IMG/VR virus record: IMGVR_UViG_3300006990_000107
Location: 1 to 31,065 of that record
DNA length: 31,065 bases
Source of the DNA: a virus
Direction: 5' to 3' (one strand)
The notes below the pieces were generated by a model that ran no database searches, was not told where the DNA came from, and worked only from the letters and a program-made list of their open reading frames with translations. The stretch's first letter is position 1; the number at the start of each line of letters is the position of its first letter. A program made the translations under genes and the position numbers. Shown piece after piece: positions 1 to 31,065 of this stretch.

Positions 1-8
1 TAAAAGAT

Positions 9-2312
9 ATGGCGGAAGATACATCAAGACCTTCAGGGGCAAATAAATATTCTATATATGCTCAAAGAAGTGTAGATAGCACTCAAATGGACTGGAACGC
101 AGCGTCCAAAGAATTAGTGACTGGACTGCAAACCATACAGGCTGAAAGAGCTGTTCGTAAAGCTGCGATTGAAGAATCTACTCAGAACGCTATAGAGCAG
201 TTAAGTAAGGTTCCAGAGACTGGAACTCAAGACGCTGCATCTTTACTGATAAATGGTTCAAGTATGTCTGTAAAAGGTATACAAGAACAAAACAATTTAT
301 TAAAGCGTGGTTTAATTAGTCCTTCAGATTATAAGCTGTATATGCAGCAACAAAAAAATGGCTATTCAAGTTTAAGTACAGCTGTAAAAGGATGGGATGA
401 CTGGGCTGTTAAAGCAAAAGAAAGATTACAAGCTGCAAAAGATGGAGGTGCAACAGCTTCGGAGCTGGAAATATTTTCAAATTTATCTGTCGAAGCTTTA
501 GGTAATTTAAAAAATAAAAAACTATGGTCTAACCCTACTAATGGTAAAATGCAGTTAGTAACAATGGGTAAGAATTCAAAAACTGGCTTGTATGATGTAA
601 TGCCTGATTACGAAAAAAGAAAACAAGACTATCAGAATCCTAATCAGATAATGAACTTTATGAAGTTTGAGCAAGATAGGATTGATGTTGATGATATGGC
701 AACAGCTCAAACTGCTCAAATAGCAGATATTGTAAAAATTACCATGAGTGGTAAAGCATATCAAAGACTAACAGGTGGTGGAAGACAGATAAGCAAAGAA
801 GACTTTAGAAATTTAGGGGACTTTGGGACAGATGAAAATGGTAATGCTATAACATATGACATGTGGAAATCTACACAGATAGACGCTATGGTTGGAGCTA
901 AAGGTGATTTAAAAAACGACAATGCCTCTCAAGTTTTAACTAATTCTGGAAGATACTTTTTTGCAGAAACAGAAAGTCAATTTAAAGAAAACCATCCAGG
1001 AGTAGATAAAAAATATATGATAAAAGTTGATATGAGTTCAGGAACACCTGTTCCAATAATGACTGATCCACAACAAAAAGAAGCAAGAAAACTTGCTGAT
1101 ATTGCAATTGAATCACAAGTAAGTCATATAGAGAAAGTTGCAGAAACAGCTAAATCAGCACAAGCACCAGTGCAACCAAGTCCTTCAAGCATTGCACAAG
1201 GCAAACTGGACAGAGCAATGGTTGGGTATATGGATGATGCAAATGCTCTTACGTCTGATGACGAATCAACATTTGATGCTACAGCACAAGATCGTATAGT
1301 AGCCTTAAATAAAGAAATGACAATGCGTAATGGTGATCCAAATAAATTGATTGATAGCATAACTCGTGATGATACATCTATTAAATTCACCTTAGCTGAC
1401 GGAACAGTAGAAACAATACCAAGACTTGAAAACGGTGTTCCAAGAAACGTTGAAGACGTTGTTAGAGAAGTTTATAGATTAATAACACCTCAAACAGCTG
1501 ACTATCAAAACTCATATAAAGACGCTGCAATATTATACAGACAAGAACCAGGTGGTGGTTTTAGAGGTGCAGATAGAGATATGACTGATGAGGAATTAAT
1601 TGCAGCAGCATCTGAAAAGAAAAGTGTGGAACAGTTAAGAACTCAAGGAATTAAGCCACAAATAGAGGAAACTAATGCACAAGGTCAGTTAACTGGTAAA
1701 ATGATTGAAAATCCAGCATACGAGCCAGCTCTTAAACAAGCAATTCTTGATAACACACCTAATATTACAGATACTGAAAAAGCAGCTGTAAAGAAAAGAA
1801 TATTAAAAAATATAACTGGAGAGAAATACAGAGCCTTAGCTCCTCTTCCACCTCTAAAACAAAATACTGCTAAAATTGGAGTTCTTACGGAAAACGGTAC
1901 GCCATCACCAGCAACTGGTACAGAGCTTATTGAGAAAAAAGTAGGACGAACACTGGATGCTATTGATTGGGTTGGTGGGGACGATAGTGTTGAAGTTAAT
2001 GATGTTTTAAGTCAGGTTATGAATGACTACCTTCCGAACGGAATAAAAGGTGGTGCTAAAGTTGCGTTTAAAAAAGATACTGTAACGGATAAGTACATTA
2101 TTGAAGTTTCTTATTTTGATAGAGCTGGAAAACAACAATCACTCCCTCCAATATATCCAGAGGTAGGAACTATGTTGGCTGGGGGAGCAACACCGTCTGA
2201 GTTAAACGAAATCATGCATATAGCAGCACAAAAAGTTTTAGACGAAGAAAATGCAAGACTTACAACAAGAAATCAAAGAGGTACTGGTAAAAAACGAAAA
2301 AAGTTTAATTAA
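9..2312 (+). CDS. Probable internal virion / DNA-ejection protein, 767 aa
   Basis: I do not recognise a named family. The protein is 767 aa, soluble-looking and rich in Ala, Gln and Lys. It has helical N-terminal segments, a Pro/Ser/Gln linker near residues 390-400 and a very basic C-terminus (GKKRKKFN). There is no signal peptide and no clear membrane segment. Its stop codon overlaps the ATG of the 3072-aa giant gene (TAATG), so the two are probably translationally coupled. Long Ala/Gln-rich proteins placed just before a giant polyvalent protein are typical of internal virion proteins in podovirus-like phages, and that is the basis of the call. The ATG at 9 is the first after an in-frame region starting with TAA, which may be the end of an upstream gene. 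The role is inferred from position and composition only. Confidence 0.55.
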   Translation: MAEDTSRPSGANKYSIYAQRSVDSTQMDWNAASKELVTGLQTIQAERAVRKAAIEESTQNAIEQLSKVPETGTQDAASLLINGSSMSVKGIQEQNNLLKRGLISPSDYKLYMQQQKNGYSSLSTAVKGWDDWAVKAKERLQAAKDGGATASELEIFSNLSVEALGNLKNKKLWSNPTNGKMQLVTMGKNSKTGLYDVMPDYEKRKQDYQNPNQIMNFMKFEQDRIDVDDMATAQTAQIADIVKITMSGKAYQRLTGGGRQISKEDFRNLGDFGTDENGNAITYDMWKSTQIDAMVGAKGDLKNDNASQVLTNSGRYFFAETESQFKENHPGVDKKYMIKVDMSSGTPVPIMTDPQQKEARKLADIAIESQVSHIEKVAETAKSAQAPVQPSPSSIAQGKLDRAMVGYMDDANALTSDDESTFDATAQDRIVALNKEMTMRNGDPNKLIDSITRDDTSIKFTLADGTVETIPRLENGVPRNVEDVVREVYRLITPQTADYQNSYKDAAILYRQEPGGGFRGADRDMTDEELIAAASEKKSVEQLRTQGIKPQIEETNAQGQLTGKMIENPAYEPALKQAILDNTPNITDTEKAAVKKRILKNITGEKYRALAPLPPLKQNTAKIGVLTENGTPSPATGTELIEKKVGRTLDAIDWVGGDDSVEVNDVLSQVMNDYLPNGIKGGAKVAFKKDTVTDKYIIEVSYFDRAGKQQSLPPIYPEVGTMLAGGATPSELNEIMHIAAQKVLDEENARLTTRNQRGTGKKRKKFN

Positions 2313-5300
2313 TGGATAAGTTTACAGAGTTATATAATTACTTAAAGGAAGAAGGATTAACAGATTTATCGGCAGAAGAATTTAAAGCTGAGTATGCAGC
2401 AGGTACTGCTAAAAATGCTGAACTATATTCTTATTTAAAATCTGAAAAATTAACAGATTTAGATGCAGAAAAATTTAATATAGAGTATTTCCCTGGTGTT
2501 GAAAAAAAAAATCCAAACGACATTTCTCCTTCAAACACTCCAGAGGTTATTACGGACTCTACTACCGAAACTCCAGAGGTCGTAGATACTTCTTTGGATA
2601 CGTCCACGATTAAAAAACCTTTAGGTGATAATACTGTAATAGATGTACAGGAAGAAGACTCTACAGTTACTGAGTTCCCTGCATACGACCCTCGTGAGCA
2701 GGGCAAGGAGATAAATGCCAATCCAATTACATATAACTCAAGCGACTCACAGTTTGATAAATCATTAGCTTTTATAACTAAAGATTTAATAGACAGAGAA
2801 GAAAGTGAAGTAGTCAACAGAATGAAATATCATTTTGAAGATTATGGTTTTGACTTTGAACAAGGTGGTGGTTTTATGAGTGGATTAGATGGAATGAAAG
2901 TTACATCTAAAGATGACCCAACTAAAAGTATAAATATTAATCTTGATCCTGTTTTTGGAGATATTTTTGGTGGCGAGTCAGGACCAGCAAAAGAACTTAG
3001 AAAGTTTTTAAAAGAAAACAGAAGGACTGACCAGAGAATGGAAAGTCTTGATGCTTCATATGATAAAAACAGAAAAAAATACTTTAGTTCTGAAGCTACT
3101 AAAAAAGATATTCAGGCTGTAAGAAATTCAGCCAAGAATCTAAATTCTGATTATAAGGTTTACCAGGACAGAAAAACTATTCATGAAGCAGAAATTGATG
3201 CTTTATTAGGTCAGCCTAAAGAAATACAAAACACACCTGAATGGAAAATAAAATATCAGCAAACATTAGCAGCTGGTAAAAGGTTAAAGCAATTTAAAAA
3301 TAGATTAACTGACAACTATAATAGTTATAAAAAATTTGAAGGTCAAATAAATTCTTCTGTAGGTAATTACATTGACATGAAAGAAGCGGACGACAGTACG
3401 TTTTTTGGTGGTTTAGTAAATGATTTTGTTGGTCCTGGTGTTAGTGAAGTCCTTGCAAGCGTGTGGGGGGCTGGTGTTGATGGATTTTATAAAGCGGCAC
3501 AGTTTTTTGACGAAGACTTTGGTATGACTGCTGAAGAAAAAAAAGATCGTTATATTGATATAGCAAAAGATCTTGGATATCCAGTACCTGAAAATATAGA
3601 AGACGATGCTGTTTATACAAAATGGTTAGAAGGTTTGCAGGAGCAAAAGTTTGAGGATGAAGAAGTAGAAGGTGAATTGTCATTTAATACGTTTCCTAAA
3701 GAAATAATCGAACGACTTGAAGCTGATGGTTTTGATTTAACTAAGCCAACTTTAAATGGACAATACTTTAATAAAAATCAGTCAGGATTAAATAAGTTTT
3801 TAAATGGACAATACATTGACCTTCCTGACTATGCTTATGATAAAACAAGAGGTGAACGATTAAAAAGATTAGTATTAGATCAAGAGGTAAAAGAAAATAA
3901 AAATCCACAAAAAGAATTTATTAAAAAATATTTTAATGAAATATTATCTGCAGATGATATCTCAGATGAAAAATACGCTAAACAATCTAATAGTAATATT
4001 GTTTACACTGGGCTTTCTGGTCTTGCTAAGTCACTTCCGTCTGTATTAACTACTTTCGCATCAAGAGGAAAGATAGCTCCAGCTGTTGGATTAGGAGCAG
4101 CAAAAAGAAATTTAATTGCAAGAGGATTAGGCTTAACAACAAAAGGAGGTATTGCCCAAACAGTTTCATTTGCTATGTTACAAGCTGAAGCAATGAACGT
4201 TGAAATGAACAATGATCCTGATTTTAAGTATGTTACTGAGTCAGAAAGAAAGAACATTGTAATACCAACAGCTATTACTGTTGGTATATTAGAGCGTTAT
4301 GGGTTTAGAAATATAGCAGGTAACAAAGCTATAATGACTGGTTTAATGAACAAGGTAACTAATATGTTACCTGCAGGAGCAACTGCAGCAATGTTTAAAA
4401 ACCAAATGAATAAACTTGTTCAAAGTAATATTGCAAAAGGAATTTTTTCAAACACAGCTGTAAAAGCTGCTGCAACTTTTACTGGTCGAGTTACTAAAGC
4501 TGCTTTAGCAGAAGCAGAAACAGGTGGTCTTCAGCAAATAGCTGAGATGGGTTATAAAGATGTATGGAATAACATGAATAATAAAGACATGTTTGAACAA
4601 CCTGAATTATGGACCAAAGAGTTTTGGGGAACAGTTGGACATGCTGCAGCTGCTGAAGCTGTAGGTGGTTTTGTAATGGGTGTTCCAGGAGCAGTAATTG
4701 CAGCGGCTAAAAACAAGACTTCCGATTTACTTTCTGATGATCTTGTTGAAATGTTTGACATGATAAGAAATGATGAAATAACTGTAGAAGCTTATCAGAC
4801 ACAGTTAGACTTAGCCGTTTCTAATGGTAAAATAACATCAGAGGAAGCATCAAAACAGATGTTAGATTTTCAAACATTAAGTGGAGCTGCTAACACTCTA
4901 CCAAGTGACTTAGATGTTAACTCAAGAAAAAAAGGATTAGTATTAATCTTTGAGCAACAACAATTAGAAGCTGAAATGGAAAAAATGAATAAGAATTTAA
5001 ATTCTTATAAAACCAAAGAAGCCAGAGTTGAAGAAATAAAAAACGAAATTGGACAGCTTGGAACTAATCAAGCTCAAGCAAATACCAATTTTAGAAATGA
5101 GACTGAAGGAATTCAAGATTCTGTTTTAGTTACAGAAGAAGATGCCACAAAATCTTTACAAGATAAGGGGGTGCAAAACCCTACAGTTGAACAAATTAAA
5201 ACCGAACAAGATGCCCTACAAAAGCAAAGCACAACGAGCTTGGATGCACAAGAATCTTCCAGAAGTAGCGAAGAGGTGGGACAAAGCGTACCCAACAGCC

Positions 5301-8300
5301 AGTCTACCCAACAGAGTGAAACCGAAGACAAAGCTCAAGACAAAAAGAAGACCAAGGAGGAAGTAAGTCAAGAAGAACAAAATGATATAGACGATTTCTT
5401 TGGTGATGAAGTTTTAGACGACGTTGAAACCTCTTCAGATAATTTATCTATAAATAGAAAACAAGTAGAGGGAGATACAGAAATAGAGAACACAACTTTA
5501 GCATCAGCCGTAGTAAATAAAGCAAAAAAAGCTGCACGAGCAATTGCTAAAATAGCACCTGAAGTGAAGATAGTTTTACACGACACTCAAGCTGAATACG
5601 AAAAGTACGCAACAAAAGGTAGTCGAGGGTATTACAACCCAAATAGTAAGGTTATACACATTAATTTAACTAAGGCTAAAGGAAACACAGTAGCTCACGA
5701 AGTTTTTCATGCGGTATTTTTAGATAAAATATCTGGTGGTGACGTTCAAGCTAAACAAGCAGCTTTGAAATTAATAACCTCTGTAAGAAAAACCTTACCA
5801 GCTGAATCATTGTTAGCTAAAAGAATAGATAATTTTGCTAAAAATTATGATGAAAACTTTAAGAACGAAGAGAAGTTAGCAGAGTTATTTTCTTTAATGG
5901 CTACTGAATATAAAACATTAAAGAAGCCAGGACAAAATAAAATTATAGAATTTATAAGATCAATGGCGGCCAAATTAGGCGTTACAATCCCTGGTGGTTT
6001 TGGTAAAACAGACGAGTCAGTTATAGATTTTATGAATGCATTTTCTAAAAAAGTTAGAACTGGTACTGAAATAACAGAAGGTGATGTAGATGTTTTAAAT
6101 AAAATAAATGAAGATGTTATAGTTGAACAAGGAACCTTAGTTGAAGAGGCAGATGGTGTAATTCCAAATGAAATAGAAGACGATGGGCCTTCTATTGATT
6201 TTAGAGAGAATAGAGAGTCTCAAATAAATAGAGGAGGTATTGATATGGGTTCAATAAAACGTGGCTCTATTAACGAACTAAGCGGTACAAATGCATTTGT
6301 TTTTGCAGCTGATCAAGCAACTTATGGTGAGGTTGAATCTCCATCTGGAAACAAATTTAAATTTGACGGTGGGTTTTTATACCCTTATGGGGCAGAAGCT
6401 GCAGGTAGTAAAGCCGCGTGGGTTTTTTCTACAGAAGGTGCTGCTAATAAGGTATTAAATAAAGTAAACGAAAGTGATGGTGTAGGTCTTGTTATGTCAC
6501 AAGCTAAAAACGGAATTACAGGAAACTTGCAATTTTTAGAATACATAAATAGTGAAATTAATTACGCCATAGAAAAAGGTGCATCACCTCAAGAAATGCT
6601 TGCGTACATAAATACAAAATTAAAATTAACAAAAGTTGCTAACGGATTGAGTAAAAGAGGTTTCCCTTCTCAAATAAATAGTTTAGAACAATTATCAGAA
6701 ATATTAACACCTTTGAATTTTGAACAAAGAGGTGAGTTTACTGAAAAATTTCTTAGCAAAGATTCTTATGAGAAGTTTAATATATCTCCTTTTTCTCCTT
6801 TAAAAACTGTTCCAACAAATACATCGGATGTTGTTAACGATCCAACTTTATCTAACATTGGATATGGAGATATTGTATCTGCAATTCAATTTGAAAAAAA
6901 TGGTAAGCCTTTTAAGTTAAGTAAAGGAGAGCCAGGTTATCATCCTGCATACCCTTGGGCAATCCCTGGAAAGGGACTTATGGTATTTAACAGAGGGGTT
7001 GATGTTAGAAAAGTATATCCTGAATCAAAACCTAAATCAAAAGAAGCTAATCAGACACCTTTAGGTAAAAGAACTAAACCAGCTGCTGCAAGATCTGCAA
7101 TGGGCGGTCAGTTTACGGCTAAAGTTCCATCTAATATAAAAGTTGAAGGTTCTGAAATAAGACAAGGTAGAGAACAATTAACCGCTTCTAAATTAGAGTC
7201 TAATTTAGAAAGTAAATACAATGCTACTTTAGATATATATGAAAATAAAGGATTTTTAGAACTGGACAAAATTATTATTAGCGAGGACCAAAGAAATAAA
7301 GGTACTGGAACTAAAATGATGAAAGAAGTTATTTCTTTTGCTGATAGTAGAGGATTAACAATAGCTTTGACTCCAAGTAAAAGTTACGGAGCTACATCTG
7401 TTGAAAGATTAAAATCATTTTATAAAGGCCTGGGGTTTGTAGAGAATAAAGGAAGTAATAAGGATTTTTCTACAAAGCAAAGTATGTTAAAATTACCCTC
7501 AAGAAAAGGCAGGGAACAGTCTACTGAACAGCAAGTAAAAGATCAAACTGGAATGCCAGCAAGTGGGTTCTATAGCGCTCAAGCTATGGTGTCTGACATC
7601 CAACGTCAGTTCAATAGAATTGGTCCAGGATATGTAGCGAAAAGAGCTAAACAAGGCGCTTATGGAGGCGGTGGTGGCGTATATGTCATTGGTCCTAATA
7701 AACGTATTGTAAAAAATCCTACACGAAAAGGACGTCAGCAGGCAATGGATAATGAAAACGATTTGCTTAGAATTATAATAGCTGGCCGAGAAGAAGGAGG
7801 TTTTGAAGATGCAGCTATAAAAGATTATTTAAAGAGAAGAAAAAGAAAGGTTGATGGTAAAACAGCAAGTGCTTATAGTGCAAAAGAAATTAATGCTGCA
7901 TTCAAAGTTTTAGAAAGCGAAGCTTTTGATTCTTACATGTTTAGAGAATACCCTACAAGTTTTAATGACATAAAAGGTGGTTTTCTGGCTGGTCTTAAAT
8001 TAATGAAAGATGTTGATACTTACTATAAAAAATTAGTTGAAAAGAATAATTTAATTAAAGATAGAGTTGCAAAAAACAGAAAGACAAAACAAGTTCCGCT
8101 GACTGACGAACAAATTAATTTGAAAGTTTTAGATTATTTTATGTCGCTTCCAGGATACAAAAGCGTAGGGGTAAAAGGCAAAAGACAGACATCCCAGCAG
8201 CTCGCTATGGAGCGTGATATGTTAAACATACTGCTTCCTGATCCATTAAAGGCTAATCCTAAACGTATTGCAGCAATAAACAGAAGAATAAAAAACATAA

Positions 8301-11300
8301 AGTTTACAGAAAGAAACCTTAAAGGTGTTCAGAGAGCTTTAAGAAATTACATAAGAACAGTACTACCAAGGGATTTATATACTAAAAAAGAAATAACTGA
8401 TTTAATTGATAAAGTGAATAGAGTAAACGCTACAAACTTTGAATCAGTTAAAGATGAGGTTTTCAAAATAGTTACTACAAAAACAAACAAAAGACTTGAG
8501 AGTGTTTTATTTAAGATGCTTGATAAAGCTTATACCACTATTCAAAGCGGTAGATTTAAAGGTGTTAAAATTGATAATGAAACTCGTAAAAAGTTAAATC
8601 GTATCAATAAATTAGTAGTGAACCCTAAGTCAACTGGCGATCAAATAATGGAAGCCAATGAAAAACTTTTAAAATTATATAATGAAGTTTCTACAGAAGA
8701 GGTGGTAGACGAAAAAGATAAAAAAAGTCGTAAGACTAAATCTACATTTAGTAAAAGTGATTTACAGCAGATGGCTGAAATTACATTAGCTATGCAGATA
8801 AACACATCTTTTACTCAAGACATGAATGACTCTAATAAAACTACTCAGTTAAGCTCAGTAATCAATAGCTTAAAACAAATAGAAGAGTCTGGGAAAGCTA
8901 ATTTTGAGTACGAATTACTACAAGACGCTATACAATACAGAGAGAATGAGAGAGCTGTATACAAGGATATGACAGGTATAGATATTGATGCAAAACAATC
9001 ACTTATTGACCAAGGTATACCTGAGAATGAAATTACTGAGTTTATGGTAAACGAAGAGTTTCAAAAAATTAAAAAAGATGTTTCACTTGATGCTAAAGAA
9101 TCAGGTGGCTTAAAAGTAGAAGGTGTTATAAAAAGATTCAAAGGTTCACTAAATAGTTTAGCTACTAAAATTGAGCAAGGGTTATTTGGAAGTGCAGAGG
9201 ATATGACAGGTTTAATAGACAGAATATCTACACAACCAGGAGAAATATTTGAAGGCGCAACTCAAGAACTTACACAGAAAAAAATACGTTCTTCTTCAAG
9301 AGTTTATAAGTCAAGAATGATTGGACAGCAATTAAGTCTTTCTAATAAAATGACAGAATTATTTGGCAACAAATGGGTTAACATAAACAGAAAAAACTCT
9401 CAGATGACTGAATCTATTGTTCGTAGTAAGGTCAAAGATGATTTACTTCAAGGACAATTGAAAGAAGCTCAAGAAAATAAAACTTTAAAGAAAGGAGAAC
9501 GAACAGCTTTAATTAATTCAATACAAAAGGAGATTGATCAAAACACAGTAAACCTAAGTCAAAACCAATTGCTTTATTATTATTCACAGATGCAAGATCC
9601 TTCTTTAGAAGGGAGCATGATAAACACTTTTAATCCTACAAGAAAGGGAAATATAGTGTTTGACAATGAATTTAAGAGCAGAATAGAGCAAGAGATATCA
9701 GATAAATTAGATGAAAGATTAAAAGACTTATCTGAGTGGATGATAAAAGATTATTACCCATCTTCTTATGACCACTACAACAATACTTACAAGAAAATTT
9801 ACAGGACTGATATGCCTTGGAATCAAAACTATGCTGGTCGTGTGTATCGCCAAAACGAAAACGACATGGAAGCTTTAGATTTATTAGCCGACAGTCAATC
9901 ATGGATTACAAACGTTGGCTCTGCCAGTACTAAAGTAAGAGTTCAAAATACTAATCCAATAGAAAAAGTAGATGGTGTAGATGCATTACTTAATTATACC
10001 AAAGACATGGAGTATTTTGCTGCATATGGTGTTGCTATAAGAGATATAAATAAAATATTTTCATCACCAATGATAAAAGAAACCATTAAAGAAAAATTTG
10101 GTTCTACTATTTACACATACATTGATGATTCTATAAAAAAAATAGCAAACAAGGGAATACAATCACAAAGACAAATACAAGTAATAAATACCTTTAATAA
10201 TACATTTTTGTTATCTCGTTTAGGTTTAAACCCAACACTTATACTAAAACAAATGACATCTTTCATCACGTATGGAAATGACATTGGTTATATAAATTGG
10301 GTTAAAAATGCTGCCATGAGTACGACTCAAGCAAAAAAATTAGTAAACGAAGTTTTGGACAACTCAATTGTTCTACAAGACAGGTACGGACAAACAATTA
10401 AAAGAGCTGTAGAGACATATGCTGATGAAAAGTTTGAAAAAATGAATGGTGGTCTTTTAGAGCGTTTTGGATTAACAAACGCAAAGCAAGACAAGATTAG
10501 TAAAATTTTAATGTGGACCACAATGACAGGGGATAAAGGCGCTATACTTGTTGGTGGTGTTCCAAATTACTTATATTATAAAAATGAATTTAAAAAGAAA
10601 AACCCTGAAGCTTCAGAACAAGAGGTTATTGATCATGCAATAAAAAAGTTTGAAGCTGACACATTAAGAACTCAACAGTCATCTGATTTACAAGATAAAG
10701 ATTACTTTCAAACTAAAGGGGCGCTTATAAGAGCCTTTAATATGTTCTTGACAACTCCAAAACAATATTTCCGTAGAGAAATTATTGCAGCAAGAAACAT
10801 GTATAGAATTGTTAAAAGTGGCGGTAAGCAGGGTAAAGGTGTTATAAAAGATAATGGAGAATTAAATTACTGGAAAAGTTTAGGTAAATCTGCAAGAAGT
10901 TTAGCAGTGTATCATGTGGTGATGCCAGTGGTTTTTCAGTGGGTGTCTGCTGGATTGCCAGGTCTTTTAAGAGGGATGAATGATGAGGATAAAAAAGATT
11001 TAGGAATAGCCGCTCTTTTAGGTAACTTAAATGCTTTGTTTATTATAGGAAAAGTAGCCGAGACCCTTAAAGATGTTGCGTTAGGTAAGCCTTGGGCAAA
11101 AACTCCATCAACAATTCCAATTTTAGGGCAAACATCACAGTTGGCAGATTTATACATGCGTGCGCAAAAAGCAAAAGGTGTAAAAAAAGAAGAAGCTATG
11201 AATAAATTCATGGCAGAAGCAATTGCCCTTACAGGTATACCAGCACCACAATTAAGAAAGTTTATGAAAAACTTTTCTGAAATTGGTGACTCAAAATCTA

Positions 11301-11530
11301 TGGGTGAGTTCATATTAAAACTTTTTAATTTTTCTGAGTACCAGCAAAAGGGAGGAAATAAAAGTAAAGGGTTAAAGTTAACGAAAACTGAACTGAAAAG
11401 ATATTTTCCAGAACTATACCCAGACACTAATGAAGATGGACCGATGGAAGATTATCTTAAATTACAGAAAGAAGCTAAAGCAGAACAAAAACGTTTAAGA
11501 AAAGAGCTTCTTGATCAGATTTATAATTAA
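2312..11530 (+). CDS. Giant polyvalent virion protein (3072 aa) with zinc peptidase and GNAT-like domains
   Basis: A 3072-aa protein that is probably packaged and ejected with the DNA. Residues 5-29 and 36-60 form a tandem repeat (LYxYLKxxxLTDLxAExF). Glycine/alanine-rich hydrophobic segments lie near residues 566-633 and 771-802, and again near 2866-2920. A low-complexity acidic/Ser/Gln linker follows the first hydrophobic part. HEVFH at 1129-1133, with a downstream ELF glutamate at about 1191, matches a gluzincin-type metallopeptidase. Residues about 1648-1730 resemble a GNAT acetyltransferase, with QRNKGTG as the acetyl-CoA loop and FYKGLGF near the end. The rest is long and helical and carries many basic residues. 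This architecture matches the large polyvalent proteins of phages and mobile elements. Inference: it helps genome entry and may modify host proteins early. A second gene appears to be overprinted at 5211-5366. Confidence 0.8.
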   Translation: MDKFTELYNYLKEEGLTDLSAEEFKAEYAAGTAKNAELYSYLKSEKLTDLDAEKFNIEYFPGVEKKNPNDISPSNTPEVITDSTTETPEVVDTSLDTSTIKKPLGDNTVIDVQEEDSTVTEFPAYDPREQGKEINANPITYNSSDSQFDKSLAFITKDLIDREESEVVNRMKYHFEDYGFDFEQGGGFMSGLDGMKVTSKDDPTKSININLDPVFGDIFGGESGPAKELRKFLKENRRTDQRMESLDASYDKNRKKYFSSEATKKDIQAVRNSAKNLNSDYKVYQDRKTIHEAEIDALLGQPKEIQNTPEWKIKYQQTLAAGKRLKQFKNRLTDNYNSYKKFEGQINSSVGNYIDMKEADDSTFFGGLVNDFVGPGVSEVLASVWGAGVDGFYKAAQFFDEDFGMTAEEKKDRYIDIAKDLGYPVPENIEDDAVYTKWLEGLQEQKFEDEEVEGELSFNTFPKEIIERLEADGFDLTKPTLNGQYFNKNQSGLNKFLNGQYIDLPDYAYDKTRGERLKRLVLDQEVKENKNPQKEFIKKYFNEILSADDISDEKYAKQSNSNIVYTGLSGLAKSLPSVLTTFASRGKIAPAVGLGAAKRNLIARGLGLTTKGGIAQTVSFAMLQAEAMNVEMNNDPDFKYVTESERKNIVIPTAITVGILERYGFRNIAGNKAIMTGLMNKVTNMLPAGATAAMFKNQMNKLVQSNIAKGIFSNTAVKAAATFTGRVTKAALAEAETGGLQQIAEMGYKDVWNNMNNKDMFEQPELWTKEFWGTVGHAAAAEAVGGFVMGVPGAVIAAAKNKTSDLLSDDLVEMFDMIRNDEITVEAYQTQLDLAVSNGKITSEEASKQMLDFQTLSGAANTLPSDLDVNSRKKGLVLIFEQQQLEAEMEKMNKNLNSYKTKEARVEEIKNEIGQLGTNQAQANTNFRNETEGIQDSVLVTEEDATKSLQDKGVQNPTVEQIKTEQDALQKQSTTSLDAQESSRSSEEVGQSVPNSQSTQQSETEDKAQDKKKTKEEVSQEEQNDIDDFFGDEVLDDVETSSDNLSINRKQVEGDTEIENTTLASAVVNKAKKAARAIAKIAPEVKIVLHDTQAEYEKYATKGSRGYYNPNSKVIHINLTKAKGNTVAHEVFHAVFLDKISGGDVQAKQAALKLITSVRKTLPAESLLAKRIDNFAKNYDENFKNEEKLAELFSLMATEYKTLKKPGQNKIIEFIRSMAAKLGVTIPGGFGKTDESVIDFMNAFSKKVRTGTEITEGDVDVLNKINEDVIVEQGTLVEEADGVIPNEIEDDGPSIDFRENRESQINRGGIDMGSIKRGSINELSGTNAFVFAADQATYGEVESPSGNKFKFDGGFLYPYGAEAAGSKAAWVFSTEGAANKVLNKVNESDGVGLVMSQAKNGITGNLQFLEYINSEINYAIEKGASPQEMLAYINTKLKLTKVANGLSKRGFPSQINSLEQLSEILTPLNFEQRGEFTEKFLSKDSYEKFNISPFSPLKTVPTNTSDVVNDPTLSNIGYGDIVSAIQFEKNGKPFKLSKGEPGYHPAYPWAIPGKGLMVFNRGVDVRKVYPESKPKSKEANQTPLGKRTKPAAARSAMGGQFTAKVPSNIKVEGSEIRQGREQLTASKLESNLESKYNATLDIYENKGFLELDKIIISEDQRNKGTGTKMMKEVISFADSRGLTIALTPSKSYGATSVERLKSFYKGLGFVENKGSNKDFSTKQSMLKLPSRKGREQSTEQQVKDQTGMPASGFYSAQAMVSDIQRQFNRIGPGYVAKRAKQGAYGGGGGVYVIGPNKRIVKNPTRKGRQQAMDNENDLLRIIIAGREEGGFEDAAIKDYLKRRKRKVDGKTASAYSAKEINAAFKVLESEAFDSYMFREYPTSFNDIKGGFLAGLKLMKDVDTYYKKLVEKNNLIKDRVAKNRKTKQVPLTDEQINLKVLDYFMSLPGYKSVGVKGKRQTSQQLAMERDMLNILLPDPLKANPKRIAAINRRIKNIKFTERNLKGVQRALRNYIRTVLPRDLYTKKEITDLIDKVNRVNATNFESVKDEVFKIVTTKTNKRLESVLFKMLDKAYTTIQSGRFKGVKIDNETRKKLNRINKLVVNPKSTGDQIMEANEKLLKLYNEVSTEEVVDEKDKKSRKTKSTFSKSDLQQMAEITLAMQINTSFTQDMNDSNKTTQLSSVINSLKQIEESGKANFEYELLQDAIQYRENERAVYKDMTGIDIDAKQSLIDQGIPENEITEFMVNEEFQKIKKDVSLDAKESGGLKVEGVIKRFKGSLNSLATKIEQGLFGSAEDMTGLIDRISTQPGEIFEGATQELTQKKIRSSSRVYKSRMIGQQLSLSNKMTELFGNKWVNINRKNSQMTESIVRSKVKDDLLQGQLKEAQENKTLKKGERTALINSIQKEIDQNTVNLSQNQLLYYYSQMQDPSLEGSMINTFNPTRKGNIVFDNEFKSRIEQEISDKLDERLKDLSEWMIKDYYPSSYDHYNNTYKKIYRTDMPWNQNYAGRVYRQNENDMEALDLLADSQSWITNVGSASTKVRVQNTNPIEKVDGVDALLNYTKDMEYFAAYGVAIRDINKIFSSPMIKETIKEKFGSTIYTYIDDSIKKIANKGIQSQRQIQVINTFNNTFLLSRLGLNPTLILKQMTSFITYGNDIGYINWVKNAAMSTTQAKKLVNEVLDNSIVLQDRYGQTIKRAVETYADEKFEKMNGGLLERFGLTNAKQDKISKILMWTTMTGDKGAILVGGVPNYLYYKNEFKKKNPEASEQEVIDHAIKKFEADTLRTQQSSDLQDKDYFQTKGALIRAFNMFLTTPKQYFRREIIAARNMYRIVKSGGKQGKGVIKDNGELNYWKSLGKSARSLAVYHVVMPVVFQWVSAGLPGLLRGMNDEDKKDLGIAALLGNLNALFIIGKVAETLKDVALGKPWAKTPSTIPILGQTSQLADLYMRAQKAKGVKKEEAMNKFMAEAIALTGIPAPQLRKFMKNFSEIGDSKSMGEFILKLFNFSEYQQKGGNKSKGLKLTKTELKRYFPELYPDTNEDGPMEDYLKLQKEAKAEQKRLRKELLDQIYN
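5211..5366 (+). CDS. Small basic protein overprinted in another frame of the giant gene, 51 aa
   Basis: The frame shifted +1 relative to the giant gene encodes a 51-aa protein beginning MPYKSKAQRAWMHKNLPEVA. It continues with KRWDKAYP, a short SLPNRV segment and a Lys/Arg-rich tail ending RRPRRK. The motif MPYKSKAQ..(F/W)MH...P.(I/V)A..WD, followed by a LP.(K/R)V turn, is one I associate with a very common family of tiny phage proteins of unknown function. An open frame by chance would not be expected to carry it. The frame also extends upstream to 5142, but the family starts at the internal ATG chosen here. The giant protein shows only low-complexity Ser/Gln/Glu/Lys sequence over the same bases, as expected if this frame drives the coding constraint. 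Whether it is translated independently is untested. Confidence 0.6.
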   Translation: MPYKSKAQRAWMHKNLPEVAKRWDKAYPTASLPNRVKPKTKLKTKRRPRRK

Positions 11531-11535
11531 AATGT

Positions 11536-11775
11536 ATGGCCTTTAACGAACACCTTTGTATGCTGCAAAGCTATAGAATTTTGACTGGCAAAGACTCTTT
11601 TAGCACGTTGCTGGAAGAGTTTGATGAAGTTGAATTAGTGTTCGACCCTACACGAGCTGTGATTGTAATGGATGATGATGTATACGATTTAGTTAGGTAT
11701 TATTTTGAGTCCAGGGAAGACTATGAGAAGTGTGCTGAAATACATTGGGCTAAGTGTAAAGCTAAAAATTCTTAG
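11536..11775 (+). CDS. Hypothetical acidic protein, 79 aa
   Basis: A 79-aa acidic protein (MAFNEHLCML...) placed 5 nt after the giant gene stop, probably on the same transcript. It has a helical N-terminus, a short VELVFDPTRAVIVMDDDVYD segment that looks like beta strands, and a charged C-terminal helix. I recognise no family. Its last 14 nt overlap, tail to tail, the end of the first minus-strand gene (stop at 11762). The late plus-strand and early minus-strand transcription units therefore converge here without a spacer. I see no terminator hairpin between them. Confidence 0.65.
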   Translation: MAFNEHLCMLQSYRILTGKDSFSTLLEEFDEVELVFDPTRAVIVMDDDVYDLVRYYFESREDYEKCAEIHWAKCKAKNS

Positions 11776-12082
11776 AGAAATTTCTACGCTCCGCTTCCAG
11801 TTTATAATATAAAAACGCTTGAAATCCATTTACGTGAGAGTCTGTTGGGAAAAAATATTTCCATCCTTTGGACTTTCCTTTATTTATGTAGTAGAAAAAT
11901 GCAACAGCTACTTTACCTCCTGTTTTTGAAAAATTTACACATGCGCTGTGGTCTGAGGTTGGTATAATTTCTTCTACCGAAAAAGATTCATTATTTACAT
12001 TTCCTACTCTATTAACATTCGAGTATCTTTGTGCGATAGTTTCACAGAAATCTTGTAATTCTGTTGCTATTCCTTTATTCAT
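11762..12082 (-). CDS. Hypothetical protein, 106 aa
   Basis: This 106-aa protein is the last gene of the minus-strand replication operon. The N-terminal third is helical (NKGIATELQDFCETIAQRYS). The remainder looks like a small alpha/beta fold, with KVAVAFFYYINKGKSKGWKY and PTDSHVNGFQAFLYYKLEAE. The GKSKGWKYFFPTDSH segment is distinctive and resembles conserved hypothetical proteins I associate with marine phages, but no function is known to me. Its ATG overlaps the stop of the upstream 38-aa gene (ATGA), which supports the start. There is no signal peptide or membrane segment. The end overlaps the convergent plus-strand gene by 14 nt. Confidence 0.7.
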   Translation of the reverse strand: MNKGIATELQDFCETIAQRYSNVNRVGNVNNESFSVEEIIPTSDHSACVNFSKTGGKVAVAFFYYINKGKSKGWKYFFPTDSHVNGFQAFLYYKLEAERRNFSKNF

Positions 12083-12195
12083 AACTTTTGTTGTAGTTTC
12101 TGTATCTTTAATACAATTTTAGAAGACTGTGGTAATTTTTTGAGTCTTAATATTTCTTTTATAACAGAAGGTCTTGTGTCTGTTTTAGATTTCAT
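12079..12195 (-). CDS. Hypothetical tiny basic protein, 38 aa
   Basis: A 38-aa frame fills the gap between two larger minus-strand genes. It starts MKSKTDTRPSVIKEILRLKK and ends in KIQKLQQKL. Its ATG lies inside the end of the 64-aa gene upstream, an 11-nt overlap. Its TGA overlaps the ATG of the 106-aa gene downstream as ATGA, the coupling pattern seen throughout this operon. It is very basic and predicted to be a single amphipathic helix. No family is recognised. The support is the exact tiling of the gap, since the peptide is too short for composition to be decisive. Confidence 0.5.
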   Translation of the reverse strand: MKSKTDTRPSVIKEILRLKKLPQSSKIVLKIQKLQQKL

Positions 12196-12379
12196 CTGAC
12201 AAAGATTTTATTAGTTCACTCATAGTTTGGATAATATTTTTAGCTTTTTTTTTAGCTGCCTCGTGATCCCTGTCCATTAAGTCTTCGTAAATATTATCAG
12301 TTAATGAATGCAAGTTGTTAGTCACATAGTTGATATGTGTAATAGCTTGAATGTCATCAGCAGAAACAGGGTTTGACAT
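12185..12379 (-). CDS. Hypothetical helical protein, 64 aa
   Basis: A 64-aa protein beginning MSNPVSADDIQAITHIN. It is almost entirely helical, with heptad-like spacing of hydrophobic residues (NLHSLTDNIYEDLM and NIIQTMSELIKSL) that suggests a short coiled coil or helical hairpin. Its start shares one base with the stop of the 76-aa gene upstream, so it sits in the same translationally coupled operon. No family is recognised and no catalytic motif is visible. A small partner or adaptor protein for the replication genes around it is possible, but that is only context. Confidence 0.6.
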   Translation of the reverse strand: MSNPVSADDIQAITHINYVTNNLHSLTDNIYEDLMDRDHEAAKKKAKNIIQTMSELIKSLSDEI

Positions 12380-12609
12380 TAATCTAAGGAATTAAGTATT
12401 TGTTTTCCTACAGCTGCATTTATTTTGCCAATGGCTCTATAAAGTTTTCTTGACTTGACTTTAGTAGCGTGTCGTTCTGTTTGTGTGGATTCTTTACCCA
12501 TGTTTGTGTAAAGACAGCAGTCTATAAATAAAAGGGTATCAATTTTCTTTTTGTCAGACCAAGTTTTATAATTTAAAATTTTATCTATGTCTTCTACGCT
12601 ATAATCCAT
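12379..12609 (-). CDS. Hypothetical protein, 76 aa
   Basis: A 76-aa protein beginning MDYSVEDIDKILNYKTWSDK. It has two helical segments flanking a Cys-containing stretch (LLFIDCCLYTNMG) and a basic KVKSRKLYRAIGKINAA segment. The start overlaps the end of the DnaA-domain-IV-like gene by 11 nt. The stop overlaps the next start by one base. The acidic N-terminus and basic middle resemble small nucleic-acid-associated phage proteins, but I can name no family. Membership of the replication operon is the only functional clue. Confidence 0.6.
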   Translation of the reverse strand: MDYSVEDIDKILNYKTWSDKKKIDTLLFIDCCLYTNMGKESTQTERHATKVKSRKLYRAIGKINAAVGKQILNSLD

Positions 12610-13123
12610 TTAAATATGTATTTACTTTTCGTTCAAAAGCTGAAAAATTGTTTCCTGTTCTATGTTCAATATCAGCGACCAGTTTATAGAACTTTTTATA
12701 CTTACCAGTGTAGTGATTAACTTCCTTTCTCAAGTCACTTACCTCCAAATTTAACTTTTTATTTTGATTTACGAGAAATTTTATTCTGTTTTTTAAATCA
12801 GACTCAAGTAATGAGTCAAAGTTTTCAACATTTTCAAGCCAATTATTTACAATATTGTTGTATGAAAGTTGTATGTCAGGATCATATTTTATTATGTAAG
12901 GAAGTTGTTTTAGACTATGCAATACAGTTGCATGGTTTTTGTTGAAAACTTTTGCAATATCAGTTAAGCTCATTCGCAAATGTTTTCGTAAAATATCGTA
13001 TACAACAGCTCTTGCAAATATATACTCACGTTTTCTTGTATTTACCCTTGGGTCCAGTCCCAGTACTTCTTCTACATTTAGGATTATGGCCTCTATTGTT
13101 TTTTCTTTAAGAGATGATTTCAT
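12599..13123 (-). CDS. DnaA domain IV-like DNA-binding protein, 174 aa
   Basis: A 174-aa protein whose first ~90 residues resemble the C-terminal DNA-binding domain IV of DnaA. A helix containing REYIFARAVVYDILRKHLRM is followed by SLTDIAKVFNKNHATVLHSL. The latter matches the DnaA signature helix-turn-helix, in which the H-x-TV-x-H residues contact the DnaA box. The AAA+ ATPase domain is absent. The C-terminal half is a charged coiled coil (roughly residues 110-150) that could mediate dimerisation. The ATG overlaps the upstream stop (ATGA). Inference: a phage initiator or regulator that binds repeated sites, with the 11-bp TGTC iterons near the primase and groEL as obvious candidates. It could also compete with host DnaA. 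Confidence 0.7.
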   Translation of the reverse strand: MKSSLKEKTIEAIILNVEEVLGLDPRVNTRKREYIFARAVVYDILRKHLRMSLTDIAKVFNKNHATVLHSLKQLPYIIKYDPDIQLSYNNIVNNWLENVENFDSLLESDLKNRIKFLVNQNKKLNLEVSDLRKEVNHYTGKYKKFYKLVADIEHRTGNNFSAFERKVNTYLNGL

Positions 13124-13437
13124 TTTATATATGATTTTAAATTTATTAAATCTAAGTATTCATCAGATTCTATGATGTGAAAATCCGTTAGTGTAAGAAA
13201 CTCCCCAGCAGACCTTAAAATTTCTATTGCAAAATATACTGGTTCATCTCTATGTATTACAACCCCACCAACCACGTATGTTGTAAGTTCATTTATAGGG
13301 TACTCTTTTAGGTTGTTGTCTATATAGTCAGATATAAGTATTTTAAGAGTTATATCACTTAGTTCAGATAAAGAATCAATAAAATCATCTTCAACCTCAT
13401 ATCCTTTATCCTTTATATACTTCGGTTTTAAACCCAT
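13120..13437 (-). CDS. Hypothetical protein, 105 aa
   Basis: A 105-aa acidic protein beginning MGLKPKYIKDKGYEVEDDFI. The middle is predicted beta (TYVVGGVVIHRDEPVYFAIEIL). The C-terminus alternates acidic and hydrophobic residues and ends LINLKSYIK. I recognise no family. It overlaps the upstream VRR-NUC gene by 32 nt and joins the DnaA-IV-like gene by an ATGA overlap, so it belongs to the replication operon. The only methionine near the N-terminus is the one used, which fixes the start unless a non-ATG codon is used. Confidence 0.65.
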   Translation of the reverse strand: MGLKPKYIKDKGYEVEDDFIDSLSELSDITLKILISDYIDNNLKEYPINELTTYVVGGVVIHRDEPVYFAIEILRSAGEFLTLTDFHIIESDEYLDLINLKSYIK

Positions 13438-13645
13438 GCTTTTCTAATTCTTTTAATCTATATTTTTGTAGCTCTGATAAAACTCCCTTTGGTTTTTTTA
13501 TTTCTGAAAAAAGCACGTCACAATTTGGAGGTAAAGCAATTAAATCTGGAATACCATTTTTATTTGTAAGCTTGAGTTTTATAACATAATAACCTTCAGC
13601 TTCAAGTTCTTTTATTCGTTTGTTTTGTATCTGTTGTTCCGTCAT
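13406..13645 (-). CDS. VRR-NUC domain nuclease, 79 aa
   Basis: A 79-aa minimal VRR-NUC fold (PD-(D/E)XK superfamily), the type found as stand-alone Holliday-junction or flap nucleases in phages. It begins MTEQQIQNKRIKELEAEGYY. The catalytic core is visible: G-I-P-D-L-I-A (the Asp), then VLFSEIKKPKG (the E-x-K pair), then L-x-x-x-Q near SELQKYRLKEL. The frame is open 39 codons further upstream, but that extension would overlap the preceding membrane-protein gene much more. Typical VRR-NUC proteins start close to this methionine, so I chose the ATG at 13645. It overlaps its upstream neighbour by 44 nt. Likely role: resolving or trimming DNA intermediates in phage replication and recombination. 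Confidence 0.85.
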   Translation of the reverse strand: MTEQQIQNKRIKELEAEGYYVIKLKLTNKNGIPDLIALPPNCDVLFSEIKKPKGVLSELQKYRLKELEKHGFKTEVYKG

Positions 13646-13826
13646 GTCCGTTTTGTTTCCAATCAATCCAAAAGCCAACCGCAACCATAACGTGTAAAAA
13701 TATAGACAAAGCGTATTCATATAGGTCATGCCAGGTGGCAAAGTGTAAATGTACGTGTCCAATTATCCAAAAAGGTATCGCCATTTGTTGACTGTACCAA
13801 ATTAAAAAAAATTTTATAAACTTCAT
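13602..13826 (-). CDS. Small membrane protein with a probable helical hairpin, 74 aa
   Basis: A 74-aa protein with two hydrophobic stretches: MKFIKFFLIWYSQQMAIPFW into IIG near the N-terminus, and YALSIFLHVMVAVGFWI in the middle. They are separated by a His/Asp-containing turn (HVHLHFATWHD). A polar Thr/Lys/Asn tail follows. This predicts a two-helix inner-membrane protein. The ATG overlaps the helicase stop (ATGA), strong evidence that it is real and coupled. Its 3' end overlaps the VRR-NUC gene by 44 nt. A membrane protein in a replication operon could anchor replication or alter the host membrane, but no family is recognised. Confidence 0.6.
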   Translation of the reverse strand: MKFIKFFLIWYSQQMAIPFWIIGHVHLHFATWHDLYEYALSIFLHVMVAVGFWIDWKQNGHDGTTDTKQTNKRT

Positions 13827-15064
13827 AGGGACAATAGATCTCTTTTAAAATGTCTTAGCGTATAATCTTTTTTCTTAGTTACAGCTTTGTAGATATCTTT
13901 TTCAATACCACCTCGTGAAAAAATCCAATAGACATCACTTTCAAGTCTGTCTTTTGTTGTCATTCTATCTCTTGACTGCCAGTAACTGGTTGCACTAAAA
14001 TCAATATTGTAATACACCAAGCAAGCAGCTTTCCTCAAAGATATACCTTCTCTTCCACTTACTATTTGCAAAGCTATGGTTTTATCTGTACTATTAAATT
14101 CTTCAAGCTCTGTGCATAATTGTTTACCATAAACTTCTTTTAGTGCATTCAATTCTTCCTTAAATTTATAGAATATTCCTACTTGTACATCAGCAAAATT
14201 GTCATGGATAAATTGTGCCTTACTTAAATCTAATATCATAGAGTTACCAGACTCGAATTTAACAGTACCAGAATACATTTGATGAAGTTTCATCATGAGC
14301 TTTACTGGTGTGTCAGCCAATATAACATCATTATTACCTTCAATAACTAAATGCTTTTTTAGTTTAGCTGTAAGGTCATAGGTCCTTGAATTCATCTCTA
14401 CCTCTAATACATGTTCTTTGGTATTAACTTTGAACCCAGCTTCTTTTTGAGTGTATGAAATTGTATATGGTTTCATTTCGTCTATAATAGTTTGTAGGCC
14501 ATCAGAATAATCGTTTATGTAAAGAGAATTGATTTTTCTTTGCTTAACGTTTACGTATTGTTTAGAAAACTTATAAAAGTTTACATAGTCACTAAATGGA
14601 TGCTTACGAACTACAGAAACCTGATGGTACATTTGACTAAATGATTCAGGTGTTGGTGTTCCTGACAGGAATATTACAAAAGGGTCGTTTTCCAAGATCA
14701 AAGAACGAACTTGTTTTGACCTTTTGTTTCTTTTTGGAAATGCTCCCATGCCATGAGCTTCATCACATATTACCATATCCCAACCTAATTGGTCTATTTT
14801 ATGTAATGACTCGTAATTTATAACTGTAATGCTGTATGATGGATTAAGAAGTTTATAATCACTTTCAATACTGCTTATGGCTTTTTTCTTGGTAATAAAC
14901 AAGAGGTTCGATACTGGCAAAAGCGCACTTACACCCAAGCTCGTGAGAGTTTTACCAGTTCGTACCTCCATCGCAAGATAAACAAATTTATGTTTTTGCA
15001 ACAAAGGTTTGGCTTTATTTATTATTGATGTTTGATAGTCTCTAAACTCCATATTAAAAATCAA
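13823..15064 (-). CDS. SNF2/SF2 DEAH-box helicase, 413 aa
   Basis: A superfamily 2 helicase of the compact phage SNF2-like type. The N-terminus FRDYQ is the Q-like motif, EVRTGKT (Lys38) is motif I and CDEAH at 100-104 is motif II. LSGTPTP is motif III. A C-terminal RecA lobe carries IVSGREGISL and the QSRDRM arginine-finger motif VI. Such proteins translocate on double-stranded DNA and assist replication or remodelling. The gene overlaps the end of the primase-helicase by 11 nt. An in-frame ATG at 15052 begins MEFRDYQ, one base after the primase stop, and is an equally good or better start, giving 409 aa. It sits directly downstream of the primase-helicase, so both enzymes are probably made together. 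Confidence 0.88.
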   Translation of the reverse strand: MIFNMEFRDYQTSIINKAKPLLQKHKFVYLAMEVRTGKTLTSLGVSALLPVSNLLFITKKKAISSIESDYKLLNPSYSITVINYESLHKIDQLGWDMVICDEAHGMGAFPKRNKRSKQVRSLILENDPFVIFLSGTPTPESFSQMYHQVSVVRKHPFSDYVNFYKFSKQYVNVKQRKINSLYINDYSDGLQTIIDEMKPYTISYTQKEAGFKVNTKEHVLEVEMNSRTYDLTAKLKKHLVIEGNNDVILADTPVKLMMKLHQMYSGTVKFESGNSMILDLSKAQFIHDNFADVQVGIFYKFKEELNALKEVYGKQLCTELEEFNSTDKTIALQIVSGREGISLRKAACLVYYNIDFSATSYWQSRDRMTTKDRLESDVYWIFSRGGIEKDIYKAVTKKKDYTLRHFKRDLLSL

Positions 15065-17465
15065 AATTACCGTTAGTTTCTAACTCATGTTTTGTTCTAA
15101 AACGTAACCATCTACCTACAGAATCTCTATCAGCTTCAGGCTTACAGTCATACTTAAACATTGAGTATGCTTCCAACCACTTATTAAACTTAGTTCTTGA
15201 TACAGTCATTTTAGATTTAGGAGCAAAATCAGGATTGTCTTCTACAAAATCTAAATACAAATCATTTTTATAAACCTTGTAACCTTTTGCTAACTTTTCA
15301 TTTATGTTGTTAGTTCCAATCAATCCACACCACTCTAAAAACTCATGACAGGTTGCAGCTGATAGCTGTCTGATTTTTAAGTTTACAAACTTTGATTTAA
15401 TCAGTCCATGCATCATGTATTGCTGTAGGCATCCAATCATGTAGTTATCAAACTTACACCACTCTTCATCATCCCACTCTCCAAACATAAGCTTACCAAA
15501 TTCTTTTAATGGTGTTAAATCTTTAGTGTAGTATTGTGCTAACTCCAGCTCCCACTTTCTCCTGGCAAAAGATGAACCTTGGCCTTTAATAGCGTAGTTA
15601 GTTGTAATGGCAATTTTTGGAGACTTACTAAATGGTATCTTTATAGCATCTTTGTTCTTTTTCTCCAACACCAATCCCTCTGTTATAACACTAAACAATC
15701 TTTCAAAATCAAAATGCTTTTTAACATCATCAAAACATAAAACCTGTGTGTCAACGCTAACAGTCTGATAAGCAAAGCTTTTCTCAAAATTAAAAGACTT
15801 ACCATCTATAAACACTAACTTCTTCATGTGGCTTAGTGCATTCATAAATAAACCTTTACCTGTTCCACCTTCAGGATTATCAGAAATAACCTCATCATTT
15901 AAAATGACAGCTGGACAGTAGGATAAATTTTTCCATTGGTGCAGAAGATATCCTATAGTAGATTTCATAGATTTTATTCTGCTTTCATCCTGACCACATA
16001 TGTTAGTAATGAACTGCTGGTAGTCACATCCATCTCCATCACATAGTTGAAAATTTCTGTCAATTACATGATCACTCCAAACGTATCCTCCTAAGTCTAA
16101 ATAATCAATCCTTGTTACAGAGTCATGTTTAACTTTAACAGCTCCGTTTTTATAGTACAAGTAAGCAGTATCTTTATTGTCCTCTATAAAGTAAACATCT
16201 ATTGAAGATAGTAACGTAAGAAACTCTTCTCTAAAATAACGTGTGTGTTCAGCAAAATAATTATAAACAGACAGGTCATCTACCTCCAGCAGATAATTAA
16301 GAATAAAATCTTTTATTTCTTTCTCTGAAGTGTGGTCTATTAAGTTGTTTGTTACTTTCACAAACACATAATTTTTACTGCCTTCAGGATTGAATTTAAA
16401 GAATCCATTTTCTTCTAAAAATTGTTTAAAAAGAATGTGTACTATTTTTATGACACCCTTATCGTTTTTAGTCCAAAACTGATTGTTTGCATTTTCTTGG
16501 TCTAATCTTGATATGACATTCTCTATTGTCGTTGTTTCAACATCAGAGTTCTCAAGCTCAACTCTGATATCTTTTTTTGACACACCACGTTTTAACTTCA
16601 TTCTCACGTTGTTAACCTTGTCCTCGTCTTCATAGTACTTAGTTCCGTGATTATGTTTCTGTGAGTATGCACTGTCTATAGTTCTTTTAATCTCTGATAT
16701 TGTAAATGTTTTTGTTCTGTAGTTCATTAGCTGTGACTCAGCTAAAGACTTATAAATTCCAAAATCATTGAAAGCTGCAGCCAAAACATAAGCATTGTTA
16801 TTTCTCTGCCCTTCATTCATTGGGTACTTTTTAGTCCACCACTTTACAAGTATGTCTACTATCTTGTTCTCATCTGTTAAAGGGATGGTAGGTATATCTG
16901 AGTGCTTATTTATTTCTACGTACTCTTGCTCTTCAATTTTATCCCATAAACTTGATTGTGCATTAATGTGAATTAGTGGGTCATAAGACTCATAGCAGAC
17001 ACGTGAGACATTTTTACAGGTCTTATCGAAGTATTCGCTATCGAAGTAATTTTGAAGGCTTAAAAAGTAGCTTTTGTGGTTGTCTTGAATAGGTGGTATT
17101 TTTACCAGTACCTTTAATCCATTTCCACTTGGAGAAATAAATACAGAGTACACGTATTTATCTTTTGATAGCCTCTCTTTTTCTTGCAGCAAATCTCTGT
17201 TTGATTTGTAACCATCAAAATCTAAGCAGATAAATCCACTGTGTTCCTTCAGTGCATTGTCAGCTCTTTTAGAAAATAGGCCACTGAAACAAATTGCTGG
17301 TAATTTTTGTTTTAAAATGTTTCTGTTTTCTTTGTCTTTCTCTGCTCTAATCTTTTTTACTATATCTTTTGAAGCTCCGTCCTGTATCCTTGTGAGTATT
17401 AAATTTATGTTTCTATAGAAGGGCTGTGATGTCTGTTTTATGTCTTTAAATATTGTAATGTCCAT
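15054..17465 (-). CDS. VirE_N-type primase / DUF5906-like P-loop helicase, 803 aa
   Basis: The central replication enzyme, joining priming and unwinding. The N-terminus (about 1-180) looks like the VirE N-terminal/BT4734-like primase-polymerase domain common in Bacteroidota elements. FICLDFDGY holds the metal-binding Asp82 and Asp84, SPSGNGLKV lies near 111-119, and SRVCYESYDP follows. A helical linker leads to a helicase domain with Walker A NPEGGTGKG (Lys537), Walker B-like VLCFDDV, and an IAITTNYAIKG sensor region followed by SSFARRKWELE. This matches D5/DUF5906-like superfamily 3-type helicases. It is the first gene of the minus-strand replication operon. A promoter lies about 130 nt upstream, and 11-bp TGTC iterons run through its start codon, which suggests autoregulation or an origin at its 5' end. 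Confidence 0.88.
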   Translation of the reverse strand: MDITIFKDIKQTSQPFYRNINLILTRIQDGASKDIVKKIRAEKDKENRNILKQKLPAICFSGLFSKRADNALKEHSGFICLDFDGYKSNRDLLQEKERLSKDKYVYSVFISPSGNGLKVLVKIPPIQDNHKSYFLSLQNYFDSEYFDKTCKNVSRVCYESYDPLIHINAQSSLWDKIEEQEYVEINKHSDIPTIPLTDENKIVDILVKWWTKKYPMNEGQRNNNAYVLAAAFNDFGIYKSLAESQLMNYRTKTFTISEIKRTIDSAYSQKHNHGTKYYEDEDKVNNVRMKLKRGVSKKDIRVELENSDVETTTIENVISRLDQENANNQFWTKNDKGVIKIVHILFKQFLEENGFFKFNPEGSKNYVFVKVTNNLIDHTSEKEIKDFILNYLLEVDDLSVYNYFAEHTRYFREEFLTLLSSIDVYFIEDNKDTAYLYYKNGAVKVKHDSVTRIDYLDLGGYVWSDHVIDRNFQLCDGDGCDYQQFITNICGQDESRIKSMKSTIGYLLHQWKNLSYCPAVILNDEVISDNPEGGTGKGLFMNALSHMKKLVFIDGKSFNFEKSFAYQTVSVDTQVLCFDDVKKHFDFERLFSVITEGLVLEKKNKDAIKIPFSKSPKIAITTNYAIKGQGSSFARRKWELELAQYYTKDLTPLKEFGKLMFGEWDDEEWCKFDNYMIGCLQQYMMHGLIKSKFVNLKIRQLSAATCHEFLEWCGLIGTNNINEKLAKGYKVYKNDLYLDFVEDNPDFAPKSKMTVSRTKFNKWLEAYSMFKYDCKPEADRDSVGRWLRFRTKHELETNGNFDF

Positions 17466-17491
17466 TTTATGTCGATTTTATGTCGTTTTAA
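17430..17491. repeat. Five 11-bp TGTC iterons across the primase start codon
   Basis: On the plus strand, 11-bp units of the form TGTCnnTTTTA or close variants lie head to tail. TGTCTGTTTTA is at 17430 and TGTCTTTAAAT at 17441. After a 7-bp gap come TGTCCATTTTA at 17459, TGTCGATTTTA at 17470 and TGTCGTTTTAA at 17481. Units repeat exactly every 11 bp within each group, about one helical turn, so a bound protein would sit on one face of the DNA. Two-thirds of the array lies in the first codons of the primase gene. The array abuts a very AT-rich stretch. Likely roles are an initiator-binding iteron set (origin) or an operator for the primase operon. Confidence 0.7.
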
Positions 17492-17595
17492 TTTTATCTA
17501 TTTTACTGATATTTAACTATTTATATTATTTAATGTTGATAATGTTAATAATAATGTTAAAAATATAGATAAGTAATAGTTGATTTAATTTTTTT
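17492..17595. other. AT-rich stretch beside the iterons, possible DNA-unwinding element
   Basis: This stretch is almost entirely A and T and contains three AATGTT units in short order (17531-17570). It lies between the TGTC iterons and the promoter of the primase operon, so it also forms that operon's long untranslated leader. Iterons plus an adjacent AT-rich segment are the classical layout of a replication origin. There is no functional proof, and AT-rich leaders are common in this genome. Confidence 0.35.
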
Positions 17596-17624
17596 ATTAT
17601 AGAGTCCAGTATAACCCCCAAAAA
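17596..17624 (-). promoter_or_regulatory. Candidate promoter of the primase operon
   Basis: Read on the minus strand, TTTTTG (17624-17619) and TATAAT (17601-17596) are separated by 17 nt, an E. coli-like sigma-70 spacing. The direction and position suit the primase-helicase operon that starts at 17465. A small inverted repeat, GTGAC-ATTC-GTCAC (17625-17638), abuts the -35 side and could be an operator. It does not match the Bacteroidota TAnnTTTG form, so the call is tentative. Confidence 0.4.
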
Positions 17625-17654
17625 GTGACATTCGTCACAGTTTGAAGCAAAGAA

Positions 17655-17672
17655 AAGGGGCAAAAGCCCCTT
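17655..17672 (-). terminator. Rho-independent terminator of the recombination operon
   Basis: AAGGGGC pairs with GCCCCTT around an AAAA/TTTT loop. On the minus strand the stem is followed by TTTTCTTTGC. It lies 20 nt after the stop of the last recombination-operon gene (17693), in the right orientation to end that transcript before the primase promoter. Confidence 0.8.
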
Positions 17673-17692
17673 CGTCTTATCGCTCCGTAAAT

Positions 17693-17950
17693 TTAAAAGT
17701 CAAGGCCGTCGCTTACCTCTTCTTTTACTTGTTGTTCAGGCTTAAACTGGTCAATAGCTACGTAGTGAGTCTTTCCATACTGGTCAGCCTCTCTCTTTTT
17801 CTGTACAATAAGCTTGACATACTTTTTGTTATTGTACTCAAAAATAAACTCTTTCGGAAGATCAGTTAAACATACCGATACAGCCACTTGGTCTCCATCG
17901 AACTTTGACTTTCCACTTCCTACGTAAATTTTCTCTTTTTGTTCACTCAT
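17693..17950 (-). CDS. Small SSB-like candidate with acidic C-terminal tail, 85 aa
   Basis: An 85-aa protein, last in the recombination operon. A basic, beta-rich body (KIYVGSGKSKFDGDQVAVSV, then KKYVKLIVQKKREADQYGKT and HYVAIDQFKP) ends in a short acidic tail, EEVSDGLDF. That tail resembles the acidic hydrophobic tip (DD.(I/L)PF type) by which single-strand DNA-binding proteins recruit partners. Together with the annealing protein and exonuclease upstream, this makes a small single-strand-binding or accessory recombination protein plausible. I cannot assign a Pfam family, and the OB fold is not proven. The ATG overlaps the upstream stop (ATGA), fixing the start. Confidence 0.6.
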   Translation of the reverse strand: MSEQKEKIYVGSGKSKFDGDQVAVSVCLTDLPKEFIFEYNNKKYVKLIVQKKREADQYGKTHYVAIDQFKPEQQVKEEVSDGLDF

Positions 17951-18135
17951 TTGATTTTAATTTTAATTGTTTGCTCCATATGGTTTAATGTAGATAGCAT
18001 AATTTTATTTTTCTGCTCTACGCTGTTACAGGACATTGGAACTTCTATCCACATAACAGTTTCTTTTGGCGTTAACTTAAACAGTCTACAGAGTCTGTCT
18101 ATGTATGTACGCACTGATGTCTTCAGTTGATTCAT
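17947..18135 (-). CDS. Hypothetical protein, 62 aa
   Basis: A 62-aa basic protein beginning MNQLKTSVRTYIDRLCRLFK, with a central TPKETVMWIEVPMSCNSVEQ segment and a Lys-rich end (TIKIKIK). It overlaps the end of the exonuclease gene by 50 nt and joins the next gene by ATGA. A more upstream ATG at 18162 is possible but would lengthen the overlap, so I chose 18135. No family is recognised. The tight coupling on its 3' side is the main reason to accept it. Confidence 0.5.
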   Translation of the reverse strand: MNQLKTSVRTYIDRLCRLFKLTPKETVMWIEVPMSCNSVEQKNKIMLSTLNHMEQTIKIKIK

Positions 18136-18826
18136 TGCTAAAAAATTTATGGTAAACTTCAACAGCCTTCTCTACCTTCTCCTGTCCACCTTTCAAAAAA
18201 GTAGAAGAACAATCGAAAATACCGAGTCTTGCAGTTCTCTTGTCGATAACAAAAAATACAAGAGGCTTATTAAACAGTCTCTGATAAATGTAAGCTTGAC
18301 TGTCATAATTATAAGTCTTTGCACTGTACATAAATTTATCAATATCAGAACTGGTTTTGATGTCAATAATTAACTCGCTGCCGTTGTTTATAATATCAGC
18401 TTTTCCCTTCCAATCTAAATTCATTATTTTTTGAATCTCAGGAACTTCAAACTGATTTCCTTCCTCATAGATGAGGTCACACATCTCCATGTTGGAGGTC
18501 ATCTTAGTACACAGAAAATCAAGATGCTCTTTCTCTTTTTTAAGTAAAAGCATTTCTCCAACTTCAGCCTCCTTCTCTTTATAACGTACAGTATTACGTG
18601 ACGCTACATCAACAACTTGAAAGTCATCTAACTTGTGTGGTTCTAAAATTTTAGTATGGAAGTATCTGCCCTCTAACATGGGCTTTGTAAATTCAGAGCT
18701 AACTCTAAATTGCGTAGGATTCTTGAGCAGCTTACCTATATCAGAGTTAGACAGGTATTGCTGTCCAAACTCTCCATAGTATTTGCTGTCATCCTCAAGA
18801 GCCTTGAGTATATCTGCTTTAGTCAT
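18086..18826 (-). CDS. RecE/YqaJ-like PD-(D/E)XK exonuclease, 246 aa
   Basis: A phage recombination exonuclease of the PD-(D/E)XK superfamily, similar in plan to RecE C-terminal and Cas4/RecB-like nucleases. Motifs in order are YLSNSDIGKLLKNP (substrate-recognition helix), GRYFHTKILEP (the G-x-x-H metal site), FEVPE, WKGKADII (catalytic Asp), LIIDIKTS (the I-K motif) and QAYIYQ (Q-x-x-x-Y). It would chew 5' ends of double-stranded DNA to expose single strands for the annealing protein encoded just upstream, an exonuclease/annealase pair like RecE/RecT or lambda Exo/Beta. It overlaps that gene by 8 nt, which supports co-translation. Length and motifs look complete. Confidence 0.85.
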   Translation of the reverse strand: MTKADILKALEDDSKYYGEFGQQYLSNSDIGKLLKNPTQFRVSSEFTKPMLEGRYFHTKILEPHKLDDFQVVDVASRNTVRYKEKEAEVGEMLLLKKEKEHLDFLCTKMTSNMEMCDLIYEEGNQFEVPEIQKIMNLDWKGKADIINNGSELIIDIKTSSDIDKFMYSAKTYNYDSQAYIYQRLFNKPLVFFVIDKRTARLGIFDCSSTFLKGGQEKVEKAVEVYHKFFSNESTEDISAYIHRQTL

Positions 18827-19442
18827 CCTTTATGTTTTTTTCGATTTCAGTTTTAACCTTAGCACTAATTTTATACTTGGTCTTAAGATTCTTTACTATT
18901 GTAGCTAACCCTAACTCTTTGTTTTTAGAAACATAAGTCAGCACCTTGCTCCAGTTCGTGTCTCCAATATTAAGTTCGTATGTAGTGACAGTTTTTTTAG
19001 TGGCACTGGCTTTTGCTGGTGCTTTTTCAATATCCTGTCCTGTAGTCTCTAATAAGTCCTCTCCAGCATACAAGCTTAATCCAAGTCCATGCATAGCAAT
19101 CGCTTTTGCTGTTGCTCTTTGAATAGCTGTGTTAACATCCATAGATGTAATCTTGTCAACTGTAATTGACTTGTTTCTAAAATCCTTAATTGGAAGATAA
19201 TCAATATGCTCAATATTGTTGACTACTACTCCAACCTTTACGTATCCTGTAACTCCATCAGTGAACCAGTTTAATCCAGTTTCAGGAGATTCGTATACAT
19301 TTCTTTGTGCATCGGAATGCTGTAATTTTAGGTATGCCCACGCATTTGCCCATGATAGGTAATCGAGGTTACCTTTTTTCTCTACCTTGCTCTTTACATT
19401 TACTGCAACAAGCTTTTCAAAATAACTTTGTTTTGTACTCAT
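18819..19442 (-). CDS. DUF1071/Sak3-like single-strand annealing protein, 207 aa
   Basis: A 207-aa protein beginning MSTKQSYFEKLVAVNVKSKV, followed by the conserved LDYLSWANAWAYLK segment. YLPIKDFRNKSI and VNTAIQRATAKAIAMHGLGL with LYAGEDL come next. These are hallmarks of the DUF1071 family, regarded as a Sak3-type single-strand annealing or recombination-mediator protein. The C-terminal third is a Lys/Ala-rich linker and a small basic domain. It lies directly before the exonuclease, forming a two-gene recombination module. The leader before the ATG is A/T-rich with no Shine-Dalgarno sequence, as for other genes here. Family assignment is confident. The Sak3 equivalence is from memory. Confidence 0.83.
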   Translation of the reverse strand: MSTKQSYFEKLVAVNVKSKVEKKGNLDYLSWANAWAYLKLQHSDAQRNVYESPETGLNWFTDGVTGYVKVGVVVNNIEHIDYLPIKDFRNKSITVDKITSMDVNTAIQRATAKAIAMHGLGLSLYAGEDLLETTGQDIEKAPAKASATKKTVTTYELNIGDTNWSKVLTYVSKNKELGLATIVKNLKTKYKISAKVKTEIEKNIKDD

Positions 19443-19453
19443 TTGATTTTAAT

Positions 19454-19852
19454 TTAATTAATAATTGATTTTAATTTTAACTGCAGCTCTGCATACTTAT
19501 TCAAAGCTACTTCTCTTCTATTTTTTAAGTTCTTAATGTGTTTGTCGTTTTTCCGTGTGTTCACTTCATTCTTGATTTTTGCCTCAATAAGCTCCAGCTT
19601 GTGCAGACAATTCGATATGCCTAATTTTACACAGCCCACGTTCCAACCATATTCATAGAAATAAGAATATTCTATTGGTGTACATTCTTTATAGTACGAA
19701 CCACCCTTACCAGTATTTAGTATTTCGATTCGGTCACTAAATTTTTGAATCTTGACACCTCTTTTTATAACATTAAAACCGACAGGCTGGTCATTTATAA
19801 CTGCCTGACTCTGTTCTGATGCTTGGTTCAATATTTCTTTTAGACTATACAT
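19454..19852 (-). CDS. Hypothetical protein with C-terminal coiled coil, 132 aa
   Basis: A 132-aa protein. The first half looks like a small alpha/beta fold (GFNVIKRGVKIQKFSDRIEI, then GKGGSYYKECTPIEYSYFYE and YGWNVGCVKLGISN). The second half (about 85-130) is a charged helix, NCLHKLELIEAKIKNEV through NKYAELQLKLKSI, likely a coiled coil. No family is recognised. It sits between the second DnaA-IV-like gene and the annealing-protein gene in the recombination operon and is followed by a short A/T leader for the latter. Confidence 0.65.
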   Translation of the reverse strand: MYSLKEILNQASEQSQAVINDQPVGFNVIKRGVKIQKFSDRIEILNTGKGGSYYKECTPIEYSYFYEYGWNVGCVKLGISNCLHKLELIEAKIKNEVNTRKNDKHIKNLKNRREVALNKYAELQLKLKSIIN

Positions 19853-19853
19853 T

Positions 19854-20147
19854 TTACTTTTTTAATACTTCTGTTATAAAGTTTTGAAAGTCAGCATCCC
19901 CATCAATCAACTCTTTAGCTTTCTTGTAGCTGTAAAGAATGTTGGAGTGTGTAACGGCGTGTCCGTTCTCTTCCATGAATCTTTTTATGTAGGAAACTCT
20001 AATTGGTCTCTCCATACATAAATAATAAAGCAGCTGCCTTGCATCTACAATATCTCGTCTTCTGTTTTTTGTAAACATATCATCTAATGTGATATGAAAT
20101 TTTTTTGCTATTGCTGTAGCATAAACATCAAATATGTCTCTCTTCAT
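19854..20147 (-). CDS. Second DnaA domain IV-like protein, 97 aa
   Basis: A 97-aa protein resembling an isolated DnaA DNA-binding domain. IAKKFHITLDDMFTKNRRRDIVDARQ matches the DnaA domain IV entry helix, where an arginine-rich loop precedes the DAR(Q/H)xxxYL helix. YLCMERPIRVSYIKRFMEEN and GHAVTHSNILYSYKKAKELI form the helix-turn-helix. The usual DHSTV becomes HAVTHSNI, so the DNA-contact residues are altered. No ATPase domain is present. The ATG follows immediately on the stop of the DUF3310 gene. Having two different DnaA-IV-like proteins in one phage suggests separate roles or targets. Confidence 0.68.
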   Translation of the reverse strand: MKRDIFDVYATAIAKKFHITLDDMFTKNRRRDIVDARQLLYYLCMERPIRVSYIKRFMEENGHAVTHSNILYSYKKAKELIDGDADFQNFITEVLKK

Positions 20148-20399
20148 CTATTGGTTTTTTAGTTTGTTTAATTCAAAATTTAAGTGATCTATTGCTTTCT
20201 GAATATCCTCGTTCGGAGACTCGTGCTTTTTGTATGCTCTCAAGATATAAGTACACGCAGTTCCAAGGTTGTAATTTAAATCAAAATTGGTCACTACGTC
20301 TATAGCTTTGTAATTATTTTTACCATCGTAGTAAGATGGCGTTTCAACCTTCCCTTGGTCAGAGCTGGTGGTTGTCCAGTATTCTTTGTTTATATCCAT
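20148..20399 (-). CDS. DUF3310 protein, 83 aa
   Basis: An 83-aa DUF3310 protein. It shows the family signature YKAIDVVTNFDLNYNLGTAC, continuing TYILRAYKK, and the closing EDIQKAIDHLNFELNKL. Such domains are widespread in phages, often near or fused to nucleotide-metabolism genes, and their biochemical role is unknown. The frame is open to an ATG at 20432, but that start would lie inside a terminator-like hairpin. The MDINKEYW start chosen here matches family length. It is the first gene of the recombination operon, 16 nt past the hairpin element ending at 20415. Confidence 0.8.
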   Translation of the reverse strand: MDINKEYWTTTSSDQGKVETPSYYDGKNNYKAIDVVTNFDLNYNLGTACTYILRAYKKHESPNEDIQKAIDHLNFELNKLKNQ

Positions 20400-20414
20400 T
20401 TTCGTTATGTTTTG

Positions 20415-20447
20415 TACCACAAAAACCCCCATGCGTTAACATGGAGG
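20415..20447 (-). terminator. GC hairpin followed by TTTTTGTGGTA (element 1)
   Basis: On the minus strand CCTCCATG pairs with CATGGGGG (8 bp, one T-G pair) around a TTAACG loop, followed by TTTTTG and then TGGTA. It could end transcription from the 57-aa gene upstream. However, its downstream part matches the element at 22250-22284, including TTTTnGTGGTA, so it may be a dedicated processing or regulatory element rather than a plain terminator. Confidence 0.6.
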
Positions 20448-20486
20448 CGATTGTTTGAATCAACTACAATTCAGATTAATGGCTAA

Positions 20487-20660
20487 CTATATTCCCAGTG
20501 GGTAATCATCTTCTACTTCCTCATGCTCAACATCAATTGTGTTTTCTTCGTCGTCAACATTGTTTATTATATTTTGACACATAGCCATGTGGATAGCGTT
20601 GTTTCTTGTGATAGGGTCGCTTGGGTCAAACGACTCGAAAAGTTTTTGTAATATGCTCAT
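20487..20660 (-). CDS. Hypothetical acidic protein, 57 aa
   Basis: A 57-aa frame starting MSILQKLFESFDPSDPITRN and ending with a strongly acidic segment (VDDEENTIDVEHEEVEDDYP). The N-terminal half resembles an amphipathic helix plus a short DPSDPITRNNAI motif. The acidic tail could mimic DNA or bind a basic partner. No family is recognised. The ATG is preceded by the A/T-rich leader common in this block (TTTAATCAAATT). The stop is followed after 40 nt by the hairpin at 20415-20447. Composition, start context and spacing support a real gene. Confidence 0.6.
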   Translation of the reverse strand: MSILQKLFESFDPSDPITRNNAIHMAMCQNIINNVDDEENTIDVEHEEVEDDYPLGI

Positions 20661-20790
20661 AATTTGATTAAATTTTAATTATACTTGGTTTGTAAAGGTA
20701 CTATAAATATGTCATAACTGCACTGTTTTTTTTAAAAAAGATACGACAGCGTACCCAAAAAGATACGCCGTTATACCTAAAAAACGCTTG
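20661..20790 (-). other. Intergenic region with CGTATCTTTTT repeats
   Basis: A 130-nt gap. On the minus strand CGTATCTTTTT occurs twice (20764-20754 and 20736-20726). GCGTA and TACGC can pair between the copies, so a weak terminator for the 200-aa gene upstream is possible. A plus-strand TGTCATAACTG at 20709 resembles the TGTC iterons. No gene is visible. Confidence 0.3.
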
Positions 20791-21393
20791 TTACGAATTA
20801 ACAACAGAATTGCTTTCTAACACCATATCTATGAATTCTTTTATGTGTTTTTCTTCTGCATAATCATGTTCTTTCATAGCGTGTTCTAACTCCTCTCTGT
20901 CGGTTTCATCCTCGAAATTATAGTACAAGTTGTCCATCCAAGAACTGATATCATCATGGTATCTGTACTCATGATAAGTCATTTCTTGATGCTCTGTTAT
21001 TCCATGTTTGTCAAACTTAGCTATCCCAGCAAAATCTTCTCCACACTCTTCGTACTCCATCTCAGCTGTTAAGCTGTAGTGTTGACATATTTGTTTAACT
21101 AACCTTACTGGAGGACTCCATGCACTGTCTCCAGCAACAGTAAAAGTTTCTTCATCATCACATGGATAGTCATTTAGATTAAAGTCCCACCAGCGTGTTC
21201 CGTAGTAGTAAAAATCCTTATACTTTTTCTCAAGCTCCTCTTGAGTAACTCCAATCTTACCCTTGTCCAGTACGAAGTCTCCAAACTCTACGAAGTAATT
21301 GGTTTTATCATACTCCTTGAACTTGTTTCTTAGTTTTTTTAATGCAGCAGCGTTTCCATTAAACGTTACGTAATTCCAACAATTGTTTGCCAT
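20791..21393 (-). CDS. Api92/DUF1281-like ferredoxin-fold protein, 200 aa
   Basis: A 200-aa protein beginning MANNCWNYVTFNGNAAALKK. The N-x-x-N-x-(V/L)-x-(F/I) start, the internal YYGTRWWDFNL segment and the later FTVAGDSAWSPPVRLVKQIC form the pattern of Api92-like (DUF1281) proteins found in many phages and plasmids. They have a ferredoxin-like fold of unknown function. The C-terminus is acidic and helical. It follows the tRNA-like element at 21427-21466 and uses an A/T leader (AACTTAAATTAAATAAA). Family assignment rests on the W-N/W-SPP pattern. The role in infection is unknown. Confidence 0.72.
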   Translation of the reverse strand: MANNCWNYVTFNGNAAALKKLRNKFKEYDKTNYFVEFGDFVLDKGKIGVTQEELEKKYKDFYYYGTRWWDFNLNDYPCDDEETFTVAGDSAWSPPVRLVKQICQHYSLTAEMEYEECGEDFAGIAKFDKHGITEHQEMTYHEYRYHDDISSWMDNLYYNFEDETDREELEHAMKEHDYAEEKHIKEFIDMVLESNSVVNS

Positions 21394-21426
21394 TTTATTT
21401 AATTTAAGTTATGTGACTTATGTCGT

Positions 21427-21466
21427 GAATAGGGAGGAATCGAACCTCCCAAGCACCATGCTATTC
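21427..21466 (-). ncRNA. tRNA-like minihelix A (acceptor stem + T-arm only)
   Basis: Minus strand: GAATAG pairs with CTATTC (6 bp). Inside it an 11-nt linker, CATGGTGCTTG, leads straight into a T-arm with stem GGAGG/CCTCC and 7-nt loop TTCGATT. The T-arm core GGTTCGATTCC is a full match to the tRNA T-loop consensus. D and anticodon arms are absent and no CCA follows, so it cannot decode. It lies in the 78-nt gap between two minus-strand genes. It has the same size and geometry as the element at 22968-23007, which argues strongly against chance. Confidence 0.8.
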
Positions 21467-21471
21467 TGTAA

Positions 21472-21837
21472 TTATTCTGCTGGTAGCATCACTGTAATAT
21501 TATTATCCTCTACAACAATAGTACCTGTGTCTCCCCACTCTTCTCCTCTCCATTCAATCTCTCCAGTCAGCTTTAATCCCCATCCTTTAAAGATGTACTT
21601 GATTACGTACTCTAACCACTTTACGTACTCGTAGAATTTTTCTCCACCATCCCATTCTAAGTAGTATTTGCCGTCCTGCTTTGTTATCTCCCACTGCAGC
21701 CATATTGATGGCTTTCCGTTTGGCTGGTAACCATCCTCGTGGCGTTGATTAGCAAACTTCTCATACGTTTCAACCATGTCGTTTGTTAATGGTTTGTTGA
21801 ACTCTAATTGTCCTCTAAAATCTGTACTGTATCCCAT
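21472..21837 (-). CDS. Conserved phage hypothetical protein, 121 aa
   Basis: A 121-aa protein beginning MGYSTDFRGQLEFNKPLTND. The middle contains SIWLQWEITKQDGKYYLEWD and GGEKFYEYVKWLEYVIKYIF, followed by GLKLTGEIEWRGEEWGDTGT and a final beta strand (NITVMLP). The Y-STDF-G-L-F start and WDG-EKFY / L-G-I-W-GEE-DxG pattern is one I know from many phage hypothetical proteins, with no assigned activity. It looks like a single globular alpha/beta domain. The tRNA-like minihelix A begins 6 nt after its stop. Confidence 0.7.
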   Translation of the reverse strand: MGYSTDFRGQLEFNKPLTNDMVETYEKFANQRHEDGYQPNGKPSIWLQWEITKQDGKYYLEWDGGEKFYEYVKWLEYVIKYIFKGWGLKLTGEIEWRGEEWGDTGTIVVEDNNITVMLPAE

Positions 21838-21843
21838 ATCTAT

Positions 21844-21978
21844 TTATTTTAATATTAAAATTATTAATGTTACTACTACACCTACGATTCCAACAAATAT
21901 TGCAATCATGCTGTCGCTGTATTTTCTATCAGAACGTCCTTGTCTTGAACGATACTGTCTTGGTTTTTTATCTTTCAT
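21844..21978 (-). CDS. Small tail-anchored membrane protein, 44 aa
   Basis: A 44-aa frame too small for many gene callers. A very basic N-terminus (MKDKKPRQYRSRQGRSDRKY) is followed by a C-terminal transmembrane helix, MIAIFVGIVGVVVTLIILIL. By the positive-inside rule the basic part stays in the cytoplasm. It starts 4 nt after the stop of the 77-aa gene and ends 6 nt before the next ATG, so it tiles the gap. Function is unknown. A membrane-altering early protein is possible. Confidence 0.6.
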   Translation of the reverse strand: MKDKKPRQYRSRQGRSDRKYSDSMIAIFVGIVGVVVTLIILILK

Positions 21979-21981
21979 AGC

Positions 21982-22215
21982 TTACTTGTTTTTGATTGCA
22001 CTACGATTAATAAAAGTCACTATTTGATTTAGCTCGTAAATCTCATCACTACCTATTCTTTGACTCCAGTCCAGTATTCCTTTGACTGCAGCTCTGACTT
22101 CATTTAAGTCTTTACGTAATGATTTTACTTTCTTTTGAGACTCTAAATAGTCTCCCATTAATTCAGTGATTCTGTTGAAATCTCTGTCTTTTTGTGTTTC
22201 TTGATAACTGCTCAT
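21982..22215 (-). CDS. Hypothetical helical protein, 77 aa
   Basis: A 77-aa protein beginning MSSYQETQKDRDFNRITELM. It is mostly helical with heptad-like spacing (YLESQKKVKSLRKDLNEVRA), suggesting a short coiled coil. It ends LNQIVTFINRSAIKNK. No family is recognised. The ATG is preceded by AACTTAAATTTAATACA, nearly identical to the leader of groEL, and by a small GGCA-ATAA-TGCC hairpin. Upstream of that lies the GC hairpin at 22250-22284. Confidence 0.65.
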   Translation of the reverse strand: MSSYQETQKDRDFNRITELMGDYLESQKKVKSLRKDLNEVRAAVKGILDWSQRIGSDEIYELNQIVTFINRSAIKNK

Positions 22216-22249
22216 TGTATTAAATTTAAGTTATGGCATTATTGCCTTT

Positions 22250-22284
22250 TACCACCAAAACCCCACTCCGTTTTGGAAGTGAGG
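22250..22284 (-). terminator. GC hairpin followed by TTTTGGTGGTA (element 2)
   Basis: On the minus strand CCTCACTTC pairs with GGAGTGGGG (9 bp including two T-G pairs) around a CAAAAC loop, then TTTTGGTGGTA. It could terminate transcription after the 74-aa gene. The T-rich run is short. The downstream sequence and the T-G third pair match the element at 20415-20447, so both seem to belong to one repeated family. Confidence 0.55.
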
Positions 22285-22310
22285 TAGGTGTGTTTAGGGA
22301 TCTTTTTATT

Positions 22311-22535
22311 TCACTCTTTGCTCTCTGTTATAGCTTGCTCAATATCATCAATTGTACTTTGTGAAAGTATGTCCCATATGCATACTCCACAGTGCGTGAC
22401 AGCTGTAATATTTATCTCAGCTGGACTACCACAATAGTCATGCGTCTGAGGTTCAGCGTGTGCATACTCATAGTATACATCAAGCTCTATGTCATCCACT
22501 TTGTAAGTGAATGTTTCGTCATTCCAAATGCTCAT
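22311..22535 (-). CDS. Hypothetical protein, 74 aa
   Basis: A 74-aa acidic protein. The start chosen is the internal methionine (MSIWNDETFTYKVDDIELDV) because its ATG overlaps the stop of the upstream lipoprotein gene as ATGA. The first possible ATG, at 22544, would overlap more. The body contains YYEYAHAEPQTHDYCGSPAE and NITAVTHCGVCIWDILSQ. The two cysteines in HCGVC and the upstream DYCG could bind metal, but no known family is evident. The C-terminus is an acidic helix (IDDIEQAITESKE). Confidence 0.65.
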   Translation of the reverse strand: MSIWNDETFTYKVDDIELDVYYEYAHAEPQTHDYCGSPAEINITAVTHCGVCIWDILSQSTIDDIEQAITESKE

Positions 22536-22699
22536 CGTCCCCATTTTGATTTTTTGTGTTTTTTACTGGACTTCCAGTAGTTATTCTTTGCCCATTTTTT
22601 CTTCATCTTGGAGGTCTTACATCGCTTTGAACTTCCACAGCTCGTTAACGTGGGTGTAGCTATAAGCATACACATCACAAACATTAAAATCTTCTTCAT
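22532..22699 (-). CDS. Tiny basic lipoprotein, 55 aa
   Basis: A 55-aa frame with a clear lipoprotein signal peptide: MKK, a hydrophobic core (ILMFVMCMLIATPT) and the lipobox LTSC with Cys21. The predicted mature part is about 35 residues, extremely rich in Lys, Ser and Trp (for example KMKKKWAKNNYWKSSKKHKK). It would be anchored in the envelope with a basic chain facing the periplasm or surface. The gene starts one base after the 76-aa gene stop, and its TGA overlaps the next ATG. Candidate roles are superinfection exclusion or envelope modification. No family is recognised. Confidence 0.7.
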   Translation of the reverse strand: MKKILMFVMCMLIATPTLTSCGSSKRCKTSKMKKKWAKNNYWKSSKKHKKSKWGR

Positions 22700-22700
22700 A

Positions 22701-22931
22701 TTATAGTTGTTTTAATTGGTTAATACTATCACTGAAATCTACTCCAGCAATCACATTTCCTTCCATTTCCACCCACTGGTCATGTGTTTTGTAGCCTACA
22801 CGCACATAAATAATAGACTCTAATGACTCTACATTTGTTCCGTTGATACTGCATACTAATCTCATTTCTTCCTCGGTTGCGATGGTCATTACATCGTCCC
22901 ATACTTGATTGAATTTGTCTTTGTTACTCAT
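22701..22931 (-). CDS. Hypothetical protein, 76 aa
   Basis: A 76-aa protein beginning MSNKDKFNQVWDDVMTIATE. An upstream ATG at 22955 exists. However, the start at 22931 sits behind ACTACAATT and reads ATGAGTAA, exactly like the 164-aa gene, so I prefer it. The rest (EEMRLVCSINGTNVESLESI, then YVRVGYKTHDQWVEMEGNVI) looks like a small alpha/beta fold. No family is recognised. It is the first gene after tRNA-like minihelix B. Confidence 0.65.
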   Translation of the reverse strand: MSNKDKFNQVWDDVMTIATEEEMRLVCSINGTNVESLESIIYVRVGYKTHDQWVEMEGNVIAGVDFSDSINQLKQL

Positions 22932-22967
22932 AATTGTAGTTTTAAATATCTGCATTATTGCATTGAT

Positions 22968-23007
22968 ACTGGAGAAGGAATCGAACCTTGCTTACAACCA
23001 TTCCAGT
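22968..23007 (-). ncRNA. tRNA-like minihelix B (acceptor stem + T-arm only)
   Basis: Minus strand: ACTGGA pairs with TCCAGT (6 bp). It encloses the 11-nt linker ATGGTTGTAAG and a T-arm with loop TTCGATT. The T stem is CAAGG/CCTTC, four pairs plus a C-C mismatch at its base. The core GGTTCGATTCC is identical to that of minihelix A, and stem, linker and loop lengths are identical (40 nt in total). Both linkers contain ATGGT. D and anticodon arms and CCA are absent. It sits between the 164-aa and 76-aa genes. Confidence 0.8.
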
Positions 23008-23024
23008 TAGTCTGACAGCGTGTG

Positions 23025-23519
23025 CTAAACCTTGTAGCTATAGTTCTCTGCTACCCATGTACATAAAGTCTCTCTATTGCCCTCTGACAGCTCCATGAAC
23101 AGGTTAAATACATTAGCAGTTCCACCATGACCATTTCTCTTGTTGAGGTTCTGCCATTTAGCCTCTATATGATTAGCCAGTGACGTACCCTCTCCAAAAG
23201 CTTTTTGTATCCATCCAGTTGGGAAGTTATACGCAAAGTACATGAAGTTAGTAATCGAGTCAGCTGCAGCATCTCTCTTCTCTTCTTCTTCATCATACTC
23301 GTCATACCATTCTGTCCATATGTACAGCTCCTGCTCGTGTGCATCGTCCAGTATGAACTCATCAGAGCAGTCAGTGTATGCTTCTTTGTAGTTCTCTTTC
23401 AACCAAGCTACTAAGCTGGTTTCATCTTTAATGGTTTCATCATTGTGCAGAAGGTAACCTTCATACATTCCTGCTCCAGTGATAATACATGTTCTTGGTT
23501 CTTTGTTTAAATTACTCAT
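23025..23519 (-). CDS. Hypothetical acidic protein, 164 aa
   Basis: A 164-aa acidic protein beginning MSNLNKEPRTCIITGAGMYE and continuing GYLLHNDETIKDE. A central part holds a DEYDEEEEKRD run, and the C-terminus contains RNGHGGTANVFNLFMELSEG. TCIITGAGMYEGY resembles other short phage early proteins, but I cannot assign a family or activity. Its ATG is 22 nt downstream of the predicted hammerhead cleavage site at 23542/23541, with leader ACTACAATT. Its stop is followed by tRNA-like minihelix B. Both ends of this mRNA are therefore bounded by RNA-processing candidates. Confidence 0.7.
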   Translation of the reverse strand: MSNLNKEPRTCIITGAGMYEGYLLHNDETIKDETSLVAWLKENYKEAYTDCSDEFILDDAHEQELYIWTEWYDEYDEEEEKRDAAADSITNFMYFAYNFPTGWIQKAFGEGTSLANHIEAKWQNLNKRNGHGGTANVFNLFMELSEGNRETLCTWVAENYSYKV

Positions 23520-23535
23520 AATTGTAGTTTTTAAT

Positions 23536-23585
23536 GATTAAGACGCTTCACAGCGTTTCGACTATTTAAGTCTCGTCAGTTAATC
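23536..23585 (-). ncRNA. Type I hammerhead ribozyme 1
   Basis: All invariant parts are present in order on the minus strand. Stem I is closed by GATTAA and TTAATC (6 bp). The core is CTGACGA. Stem II is GACT/AGTC with a TAAAT loop. The second core is GAAA. Stem III is CGCT/AGCG with a GTGA tetraloop, followed by the cleavage triplet GTC. The ends open in stem I, so it is type I. Beyond an internal bulge, stem I may extend by a further GTTTTT/AAAAAC pairing, which would give the stem I-stem II loop contact used by fast hammerheads. Predicted cleavage lies after the C at 23542. The motif overlaps the stop of the 85-aa gene. Confidence 0.9.
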
Positions 23586-23823
23586 TTTGAAAAACCAGCA
23601 TACTCTTTTGAGTATAAAGAATTTTCTCCTCCAGTGCCGACAGCACGTCATACATCATGTGTCTTTGTGTAGCATCATGAGTTACGTTCTTCTCGATTAG
23701 CTTGTACATAAGAAGTCCTACGTCTTCAGCACTTAAGCTATCCACTTGGTCTTGCCAGTCTACGTTTGTAAGTTCAACTGAAGACATTAATTGTTTGATT
23801 TGTGATTCTTTGGTATTTTCCAT
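23566..23823 (-). CDS. Hypothetical helical protein, 85 aa
   Basis: An 85-aa acidic, mostly helical protein beginning MENTKESQIKQLMSSVELTN. VDWQDQVDSLSAEDVGLLMY and HMMYDVLSALEEKILYTQ segments resemble a small helical bundle. No family is recognised. The start follows the leader CACTTAAATTTAAACAC. The last codons (RLTDET and the stop) are also the 5' part of hammerhead 1, so stem I, the CTGACGA core and stem II are under double constraint. Self-cleavage would cut 24 nt beyond the stop and leave this gene intact. Confidence 0.65.
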   Translation of the reverse strand: MENTKESQIKQLMSSVELTNVDWQDQVDSLSAEDVGLLMYKLIEKNVTHDATQRHMMYDVLSALEEKILYTQKSMLVFQRLTDET

Positions 23824-23845
23824 GTGTTTAAATTTAAGTGATTAA

Positions 23846-24061
23846 TTATATCCATTGTTTTGATTCCTGTAATTCTGTAATCTTCTCTTGCATCTCATTG
23901 ATGACATCAAATAGCTCTGACCACTGGTCATCGTCTTGTAAATATTCATCTTCGATATGCTCCAGTACTAAGTTACACTGCGTGTCTAACTTGTTGATTT
24001 CTGTGCGTACATATTCTTCTGTCTCTATTTTAGAGATTGTTTTGAAAAGCTTGTTACTCAT
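23846..24061 (-). CDS. Hypothetical acidic coiled-coil protein, 71 aa
   Basis: A 71-aa protein beginning MSNKLFKTISKIETEEYVRT. It is highly charged and acidic, with DTQCNLVLEHIEDEYLQDDD and FDVINEMQEKITELQES segments that predict long helices. No family is recognised. It starts 2 nt after the stop of the 46-aa gene and shares the ATGAGTAA start context with its neighbours. A 22-nt A/T leader separates it from the next gene, with no folded element in the gap. Confidence 0.6.
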   Translation of the reverse strand: MSNKLFKTISKIETEEYVRTEINKLDTQCNLVLEHIEDEYLQDDDQWSELFDVINEMQEKITELQESKQWI

Positions 24062-24063
24062 GA

Positions 24064-24204
24064 TTAAAATGGATTAGATGTTACGAAATAGCTTAGTGCT
24101 ATTACATTTTTCTTTACTTGTTCTAATTCGTACAGCTTTTGAGCTGTCTTGATTAATGCACAGTCAATACGTACATACTTAATTACTGTTTTTGATTTAC
24201 TCAT
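24064..24204 (-). CDS. Hypothetical small protein, 46 aa
   Basis: A 46-aa frame, MSKSKTVIKYVRIDCALIKT with the continuation AQKLYELEQVKKNVIALSYF, predicted to be mainly helical and basic. The leader CAACTACA plus ATGAGTAA matches the starts of the 76-aa and 164-aa genes. It begins 22 nt downstream of the hammerhead 2 cleavage site (24227/24226) and ends 2 nt before the next ATG. Leader match and tiling support a real gene. No family is recognised. Confidence 0.6.
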   Translation of the reverse strand: MSKSKTVIKYVRIDCALIKTAQKLYELEQVKKNVIALSYFVTSNPF

Positions 24205-24220
24205 TGTAGTTGAATTTTAA

Positions 24221-24270
24221 AGTTAAGACGCCTCTCGGCGTTTCGTCCTATATGGACTCATCAGTTAACT
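24221..24270 (-). ncRNA. Type I hammerhead ribozyme 2
   Basis: A textbook hammerhead on the minus strand. Stem I is AGTTAA with TTAACT (6 bp). The core is CTGATGA. Stem II is GTCC/GGAC with an ATATA loop. The second core is GAAA. Stem III is CGCC/GGCG with a GAGA tetraloop (GNRA type), and the cleavage triplet is GTC. It is the same size (50 nt) and topology as hammerhead 1, but stems II and III differ in sequence while pairing is kept, which is good comparative support. Predicted cleavage lies after the C at 24227. It starts at the stop codon of the 124-aa gene. Confidence 0.93.
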
Positions 24271-24643
24271 ATAGACTTAGACCTGCGAACTTCTCCAGCT
24301 CTGCCCAGTCTTTACCAGCATCGCTTTTGGTTTTTGCTTCTTGGTATTTTCCGAGTATTCTTCCCATCTCAACCGATACCTGTGGTTCCATGGATGATGC
24401 TGACATTACACTTTTACCTCTTGCATTAGTCACAGAAAAACCCCATGTTCTAACTCCGTGTCTTAGTACGTCCAGTGGACACACATTCATCCAGTATCTA
24501 AGTGTCATTGTAAACTCTGGAGTGCTTACTTTAATCGACCATACATTGTCCTTAGCTGTCATGGTTACATTGCATGCTGCTTTAGATAGTAATGTGTTTA
24601 ACACTTTGATTTCATCTCTGTTACTTAGTTGTTGTTTACTCAT
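24269..24643 (-). CDS. Hypothetical protein, 124 aa
   Basis: A 124-aa protein beginning MSKQQLSNRDEIKVLNTLLS, then KAACNVTMTAKDNVWSIKVS. It includes FTMTLRYWMNVCPLDVLRHG, RTWGFSVTNARGKSV and a helical C-terminus ending FAGLSL. It looks like a single alpha/beta domain. No family is recognised. An ATG four codons upstream (24655) is possible, but the ATGAGTAA context at 24643 matches neighbouring genes. It is the first gene of the small-gene block. A three-way-junction RNA element lies 35 nt upstream, and hammerhead 2 begins at its stop. Confidence 0.65.
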   Translation of the reverse strand: MSKQQLSNRDEIKVLNTLLSKAACNVTMTAKDNVWSIKVSTPEFTMTLRYWMNVCPLDVLRHGVRTWGFSVTNARGKSVMSASSMEPQVSVEMGRILGKYQEAKTKSDAGKDWAELEKFAGLSL

Positions 24644-24678
24644 AGTTGATTGCATAATAATTAAATTTAAAAGTTAGT

Positions 24679-24726
24679 TATCGGTACGAGTATTGCTCTC
24701 GCTGGTCTGTCAATCAGATACCGATA
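24679..24726 (-). ncRNA. Compact three-way-junction RNA element
   Basis: On the minus strand the outer stem TATCGGTA/TACCGATA (8 bp) encloses two hairpins, TCTG-ATTGA-CAGA and CGAG-AGCAATA-CTCG, joined by CCAG. It lies 35 nt upstream of the 124-aa gene, in the same relative place as the hammerheads and minihelices further along. It lacks hammerhead core bases. Eight perfect outer pairs plus two inner stems in 48 nt is unlikely to be random, but no family is recognised. Confidence 0.5.
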
Positions 24727-24972
24727 TTAGTGTCGTAAATTTCACTCTCAAGGCTCGCACATTAACTCCATCCACAGATGGTTAAAGAGATGTCAGTCGC
24801 TCTACAGAATCCTCAATTAAGGGATGCCAATCTTTTATCCTTGAAATCATTTTTACTTTATGTAAGACCTATGAACACCTTGGTGCTAACTACTTCGCTT
24901 GATAGATATGGATAGAGAGATAATCATAACAGAATCGTTAAGTGATTGATTATCAGCAGTCTGCGTGAAGCA

Positions 24973-25009
24973 CAGTTAAAGCAACACTTTAGATAATGTG
25001 TTGTAACTG
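24973..25009. other. Long imperfect hairpin
   Basis: CAGTTA (24973-24978) pairs with TAACTG (25004-25009), and CAACAC (24982-24987) with GTGTTG (24998-25003). There is a three-base AAG bulge on one side and a 10-nt loop. That makes twelve base pairs in total. It is not followed by a T-run on either strand, so it is not a simple terminator. It may be part of a structured leader or the origin region. Confidence 0.5.
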
Positions 25010-25115
25010 CTTGATTCTCAGTAGTTTAGGTCAGAATGTCAATGAACGTGAGGTTTCCCCTCAAGGCAAATATACAACATAATGTTAATATAACTACTAT
25101 AAATTTAAAATAACT

Positions 25116-25137
25116 TGTCAATAACTTGTCAGTAACT
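25116..25137. repeat. Pair of 11-bp TGTC iterons
   Basis: TGTCAATAACT and TGTCAGTAACT follow each other directly. The second is identical to units at 25616 and 25655. It has the same period and orientation as the main array about 480 bp away. Confidence 0.6.
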
Positions 25138-25305
25138 CCTGTTGTCCAGCACTCAACTCTCTTTATATACTTTATACAAACTCTCTAATACTTTTACTTG
25201 CGTATTACTAACATGTTAACTGGAAAGCTTTAACTATGTTTTGTTTAGGGTGTGTGACATCCGTACTGGGGTTAAGAGAAGGGTCTCTCCTTCTTCTTTT
25301 CTTTG

Positions 25306-25408
25306 CCCCTGTGGGGTGCTGGTAGGCAGCACTGGAGCAGAGCAGCTAATCAAAGCTGTAATCAACAGCAGTACAGCACAGATACTGCAGCTATTACTGG
25401 AGCTGCAG
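25306..25408. other. GC-rich cluster of strong hairpins
   Basis: Local base composition is clearly richer in G and C than its surroundings. Hairpins visible are CCCC-TGT-GGGG (25306-25316), GTGCTG-GTAGG-CAGCAC (25316-25332) and CTGCAGCT-ATTACTGG-AGCTGCAG (25385-25408), with repeated CTGGAGC and GCAGCACTGGAGC motifs between and after them. Both strands carry short open frames of about 73 codons, but these look like by-products of the repeats. It may encode a structured RNA or be a recently acquired segment. Confidence 0.45.
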
Positions 25409-25604
25409 CACTGGAGCTGGAGCTGGTCACAAGGAATTCTGAAACAATCCAACAAAAAAGTTTGAAAAGTTCTGACAAGCTGAGAAAAAAACGACTTTCT
25501 GTAAGCACAACACGACTGTATAAGCTACTATAGCCCTAAACCTATAAGTGTCTGAACCCGAAAAAAAAATTTAATAATATTTTTTATTTAGATCCCTTAA
25601 TATA

Positions 25605-25665
25605 TGTCAGTAAAATGTCAGTAACTTATTTATGTCAGTAAAATGTAAGTGTAATGTCAGTAACT
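25605..25665. repeat. Main TGTC iteron array upstream of groEL
   Basis: Five head-to-tail 11-bp units: TGTCAGTAAAA (25605), TGTCAGTAACT (25616), then after TATTTA, TGTCAGTAAAA (25633), TGTAAGTGTAA (25644) and TGTCAGTAACT (25655). Further units in the opposite orientation are at 25690-25700 and 25701-25711, again 11 bp apart. TGTCGA variants lie at 25719, 25770 and 25859. It lies 270 bp upstream of groEL. Confidence 0.7.
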
Positions 25666-25907
25666 TATTTTTGTATTTTAAAGTGTGTTTATTATCGACA
25701 TTCTTATGACAGTTATTGTGTCGACTTTTTTTTACTAACTTATTGATTATTAGTTATTTATTTTATTAATGTCGATTATGTCAATAATTAATAGAATAAT
25801 AATAAATAAAAATATAAGAAAGAATAGAAATATATATATAGAGTAAGTAGAGAACTTTTGTCGACATTCGACATTACATTTTTATTTTAGTATAAATATA
25901 TTTTCAC

Positions 25908-25915
25908 TATATTTG
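25908..25915 (+). promoter_or_regulatory. Bacteroidota-type -7 element of groEL
   Basis: TATATTTG fits the TAnnTTTG -7 consensus of Bacteroidota primary sigma factor promoters. It lies 20 nt before the groEL ATG and would give a leader of roughly 12-15 nt. The -33 element is weak (TTTTAG near 25884). TGTCGA sites at 25859-25873 lie just upstream and could serve as operators. Confidence 0.6.
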
Positions 25916-25935
25916 CTTAAATTAAATTTAATACA

Positions 25936-27534
25936 ATGAGCAATTACATTCCAAAGAACCTTGAGTTCGATCAACCTGGTCGAAATAAATTAATCAAAGG
26001 GATTACAAAAATTTCTAAAGCAGTTAAGAGTACGTTAGGCCCACGCGGAAAAACGGTTCTAATAGAATCACCTGAACATATCGGAGGTATGACAATTACC
26101 AAGGACGGTGTAACTGTTGCTAACTCTATTTTTTTGGATGATCCTGTAGAGAACCTTGCGGTTCAAATGTTAAAAGATGCAGCACGTAGAACTGCTAACT
26201 CAGCTGGTGATGGAACTACTACAGCAATTGTATTAACCGAGGCTATTATAAAAGCTGGAGAAAGCAATTTAAATAAAGAGAATAATATAACTGAGGTTGT
26301 GAAATCAATAAACCAATTCAGTAAAATTATTCTTAAAGAATTAAAAAAGAACTCACGAAAAATTACTAAGGCAAGATTACTGGATGTTGCAACAATTTCA
26401 GCAAACAACGATAAAGTTTTAGGAAAAATAATTGCTGACGCATATAGCAAGGTTGGTAAAAATGGAATAGTTACTGTAGAGCGTTCTCAAAACCATGAGA
26501 CGTATGCAACTGTTACAAACGGAATAAAAGTTGATAGAGGCTATACTTCAAACTTATTTATTACAAATCAAAAAAATGACGAGTCAGTTTTAGAAGACGT
26601 GTTGGTTTTAGTTTGTGACCAGGAGATAAGTAACATTCTACAAATAGAAAATGTTTTAAAGCCAATCATTCAGCAGAACAAAAAGCTTCTCATCATTGGT
26701 CCATGCTCAGTCAATGTTGTGAACACCCTGGCGGCTAACGTGGTGCGTAACGGACTTAAGCTATGTAATATTATACCTCCACAATTTGGATATAAACAAC
26801 ACGAGCTTATGCAAGACATTGCGTTGTCGGTAGGGGCGAAATACTTTTCAGAAAAGACTGGAGATGATTTAAGTCTGTTGAGCATGAAAGATCTTGGTCA
26901 TGCAGATAAAATTATTTCAGGAAAAAGTCAAACGGTTATTATTAAAAATAATCAAATAACTGAAGAGATAGAAAAAAGAATTTCTGATCTTAAAGAACAG
27001 CAGGAGAATACAGAGTTAGTTGCAGACAAAGAATTTATAAACGAGCGTATTGCAAGTTTGTCTGGATCTATTGGAGCTATTTATGTTGGAGGTAATTCTG
27101 ATGTAGAGCAAAAAGAAAAGTATGACAGAGTTGAAGATGCCGTGTGTGCTGTCCGCAGTGCTTTGGAAGAAGGGATTGTAAAAGGTGGAGGAATGGCATT
27201 ATTAAATTGTCAAAGAAAAATAGAAGAAGTATTCATGACTAAAGTAAACGATGATGAGAAAACAGCGTTTCTAATTTTGGCAGATGCTATTGTAGCTCCA
27301 GCTGTTCAAATTTTAGAGAATGCTGGAAAAAAATATTCAGACATTTATCCTCATGAACATATAGAAAAAAATAAGGACTACAATGTAAAGACTGAAAGTT
27401 ATGGAGACTTTTTTAAGATGGGTGTTATAGATCCATTGAAAGTAACTAAGACAGCTTTTGAAAATGCAGTAAGTGTAGCTACTACTATTTTAACAACTAA
27501 TGCAATAATAACACACGCGCGAGCTAAAGAATAA
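25936..27534 (+). CDS. groEL: Phage-encoded GroEL chaperonin, 532 aa
   Basis: A full-length group I chaperonin subunit that would form rings for ATP-driven protein folding. Equatorial motifs are intact: STLGPRGK (33-38), ITKDGVTVA with Asp57, AGDGTTTA with Asp92, RVEDAV with Asp401, GGG at 417-419, and GVIDPLKVT near the end. Asp57, Asp92 and Asp401 correspond to the Mg/ATP-site and catalytic aspartates of E. coli GroEL (52, 87, 398). The apical domain keeps GYTSNLFI but is divergent. The protein ends THARAKE and lacks the flexible Gly-Gly-Met tail of bacterial GroEL. The leader has no Shine-Dalgarno sequence. groES follows after 3 nt. Likely role: folding phage virion proteins, or replacing host GroEL late in infection. 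Confidence 0.95.
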   Translation: MSNYIPKNLEFDQPGRNKLIKGITKISKAVKSTLGPRGKTVLIESPEHIGGMTITKDGVTVANSIFLDDPVENLAVQMLKDAARRTANSAGDGTTTAIVLTEAIIKAGESNLNKENNITEVVKSINQFSKIILKELKKNSRKITKARLLDVATISANNDKVLGKIIADAYSKVGKNGIVTVERSQNHETYATVTNGIKVDRGYTSNLFITNQKNDESVLEDVLVLVCDQEISNILQIENVLKPIIQQNKKLLIIGPCSVNVVNTLAANVVRNGLKLCNIIPPQFGYKQHELMQDIALSVGAKYFSEKTGDDLSLLSMKDLGHADKIISGKSQTVIIKNNQITEEIEKRISDLKEQQENTELVADKEFINERIASLSGSIGAIYVGGNSDVEQKEKYDRVEDAVCAVRSALEEGIVKGGGMALLNCQRKIEEVFMTKVNDDEKTAFLILADAIVAPAVQILENAGKKYSDIYPHEHIEKNKDYNVKTESYGDFFKMGVIDPLKVTKTAFENAVSVATTILTTNAIITHARAKE

Positions 27535-27537
27535 ATT

Positions 27538-27795
27538 ATGAAACCAGTTGGAAAGTACATTGTAATAAAAACCATAGAGGAAGAGATTAAAACCTCTTCA
27601 GGTTTATTGTTGTCTGCAACAGACGTTGATGAATTTAGATATAGAAAAGGATCTGTAATTAAACCAGGGACAGATGTTTCTGTAGTTAAACCAAAGGATC
27701 TTATTTACTACGATAAGAATTCTGGATTTACTATGTTGATAGATGAGGAGCCTTATACTATTATCCAGGAGCGAGATGTAGTTATTGTTCTCTAA
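27538..27795 (+). CDS. groES: Phage-encoded GroES co-chaperonin, 85 aa
   Basis: A short GroES-like co-chaperonin. It starts MKPVGKYIVIKTIEEEIKTS. The mobile loop KTSSGLLLSATDVDEF carries the hydrophobic triplet LLL where E. coli GroES has IVL, the part that docks on GroEL. The beta barrel follows (GSVIKPGTDV, PKDLIYYDK) and ends YTIIQERDVVIVL, matching the usual EEDILAI-type end. At 85 aa it is about 12 residues shorter than E. coli GroES, with the roof loop reduced. It is co-transcribed with groEL. The last 14 nt overlap the convergent 154-aa gene. Confidence 0.92.
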   Translation: MKPVGKYIVIKTIEEEIKTSSGLLLSATDVDEFRYRKGSVIKPGTDVSVVKPKDLIYYDKNSGFTMLIDEEPYTIIQERDVVIVL

Positions 27796-28246
27796 TTTCT
27801 TTATTCATTTCCTTAATCATATTTCGATAAACTTTATCCATGTATGATGCATCGTTTCTAAACAATGGATTAACAGCTGCACTCTCAGCAATCTCTTCTC
27901 CATTAACTTTCTTATAAATAGTATTTATTATTCTTTTGGTTTTGTATGTAAGCTCGTACAGTGTAGCTTCTTTTCCATTACGTTTTCTCCATACATGAAT
28001 CCATTCTTCTTTCAATAATTTACTAAAACGATTTACGTCCCAGGACATTATCTCTTCGTACTCTTTGAATTGGCTTTTATTAAATATTTGTTCGCTATAT
28101 AAAAACAAAAGCATCTCTAAGTCTGGAGTGCCAAGTCCGTATTTAGCTTTTACCCAGTACCTTATAACTCTCCAGTATTTTAGAAAGTCATGATCAGGTA
28201 ATGTACGTGTAGTATTTTTTCTTGGATATACTCCCTTAAACTTCAT
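27782..28246 (-). CDS. Possible winged-helix regulator, 154 aa
   Basis: A 154-aa basic protein. Residues about 20-110 look like a winged-helix or MarR-like domain: YWRVIRYWVKAKYGLGTPDL then EMLLFLYSEQIFNKSQF, then VNRFSKLLKEEWIHVWRKRN as a recognition helix, and a wing-like GKEATLYELTYKTKRIIN. The C-terminus is a long charged helix. It is the only minus-strand gene in this part of the window, divergent from the late small-gene unit and convergent with groES, which is a typical site for a phage transcription regulator. The fold is judged by eye. Promoter direction and target are not shown. Confidence 0.55.
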   Translation of the reverse strand: MKFKGVYPRKNTTRTLPDHDFLKYWRVIRYWVKAKYGLGTPDLEMLLFLYSEQIFNKSQFKEYEEIMSWDVNRFSKLLKEEWIHVWRKRNGKEATLYELTYKTKRIINTIYKKVNGEEIAESAAVNPLFRNDASYMDKVYRNMIKEMNKEIREQ

Positions 28247-28260
28247 TAAATTAAATTTTT

Positions 28261-28268
28261 TATATTTG
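28261..28268 (+). promoter_or_regulatory. Bacteroidota-type -7 element upstream of the basic small genes
   Basis: TATATTTG matches TAnnTTTG, 33 nt before the ATG at 28302. The -33 element is not clear. It lies in the 55-nt space between the divergent regulator-like gene and the 32-aa gene, so it may also be the regulator's operator region. Confidence 0.55.
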
Positions 28269-28301
28269 TAAAGATAAAATAATTAATTAAAATCATAAGT
28301 T

Positions 28302-28400
28302 ATGCCACAAGGAATGGGAACATACGGTTCTAAGGTTGGAAGACCAAAGTCAAAAAAGAAAGTAGTTAAGAAGAAAGTAGTTAAGAAGAAAAAGAAATAA
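28302..28400 (+). CDS. Tiny Lys-rich protein, 32 aa
   Basis: A 32-aa protein, MPQGMGTYGSKVGRPKSKKK followed by a run of Lys and Val. The G-x-GTYGSKxGRP start is a motif I associate with tiny basic proteins of marine phages, often encoded near structural or lysis genes. The tail is built from a perfect 15-bp tandem repeat (28359-28373 and 28374-28388), giving VVKKK twice. It presumably binds nucleic acid. The exact role is unknown. The TATATTTG element just upstream supports expression. Confidence 0.65.
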   Translation: MPQGMGTYGSKVGRPKSKKKVVKKKVVKKKKK

Positions 28401-28408
28401 CTAAGTTT

Positions 28409-28723
28409 ATGGGAAAATGTACTTATAATTTTAATGGAGAGACAGTAACTGGTAATACACCAGAACAATGCGCTAAGTTAAAAGTGCGATTTCAAAAAGC
28501 AAAGGAAAGGATGGAGCGCCAATTTGATAGTGTAGCTGGTAGGTCAAGAAATAAAACTAAGGAAACTCCTAAACCAAATAAAAAGAAAAACCCTACATCT
28601 AAAATAAAGAAAAAAGCAACCCAATTAATTACAAATTTTAAAAACCGCAGAGCGGTTGCAAAAAAAAGAAGAGCTGTACAAAGCAGCAGAAGAAGAGGGT
28701 TAGATCGTAACACTAAGAACTAA
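28409..28723 (+). CDS. Small basic hypothetical protein, 104 aa
   Basis: A 104-aa protein, MGKCTYNFNGETVTGNTPEQ then CAKLKVRFQKAKERMERQFD. After about residue 45 it is extremely basic, with many KKK and RRR groups. The first 40 residues may be a small zinc-less alpha/beta module with two cysteines. The tail should bind DNA or RNA. It starts 8 nt after the 32-aa gene, in one unit. No family is recognised. A DNA-packaging or virion-associated basic protein is possible. Confidence 0.65.
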   Translation: MGKCTYNFNGETVTGNTPEQCAKLKVRFQKAKERMERQFDSVAGRSRNKTKETPKPNKKKNPTSKIKKKATQLITNFKNRRAVAKKRRAVQSSRRRGLDRNTKN

Positions 28724-28744
28724 AAAAGTTTTTATAAATATTTG

Positions 28745-28752
28745 TATATTTG
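28745..28752 (+). promoter_or_regulatory. Bacteroidota-type -7 element
   Basis: TATATTTG again matches TAnnTTTG, preceded by another TTTG. It lies 29 nt before the ATG at 28782 and 21 nt after the previous stop, so it probably starts a separate late transcript. Confidence 0.55.
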
Positions 28753-28781
28753 TAATATACCAGAATTAATAGCTGAATACA

Positions 28782-28922
28782 ATGGGAAGATTATTAGTAA
28801 AAGTAGGATTATGGATGCAGGCAGTGTGGTGTAAATTCCAATGTGCCTGGAACTATGGAGTATCTAAATTATTATTTAGCGTTAATTCATGTCCAAATAA
28901 ATTATGCACTTGTAAGAAATGA
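28782..28922 (+). CDS. Tiny Cys/Trp-rich protein, 46 aa
   Basis: A 46-aa frame, MGRLLVKVGLWMQAVWCKFQ followed by CAWNYGVSKLLFSVN and ending CPNKLCTCKK. The N-terminal part can form a hydrophobic or amphipathic helix. The closing C-x4-C-x-C cluster could bind a metal. It begins 29 nt after a TATATTTG element, and its stop overlaps the next ATG (ATGA). No family is recognised. Confidence 0.6.
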   Translation: MGRLLVKVGLWMQAVWCKFQCAWNYGVSKLLFSVNSCPNKLCTCKK

Positions 28923-29095
28923 AAGATTATACTCGAATGCAAAAAAATAACAGGTCAAAAGGATTTGGAGATACAGTAGAAAAATTTACTAAAGCAACAG
29001 GAATAAAAAAAGTTGTAGATACAGTTACAAAAGGTGATTGTGGTTGCAACAAACGTAGGGATACATTAAATAGAATGTTTCCTTATAAGAAATAA
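28919..29095 (+). CDS. Small conserved phage protein with CGC motif, 58 aa
   Basis: A 58-aa basic protein. KGFGDTVEKFTKATGIKKVV is followed by TKGDCGCNKRRDTLNRMFPY. G-GD-(T/I)-EK-T-TGIKK-V plus D-CGC--R---LN--FP is a pattern I recall from small proteins of marine Bacteroidota phages and metagenomic viruses, function unknown. The CGC pair may bind a metal. It is coupled by ATGA to the upstream gene. Family recognition is from memory of sequence style, not from a search. Confidence 0.65.
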   Translation: MKDYTRMQKNNRSKGFGDTVEKFTKATGIKKVVDTVTKGDCGCNKRRDTLNRMFPYKK

Positions 29096-29125
29096 ACGAG
29101 ATTTTTAACCCTCAAAAACAAAAAA

Positions 29126-29659
29126 ATGGCATACCCAAAAATTACGGTAAACACTGGAGTAGCATTAGAAGTAATAGCCAGTGACACATTACCAATCCCA
29201 GCACCAGACTTACCAAAGCTTTCTGGAGTAACAACAGCAACAACAGCAGATAAATTAGTAGATACAAGCGAAGACTTCAGTAATGTTTCTGTCGGAGATA
29301 TTGTATATAATACAGCTGATAAAACATCAGCGTCAGTAGTTGCTGTAGAAAGTACAACAATATTAGAACTAAGCGCTGATATTTTTACATCTTCAAAAAC
29401 ATATACTATATTTTTAGGAGGACCAAACGGATCTTCAAGAATTAATTCATCTGAAGGATGTTTATTATATGTTGGAAGTAATGATGGTGGAATGAATTTT
29501 AATGAATCAATTCAGGATGTTAAAGTAAAAACAGTAGCTGGAAGTATTGTAACATTTACAAACTTTCCAATAGGACACTACTTGCCAGTTCAAGTATTAC
29601 AATTATACTCTACTGGTACAGACACACCTGTTCAAAACAATTGTATAGCAATTTGGTAA
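29126..29659 (+). CDS. Probable virion structural/decoration protein, 177 aa
   Basis: A 177-aa, beta-rich protein beginning MAYPKITVNTGVALEVIASD. Thr/Ser/Val-rich strands with many turns (for example VTTATTADKLVDTSEDFSNV, PNGSSRINSSEGCLLYVGSN) continue to GHYLPVQVLQLYSTGTDTPV. It ends NNCIAIW. This beta-sandwich composition, the PAPDLPKLSG segment and the closing hydrophobic residues suit capsid decoration or minor structural proteins. No named family is recognised. The leader AAAAACAAAAAA before the ATG is A-rich, as expected for a strongly translated gene in Bacteroidota. Confidence 0.6.
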   Translation: MAYPKITVNTGVALEVIASDTLPIPAPDLPKLSGVTTATTADKLVDTSEDFSNVSVGDIVYNTADKTSASVVAVESTTILELSADIFTSSKTYTIFLGGPNGSSRINSSEGCLLYVGSNDGGMNFNESIQDVKVKTVAGSIVTFTNFPIGHYLPVQVLQLYSTGTDTPVQNNCIAIW

Positions 29660-29660
29660 T

Positions 29661-29837
29661 ATGGAATTTAACATGTCAGATATAAAATTATACGCATTAA
29701 ATGCAACGTCTTTGGCCTTATCTTTTTCACATCTTGATATGGTCTTGAAAATTATTTTGTTACTTTTAAGTGTGGGGTATACCGCACAAAAGTGGTACTT
29801 GTTAGATAAAGATAGAAGAGATAAAAAAAATAAATAA
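29661..29837 (+). CDS. Putative small holin-like membrane protein, 58 aa
   Basis: A 58-aa frame starting one base after the previous stop. Residues about 10-23 (LYALNATSLALSFS) are moderately hydrophobic. Residues 26-42 (DMVLKIILLLLSVGYTA) form a clear transmembrane helix, followed by QKWYLLDKDRRDKKNK, a positively charged cytoplasmic tail. The size, charged C-terminus and position just before the amidase suggest a holin or holin-like protein. A second, better holin candidate starts at 30709, so this assignment is tentative. Confidence 0.55.
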   Translation: MEFNMSDIKLYALNATSLALSFSHLDMVLKIILLLLSVGYTAQKWYLLDKDRRDKKNK

Positions 29838-29869
29838 AAAGTTCTTAATCTTAATTAAAAAAAATAAGA

Positions 29870-29896
29870 GACACAGAACTACTGTGTCTTTTTTTT
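29870..29896 (+). terminator. Rho-independent terminator
   Basis: GACACAG (29870-29876) pairs with CTGTGTC (29882-29888) around an AACTA loop, followed directly by eight T. A/G residues before the stem can extend it against the T-run. It ends the unit containing the 177-aa and 58-aa genes, yet lies only 11 nt before the amidase ATG. Confidence 0.88.
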
Positions 29897-29907
29897 ATAT
29901 ATAAATT

Positions 29908-30336
29908 ATGAAAAAAGTCGAAAAAATTATTATTCATTGTTCTGCAACAAGAGAAGGTGATGACTCTATTAATGCTGAGGTTATAGATCGATGGCATAAG
30001 AAAAGAGGATGGAAAGGAATAGGATATCATTTTTTAGTTTTAATAGACGGATCTATTGAAACAGGCAGAATGATAAATAAATGCGGTGCGCATACAAAGG
30101 GTTTGAACTGTAGTTCTATTTCAATTTGTTATGTGGGAGGAGTAGAATCTGAAAAAGATTCAAAAGGAAAGTATCCTGCAAAAGATACCAGGACACCAGA
30201 GCAAAAAGAAACATTGTTAGAATTATTGCATGTATTACGTAAAATGTATCCAGATGCAAAAATTCATTCCCATCGAGACTTTGCTGCTAAGGCATGCCCA
30301 AGTTTTGATGCAACAACAGAATATTGTAATATTTAA
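29908..30336 (+). CDS. N-acetylmuramoyl-L-alanine amidase (T7 lysozyme-like endolysin), 142 aa
   Basis: A zinc amidase (Amidase_2 family) that cuts the bond between muramic acid and the stem peptide for host lysis. Zinc ligands His10 (IIIHCSAT), His122 (SHRDF) and Cys130 (ACPSFD) are visible. Tyr40 (GIGYHF) and Lys128 match the catalytic Tyr46 and Lys128 of T7 lysozyme, with near-identical spacing at the C-terminus. The length is typical for a single-domain amidase, and there is no signal peptide, so a holin is needed for export. T7 lysozyme also inhibits T7 RNA polymerase, but no such polymerase is seen here. The start lies 11 nt after a strong terminator. Confidence 0.93.
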   Translation: MKKVEKIIIHCSATREGDDSINAEVIDRWHKKRGWKGIGYHFLVLIDGSIETGRMINKCGAHTKGLNCSSISICYVGGVESEKDSKGKYPAKDTRTPEQKETLLELLHVLRKMYPDAKIHSHRDFAAKACPSFDATTEYCNI

Positions 30337-30347
30337 AATTTATAATC

Positions 30348-30458
30348 ATGGCAAAGAAAAAAATGAAAAACCCCTGCTGGAAAGGATTTATAGCATACGG
30401 TACTAAAACCAAAAACGGAAAAAAAGTTCCAAACTGTGTTCCTAAAAAGAAAAAATAA
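30348..30458 (+). CDS. Tiny Cys/Lys-rich phage protein (CWKG...VPNCVPK), 36 aa
   Basis: A 36-aa protein, MAKKKMKNPCWKGFIAYGTK then TKNGKKVPNCVPKKKK. The PCWKGY/F...GTKxKNGKKVPNCVPK pattern recurs as a tiny protein or a tail motif in many marine phages. Two cysteines bracket a small basic fold. Its stop shares one base with the next ATG. Function is unknown. It lies between lysis genes and small basic proteins. Confidence 0.7.
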   Translation: MAKKKMKNPCWKGFIAYGTKTKNGKKVPNCVPKKKK

Positions 30459-30712
30459 TGGCAAAACCAAGAAAAGGCAAGGCAAGAGTAAAGGTAACAG
30501 CTTCTGGAAAGAAAGTTAGTTATGGACAAGCAGGTAGAGCAAGAGGTGGCGGTCCAAGGGTAAAACCTGGAACGTCTAAAGGAGACTCTTATTGCGCACG
30601 TAGTTTTGGAATTAAAAAAAGACTATCTAAGAAAAAACAAAGTGATCCTAATACTCCAAACAATTTATCTCGTAAAAGATGGAAATGTTCTGGTAAAAAA
30701 TCAAGAAAATGA
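30458..30712 (+). CDS. Small basic phage protein (YCARS...NTPNNLSRKRWKC), 84 aa
   Basis: An 84-aa, very basic protein. The N-terminus ARVKVTASGKKVSYGQAG is Gly/Lys/Arg-rich. The C-terminal half contains KGDSYCARSFGIKKRLSKKK and DPNTPNNLSRKRWKCSGKKS. The YCARS-GI plus NTPNNLSRK-WKC-G-KS signature is one I know from many cyanophage and marine-phage small proteins, function unknown and probably virion- or nucleic-acid-associated. The two cysteines are conserved in that pattern. ATGA overlap couples it to the holin gene that follows. Confidence 0.72.
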   Translation: MAKPRKGKARVKVTASGKKVSYGQAGRARGGGPRVKPGTSKGDSYCARSFGIKKRLSKKKQSDPNTPNNLSRKRWKCSGKKSRK

Positions 30713-31065
30713 AAAAAATAATAGATTGGTTCGGTGGAACTGTTGTTAAAGATTTGTTAGGTGGATTAGATAAATTATTTACTTCTAAAGAAGAAAAAAT
30801 AAAAGCTGAAAATGTTATAAAGCAAATTCTAATACAAAAAGAATTAGAGTTGCAAAAAATGCAAACGGAAATTATTTTAGCTGAAGCAAAAGGTAATTGG
30901 TTACAAAGATCATGGAGGCCTATATTAATGTTAGCTTTTGGCTTTATTGTTATATATGTAAAATTTTTAGCTCCTTTATTTGATTTAAAAATTCCAGAAT
31001 TAGAAAACGAATTCTGGAACTTATTACAATTAGGTATAGGCGGTTATGTTATTGGCCGCAGTGCA
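30709..31065 (+). CDS. Holin of the 3TM gene-transfer-agent type (partial, runs off window)
   Basis: A 119-codon frame, open at the window end. An amphipathic N-terminus (MKKIIDWFGGTVVKDLLGGL) is followed by a charged helix (QILIQKELELQKMQTEIILA). WLQRSWRPILMLAFGFIVIY is the first transmembrane helix and the W-x-RSWRP motif of the 3TM gene-transfer-agent holin family. A second hydrophobic segment (FWNLLQLGIGGYVIGRS) is cut off. It is coupled to the previous gene by ATGA. It would release the amidase encoded 0.4 kb upstream. The family end is not visible, but the diagnostic part is complete. Confidence 0.85.
   Translation, partial: MKKIIDWFGGTVVKDLLGGLDKLFTSKEEKIKAENVIKQILIQKELELQKMQTEIILAEAKGNWLQRSWRPILMLAFGFIVIYVKFLAPLFDLKIPELENEFWNLLQLGIGGYVIGRSA

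Follow-up and report, generated by a model that had tools for sequence, protein, structure and literature searches.

Hammerhead ribozymes and anticodon-less mini-tRNAs as putative cutting marks at the gene borders of phage operons

The operon of small genes on the minus strand of a 31,065-nucleotide phage sequence (IMG/VR record IMGVR_UViG_3300006990_000107; hereafter the window) carries two hammerheads and two mini-tRNAs at its gene borders. We consider it fairly probable (about 60%) that these represent two separate kinds of cutting mark, at times interchangeable, at the gene borders of long phage transcripts. The initial annotation had read seven folded elements of the 20.4-24.7 kb block as one mRNA-processing system. 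All seven were found at their minus-strand positions by direct reading of the block, and the processing interpretation is partly supported: the border placement and spacing of hammerheads and minihelices hold in the window phage and in many others. A single system of seven parts, however, is not supported: GC hairpin 1 is terminator-like and has a similar counterpart in GC hairpin 2, the three-way junction is part of a conserved leader RNA of ~400 nt, and hammerheads and mini-tRNAs mostly occur apart. The gaps are as the initial annotation describes them, those with no element being short or overlaps, with the exception of one further large gap (20790-20661), which has no listed element and holds tandem terminator-like hairpins and a promoter-like stretch. 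DNA of the region matched no named phage, and PHROGs placed the ten operon proteins only in families of unknown function, with no family at all for five of them.

HH2 (24221..24270) and HH1 (23536..23585), both on the minus strand, are by their sequence type I hammerheads with intact cores: each has the CUGANGA and GAAA core, three stems, an NUH cut site and an open stem I, identical in core and architecture to the type I hammerhead ribozyme of Rfam (RF00163). HH2 was called both by Rfam Hammerhead_1 (35.9 bits; gathering cut-off 34) and by our own caller, HH1 by our caller, with an Rfam match below that cut-off (30.0 bits, E 2e-4). Cleavage is predicted at 24227/24226 in HH2 and 23542/23541 in HH1, where our caller and the initial annotation agree exactly; each predicted cut lies 22 nt 5′ of an ATG (24204 and 23519, respectively), and the upstream ORF 23823-23566 terminates within HH1. 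Self-cutting would release a downstream mRNA that starts with a 5′-OH and an A/T leader of ~22 nt. The stem III hairpin of HH2 (24241-24228) was also listed as terminator-like by the terminator scan.

The same spacing was seen well beyond the window. The distance from cut to ATG was 15-30 nt in 110 of 127 distinct hammerhead pattern matches (86.6%), compared with 10.5% at random positions, and an upstream stop ended within 8 nt of the pattern start in 109 of the 127, a pattern that itself contains TAA and TGA. Our caller made 208 calls on the set of loci to which it was applied, overlapping loci being counted separately, and none on reversed sequence; on 25 unrelated viral contigs it made no call. 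Hammerhead arrays clustered between prophage genes were described in 2011; three of them cleaved in vitro, and they were proposed to divide long transcripts into mRNAs the length of a gene (Perreault et al. 2011, PMC3088659). Relative to those arrays, the present analysis measures the cut-to-ATG spacing on 127 matches, and the hammerheads here share an operon with mini-tRNAs.

The mini-tRNAs are elements of ~43 nt that combine an acceptor stem of 5-7 bp and a T-arm with a very small D-like hairpin (YA-UGG-UY′). In the window, mini-tRNA B (minihelix B of the initial annotation; 22967..23008, minus strand) and mini-tRNA A (minihelix A; 21426..21467, minus strand) score 45.8 and 43.1 bits, respectively, with R1, the covariance model that we built for mini-tRNAs, but both are themselves R1 seeds. 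Against shuffled sequences the isolated elements had z values of -0.65 (B) and -1.68 (A), and we rejected thermodynamics as proof on its own; because these folds only weakly beat shuffles, the evidence for A and B is comparative. Mini-tRNA A is retained in 10 of 12 rows at >=66% protein identity and is absent in 4 distant rows, and mini-tRNA B is retained, preceding gene 22931 in 6 rows and gene 22699 in 4. The T-stem of B has a C-C mismatch. Directly 3′ of B lies a small hairpin, TGCAATAATGCA (22951..22962, minus strand), in place of which relatives carry TGCCAATATTGGCA, GGCAATTAAGCC and GGCAAATAAGCC; a similarly small hairpin, GACATAAGTC (21415..21424, minus strand), was read from the sequence 3′ of A. 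Relatives lacking the elements at the same gene borders would count against a processing role, and in part this is what we found, 5 of 10 relatives lacking HH1 at its border and 2 of 12 close ones lacking mini-tRNA A; at the borders where either was lost, the relatives' rows retain the A/T leader.

Covariance searches were among the checks proposed with the initial annotation; R1 recovered mini-tRNAs from many phages unrelated to one another, in which they often form arrays. Although the patterns used to scan for mini-tRNAs make no use of the acceptor stem, it was paired at 7/7 positions in 16/62 and 45/102 scan matches, versus 10/310 and 16/505 chimeras. In alignment A1, the seeds of which were chosen for pairing, 89.8% of cells are paired and 13 of 15 pairs show double changes; in the model-fitted alignment A5 (84 distinct rows) the values are 93.8% and 13 of 14. 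Compensatory changes are present in all three stems. That mini-tRNAs are functionless decayed tRNA genes or remnants of integration sites is scarcely credible and appears disfavoured given this covariation, the intact register and the border placement, notwithstanding the tRNA-like T-arm and one ARAGORN call of tRNA-Phe over the mini-tRNA of L223. We also rejected their identity as ordinary tRNAs: they have no anticodon arm and hence no cloverleaf, ARAGORN found no tRNA in the window and, in 60 loci, only the L223 call overlapped a mini-tRNA, and the Rfam tRNA model gave no match to mini-tRNAs at its cut-off in 12 loci or at E<=1 in 3 loci. No Rfam family matched mini-tRNAs at its own cut-off in the loci searched.

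The register is that of tRNA. Of 345 elements entered, 281 remained once duplicates, hits close to the end of a locus and hits with no recognisable T-loop had been removed, and 275 of these have an acceptor of at least 4 bp; three hits shorter than 36 nt, 8 matches of one R1 search, VanLee 76249-76284 and the weakest ObLaDi match (75630-75674) are outside the 345. In 233 of the 275, acceptor and T-stem together span 12 or 13 bp, and in a further 31 they span 11 bp. The position of tRNA C74 is C in 123/138 (12 bp) and 85/95 (13 bp), and, at fixed register, in 83 of 109 cluster representatives, with position 75 not conserved; CCA is present in 9 of the 10 L288 elements shown. The mini-tRNAs have the geometry of RNase P substrates, an acceptor/T-stem stack of tRNA length with a T-loop. 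RNase P cleaves acceptor/T-arm model substrates and measures the distance from the elbow to the cleavage site (PMC11143913, PMC4919913). The fold of these substrates is nearly identical to that of the mini-tRNAs, which are, in contrast, natural, genome-encoded and equipped with a UGG mini-D hairpin.

In the reading that we favour, the host enzyme reads them. The mini-tRNA offers a stacked acceptor and T-arm, together with C74 and a GG like that of the D-loop, features that bacterial RNase P measures on tRNA precursors; because it presents these features, host RNase P would cut at the acceptor 5′ foot, which mostly lies between a few bases and ~30 beyond the stop codon of the upstream gene. RNase Z may make a second cut, 3′ of position 73, that would release the mini-tRNA and leave a small hairpin near the 5′ end of the next mRNA. 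The outcome would be gene-sized mRNAs with separately tunable ends, as in mitochondrial tRNA punctuation. Structure, register, placement and spread are what we observe; RNase P and RNase Z as the enzymes, every cleavage event and the effect on mRNA stability are what we infer.

Alternatively, mini-tRNAs may stay uncut and act as stable upstream 3′ ends or downstream 5′ caps that slow exonucleases, while RNase E, Y or J would make the actual cuts at other sites. The upstream stop does lie near the 5′ foot (2-34 nt away in 13 of 15 cases in Gordonia phage VanLee), and a second hairpin often follows the mini-tRNA (56/130 AT-rich and 65/145 GC-rich cases, versus 9.8% and 18.7% in shuffles, respectively). 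A plain hairpin would suffice for such protection, however, which gives no reason for a T-loop and a UGG loop, for a length of 12-13 bp or for C74 at tRNA register, and we regard this alternative as unlikely.

Placement was clearest in annotated genomes. In VanLee all 16 full-length R1 matches lie in annotated gaps, and the gene junctions of the operon fall into two classes, short ones and ones of about 80-180 nt: an R1 match occupies 15 of the 16 junctions of at least 60 nt, the 16th element being seen by eye, and none of the 14 shorter ones has a mini-tRNA. In ObLaDi gaps hold 8 of the 9 matches, and one of these 8 just reaches the final base of the gene before it; the ninth and the Journey13 element overlap annotated genes. 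Such placement bears on the idea that mini-tRNAs are freed as trans-acting small RNAs, decoys for tRNA-binding enzymes or for host defences that target tRNAs. Several copies per genome (16 full-length matches in VanLee, 11 in the L288 record, ten of its mini-tRNAs being inside 4 kb) would suit a decoy, which would nevertheless have no need to occupy the long operon borders and leave every short one free; we find this improbable. Placement in unannotated loci is less clean: an ATG follows within 60 nt after 79% of 134 elements, compared with 40% of random positions, and 81 of the 134 lie in a same-strand open frame of at least 60 codons, compared with 84% of random positions.

Carriers include Sheen, SWU2 and George (Mycobacterium smegmatis) and VanLee and ObLaDi (Gordonia rubripertincta); since several are named phages of laboratory hosts, the idea is directly testable. 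R1 matched 50 of 67 pattern-found genome stretches; the other 17, all outside Actinomycetota, gave no match and are probably chance. There was no match in T4 (E<=0.01), OLIVR1 (E<=0.05), lambda and phiC31 (E<=0.1) or 25 unrelated viral contigs (231 kb; E<=1), and only weak matches in Wentworth and Shamal (E<=0.05) and three partial T-arm matches in D29 (E<=0.1). Borderline matches of 15-20 bits occurred, for example in L059, L034 and L024. A DNA search with L237 in named phages found nothing.

Hammerheads and mini-tRNAs mostly occur apart. Of 183 loci with a match to a mini-tRNA pattern (loci being fragments), 15 also gave a hammerhead call. The R1 search covered 114 of the 118 hammerhead-scan loci and gave a match of at least 25 bits in 16, several of which are related to one another or to the window; co-occurrence as proof of a single system was rejected. 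In a few cases one kind is found in place of the other. Eight ORFs have a hammerhead before the gene in one phage and a mini-tRNA before the homologue in another (small numbers, with some weak alignments); window gene 23519, for instance, follows HH1, and its L288 homologue follows a mini-tRNA. The enrichment is weak: 8/36 versus 108/871 (p 0.066), or 8/26 (p 0.011) without 10 ORFs that are themselves hammerhead-preceded.

The mini-tRNA looks built for a host enzyme that cuts tRNA precursors, and phages may therefore borrow tRNA processing for cuts at gene borders. More broadly, and tentatively, with the odds slightly against, the apparently undescribed anticodon-less mini-tRNAs of Bacteroidota and Actinomycetota phages, and possibly haloarchaeal viruses, would be punctuation read by host RNase P and functionally interchangeable with hammerhead ribozymes, the operon being a chain of gene cassettes, with a cutting mark that delimits each of them and serves as the site of its exchange. 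If so, the host enzyme known for maturing tRNAs has a further role in cutting phage mRNAs at numerous gene borders, many phages carry a natural minimal substrate of RNase P, the VanLee junction lengths are explained, and annotation gains one more RNA family. Mitochondrial transcripts are punctuated in this way, by tRNAs that act as RNase P processing signals, and the tRNA-like domain of tmRNA resembles mini-tRNAs in having an acceptor, a T-arm and a reduced D region. The tRNA-like t-elements in plant mitochondrial transcripts are also RNase P processing signals (PMC4919922). Mini-tRNAs differ from mitochondrial tRNAs and t-elements in being ~43 nt long, anticodon-less, phage-borne and many per operon, with cleavage only inferred, and from the tmRNA domain in standing alone at gene borders; the Rfam tmRNA model, run on three loci at E<=1, gave one partial match (17 nt, 13.4 bits), inside the L223 mini-tRNA. 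Open-access PMC papers, the scope of our literature search, yielded no description of mini-tRNAs, and the class appears undescribed.

That the elements are terminators or attenuators instead of processing sites would fit part of the window. GC hairpin 1 (20425..20448, minus strand) looks like a terminator, being a GC hairpin with a T run called by the terminator scan, and its stem varies in a compensatory manner in L041 and L047; the scan also found tandem terminator-like hairpins absent from the initial annotation (20739..20771, minus strand) and, as noted, listed HH2 stem III. For hammerheads and mini-tRNAs we nevertheless hold this reading to be very improbable: in the examples shown, mini-tRNAs lack a following T-tract, and hammerheads and mini-tRNAs alike sit inside co-directional operons, where the next gene begins so soon that there is apparently little space for another promoter. 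GC hairpin 2 (22284-22261), followed by T4 and the small hairpin GGCAATAATGCC (22246-22235; together 22235..22284, minus strand), is retained in 12 of 13 rows and is weakly terminator-like; its T run is only four T, and the scan made no call.

The three-way junction (24679..24726, minus strand) is the 3′ domain of the conserved noncoding leader RNA at the operon head (24656..25062, minus strand; alignments A3 and A7, which include L007, L008, L041, L022 and L310). The start at 25062 is a guess taken from the position of TATATTTG (25074-25067, minus strand) 5′ of the leader, a stretch that we take to be promoter-like by the consensus TAnnTTTG. The leader had no Rfam match above cut-off, and a DNA search against named phages found nothing. 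It has 86 predicted pairs, 15 of them with double changes in six sequences. Pairs of the three-way junction covary, among few sequences; in P3, CGAG/CTCG in the window becomes TAGG/CCTA in L022 and L041.

The window's 31,065 bases are the entire IMG/VR virus record, and its genes include phage replication genes (a Sak annealing protein and an SNF2-type helicase) and a chaperonin. Small genes follow one another on the minus strand from 25.06 to 20.4 kb, and all seven folded elements that the initial annotation had placed in this operon are present: hammerheads HH1 (23585-23536) and HH2 (24270-24221), tRNA-like elements of ~43 nt with no anticodon arm (mini-tRNAs; mini A, 21467-21426, and mini B, 23008-22967), GC hairpins GC1 and GC2, and a three-way junction. 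They do not form one set, as they are of several different kinds. Also inside the operon, at 20790-20661 (minus strand), tandem terminator-like hairpins are followed by a promoter-like stretch.

Mini A and mini B are built alike, each with an acceptor stem, a short UGG-containing linker and a T-arm. Unrelated phages proved to carry elements of this architecture, with very different stems, when searched with a loose scanner. Two pattern scans that left the acceptor free returned 66 and at least 119 stretches; the acceptor was paired at 7/7 positions in 16/62 (scan 1) and, among the matches listed, 45/102 (scan 2), versus 10/310 and 16/505 chimera controls, respectively. The linker contains a predicted two-pair hairpin, Y-A-UGG-U-Y', of which the scan patterns fixed A-UGG-U and left Y-Y' free; among 134 good matches Y-Y' was G-C in 51, C-G in 34, T-A in 24 and other in 25. 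Linker GG was found in 54 of 62 representatives that the scan patterns did not match. The 20 seeds of the covariance model R1 were picked for pairing; 89.8% of their alignment cells are paired, with double changes at 13 of 15 pairs and a covariation score of 0.80 (0.18 when shuffled). Independent support for the predicted element is provided by the chimera test and by a larger alignment, A5 (84 distinct rows, 93.8% paired), the latter with the caveat that it was fitted to the model. As far as our searches reach, the mini-tRNA, an RNA element of tRNA geometry sited at gene borders, is undescribed.

This siting is clearest in named phages, whose annotation is independent of our gene calls. The 16 full-length matches in Gordonia phage VanLee are on a single strand, and each is intergenic by the annotation. 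In the VanLee operon at 71.5-81.5 kb, where 11.4% of random 43-nt placements would land in gaps, model matches occur at 15 of 16 junctions of at least 60 nt and at none of the 14 shorter junctions; the one remaining long gap holds a mini-tRNA recognised by eye, whose D hairpin is longer. In ObLaDi, eight of nine matches lie in gaps (one touching the last base of the preceding gene) and the ninth overlaps gp146. The BLAST-found element is intergenic in Sheen, SWU2, Dagobah, MakoManhole, Phlei and BF1-TP2, and overlaps annotated genes in Journey13. By rough in-house gene calls, an ATG follows within 60 nt in 79% of 134 mini-tRNAs (40% of random positions), and a same-strand open frame of at least 60 codons covers 81 of the 134, against 84% of random positions. 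One locus, L288, carries ten mini-tRNAs within 4 kb, most at consecutive gene borders, and the hairpins that come after them covary by eye. Eight mini-tRNAs occur in L237, and three to five in several other loci. In L288 (2943-6965), L223 and L064 a small hairpin often lies within a few bases 3' of the mini-tRNA, like a second part of the element. In phage George (50808-50850; L315:729-771) the mini-tRNA is ~800 nt upstream of the first annotated gene, versus the usual short leader.

In tRNA the acceptor and T-stem comprise 7+5 pairs. Among 275 non-redundant mini-tRNAs, 233 had a combined helix of 12 or 13 bp and a further 31 one of 11 bp. With a 12-bp helix, position 73 was a purine in 120/138 and the next base C in 123/138; with 13 bp, the following base was C in 85/95, which is the same register. 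The 14th base past the T-loop was C in 83 of 109 clusters, with adjacent positions variable; the 3' tail lies outside the scan patterns. Of the 3' RCCA feature, only position 74 is widely conserved, and full CCA is present in nine of the ten elements shown for L288. As described in passages of PMC4919913 and PMC11143913, RNase P gauges how far the cleavage site lies from the elbow and base-pairs with the 3' end of the tRNA. Punctuation of transcripts by RNase P at the mini-tRNAs is the favoured, putative mechanism, with a probability of roughly 0.6.

Model searches gave no mini-tRNA match in T4, lambda and phiC31; in D29 the matches were all partial and confined to the T-arm, and R1 had no match in 25 unrelated contigs. 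Scanning 84,980 prokaryote genomes by pattern returned 67 stretches, of which 50 had an R1 match, all from Actinomycetota (for example, Streptomyces and Nonomuraea) except one Hymenobacter. Nonomuraea genomes contain arrays of near-identical mini-tRNAs (L342:4109-5752, L340 and L328). A single weak full-length R1 match (20.4 bits, E 0.0045), followed by a hairpin, lies between gene 89 and gene 90 of halovirus HSTV-2 (L420; record 56117-56158), hinting that the element may also occur in archaeal viruses. Two partial matches lie near 45.5 and 61.2 kb of HSTV-2, the former within an annotated gene.

HH2 exceeds the Rfam type I hammerhead cut-off of 34 bits (35.9 bits) and HH1 falls under it (30.0 bits, E 2e-4). 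A separate caller, which requires the core, three stems and an NUH site, reproduced the cut sites originally predicted for both (24227/24226 in HH2 and 23542/23541 in HH1); it made no calls in 25 unrelated contigs, and 208 calls across the loci scanned versus 0 in reversed sequence. A strict pattern scan of viral contigs returned at least 119 stretches. Among the 127 distinct matches listed, window relatives included, 110 (86.6%; random positions, 10.5%) have an ATG 15-30 nt downstream of the predicted cut, and an upstream stop codon ends within 8 nt of the pattern start in 109, a result partly built in because the pattern itself contains TAA and TGA. The hammerhead half is already known: Perreault et al. 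2011 (PMC3088659) describe clustered hammerheads in prophage genomes and propose gene-length mRNAs. Our spacing data extend that work. The hammerhead at the HH1 border of L041 (2532-2606) is possibly weak, with GTA as its cut site and a basal T-T mismatch in stem II.

The two kinds had been proposed to act in one mRNA-cutting system. A hammerhead call accompanied the mini-tRNA pattern in 15 of the 183 (out of 294) viral scan loci with that pattern, window relatives among them, and 16 of 114 hammerhead-scan loci searched (of 118) had an R1 match of at least 25 bits; both counts are lower bounds, because the loci are fragments. Predicted hammerheads and mini-tRNAs can therefore share one phage, but mostly do not.

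Among aligned relatives of the window, HH2 is retained in 7 of 8 distinct rows despite a change of upstream gene, HH1 in 5 of 10 (one degenerate; three distant rows left out), mini A in 10 of 12 rows of at least 66% identity and 0 of 4 distant rows, GC2 in 12 of 13 and GC1 in 6 of 6. Mini B precedes gene 22931 in six rows and gene 22699 in four. Where HH1 is absent (L005, L010, L011, L012 and L067), the leader, approximately the HH1 3' product, is retained and BLAST matches stop exactly at 23541, so that genes seem to have been exchanged at the cut site. In L288 a homologue of the gene after HH1 (43%, 65 aa) sits after a mini-tRNA. Among homologues, 8 of 36 ORFs are preceded by a mini-tRNA (p 0.066), or 8 of 26 (p 0.011) minus ten hammerhead-preceded homologues, a removal chosen after the list was inspected. 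Since this removal was post hoc and some alignments are short or share less than 30% identity, the evidence for a hammerhead/mini-tRNA swap at gene borders is suggestive only.

GC1 has a T5 tail, was called as a terminator by a terminator scan and shows compensatory stem variation among relatives; the scan did not pick up GC2, whose similar tail contains only four T. The three-way junction exists, not as a separate element but as the terminal portion of a noncoding stretch of ~400 nt running from ~25062 to the first ATG, a conserved structured leader RNA (25062-24656, minus strand) common to the divergent phage L022 (73% over 454 nt). Its single-sequence fold was not unusual (z -1.0) and comparison with Rfam gave nothing above cut-off. 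Across six sequences, double changes occur at 15 of 86 predicted pairs, and the core motif was found in nine IMG/VR stretches, several of them close relatives.
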